From contig JABXJV010000122.1 in the NCBI GenBank assembly GCA_013375355.1, positions 1-11,935 on the forward strand: a stretch of DNA of 11,935 nucleotides. Reading direction: 5' to 3'. This DNA comes from Candidatus Helarchaeota archaeon. Its GTDB lineage: Archaea > Asgardarchaeota > Lokiarchaeia > Helarchaeales > JABXJV01. The first letter of the stretch is position 1. Every line of letters starts with the position of its first letter. The notes beneath the pieces were generated by a model. The model saw only the letters and a list, made by a program, of their open reading frames with translations. It was not told where the DNA came from and did no database searches. Made by a program: the position numbers and the translations under genes. Positions 1-11,935 of this stretch are shown piece after piece.

Positions 1-834
1 AAAGAAAGAGCTGAGGATTTAGAGCTCCTCGATAAAGCTGCGGATGATAACATAATCATAGTTAAAGGGGTGTATGATAAAGTTGAATTAGTTATGGATG
101 CTGTTGGCTTGGAATATATCTTTCTAGAGCAAGAAGCAGTGGGAAGGGTTGATTTTAGACCTGATCAAATCCTTATTATTAATTGTCCTGGGGGTAAAAT
201 TGATGAACAAGGTATTAATGATATACGAGATTTCGTGAATAATGGAGGATTCTTATTAAGTACAGACTGGGTTCTTAAAAATGTCCTTGAAAAGGCATTT
301 CCTGGTTATGTTGAATTTAATGGAAACCAGACTGGTGATGAAGTTGTTGGAATTGAGGTTTTTGATAAGTCACATCCCTTTATTAAAGGAATGTTTAGCG
401 ATGTTTCAAATCCACAATGGTGGTTGGAAGGTTCTTCTTATCCGATTAGAATTTTAAATAAAAAGGCTGTAAAAGTATTAATTAGTAGTAAGGAAATGAA
501 AAAAACCTATGGGGATGACCCAGTCGTCGTATTTTTCAATTATGGGAAGGGCAAAGTGATGCACATGCTTTCACATTATTATCTTCAACGCACTGAAACT
601 AAAACGGCAAGACAAAAGAAGTCAGCAAAAGCTTACGCTGCTGAAATGAAGTTAAGTAAGGAGGATATCGACCTGGAAGAGCTGGAAGATATTTCACTTG
701 GAGAAGTTGAATCAGCTTATACAACTGCACAATTTATAGGAAACTTAATTGTTGAAAAACAAAAAGAAAATGTAGAATTTGAAAAAACTGAAGATAAAAA
801 GCCGAAGAAAGGTAAAAAAAAGAAAAAATCCTAA
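1..834 (+). CDS. Glutamine-amidotransferase/ThuA-fold protein with Lys-rich tail, 5' end outside window
   Basis: The frame is open from base 1, so 277 codons of a longer gene are visible. A GTG at 70 could be read as a start, but the codons before it already encode fold elements: a strand (NIIIVKG) followed by YDKVELVMDAVGLEY, which is the usual opening of class I glutamine-amidotransferase-like domains. Next come ILIINCPGG, a helix, and NNGGFLLSTDW (beta-alpha-beta pattern), and later VVVFFNYGKGKVMHMLSHY, typical of the last strands of ThuA/GATase-like folds. The Cys in NCPGG could mimic a nucleophile, but no clear Cys-His-Glu triad can be assigned. The last 30 or so residues are charged and end in a Lys run (KKPKKGKKKKKS), probably a disordered nucleic-acid- or membrane-binding tail. 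No signal peptide is visible because the N terminus is missing. It converges with the membrane-protein gene at 912. The fold call is fairly firm; the function is unknown. Confidence 0.7.
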   Translation, partial: KERAEDLELLDKAADDNIIIVKGVYDKVELVMDAVGLEYIFLEQEAVGRVDFRPDQILIINCPGGKIDEQGINDIRDFVNNGGFLLSTDWVLKNVLEKAFPGYVEFNGNQTGDEVVGIEVFDKSHPFIKGMFSDVSNPQWWLEGSSYPIRILNKKAVKVLISSKEMKKTYGDDPVVVFFNYGKGKVMHMLSHYYLQRTETKTARQKKSAKAYAAEMKLSKEDIDLEELEDISLGEVESAYTTAQFIGNLIVEKQKENVEFEKTEDKKPKKGKKKKKS

Positions 835-885
835 AATAATCCTTAATTTCGAGTTTTAGCTTCAAATTATCATTAAGAAAGAAAA

Positions 886-902
886 GAAAGAAATATTCTT
901 TC
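886..902. terminator. Hairpin between convergent genes
   Basis: GAAAGAA (886-892) and TTCTTTC (896-902) are perfect 7-bp arms around a 3-base loop, in the 77-bp gap between two converging stop codons (834 and 912). The symmetric placement fits a bidirectional transcription end, but the stem is AT-rich and weak, and archaeal termination often needs only a T tract. Confidence 0.35.
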
Positions 903-911
903 GTCTATTGA

Positions 912-1454
912 TTAAGAAAAAAATAATTCCTTAATTTCTGAAATTACTAATATTGCACATGCACTGATTGAAAATCCCATTCCAACGTATGGTAGAGTCC
1001 AAGGTATTGTCAAAATATTTAATGCAGTAATAATATTTAAGTCAAGCAATATAAAAATAATTCCATCGGTAACGATCTTGGACCATTGAGCTAATCCTGC
1101 ACCTGTTATAATTCCACTAAGAAGTGCAAGGACCATTCCAATCCATGGAATAGTTTTTTGTATTGTATCTTCTATCTTTTCTGACTTTATTGCGATTATT
1201 CTAGTGACCAAAAAAATGGAAAAACCTATGATTGGTAAAACTATTGCAATAATGAACCACCCATAATTATACATTAAATACAGGCCAAGAGCCCACCCAG
1301 CGGCAGCCGATGAAAAGCATACTGCAACTTCCCACCATAGTACACTTAGATTATAATGAGAAAATGCGATATATGATAAAGGTGTATTAAGGATTATCAA
1401 AATAATTGCAGTCCATCTAAGAATCATTACTAATCTGTCAGGAATTTCTACCAT
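912..1454 (-). CDS. Small multi-spanning membrane protein, unknown function
   Basis: About 180 residues with five to six predicted membrane segments: roughly residues 8-27, 35-57, 62-83, 103-120, about 130-148 and 152-173. A short charged loop (KSEKIEDTIQKT) lies near the middle. I recognise no family motif. The start is moved to the ATG at 1454. The ATG at 1466 follows GGAG with no spacer, whereas the sequence GGAGATGA (1463-1470 on the minus strand) is itself a near-perfect Shine-Dalgarno about 8 bases before the ATG at 1454. The gene lies downstream of the winged-helix regulator in the same direction, but about 200 bp away with a palindromic T/A tract between, so it is probably transcribed separately. 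No catalytic or binding residues stand out. It is likely a lineage-specific integral membrane protein. Confidence 0.75.
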   Translation of the reverse strand: MVEIPDRLVMILRWTAIILIILNTPLSYIAFSHYNLSVLWWEVAVCFSSAAAGWALGLYLMYNYGWFIIAIVLPIIGFSIFLVTRIIAIKSEKIEDTIQKTIPWIGMVLALLSGIITGAGLAQWSKIVTDGIIFILLDLNIITALNILTIPWTLPYVGMGFSISACAILVISEIKELFFS

Positions 1455-1587
1455 TTTATCCTTCATCTCCTTATTTTTTTTTATATTACAAATTTTTTAT
1501 TATAATTCTTTTTTACTATTATTTTAGTTTTAATACGTTTTCATTTTTTATTCATAGAAAAAATTAGATGTAATTCAAGTTATTCTC

Positions 1588-1595
1588 TTTATAAA
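1588..1595 (-). promoter_or_regulatory. TATA-box candidate upstream of membrane-protein gene
   Basis: TTTATAAA on the minus strand lies directly beside the T8-AATT-A8 palindrome. It would start a transcript with a leader of about 110 bases. Other AT-rich boxes nearer the gene (around 1483 and 1505) are equally possible, so this is tentative. Confidence 0.25.
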
Positions 1596-1596
1596 T

Positions 1597-1618
1597 CTTT
1601 TTTTTAATTAAAAAAAAG
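1597..1618. terminator. 22-bp perfect T/A palindrome, likely T-tract terminator of the regulator gene
   Basis: The element reads C, eight T, AATT, eight A, G and is an exact palindrome. It starts 33 bases after the stop codon of the winged-helix gene (minus strand) and supplies an eight-T run in either direction, which is the usual archaeal termination signal. Rigid A/T tracts could also bend DNA next to the neighbouring promoter. Confidence 0.45.
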
Positions 1619-1650
1619 TATTAAAGTATTTCTATTAAACTGATTAATTT

Positions 1651-2340
1651 TTACTTTAATTTAGTTATTTTATATTTACAAGAGGCGTAATTATCGCATT
1701 TACATTCAATTTCTTTAACTTGAACTTTTTCAGGTACGATAAATTCATCAATTACTCCCTTAAGTAACCCCATTTGAATCTCACATATTGATCTATATTC
1801 CTTATTCCCATCGCAAATACAATTATGAATTTCTAGAAGAAAGCTATCTTCCGAAAGGGGATCCAATTTGACCTCTGCTTTAACGTTTGCAATTGGATAT
1901 GTAATTTCTACTGCCAAAGCTGCAAGCTGTGTGATATTTTCAAAACTCAATTCCATAGAATTAAATTGTTTGGAATATAATTGTGCAACACCGCTTTTTA
2001 CCATCTCCAATCCAATTTCCCTAGCGAGTTTTTGATCTTTAAAATATTTTTTAAAAAGAACTGAATGAAGAAATTGATAGAATTTTACCATGTAAACGTT
2101 TCTTTCTTCAAAAGCTTTAGATTTACGAGCGGGATAAAACAATTTTGAAGTAGGTCCCTTTTCAATTTTGTATATTAAACCTTTTTCTGCCATATTCTCC
2201 AAATATTTCGCTGTTGAATTTCTATTTAGGTTAATTTTTTTAGCTACTTGTGATATTGTCAATCCCAGATCCTCGTTTTCCAATAAATTGAGGATTTTAA
2301 TTTGTTGTTTTGAGCCACTTCTTTTCAATAGTAATCCCAT
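1651..2340 (-). CDS. Winged-helix transcriptional regulator with Cys-rich methanogen-output/V4R-like sensor domain
   Basis: 229 residues. Residues about 8-72 form a winged helix: QIKILNLLENEDLGLTISQVAKKINLNRNSTAKYLENMAEKGLIYKI shows the helix-turn-helix and recognition helix, followed by a wing. Residues about 85-229 resemble the methanogen output domain (MetOD) and the related V4R small-molecule-binding domain: HNCICDGN, a Cys in RSICEIQMGLLKGVIDEF, then the ending VKEIECKCDNYASCKYKI, which matches the E-x-x-C-x-x-x-G/N-x-x-x-C-x-(F/Y) signature. Six Cys residues are clustered there, so a metal, Fe-S, haem or thiol ligand is plausible. No Shine-Dalgarno is visible before the ATG. The start is supported by the TATA box about 50 bp upstream and by the complete winged helix. 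It lies 64 bp behind the FAD oxidoreductase gene, which it may regulate together with itself through the dyad at 2374-2389. The domain assignment is from motif memory only. Confidence 0.75.
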   Translation of the reverse strand: MGLLLKRSGSKQQIKILNLLENEDLGLTISQVAKKINLNRNSTAKYLENMAEKGLIYKIEKGPTSKLFYPARKSKAFEERNVYMVKFYQFLHSVLFKKYFKDQKLAREIGLEMVKSGVAQLYSKQFNSMELSFENITQLAALAVEITYPIANVKAEVKLDPLSEDSFLLEIHNCICDGNKEYRSICEIQMGLLKGVIDEFIVPEKVQVKEIECKCDNYASCKYKITKLK

Positions 2341-2373
2341 TTAAAAAAATGTAAAACTTTTTGATTAAGTACC

Positions 2374-2389
2374 TAATGTCAAGACATTA
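2374..2389. promoter_or_regulatory. Dyad-symmetric operator candidate in the regulator's promoter
   Basis: TAATGTC and GACATTA are perfect 7-bp inverted arms separated by AA. The dyad is centred about 42 bp upstream of the regulator ATG and overlaps the downstream edge of a TATA-like run (minus strand, about 2386-2395), so a bound dimer would block TBP/TFB or polymerase. This is the classic position for autorepression by an archaeal winged-helix protein. It also lies 15 bp beyond the stop of the oxidoreductase gene and could instead act as an RNA hairpin there. Confidence 0.5.
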
Positions 2390-2404
2390 TAAAAAATATG
2401 TCAG

Positions 2405-3901
2405 TTACATAATTTTATCTTGTTTTAGAATTTCAAATAATTCAATAGCTGACATTGCTGCTAATTCAGTTCCTATACCCCATCCACCCGCATCAGCAGA
2501 AGAGAGGTATAATCCTTCAATCGGAGTTTTTTGTGACGGTCTTTTATCACCTACTTGATCTATAGTTTGCCCAATTCCTGTTCCTGCGCCTTCTTTACCC
2601 ATTCTTTTTTCAAGGTAAACATCTGATACAAAATCGGTAAAAACAATATGTTCTTCAACTTCAGGCCATAGTGATAATAGAGAGTTCAAGCAAGTTGCCT
2701 CCCACTTTTTACTATTAGCCTCACGTTTAGCCATTGTTAAATTTGAAACCCCAAGAGTAGTGGTAACTGTGTGAATATTTTGGCAACCTTCGGGAGCTAA
2801 TTTCGGATCATGATTACTCACTGGAACAATTAACAAAGCACTTTTCTCTGGAATTTCCATATCTTGATTATTAATTGCAGACCCATCAAATTTTCCTCTT
2901 AAGGTCTCTAAAATTTTCATATCCATCGGTGGGACATAAGTTATCATTTTTTGGTCTGTGATTATAGTGTCTAATGCTATTTTTTGGCTGCATACTTGCC
3001 CGCCCCAAGTCAGACCTTTAATGCGTTCTGTATATGCTTTATCAAAAAATTTTTCTCCTACAAATTTAAGGATTGTAGTTTTAATATCAGCATTTGAGAT
3101 CACAATATCTGCCGGATAGAATTTATTATCAGAACCCGCCTCTATTCCATTAACTTTGCCATCTTCGACAATGATTTTATTTACTGTCCCGTCCTCACCA
3201 ATTATGATTTTTCCGCCAGAATTTTCAATTGCTTTACAATAAGCTTCGGGGATAGCACCGCATCCACCAATTGGATAGCCCATCGAACGATTCATGCCAT
3301 TAAGACGGACACAACGAACAAATTCTCCAGCTGAAGATACATCTGGAGCAGTGCCAAACATGACCCCACCCTGCATCATATACATCATTTTCGTCATTGC
3401 GTATCTTGAACTATCAGGAATGACTTCATTTAAATAATCTATTAATCTAACTTCATCTAATTTTTTTATTTCTTCAGGTGTCATTGCCATAAATTTTTGC
3501 ATAATTTCTTTTCCAGGTGCAGGTTTTTTACTTTTAGTTGGTCGATCTTTTTTCTTCTTGACTTTTTTCTTCTTGACTTTTTTTCTTTGTCCAGAGTATG
3601 AAATCCAATTGCCCATAATGTTAATTCTTGGTCCAGGATTAACTGTGTGGCTCCATTCTACCGTTTGACCACATCTATCTAATATTTCACCTAGCGGGCC
3701 TTTTTCGCAGTTACTAATAATATGGCAGCCAATATCCATGCGCCAAGTTCTTCCTTGTTCATCCTTCTTATTATATGATGCACAGCGACCTCCAAGGATC
3801 GTGTTTTGTTCAAATAAAATAATATCCAATTTATTTTCTTTACTTAGTAACGCTCCAATACCTGAGCCACCTATCCCACTTCCTATTATTATTACTTTCA
3901 T
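2405..3901 (-). CDS. FAD-dependent oxidoreductase, phytoene desaturase (CrtI)/carotenoid isomerase superfamily, with poly-Lys insert
   Basis: 498 residues from the ATG at 3901, which has GGAG eight bases upstream. The in-frame TTG at 3922 would place that ribosome site inside the gene, so it is rejected. The N terminus VIIIGSGIGGSGIGALL is the dinucleotide-binding GxGxxG Rossmann element. FEQNTILGGRC followed by DIGCH is the GGR and second FAD-contact region of CrtI-like flavoproteins. ADIVISNADI and the C-terminal IEGLYLSSADAGGWGIGTELAAMSAIELFE are the usual FAD-closing segments. Reactions in this superfamily are desaturation, saturation or isomerisation of isoprenoid chains; the substrate here is unknown. 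Residues about 106-126 are a Lys-rich insert (RKKVKKKKVKKKK), coded by tandem 15-base repeats and absent from the related protein at 8809-10308. The gene is divergent from an acyl-CoA dehydrogenase and lies upstream of the winged-helix regulator, so joint control is likely. Confidence 0.85.
   Translation of the reverse strand: MKVIIIGSGIGGSGIGALLSKENKLDIILFEQNTILGGRCASYNKKDEQGRTWRMDIGCHIISNCEKGPLGEILDRCGQTVEWSHTVNPGPRINIMGNWISYSGQRKKVKKKKVKKKKDRPTKSKKPAPGKEIMQKFMAMTPEEIKKLDEVRLIDYLNEVIPDSSRYAMTKMMYMMQGGVMFGTAPDVSSAGEFVRCVRLNGMNRSMGYPIGGCGAIPEAYCKAIENSGGKIIIGEDGTVNKIIVEDGKVNGIEAGSDNKFYPADIVISNADIKTTILKFVGEKFFDKAYTERIKGLTWGGQVCSQKIALDTIITDQKMITYVPPMDMKILETLRGKFDGSAINNQDMEIPEKSALLIVPVSNHDPKLAPEGCQNIHTVTTTLGVSNLTMAKREANSKKWEATCLNSLLSLWPEVEEHIVFTDFVSDVYLEKRMGKEGAGTGIGQTIDQVGDKRPSQKTPIEGLYLSSADAGGWGIGTELAAMSAIELFEILKQDKIM
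3547..3576 (+). repeat. Two perfect tandem copies of a 15-base unit encoding Lys-rich sequence
   Basis: The unit CTTTTTTCTTCTTGA occurs at 3547-3561 and 3562-3576, with the start of a third degenerate copy after it. Read on the minus strand it keeps the frame and encodes repeating Lys/Val units inside the FAD oxidoreductase. Slipped-strand expansion is the likely origin. Confidence 0.8.
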
Positions 3902-3963
3902 TTTTTTATCTCCATTTTCCAATTGTATTTTAAAATTTAATTATTTAGTAAAGGAGTACATTA

Positions 3964-3979
3964 ATATCTAATTAGATAT
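3964..3979. promoter_or_regulatory. Perfect 16-bp palindrome in divergent promoter region
   Basis: ATATCTAATTAGATAT is an exact palindrome in the 121-bp gap between the divergent FAD oxidoreductase (start 3901) and acyl-CoA dehydrogenase (start 4023). It sits just upstream of the plus-strand TATA box at 3988, where activators or shared repressors usually bind. Part of it (TATCTAATT) recurs at 8731-8739 upstream of the small-protein pair. The AT-rich base composition lowers its significance. Confidence 0.45.
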
Positions 3980-3987
3980 ATCTTTTC

Positions 3988-3995
3988 TTTATATT
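3988..3995 (+). promoter_or_regulatory. TATA box of the acyl-CoA dehydrogenase gene
   Basis: TTTATATT is centred about 31 bp before the ATG at 4023. With usual archaeal spacing the transcript would begin around 4018, giving a very short or absent leader. This fits the weak ribosome site (GGGTG) in front of the start. Confidence 0.5.
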
Positions 3996-4022
3996 CCATC
4001 TAAAATTCAATTGGGTGTTAAT

Positions 4023-5165
4023 ATGGAAGATTTATTTTTTTCTGACCATGAAATAAGATTACAAAGAGAAATTCGAGACTTTTTAAAAAAAGAATTAGAA
4101 CCGATAAAAGAAAAAATTAATAAAAATGATGAAATTCCTCTTGAATTAATTAGAAAAATCGGAAACAAAGGTTATTATGGTCCTTTGATTTCTAAACAGT
4201 ACGGGGGTACTGAATTAGGAATGATAAATCATATGATTATCACTGAAGAAATTTCAAGATTAAATGTTGCAGTATCAGTTACCAGAACTCCTTGTATTTT
4301 AGATGGAATAACCATTCTTAGGTACGGAACGAAAGAGCAAAAGGAAAAATATTTACCTGCTATAGCCAGAGCTGAAAAAATTTGTGCAATATGCATTACT
4401 GAAAAAGGGGCAGGAACTGATGTAGCTGGGATTGAAACTAAGGCTGAAAAGAAAGGGGGAGAATTTATTATAAACGGTTCCAAGAGATTTATTACGAACA
4501 CTGGTTTAGCAGATTATTATCTAGTCTGGGCTTTAACCAATCAAAAGGTCAATCCACGTGATGGACTTAGTATATTTTTAGTAGAGAAAGATACCCCGGG
4601 CTTTAAAACTGAAAATCCTTATGGATTAATGGGTTTACGGGGTGTAAAAAATGGAACTCTTGAATTTGAAAATGTTCATGTCCCCGAACAAAATCTAATT
4701 GGAGAAGAGAATAAAGGTTTTCAAATGCTAATGAAAACATTTAATGTGGAGAGATTAACATTAAGCTCTGAATGTAATGGGATTTCTTTAGCTGCATTTG
4801 AGGCTTCAAAGAAATACGCAAAAGAAAGAGTTCAGTTCGGGAAAAAAATCGCTACATTTCAGGCGATTCGACTTAAAATTGCTAAAATGGCAACCGAACT
4901 CCACGCTGCAAGACTTTTAACGTATAGCTCATCCAAACTCTGGGATTTAGGAAAAGAAATAACGAAAGAAGCATCCATGTCTAAGGCATTTTCAAGTAAA
5001 ACTGCTGTTGAAACTACAACTGAAGCTGTTCAAGTACATGGCGGAGATGGATATACAGATGTTTACCCAGTGGAACGATATATGAGAGATGCAAAATTTT
5101 TTCAAATTGGTGGAGGAACAAGTGAAATACAGAATTTAATTATAGCAAGAGAAGAACTAAAATAA
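4023..5165 (+). CDS. Acyl-CoA dehydrogenase (FAD, ETF-linked), isovaleryl/long-chain-type active site
   Basis: 380 residues, the normal length for the family. It oxidises acyl-CoA thioesters at the alpha-beta carbons and passes electrons to electron-transfer flavoprotein. Visible features are an N-terminal helical domain, a middle beta domain with ICITEKGAGTDVAGIET and INGSKRFITNTGLADYYLVWA (FAD and substrate contacts), and a C-terminal helical domain with KERVQFGKKIATFQAIRLKIAKMA, VQVHGGDGYTDVYPVERYMRDAK and IGGGTSEIQNLIIARE. The usual catalytic Glu of medium- and short-chain enzymes (the E in YEGT) is Gly364 here. Glu243 in FNVERL instead aligns with the base of isovaleryl-CoA and long-chain dehydrogenases, so a branched or long substrate is favoured. 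The start is the ATG at 4023; an in-frame TTG at 4011 lacks support. No ETF gene is in the window. The gene is divergent from the FAD oxidoreductase. Confidence 0.92.
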   Translation: MEDLFFSDHEIRLQREIRDFLKKELEPIKEKINKNDEIPLELIRKIGNKGYYGPLISKQYGGTELGMINHMIITEEISRLNVAVSVTRTPCILDGITILRYGTKEQKEKYLPAIARAEKICAICITEKGAGTDVAGIETKAEKKGGEFIINGSKRFITNTGLADYYLVWALTNQKVNPRDGLSIFLVEKDTPGFKTENPYGLMGLRGVKNGTLEFENVHVPEQNLIGEENKGFQMLMKTFNVERLTLSSECNGISLAAFEASKKYAKERVQFGKKIATFQAIRLKIAKMATELHAARLLTYSSSKLWDLGKEITKEASMSKAFSSKTAVETTTEAVQVHGGDGYTDVYPVERYMRDAKFFQIGGGTSEIQNLIIAREELK

Positions 5166-5170
5166 AATTG

Positions 5171-5189
5171 GTTAAAGGAATTTTTTAAC
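5171..5189. terminator. Weak hairpin between convergent genes
   Basis: GTTAAA (5171-5176) and TTTAAC (5184-5189) form a 6-bp stem in the 37-bp gap between two converging stop codons. T runs on both strands close by (5181-5186 on plus; the A9 run around 5193-5202 read on minus) suit T-tract termination from both sides. Confidence 0.3.
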
Positions 5190-5202
5190 AAATAAAAAAA
5201 AA

Positions 5203-6147
5203 TTAAATTGATGATCTTCTCTTTTTAACGACTATTACTATCACAATCACAACACCGACTATTACAGCTACCGCTATTCCAATGATAAGTCCTGTATTTA
5301 CCTCACCACCCATAGTCATCAATGCTACTAGTATTAATGGATCTATTGCAGGGCCACCACCAGCGGCAGATGTAAGGTTCATCTCCCAAACCAAAACCCA
5401 ACCTGTAGTATATGTATACCATCGGCTACAATTAACTATTCCTTTATCATTGATAACTAATTCTTTTCTGTGATCTCCATTAGTCATTCCATCCCATACT
5501 CTCCAGATTCCTTCAACATTGGGAGATGCGGGATTGCTTTGTGAGACTCCAGATCCGCCACCGCCATGATTTAACATTATTCCCCAAGTCGTGTTAACAA
5601 TGGTATGATTAGTGTGCGTCCAGTTCATAGGAACACAAATCGGAAGAAAATACGTTAGCATATCTCCAGGTGTTATATTTACGTAGAAGTTATAAAGACC
5701 TAGACAATTCGAAATACCAAACATTTCCCATTGCCTAATTGACGAGTTGTACGCGCTTATAGCCCAAGGAAGAGGCATTCCCATCATGATATCATTAAGT
5801 AGTCTCCAACCAGACGATTTATTATAAAAATATACTTCGGCCAATAGGGTATCCGCATACCAAAACCAACCAGTCTCATCCCATAAAAGCCAAAATTGGT
5901 TATAACCATATAAAGCATTTATTTTCACTTTATCACTGATATTCATAGGAACAGATCCAAATAGTGTGTTGCCACCTACAGTACAATTGTATAAATAAGT
6001 TCTTTTTGTAGAAGAATCAAATCCATCAGCTCCTTCTTGCCAAGGTGGTGGTGGTACTTGGGCTGAAATTGATTGAAAGGGAAGAAGAAATAGCATCGTT
6101 GCAATCAAAGCAACTAAAAGAGGTAGAAATAAATTATTTTTTTTCAT
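5203..6147 (-). CDS. Secreted, C-terminally membrane-anchored glycoprotein, unknown function
   Basis: 314 residues. The N terminus is a Sec signal peptide: MKKNN, a hydrophobic core LFLPLLVALIATMLFLLPF, and a likely cut near SISAQ (about residue 30). A Pro-rich segment (PPPPW) follows. The body (about 35-270) is rich in aromatic residues and beta-prone, and carries ten N-x-S/T sequons (for example NCT, NIS, NKS, NSS, NIT, NWT, NHT, NTT, NCS, NLT) plus four Cys that could form two disulfides. Residues about 284-307 are one strongly hydrophobic helix followed by KKRRSSI, the stop-transfer pattern that leaves the body outside the cell. This architecture is common in archaeal surface proteins. 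The pattern around WLLWDETGWFWYAD suggests a carbohydrate-binding-like beta sandwich, but I cannot name a family. A GGTAGGGA stretch ahead of the ATG may be the ribosome site. Confidence 0.8.
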   Translation of the reverse strand: MKKNNLFLPLLVALIATMLFLLPFQSISAQVPPPPWQEGADGFDSSTKRTYLYNCTVGGNTLFGSVPMNISDKVKINALYGYNQFWLLWDETGWFWYADTLLAEVYFYNKSSGWRLLNDIMMGMPLPWAISAYNSSIRQWEMFGISNCLGLYNFYVNITPGDMLTYFLPICVPMNWTHTNHTIVNTTWGIMLNHGGGGSGVSQSNPASPNVEGIWRVWDGMTNGDHRKELVINDKGIVNCSRWYTYTTGWVLVWEMNLTSAAGGGPAIDPLILVALMTMGGEVNTGLIIGIAVAVIVGVVIVIVIVVKKRRSSI

Positions 6148-6185
6148 AGCTTTCCCTACCTGTTATATAAAGTTATAGACTTTTA

Positions 6186-6193
6186 TTTATAAA
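6186..6193 (-). promoter_or_regulatory. TATA box of the surface-glycoprotein gene
   Basis: TTTATAAA on the minus strand is centred about 42 bp before the ATG at 6147. It predicts a leader of about 16 bases that includes the GGTAGGGA ribosome site. A second box at 6163-6171 is too close to the ATG to serve this start. Confidence 0.4.
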
Positions 6194-6225
6194 AATATAT
6201 ACGAAAAACTTGTTTGTTTTTATAC

Positions 6226-6233
6226 AAAAAAAA
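6226..6233 (-). terminator. T-tract terminator after the selenoprotein transcript
   Basis: An uninterrupted run of eight T on the minus strand lies 32 bases beyond the SECIS element. It would end a transcript carrying the whole SECIS before the next promoter at about 6190. Confidence 0.45.
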
Positions 6234-6265
6234 TAATAGCCATAGAAAGTCTCACATTAAAACTT

Positions 6266-6335
6266 ACTGGAAAAGGATTGCATCCCTATCAATAATGCAT
6301 CCAAGTTTTTTGCATTATTTCATTTATTTTCCAGT
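6266..6335 (-). promoter_or_regulatory. SECIS element with eukaryote-like core in the 3' UTR
   Basis: Read on the minus strand, it begins one base after the TAG stop. Helix I is ACTGGAAAA (6335-6327) with TTTTCCAGT (6274-6266), nine perfect pairs. ATGA (6323-6320) then leads into helix II, AATAATGCA (6319-6311) with TGCATTATT (6299-6291), nine perfect pairs closing an 11-base loop AAAAACTTGGA. The 3' strand continues directly as GAT (6290-6288). Together the strands form U-U, G-A, A-G and A-U pairs, the UGAN/NGAU kink-turn quartet of eukaryotic SECIS elements, with unpaired AA in the apical loop and about the right helix length. The 3' side carries an extra 13 bases (6287-6275) that can fold into a small GGAT/ATCC stem. 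The classical archaeal SECIS (GAA/A bulge and a short GC stem) is not seen. Folding was judged by eye. Confidence 0.75.
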
Positions 6336-6336
6336 T

Positions 6337-6660
6337 CTATTCTAAATCACCAATTAGGAGATAACCTCTTCCTTCTTCTATTTTTCCATCGATAATTATT
6401 TTCTTTGCCATAAATAGGAAATATGCCGCATCTTCATCTACAAAAACTCGCAATCCATTTATAGTCCCTAATAATTCTAACTCATTCAATCTCGATGAAT
6501 CCTCGAAATGGATAGATGTCCAATATGCTCGTTGAGTGGAACATCAAGAAAAACGCTCGAATTCCGTTATCACTAATATTAAATTGTTTTTTTCATTGTT
6601 TTTAAGTCGTTCAGTGATCACAAGTTTGGCAAGGTCCGTCAACTCAATCTCTATAGTCAT
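6337..6660 (-). CDS. Predicted selenoprotein, HesB/IscA-like, Sec at codon 39 (in-frame TGA)
   Basis: 107 residues if the TGA at 6544-6546 is read as selenocysteine. Before it comes MTIEIELTDLAKLVITERL, the beta-strand plus 'LT-x-x-A' helix that opens HesB/IscA-type proteins, then NNLILVITEF. The Sec is followed at once by Cys (FS-U-CS), at the place where this fold carries its first conserved Cys. After it the same frame stays open for 68 codons to a TAG: GTINGLRVFVDEDAAYF resembles the G-x-x-V-x-V-D segment of the family, and GRGYLLIGDLE the final strand. The C-terminal Cys pair of Fe-S scaffold proteins is missing, so a redox rather than scaffold role is likely. HesB-like selenoproteins are known in archaea and bacteria. 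A SECIS begins one base after the stop. No clear Shine-Dalgarno precedes the ATG at 6660. Standard gene callers would skip this gene or call it broken. Alternative: a pseudogene with one stop. Confidence 0.75.
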
Positions 6661-6758
6661 TCTAATTCAACTTTATATTCTTGTCTAGTTAATACTAATT
6701 AATCATTTAATAAAAACGAATTTGCAAATAAAAATTAGAAAGTCTTAGCGGAAAATAA

Positions 6759-7970
6759 TTATATCTCCAATTCTCTCAAAAATCTGGTATCTTTACCCAA
6801 TCCAATTGAGACGACTCTGGATTCATCAATTGTTTCATTAGGTTCTGTTTGATGAGAAATATCTGTAAAGACTCCTGTTCTTGCTTCATCGAAGTCCATA
6901 TTAAAGGATTCTAATGTAATAACAGGATGTTTTTTCTTTACTACTTTTTTATTAATTCGAAAATCAAATAGTTCACGTTCATATGTTTCCTTTTTCTTTA
7001 ATATTGGGGGATAATAATGGATGCATTCCATTGGCATCTGTATACCGACTTCTGGATTCTCCCATTGGTATTGAAATATGATATTGAATAGTTCTGGTAT
7101 CTCTTCCATGCTCCAGTCATATATATTGTCTTCTACACCTTGACAATACAAATAATTCCCAAACATCATGCTTGCGAATCGGAGCCCAAATTCTGGACGC
7201 TTCATATACATGAAAGTTGTTAGAGTCGGTGGAGTGGGGTAATACCCAACCCATTCGAAGGGTAGTCCATATTCTTTGGGGTTAAAATAATCCCACAAGC
7301 TTACCATTGCCTCATAATTGCTTACGATGTAAATAGAATTTACACAACTAGACATCCAAGCTACTGCAATAACGTAAAATGAATCGCTCCATTGTGGAGT
7401 TCTTTCATTTCTGACATCTCTTAAAACATCTAAGATAGCGTGAGCCATTTTATTTTTATCTTTAAACCTTTTTGGAAAGTCTATTAATTTATAACCGAGT
7501 TTCATATGTCGTCTTTCTAATAAATCACGATCTTGCGGTGTCACAACCCAGAAATCTACCGGGATACCATCTTCTTCATGTGAATTTAACATAAAAAATA
7601 TTTCATTTTTCTCATCATCAAGTATAACAAATGTAGTATCAACTGAATCTCCCATCATTAACCTCATAAAACCTTGACATAAATCGGCACGTAGGGTGAT
7701 AACGGGAGGAAATAAATTGTAACTTAACATCCGTTTTGCATCTTCTGGAAGTATTTTTCCGTCAATTACTTCTTTAGCAGTAATAATTGAAGAATCTAAT
7801 CTCGATTTTAAGAAATCATAGACTCCCCCTTCTTCCTTTGCAAGTCCATTAATACCCTTTTGCCAATATTCCCACCCCAATTCTCGCAGCCCCCTCCAGA
7901 GATGCCTACCTAGGGGAAAAAACGGTTTAGTTGTGAAATTATCCGGAATATCACCATAATGAAATACCAT
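6759..7970 (-). CDS. Conserved-looking hypothetical protein, 403 residues, unrecognised family
   Basis: A soluble protein rich in aromatic residues, with no signal peptide, no membrane segment and no nucleotide-binding motif I can identify. The N-terminal part (about 1-90) has PLGRHLWRGLRELGWEYWQKG and helix-rich sequence. The middle (about 110-180) is alternating strand and helix (TTFVILDDEKNEIFFMLN, DFWVVTPQDRDLLERRHMKLGY). The following part has repeated Trp/Tyr-rich stretches (YEAMVSLWDYFNP, FEWVGYYPTPPTLTTFMY, YDWSMEEIPELFNIIFQYQWE). The tail after about residue 330 is charged and likely flexible. Four Cys are scattered, not in pairs. The start is the first ATG at 7970; no Shine-Dalgarno is evident. 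It lies 98 bp upstream of the selenoprotein on the same strand, so the two may share a transcript. Function unknown. Confidence 0.8.
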   Translation of the reverse strand: MVFHYGDIPDNFTTKPFFPLGRHLWRGLRELGWEYWQKGINGLAKEEGGVYDFLKSRLDSSIITAKEVIDGKILPEDAKRMLSYNLFPPVITLRADLCQGFMRLMMGDSVDTTFVILDDEKNEIFFMLNSHEEDGIPVDFWVVTPQDRDLLERRHMKLGYKLIDFPKRFKDKNKMAHAILDVLRDVRNERTPQWSDSFYVIAVAWMSSCVNSIYIVSNYEAMVSLWDYFNPKEYGLPFEWVGYYPTPPTLTTFMYMKRPEFGLRFASMMFGNYLYCQGVEDNIYDWSMEEIPELFNIIFQYQWENPEVGIQMPMECIHYYPPILKKKETYERELFDFRINKKVVKKKHPVITLESFNMDFDEARTGVFTDISHQTEPNETIDESRVVSIGLGKDTRFLRELEI

Positions 7971-8094
7971 TTTGAAAACTTTCCATAGAATTAAAATGAA
8001 TCGATATGAAATTTATCTTTTAAAATATTTTTGGTAAAAAAGCGATGGATTAAATTACTTTAAAATAATAACTCTCTTACACGAATAAAAGATT

Positions 8095-8113
8095 GAGAAA
8101 AATAAAAATTAGT
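8095..8113 (-). terminator. T-rich transcription end after the small-protein pair
   Basis: Directly behind the stop at 8116, the minus strand runs through two T5 tracts (ATTTTTATTTTTC). This is typical of archaeal intrinsic termination; no hairpin is needed or seen. Confidence 0.35.
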
Positions 8114-8115
8114 TT

Positions 8116-8406
8116 TTAATCTTTTATACCAGGCCCTTTGATAACACTTTCATGGTCATCATAAGGGATTTGACGAATTAAAGCCCAATTTTTAACAGCT
8201 CTTGAGTAAATCCGAACATCTTTTATATCTTCATACGCCCCGATATAAACCACAACACTACAATCTTTACCCTTTTTAGTCTGGAATTTACCAGCTATTT
8301 TTTTAATGAAAATAGGTTCTTCTTCGATATCCATTTGAATTTTTGAGTTTTTAGTTAATAATTCAACTGCAAGCTCAATACCTTTCGTAATATCTTCTAC
8401 TTTCAT
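8116..8406 (-). CDS. Small protein B of a tandem paralogous pair, unknown function
   Basis: 96 residues. It opens MKVEDITKGIELAVELL and continues KIQMDIEEEPIFIKKIAGKF, matching its upstream neighbour (MKKEDIEKGIELFIETL, KIKIDYKEDVCYMRKLDGRF) at most positions over the first 45 residues, so the two arose by duplication. The second halves differ: this one has a strand-rich stretch (CSVVVYIGAYEDIKDVRIYS) and a polar tail ending KGPGIKD. The length and the helix-strand-strand-helix pattern suggest a compact alpha/beta domain. There is one Cys and no signal or membrane segment. The start at 8406 is supported by GGAGAG about 7 bases upstream, inside the 15-bp gap that separates it from the stop of its partner, so the two are surely co-transcribed. 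I do not recognise the family; a dimer-forming pair is an inference. Confidence 0.75.
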   Translation of the reverse strand: MKVEDITKGIELAVELLTKNSKIQMDIEEEPIFIKKIAGKFQTKKGKDCSVVVYIGAYEDIKDVRIYSRAVKNWALIRQIPYDDHESVIKGPGIKD

Positions 8407-8421
8407 ATTTTTTCTCTCCTA

Positions 8422-8688
8422 TTAACTGATCTCCCCCAAATCTTCTAATTTTATATTTCTTTTTTGAGCTCCTTTATTAACCATTTTTTCTAATAAAGCT
8501 AATTTCTCAGGATCTTCTGTAATCAATACATAACCTAGTAGATTTTTCGCTTGATTGGTTGAATCCATGAATCTTCCGTCTAATTTTCTCATATAACATA
8601 CGTCTTCTTTATAATCTATTTTAATTTTGGTATTTTTTAGTGTTTCTATAAATAATTCTATTCCTTTTTCAATATCCTCTTTTTTCAT
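8422..8688 (-). CDS. Small protein A of a tandem paralogous pair, unknown function
   Basis: 88 residues, first gene of a two-gene unit. The N-terminal half shares the pattern MKxEDIxKGIEL-x-x-E-x-L, KI-x-x-D and K-(L/I)-x-G-(R/K)-F with the downstream gene, while the C-terminal half has its own helix (DPEKLALLEKMVNKGAQKR) and ends NIKLEDLGEIS. One Cys (DVCYM) lies where the partner has a hydrophobic residue. No signal peptide or membrane helix is present. The ATG at 8688 has only a weak GGT-type ribosome site (GGGTTTGGTCAA), while a TATA box about 80 bp upstream supports an independent promoter separate from the oxidoreductase gene at 8809. The family is not recognised; the divergent C-terminal halves suggest specialised, possibly heterodimeric, partners. 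Confidence 0.75.
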   Translation of the reverse strand: MKKEDIEKGIELFIETLKNTKIKIDYKEDVCYMRKLDGRFMDSTNQAKNLLGYVLITEDPEKLALLEKMVNKGAQKRNIKLEDLGEIS

Positions 8689-8766
8689 TTGACCAAACCC
8701 TCAAAGATGCTGAAAATGATATTAAAATTATATCTAATTTACTTATTCTTTAATTAAACTAACTCC

Positions 8767-8774
8767 TTTATAAA
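8767..8774 (-). promoter_or_regulatory. TATA box for the small-protein pair
   Basis: TTTATAAA on the minus strand predicts a start near 8745 and a leader of about 57 bases before the ATG at 8688. It lies in the 120-bp gap after the oxidoreductase stop. Confidence 0.45.
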
Positions 8775-8778
8775 ATTT

Positions 8779-8793
8779 AATTGAAAAACAATT
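8779..8793 (-). terminator. Small hairpin after the second FAD oxidoreductase
   Basis: AATTG and CAATT form a 5-bp stem around five T (minus-strand reading), 16 bases beyond the stop codon at 8809. The stem is weak; the T run itself may be the active part. Confidence 0.3.
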
Positions 8794-8808
8794 CTACTTA
8801 ATATAACC

Positions 8809-10308
8809 TTAGAGTTTTTTCATTAATTTTTCATATAATAACAACGCGCTGTCGGCCGCAAGTTCTGCTCCGATTCCGTGCATGCCAGTATCAGCTCCAA
8901 CAACATAAAGATTTTCTATTGGAAGCTCCATAGGGGGTCTAAATTTACCAACTTGATCCACAGTTTGACCTATACCAATTACATTGCCACCTTGTCCAGC
9001 AAATTTTTCGATTTCGGCTGGTGTAGTAATTTCCTTCCACATTACATGTTCTTCCATATTTGGGAAGATATCCAATAAACCGTTATATATTGAATCTGCC
9101 CATTTATCATAATCACAATTTCCTTCAGATGGATTAGCAGGAACACCTGAACCACCAAAAATTAATTGTTTTCCCTCGGGAGCTGAGGTTGGGTCTAGAT
9201 TAGATACGACTGGAACCATAATCATATAATGCTTTTCTGGAATATAATTTTTAAAAGCTTCGGATTTTAATATTTCACCCAATGAAATTTTTGACATTAC
9301 TTCATTAGTTGAAATTTCTCCACTTATTATCTTAGAAACAAGCTCTTGATCTATACCAAATTCTTTACCGAATTGTTCTACTGCTCTTGGTAAATCATCA
9401 AAATTTACGTACATAAACATGTTTTCTTCTGAAATTTTTTCATCAAGGGCAACCTTAACCATTAAAGTGGCTGCAGAAAAGGTATAATCTTTTACTTTTT
9501 GAACAAATTCTTTTGAAAAATATTTTTCTCCAACTAAATTTAAAGTAGTTGCTTTAATTCCAGCATTAGAAATTACTATATCGGATTCTATGAATTTGCC
9601 ATCTTCTAATTCAACGCCAGTGGCTTTATTACTTTCAACAATTATTTTCTTAACTTTTATTTCTGTTTTCACTTTACCTTTATCTTGAATTATAGCATCA
9701 CAATATGCACTAGGAATAGCAATACAACCTCCTGTTGGATATCCGCTACTCCTATTCTGCATCATCTCTTTTTGACAAATGATGAATTCGCCAGTGCTAG
9801 TAGCTTGTTGAGTAACAAAATAAAGACCACAAAAATAAGAAATTAGTGCTTGTGCCTTGGGATCATCAGTATATCGCCCCACAAATTCATCAATGGGAAC
9901 ATACATTAATTTTTCAATTTCCTTATCTGAAAATTTCAATACATCACTATATAATTTAATAAAATTACCTAGATCTTTACTGCTGAAATTTAATTTCCCT
10001 ACATCCCGAGGAAATTTAATAATTTGACCGTTAAAATGAAATTTAGGAAGCGGACGACAATAATTCCATTTAATAGAATTAGGTTTTTCAATAATTTGTG
10101 CTATCTTACCTAATCTACCCTTATCAGAATTCGCTATTAAATGGCATCCTACATCTAATTTAAAGCCTTCCCTCTCAAAGGTTGATAATCTTCCACCAAT
10201 AAGCGAGTTTTTTTCAAATAATGTCACATCAAAACCAGAATGTTGTAATAATGCACCTACTCCACTTCCTCCCACGCCAGAACCAATTATATTAACTTTT
10301 AATTTCAT
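8809..10308 (-). CDS. FAD-dependent oxidoreductase, phytoene desaturase (CrtI)/carotenoid isomerase superfamily
   Basis: 499 residues from the ATG at 10308, which has GGGGATGA four bases upstream. A longer in-frame start at 10401 would lie inside the MFS gene and adds no domain sequence. VNIIGSGVGGSGVGALL is the Rossmann FAD-binding turn, LFEKNSLIGGRLSTFEREGFKLDVGCH holds the second FAD contacts, SDIVISNAGIKATTLN the central flavin segment, and IENLYVVGADTGMHGIGAELAADSALLLYEKL the closing FAD helix. It is a clear paralogue of the protein at 2405-3901 (shared GGC-x-AIP-x-AYC-x-AI, IGQT-x-DQVG and C-terminal blocks), but it has an ordinary helical segment where that one has a poly-Lys insert. 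It should act on a hydrophobic, probably isoprenoid, chain; direction and substrate are unknown. The gap of 16 bp to the MFS transporter stop indicates one operon and suggests the transporter moves the product or substrate. Confidence 0.87.
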   Translation of the reverse strand: MKLKVNIIGSGVGGSGVGALLQHSGFDVTLFEKNSLIGGRLSTFEREGFKLDVGCHLIANSDKGRLGKIAQIIEKPNSIKWNYCRPLPKFHFNGQIIKFPRDVGKLNFSSKDLGNFIKLYSDVLKFSDKEIEKLMYVPIDEFVGRYTDDPKAQALISYFCGLYFVTQQATSTGEFIICQKEMMQNRSSGYPTGGCIAIPSAYCDAIIQDKGKVKTEIKVKKIIVESNKATGVELEDGKFIESDIVISNAGIKATTLNLVGEKYFSKEFVQKVKDYTFSAATLMVKVALDEKISEENMFMYVNFDDLPRAVEQFGKEFGIDQELVSKIISGEISTNEVMSKISLGEILKSEAFKNYIPEKHYMIMVPVVSNLDPTSAPEGKQLIFGGSGVPANPSEGNCDYDKWADSIYNGLLDIFPNMEEHVMWKEITTPAEIEKFAGQGGNVIGIGQTVDQVGKFRPPMELPIENLYVVGADTGMHGIGAELAADSALLLYEKLMKKL

Positions 10309-10324
10309 CTTTTCATCCCCAAGT

Positions 10325-11659
10325 TTAATGATGTGGCTTTTGAGAAGGTTTAGCTTCATATTGAAAGACAATAGGTCTAAATGACATTGAAAAGGCAGCA
10401 ATTGCTAATAAAGTAGCTACCATAGCAAACCAAGTTGAACCAAAAGTTCCAAGGATAAAACTACCTAATAATGGACCTATAATTTGCGCAAGATTGTCTA
10501 AGGAAGTGTTTAAACCACCCATTTTTCCTTGTTTCTTTGGGCTTACAGATCTGCTTTGAAATGAAATTAAAACTCCTCTTGAACACGACGCCGCATAGCT
10601 TACAAGCATAAGTACCAGAAGGAACTGTAGAAAATCTTGAACGAATGCCATAGCAAAAAAAGCGATAACAAAACAAGTCAAACCTATTTGGGATGTTCGT
10701 TTATCACCAAATTTCTTTAATGTAGGTTCGAAAATGTAAAACCGAATAATCAAACGAGCAATACCTGAAAGTGACATATAAAAACCTATTTCATCTGGTT
10801 TCATATGCAACCGAATATCTGCAAATAATGCAATATTCGAAATATAGACCATAAATGAGATTGTATGAAAAGCCCATTGAATAAGTAAAAACATTGCTAG
10901 TCCATTTTTCCAAATTGGTCGGGATTTAACATCTGGTTTTATTGAAGTTGGTTTAATAGGTATATTTTGAATTGGATTTTCTTTTTTAGGCTGAAAATGA
11001 CTTTTTATAGGAGCAGATTCTTTAAGATAAAAAAATGTAACAATTATTGTAAGTAAAGAAAGACATGCAGAAAATAATCCAGGTGCTATTATCCCCCATC
11101 TAGTATAAAGAAAACCCCCTAATGCAGGTCCGAATAAAGATGCAAGAACATGTGCCACTCCTACATTAGTCATTTGCGGGGCACGATGTTTAGGAGGAAC
11201 TACATCACCAATTACGGCTTTTGCTATAGGAAAATTTCCTCCAAATACCCCATCAATAATTCTTGATATTAATACCATCTCATAACTAGTTGAAAAAGCT
11301 AACATTACAAATGCGGATAATGTTCCAAATTGACTAATTAATAATAATGGTCTTCTTCCATACTTATCACTTAAACTACCTAAAATTGGACCAAAAAAGA
11401 ATCCAAAAACCGCATTTGTTGCTAAAGCTATACCAACCATCAATGCTACAGTTGGTGAATAAGGAAATAAATCAAAGATCGGTTGTAGTTCGGGTACTGG
11501 TAGAGTTAATTCTTTAATGAAAAATGGAAGGAATGGAATAATAAGCGTAAAACCTAAAATATCAATAAAAACAGCTATCCATAAAGGAAATAGCCCGGGA
11601 AATTTTATTTTTGCTATCTTGATATCTAGTGGTTTTATGTCATTGATTTCATCATCCAT
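10325..11659 (-). CDS. Major facilitator superfamily transporter, DHA1/TetA-like
   Basis: 444 residues with about 12 membrane helices, the usual length for the family. Helix 1 (FPLWIAVFIDILGFTLIIPFLPFF) is typical of drug:H+ antiporter type 1 members. The loop between helices 2 and 3 has the MFS signature GSLSDKYGRRP (about residues 94-104). Further on are VLISRIIDGVFGGNFPIAKAVIGDVVPPKHRA (motif-B/C-like region) and LFGPALGGFLY, an antiporter-type motif seen in exporters. A charged central loop (about 215-245) separates the two halves. It probably exports a small hydrophobic molecule across the cell membrane, driven by protons; the substrate cannot be told from sequence. The start is placed at the ATG at 11659; an in-frame TTG at 11671 lacks a ribosome site. 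It leads an operon with the FAD oxidoreductase 16 bp downstream and is divergent from the gene starting at 11854. Confidence 0.88.
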   Translation of the reverse strand: MDDEINDIKPLDIKIAKIKFPGLFPLWIAVFIDILGFTLIIPFLPFFIKELTLPVPELQPIFDLFPYSPTVALMVGIALATNAVFGFFFGPILGSLSDKYGRRPLLLISQFGTLSAFVMLAFSTSYEMVLISRIIDGVFGGNFPIAKAVIGDVVPPKHRAPQMTNVGVAHVLASLFGPALGGFLYTRWGIIAPGLFSACLSLLTIIVTFFYLKESAPIKSHFQPKKENPIQNIPIKPTSIKPDVKSRPIWKNGLAMFLLIQWAFHTISFMVYISNIALFADIRLHMKPDEIGFYMSLSGIARLIIRFYIFEPTLKKFGDKRTSQIGLTCFVIAFFAMAFVQDFLQFLLVLMLVSYAASCSRGVLISFQSRSVSPKKQGKMGGLNTSLDNLAQIIGPLLGSFILGTFGSTWFAMVATLLAIAAFSMSFRPIVFQYEAKPSQKPHH

Positions 11660-11853
11660 AGATAATACCAAATTTTGACAAATTAAGATTTATTGAAATT
11701 CGAGAATGTAAATAAAACAAAGTAATTTTCTTAAAAACTTTTTCTTTAAAATAAGTCACATTTATTGTAATCTGTTTGATAATATCATTTTATATTTCTT
11801 TATATGTCAAAATAAATTAGTAAAATTTAGAAATAAAATGAGGATAGCCCTTA

Positions 11854-11935
11854 ATGCCAAATTTGTCAAAGAACGGGAGTTTATCGCAAATTAATGAATT
11901 ATTTCACAAAGCAAAGGAAGAAATAAACGAATCCA
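11854..11935 (+). CDS. Start of an unidentified gene, truncated by the window edge
   Basis: An ATG at 11854 opens a frame of 27 codons that continues off the right edge: MPNLSKNGSLSQINELFHKA and more, a polar and probably helical N terminus. GAGGA (11840-11844) lies nine bases upstream as a plausible ribosome site, and AT-rich TATA-like sequence (about 11790-11805) lies at suitable distance in the 194-bp divergent gap from the MFS gene. Too little is visible to name a family. The other ATG at 11838 opens a frame that stops after 18 codons. Confidence 0.5.
   Translation, partial: MPNLSKNGSLSQINELFHKAKEEINES

Follow-up and report, generated by a model that had tools for sequence, protein, structure and literature searches.

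The question raised by this locus is whether a short frame on the minus strand, which under the standard code is broken by a single TGA, is an intact gene whose TGA specifies selenocysteine (Sec), and what kind of protein such a gene would encode. The window, i.e. the whole stretch of DNA that was analysed, comprises 11,935 nucleotides of a contig of a Candidatus Helarchaeota archaeon. Our answer, drawn from sequence comparisons, is that positions 6337-6660 represent, with a probability of about 0.8, the gene of a selenoprotein of approximately 107 residues with IscA/HesB fold, which belongs to a diverse set of IscA-fold Sec proteins of Asgard archaea that has not been catalogued so far.

The frame and its TGA codon

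When the strand was re-read, the 107-codon frame at 6337-6660 proved to be as the sequence-only reading had described it, with a single in-frame TGA directly followed by TGT. The coding features are these:

6340..6660, minus strand: coding sequence of 107 residues including the putative Sec39, start codon ATG at 6658-6660, stop codon TAG at 6337-6339; 87% identical to its counterpart L001, IscA fold predicted
6544..6546, minus strand: in-frame TGA, codon 39, putative Sec codon; Cys stands at the matching place in six TGA-less homologues
6541..6543, minus strand: TGT, read as Cys40, the sole Cys of the protein and the putative resolving residue

The residues at and after the presumed Sec are UCST. 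As the protein contains no Cys besides Cys40, it lacks the C-terminal Cys pair, as had been pointed out before.

A search of the species genomes brought up one relative, L001 (Candidatus Helarchaeota archaeon isolate LW55_61). Over 107 residues the two proteins are 87% identical, and L001 has kept the frame, the length and the TGA codon. The Ka/Ks ratio between the two genes is 0.19 for codons 1-38, 0.12 for codons 40-107 and 0.145 overall, and the changes 3' of the TGA are distributed over codon positions 1, 2 and 3 as 7, 1 and 14; the stretch downstream of the TGA therefore appears to be translated in the same frame. The TGA lies within coding sequence that is conserved on both sides, which is the arrangement looked for in a selenoprotein gene.

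The gene order flanking the Sec gene is mostly common to the window and L001. Two related FAD-dependent oxidoreductases of the amine oxidase type (2405-3922 and 8809-10401, both minus strand) flank the gene, and the same pair is present in L001, where the small related genes 8116-8406 and 8422-8688 also recur. A 314-residue protein (5203-6147, minus strand), which has a hydrophobic start, a hydrophobic stretch near its end and no Pfam match, adjoins the Sec gene in L001 too. Directly upstream of the Sec gene lies a 403-residue frame (6759-7970, minus strand), again without a Pfam match; it is missing from the corresponding place of L001 and would represent an insertion or a loss between close relatives.

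The 3' hairpin and the Sec machinery

Downstream of the stop codon the transcript is predicted to form a hairpin, which had not been noticed in the sequence-only reading:

6287..6323, minus strand: SECIS-like core with ATGA at 6320-6323, a 9-bp stem (6311-6319 with 6291-6299), an 11-base loop (6300-6310) that begins with AAAAA, and GA on the 6287-6290 side
6266..6335, minus strand: whole predicted hairpin including the lower helix (6328-6335 with 6266-6273), -18.7 kcal/mol, z -3.08

The AUGA of the hairpin starts 13 bases past the stop codon of the window gene. When 86 bases were folded, none of 200 shuffled sequences was as stable (z -3.08). The counterpart in L001 had a z of -2.38 with 8 of 200 shuffles as stable, its lower helix closes as well, and one G-C pair is replaced by A-U, a compensatory change. 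A strict pattern requiring nine perfect pairs, run on both strands, matched once in the window and once in L001, in both cases at this position 3' of the gene. Among 2000 shuffles of the 200 bases 3' of the stop the pattern occurred once, and with an AAA loop it did not occur. An Rfam scan of 6000-6760 assigned no family to the hairpin; it returned two matches, both far under the cut-offs. In pattern and fold the predicted element corresponds to a SECIS of the archaeal/Asgard type located in the 3' region, and it has the same layout as the type I eukaryote-like SECIS elements described in Asgard archaea (PMC11227280). A hairpin of the same type, again with an AAAAA loop, lies 14 bases past the stop codon of an FrhD gene (L039) in G001, the genome from which L001 comes. 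We regard this predicted hairpin as the strongest single piece of evidence for Sec.

G001 is the nearest sequenced genome. It has a tRNA-Sec (63.5 bits, cut-off 47), SelB and SepSecS, all three on one contig, and known selenoprotein genes bearing TGA, namely SelD with one TGA and 3 of 14 FrhD matches. Of the Sec machinery for which a search had been proposed, tRNA-Sec, SelB and SepSecS are thus present in the relative, and from G001 we infer the machinery for the organism of the window. With homologues that carry TGA or Cys at the place in question, an intact copy and the Sec machinery in the nearest sequenced genome, the earlier suggestion that the TGA is read as Sec is supported, and TGA 6544-6546 is very probably a Sec codon.

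Homologues in Asgard archaea

When 227 genomes of the phylum were searched with the NF041239 profile, none of the matches exceeded the 40-bit cut-off, and each of the five best contained one TGA. These five, the window group and the Cys forms were combined in a profile (A5); the group was therefore found partly via its TGA members. The A5 search gave 49 matches in 37 of the 227 genomes (E 0.1 or better). We kept 45 of these, and dropped the matches in G135 and G146 and one of the two in G147 (48-residue matches, 298-residue frame, no TGA), as well as a 30-residue match with TGA in G157. Of earlier weak matches in five genomes, those in G022 (with internal TAG and TAA) and G212 were left aside.

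One TGA was present in 39 of the 45 kept matches, the L001 gene and the distant member G082, which has a TAA besides its TGA, included; 28 of the 39 had E values of 4.3e-5 or better and 11 fell between 0.0017 and 0.042. In the profile alignment, for which the TGA residue was entered as X and only the column of the window group was masked, the TGA fell on positions 39-43 in all 36 aligned sequences (28 on position 42), the window included, whereas 4 of 40 did not align. The six matches without TGA, all distant (about 20-30% identical), have Cys at the Sec place in 6/6; no close Cys-form homologue of the window protein was found among the homologues kept. The proposed check for Cys or Sec at position 39 thus came out as expected for a Sec codon, with 39 TGA and 6 Cys. 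As controls, internal stops were counted in canonical HesB-type TIGR01911 matches (0/16), thioredoxin matches (0/71) and SepSecS matches (1/134).

A hairpin scoring at least 16 follows 27 of the 40 TGA genes (window included), none of the six TGA-less members, and was obtained in 40 of 8000 shuffles. The scan is not very sensitive, since it gave a match in just 2 of the 5 known selenoprotein genes on which it was run. Of the 13 TGA members that it missed, 5 have no hairpin and 8 have variant-like ones by eye, seven of which share a bulged hairpin while that of G077 scores with an AA core; being judged post hoc, these 8 were not counted.

Among the 32 genomes with a TGA member, SepSecS was found in 27, tRNA-Sec (E 1e-7) in 16, either of them in 30, and neither in two (G084, G151). 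The corresponding figure for the whole set is 137 of 227 (Fisher p 7e-6 with kinship ignored, a value which overstates the case because the genomes are related). One SepSecS match (G093:C197:20705-22003) itself holds an internal TGA.

The Sec motifs of the subgroups include UC[ST], UCG, USG and UTM. Genome G001 contains two further members, L111 (contig C3, TGA, motif GUGG) and L110 (C5, Cys form). A weakly matching subgroup (G141, G151, G132, G152, G147, G140, G139, G155, G145, G148) with the motif U[TL][ML]..[CG], in which the stop is followed by a hairpin, either bulged or plain, is probably a separate subfamily.

Two other explanations of the TGA have to be weighed against these data. It could be a plain nonsense mutation in a decayed gene, since under the standard code it breaks the frame, and the distant member G082 does have a second stop, TAA. 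Decay is hard to reconcile with a TGA, a frame and a protein kept at 87% identity, with a Ka/Ks of 0.12 downstream of the TGA, with TGA at the same place in 39 relatives, and with the hairpin. The conserved TGA, the Ka/Ks values and the group alignment together with the hairpin largely refute this explanation, to which we attach an almost negligible probability; the concern that the copy might be a decayed pseudogene is answered by the low Ka/Ks on both sides of the TGA. The second possibility, that the codon is read as tryptophan under a changed code or by plain readthrough, could draw on four database homologues with W at position 39, except that one of these is the frame of the window itself (P0003), so the W is best taken as TGA translated with another table, in P0004-P0006 presumably as well. 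All 11 likely genes of the window end in TAA and 54 TGG codons are used in them, thus TGA does not appear to be a general Trp codon here. Moreover, the TGA-less homologues have Cys, never Trp, at this place, and neither the SECIS-like hairpin nor the Sec machinery fits a Trp codon. We consider this possibility very improbable, and retain Sec as the reading of the TGA.

Fold, family relations and possible function

A-type Fe-S carriers such as IscA and SufA have three ligand Cys residues, the last two of which are close to the C terminus. The sequence-only reading had compared the frame to this HesB/IscA type, and the likeness was borne out, although the match of the window protein itself to Pfam PF01521 is weak (E 0.0096, 16.6 bits, below the gathering cut-off of 26.3). 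One Cys-form homologue passes this cut-off with 27.3 bits, and the window protein is predicted to have the IscA fold, with the confidence of the model lowest at residues 36-38, next to Sec. In a profile-profile alignment with canonical HesB-type proteins from this phylum (probability 90%, E 1.5e-6) the Sec-Cys pair falls, as had been proposed, on their first conserved Cys; the alignment is ambiguous by one column as to which of the two, U39 or C40, corresponds to it exactly. Searches with the window protein gave no match in PDB sequences, none in PHROGs, and no NCBIfam family at E 10. The protein differs from the A-type carriers IscA, SufA and ErpA (PF01521) in that it lacks the C-terminal Cys pair, has Sec in place of Cys, and scores under the cut-off.

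The claim that HesB-like selenoproteins are an established family is true as far as TIGR01911 (HesB_rel_seleno; methanogens, bacteria) is concerned, which is similarly a small IscA/HesB-like protein with one Sec, but the window protein fails the TIGR01911 profile, and none of the 227 genomes of the phylum has a match over its cut-off. According to the consulted part of PMC13188914 there are 11 archaeal selenoprotein families, of which the HesB-like one is TIGR01911 with the motif UxGP; the UCST of the window protein differs from this, while UCGP is found at this site in a relative (L084). The function of TIGR01911 proteins is given as unknown in PMC11097638. NF041239 (Moor_selen_rel, CC/Se motif family), which comprises bacterial Cys or Sec proteins and was described from Moorella with the motif CxxU, was run on 37 Asgard members and matches 14 of them with E values up to 0.01 (best 8.8e-12), but not the window subgroup; a table in PMC13188914 gives this family without the mark that the HesB-like one carries. 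As the window protein fails both profiles and the PF01521 cut-off, we consider it akin to the HesB-like selenoproteins and not a member of TIGR01911 or NF041239.

For Asgard archaea, 1439 selenoprotein sequences in seven families have been listed: SelD, FrhA, HdrA, FrhD, Prx-like, an AhpF N-terminal homologue and DsbA-like (PMC11227280). The decoding is common to these and the present group (eukaryote-like SECIS past the stop codon, as in FrhD of G001); in the main text of that paper none of the seven is HesB/IscA-like, and the words HesB, IscA and iron-sulfur do not occur there. PMC9723677 and PMC11291895, in the parts consulted, name other selenoprotein families. Priority is not proven by this survey, which covered main texts and few subscription papers.

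As to function, SelB would bring Sec-tRNA(Sec) to the UGA, directed by the 3' hairpin. In the predicted structure two long beta strands are joined by the loop that carries Sec39, which there occupies the site of the first ligand Cys in IscA. Its selenolate may attack an oxidised substrate, Cys40 would then resolve the intermediate by forming a vicinal selenenylsulfide with Sec39, and a thioredoxin-type reductant could reopen it. Such a partner is suggested by gene neighbourhoods in other subgroups, not by that of the window. For the protein of the window itself, both the partner and the substrate are putative. Of 26 TGA loci, taken from 19 of the 32 genomes, 8 have a thioredoxin gene no more than 1 kb away, as against 0.047 expected under uniform placement; the independent cases are fewer than 8, because several loci are closely related (G089, G090, G091; G085, G086). 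Four of the eight neighbours are downstream on the same strand and four are divergent; near the window gene and L001 no thioredoxin gene was seen. In G091:C434 and G087:C1 an ATP pyrophosphatase (PP-loop) gene (L125, L133) adjoins the Sec member, and may be connected with the transfer of sulfur or selenium.

The protein might instead be a metal or iron-sulfur carrier, in which Sec39 and Cys40, perhaps in a dimer, stand in for the IscA ligand Cys and coordinate iron, a cluster or a soft metal. The IscA fold, the presence of Sec/Cys where the first ligand Cys is expected and, in some subgroups, a lone C-terminal Cys in a G-x-C context would all suit a carrier. The ligand pair at the C terminus is missing, however: a C..C pattern occurs in the last 25 residues of only one of 39 members (the window protein and 38 others), and C40 is the single Cys of the window protein, which favours a Sec-Cys redox pair over an iron-sulfur carrier of the IscA type. 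A Cys follows within six residues of the Sec in 33 of these 39, immediately after it in 15, and the thioredoxin neighbours in other subgroups also point to redox turnover. We therefore hold a carrier function to be rather unlikely. A hitherto undescribed redox form, as had been suggested, agrees with the lone Sec-Cys pair, but stays a suggestion. That the whole Asgard set, with no fewer than 39 TGA genes, spread over 32 of the 227 genomes, forms one diverse superfamily with eukaryote-type SECIS elements and thioredoxin-linked selenol redox activity instead of iron-sulfur carriage is a proposal to which we would give even odds.

Asgard archaea are a reference point for the transition from the archaeal to the eukaryotic Sec system, and the published catalogue of their selenoproteome comprises seven families. 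If the superfamily proposal is true, Asgard archaea would have an eighth selenoprotein family, one in which the IscA fold serves redox chemistry. A further diverse family with eukaryote-type hairpins would also enlarge the set, and models of SECIS elements could draw on its many new sequences. For some Asgard genomes, 12-25 and 19-25 SECIS elements were predicted as compared to two and three selenoproteins (PMC9723677), and the group described here may help to explain this surplus. It would, finally, place a Sec-Cys pair on a fold otherwise tied to iron-sulfur work; the named selenoprotein family nearest to it has no known function in any organism.
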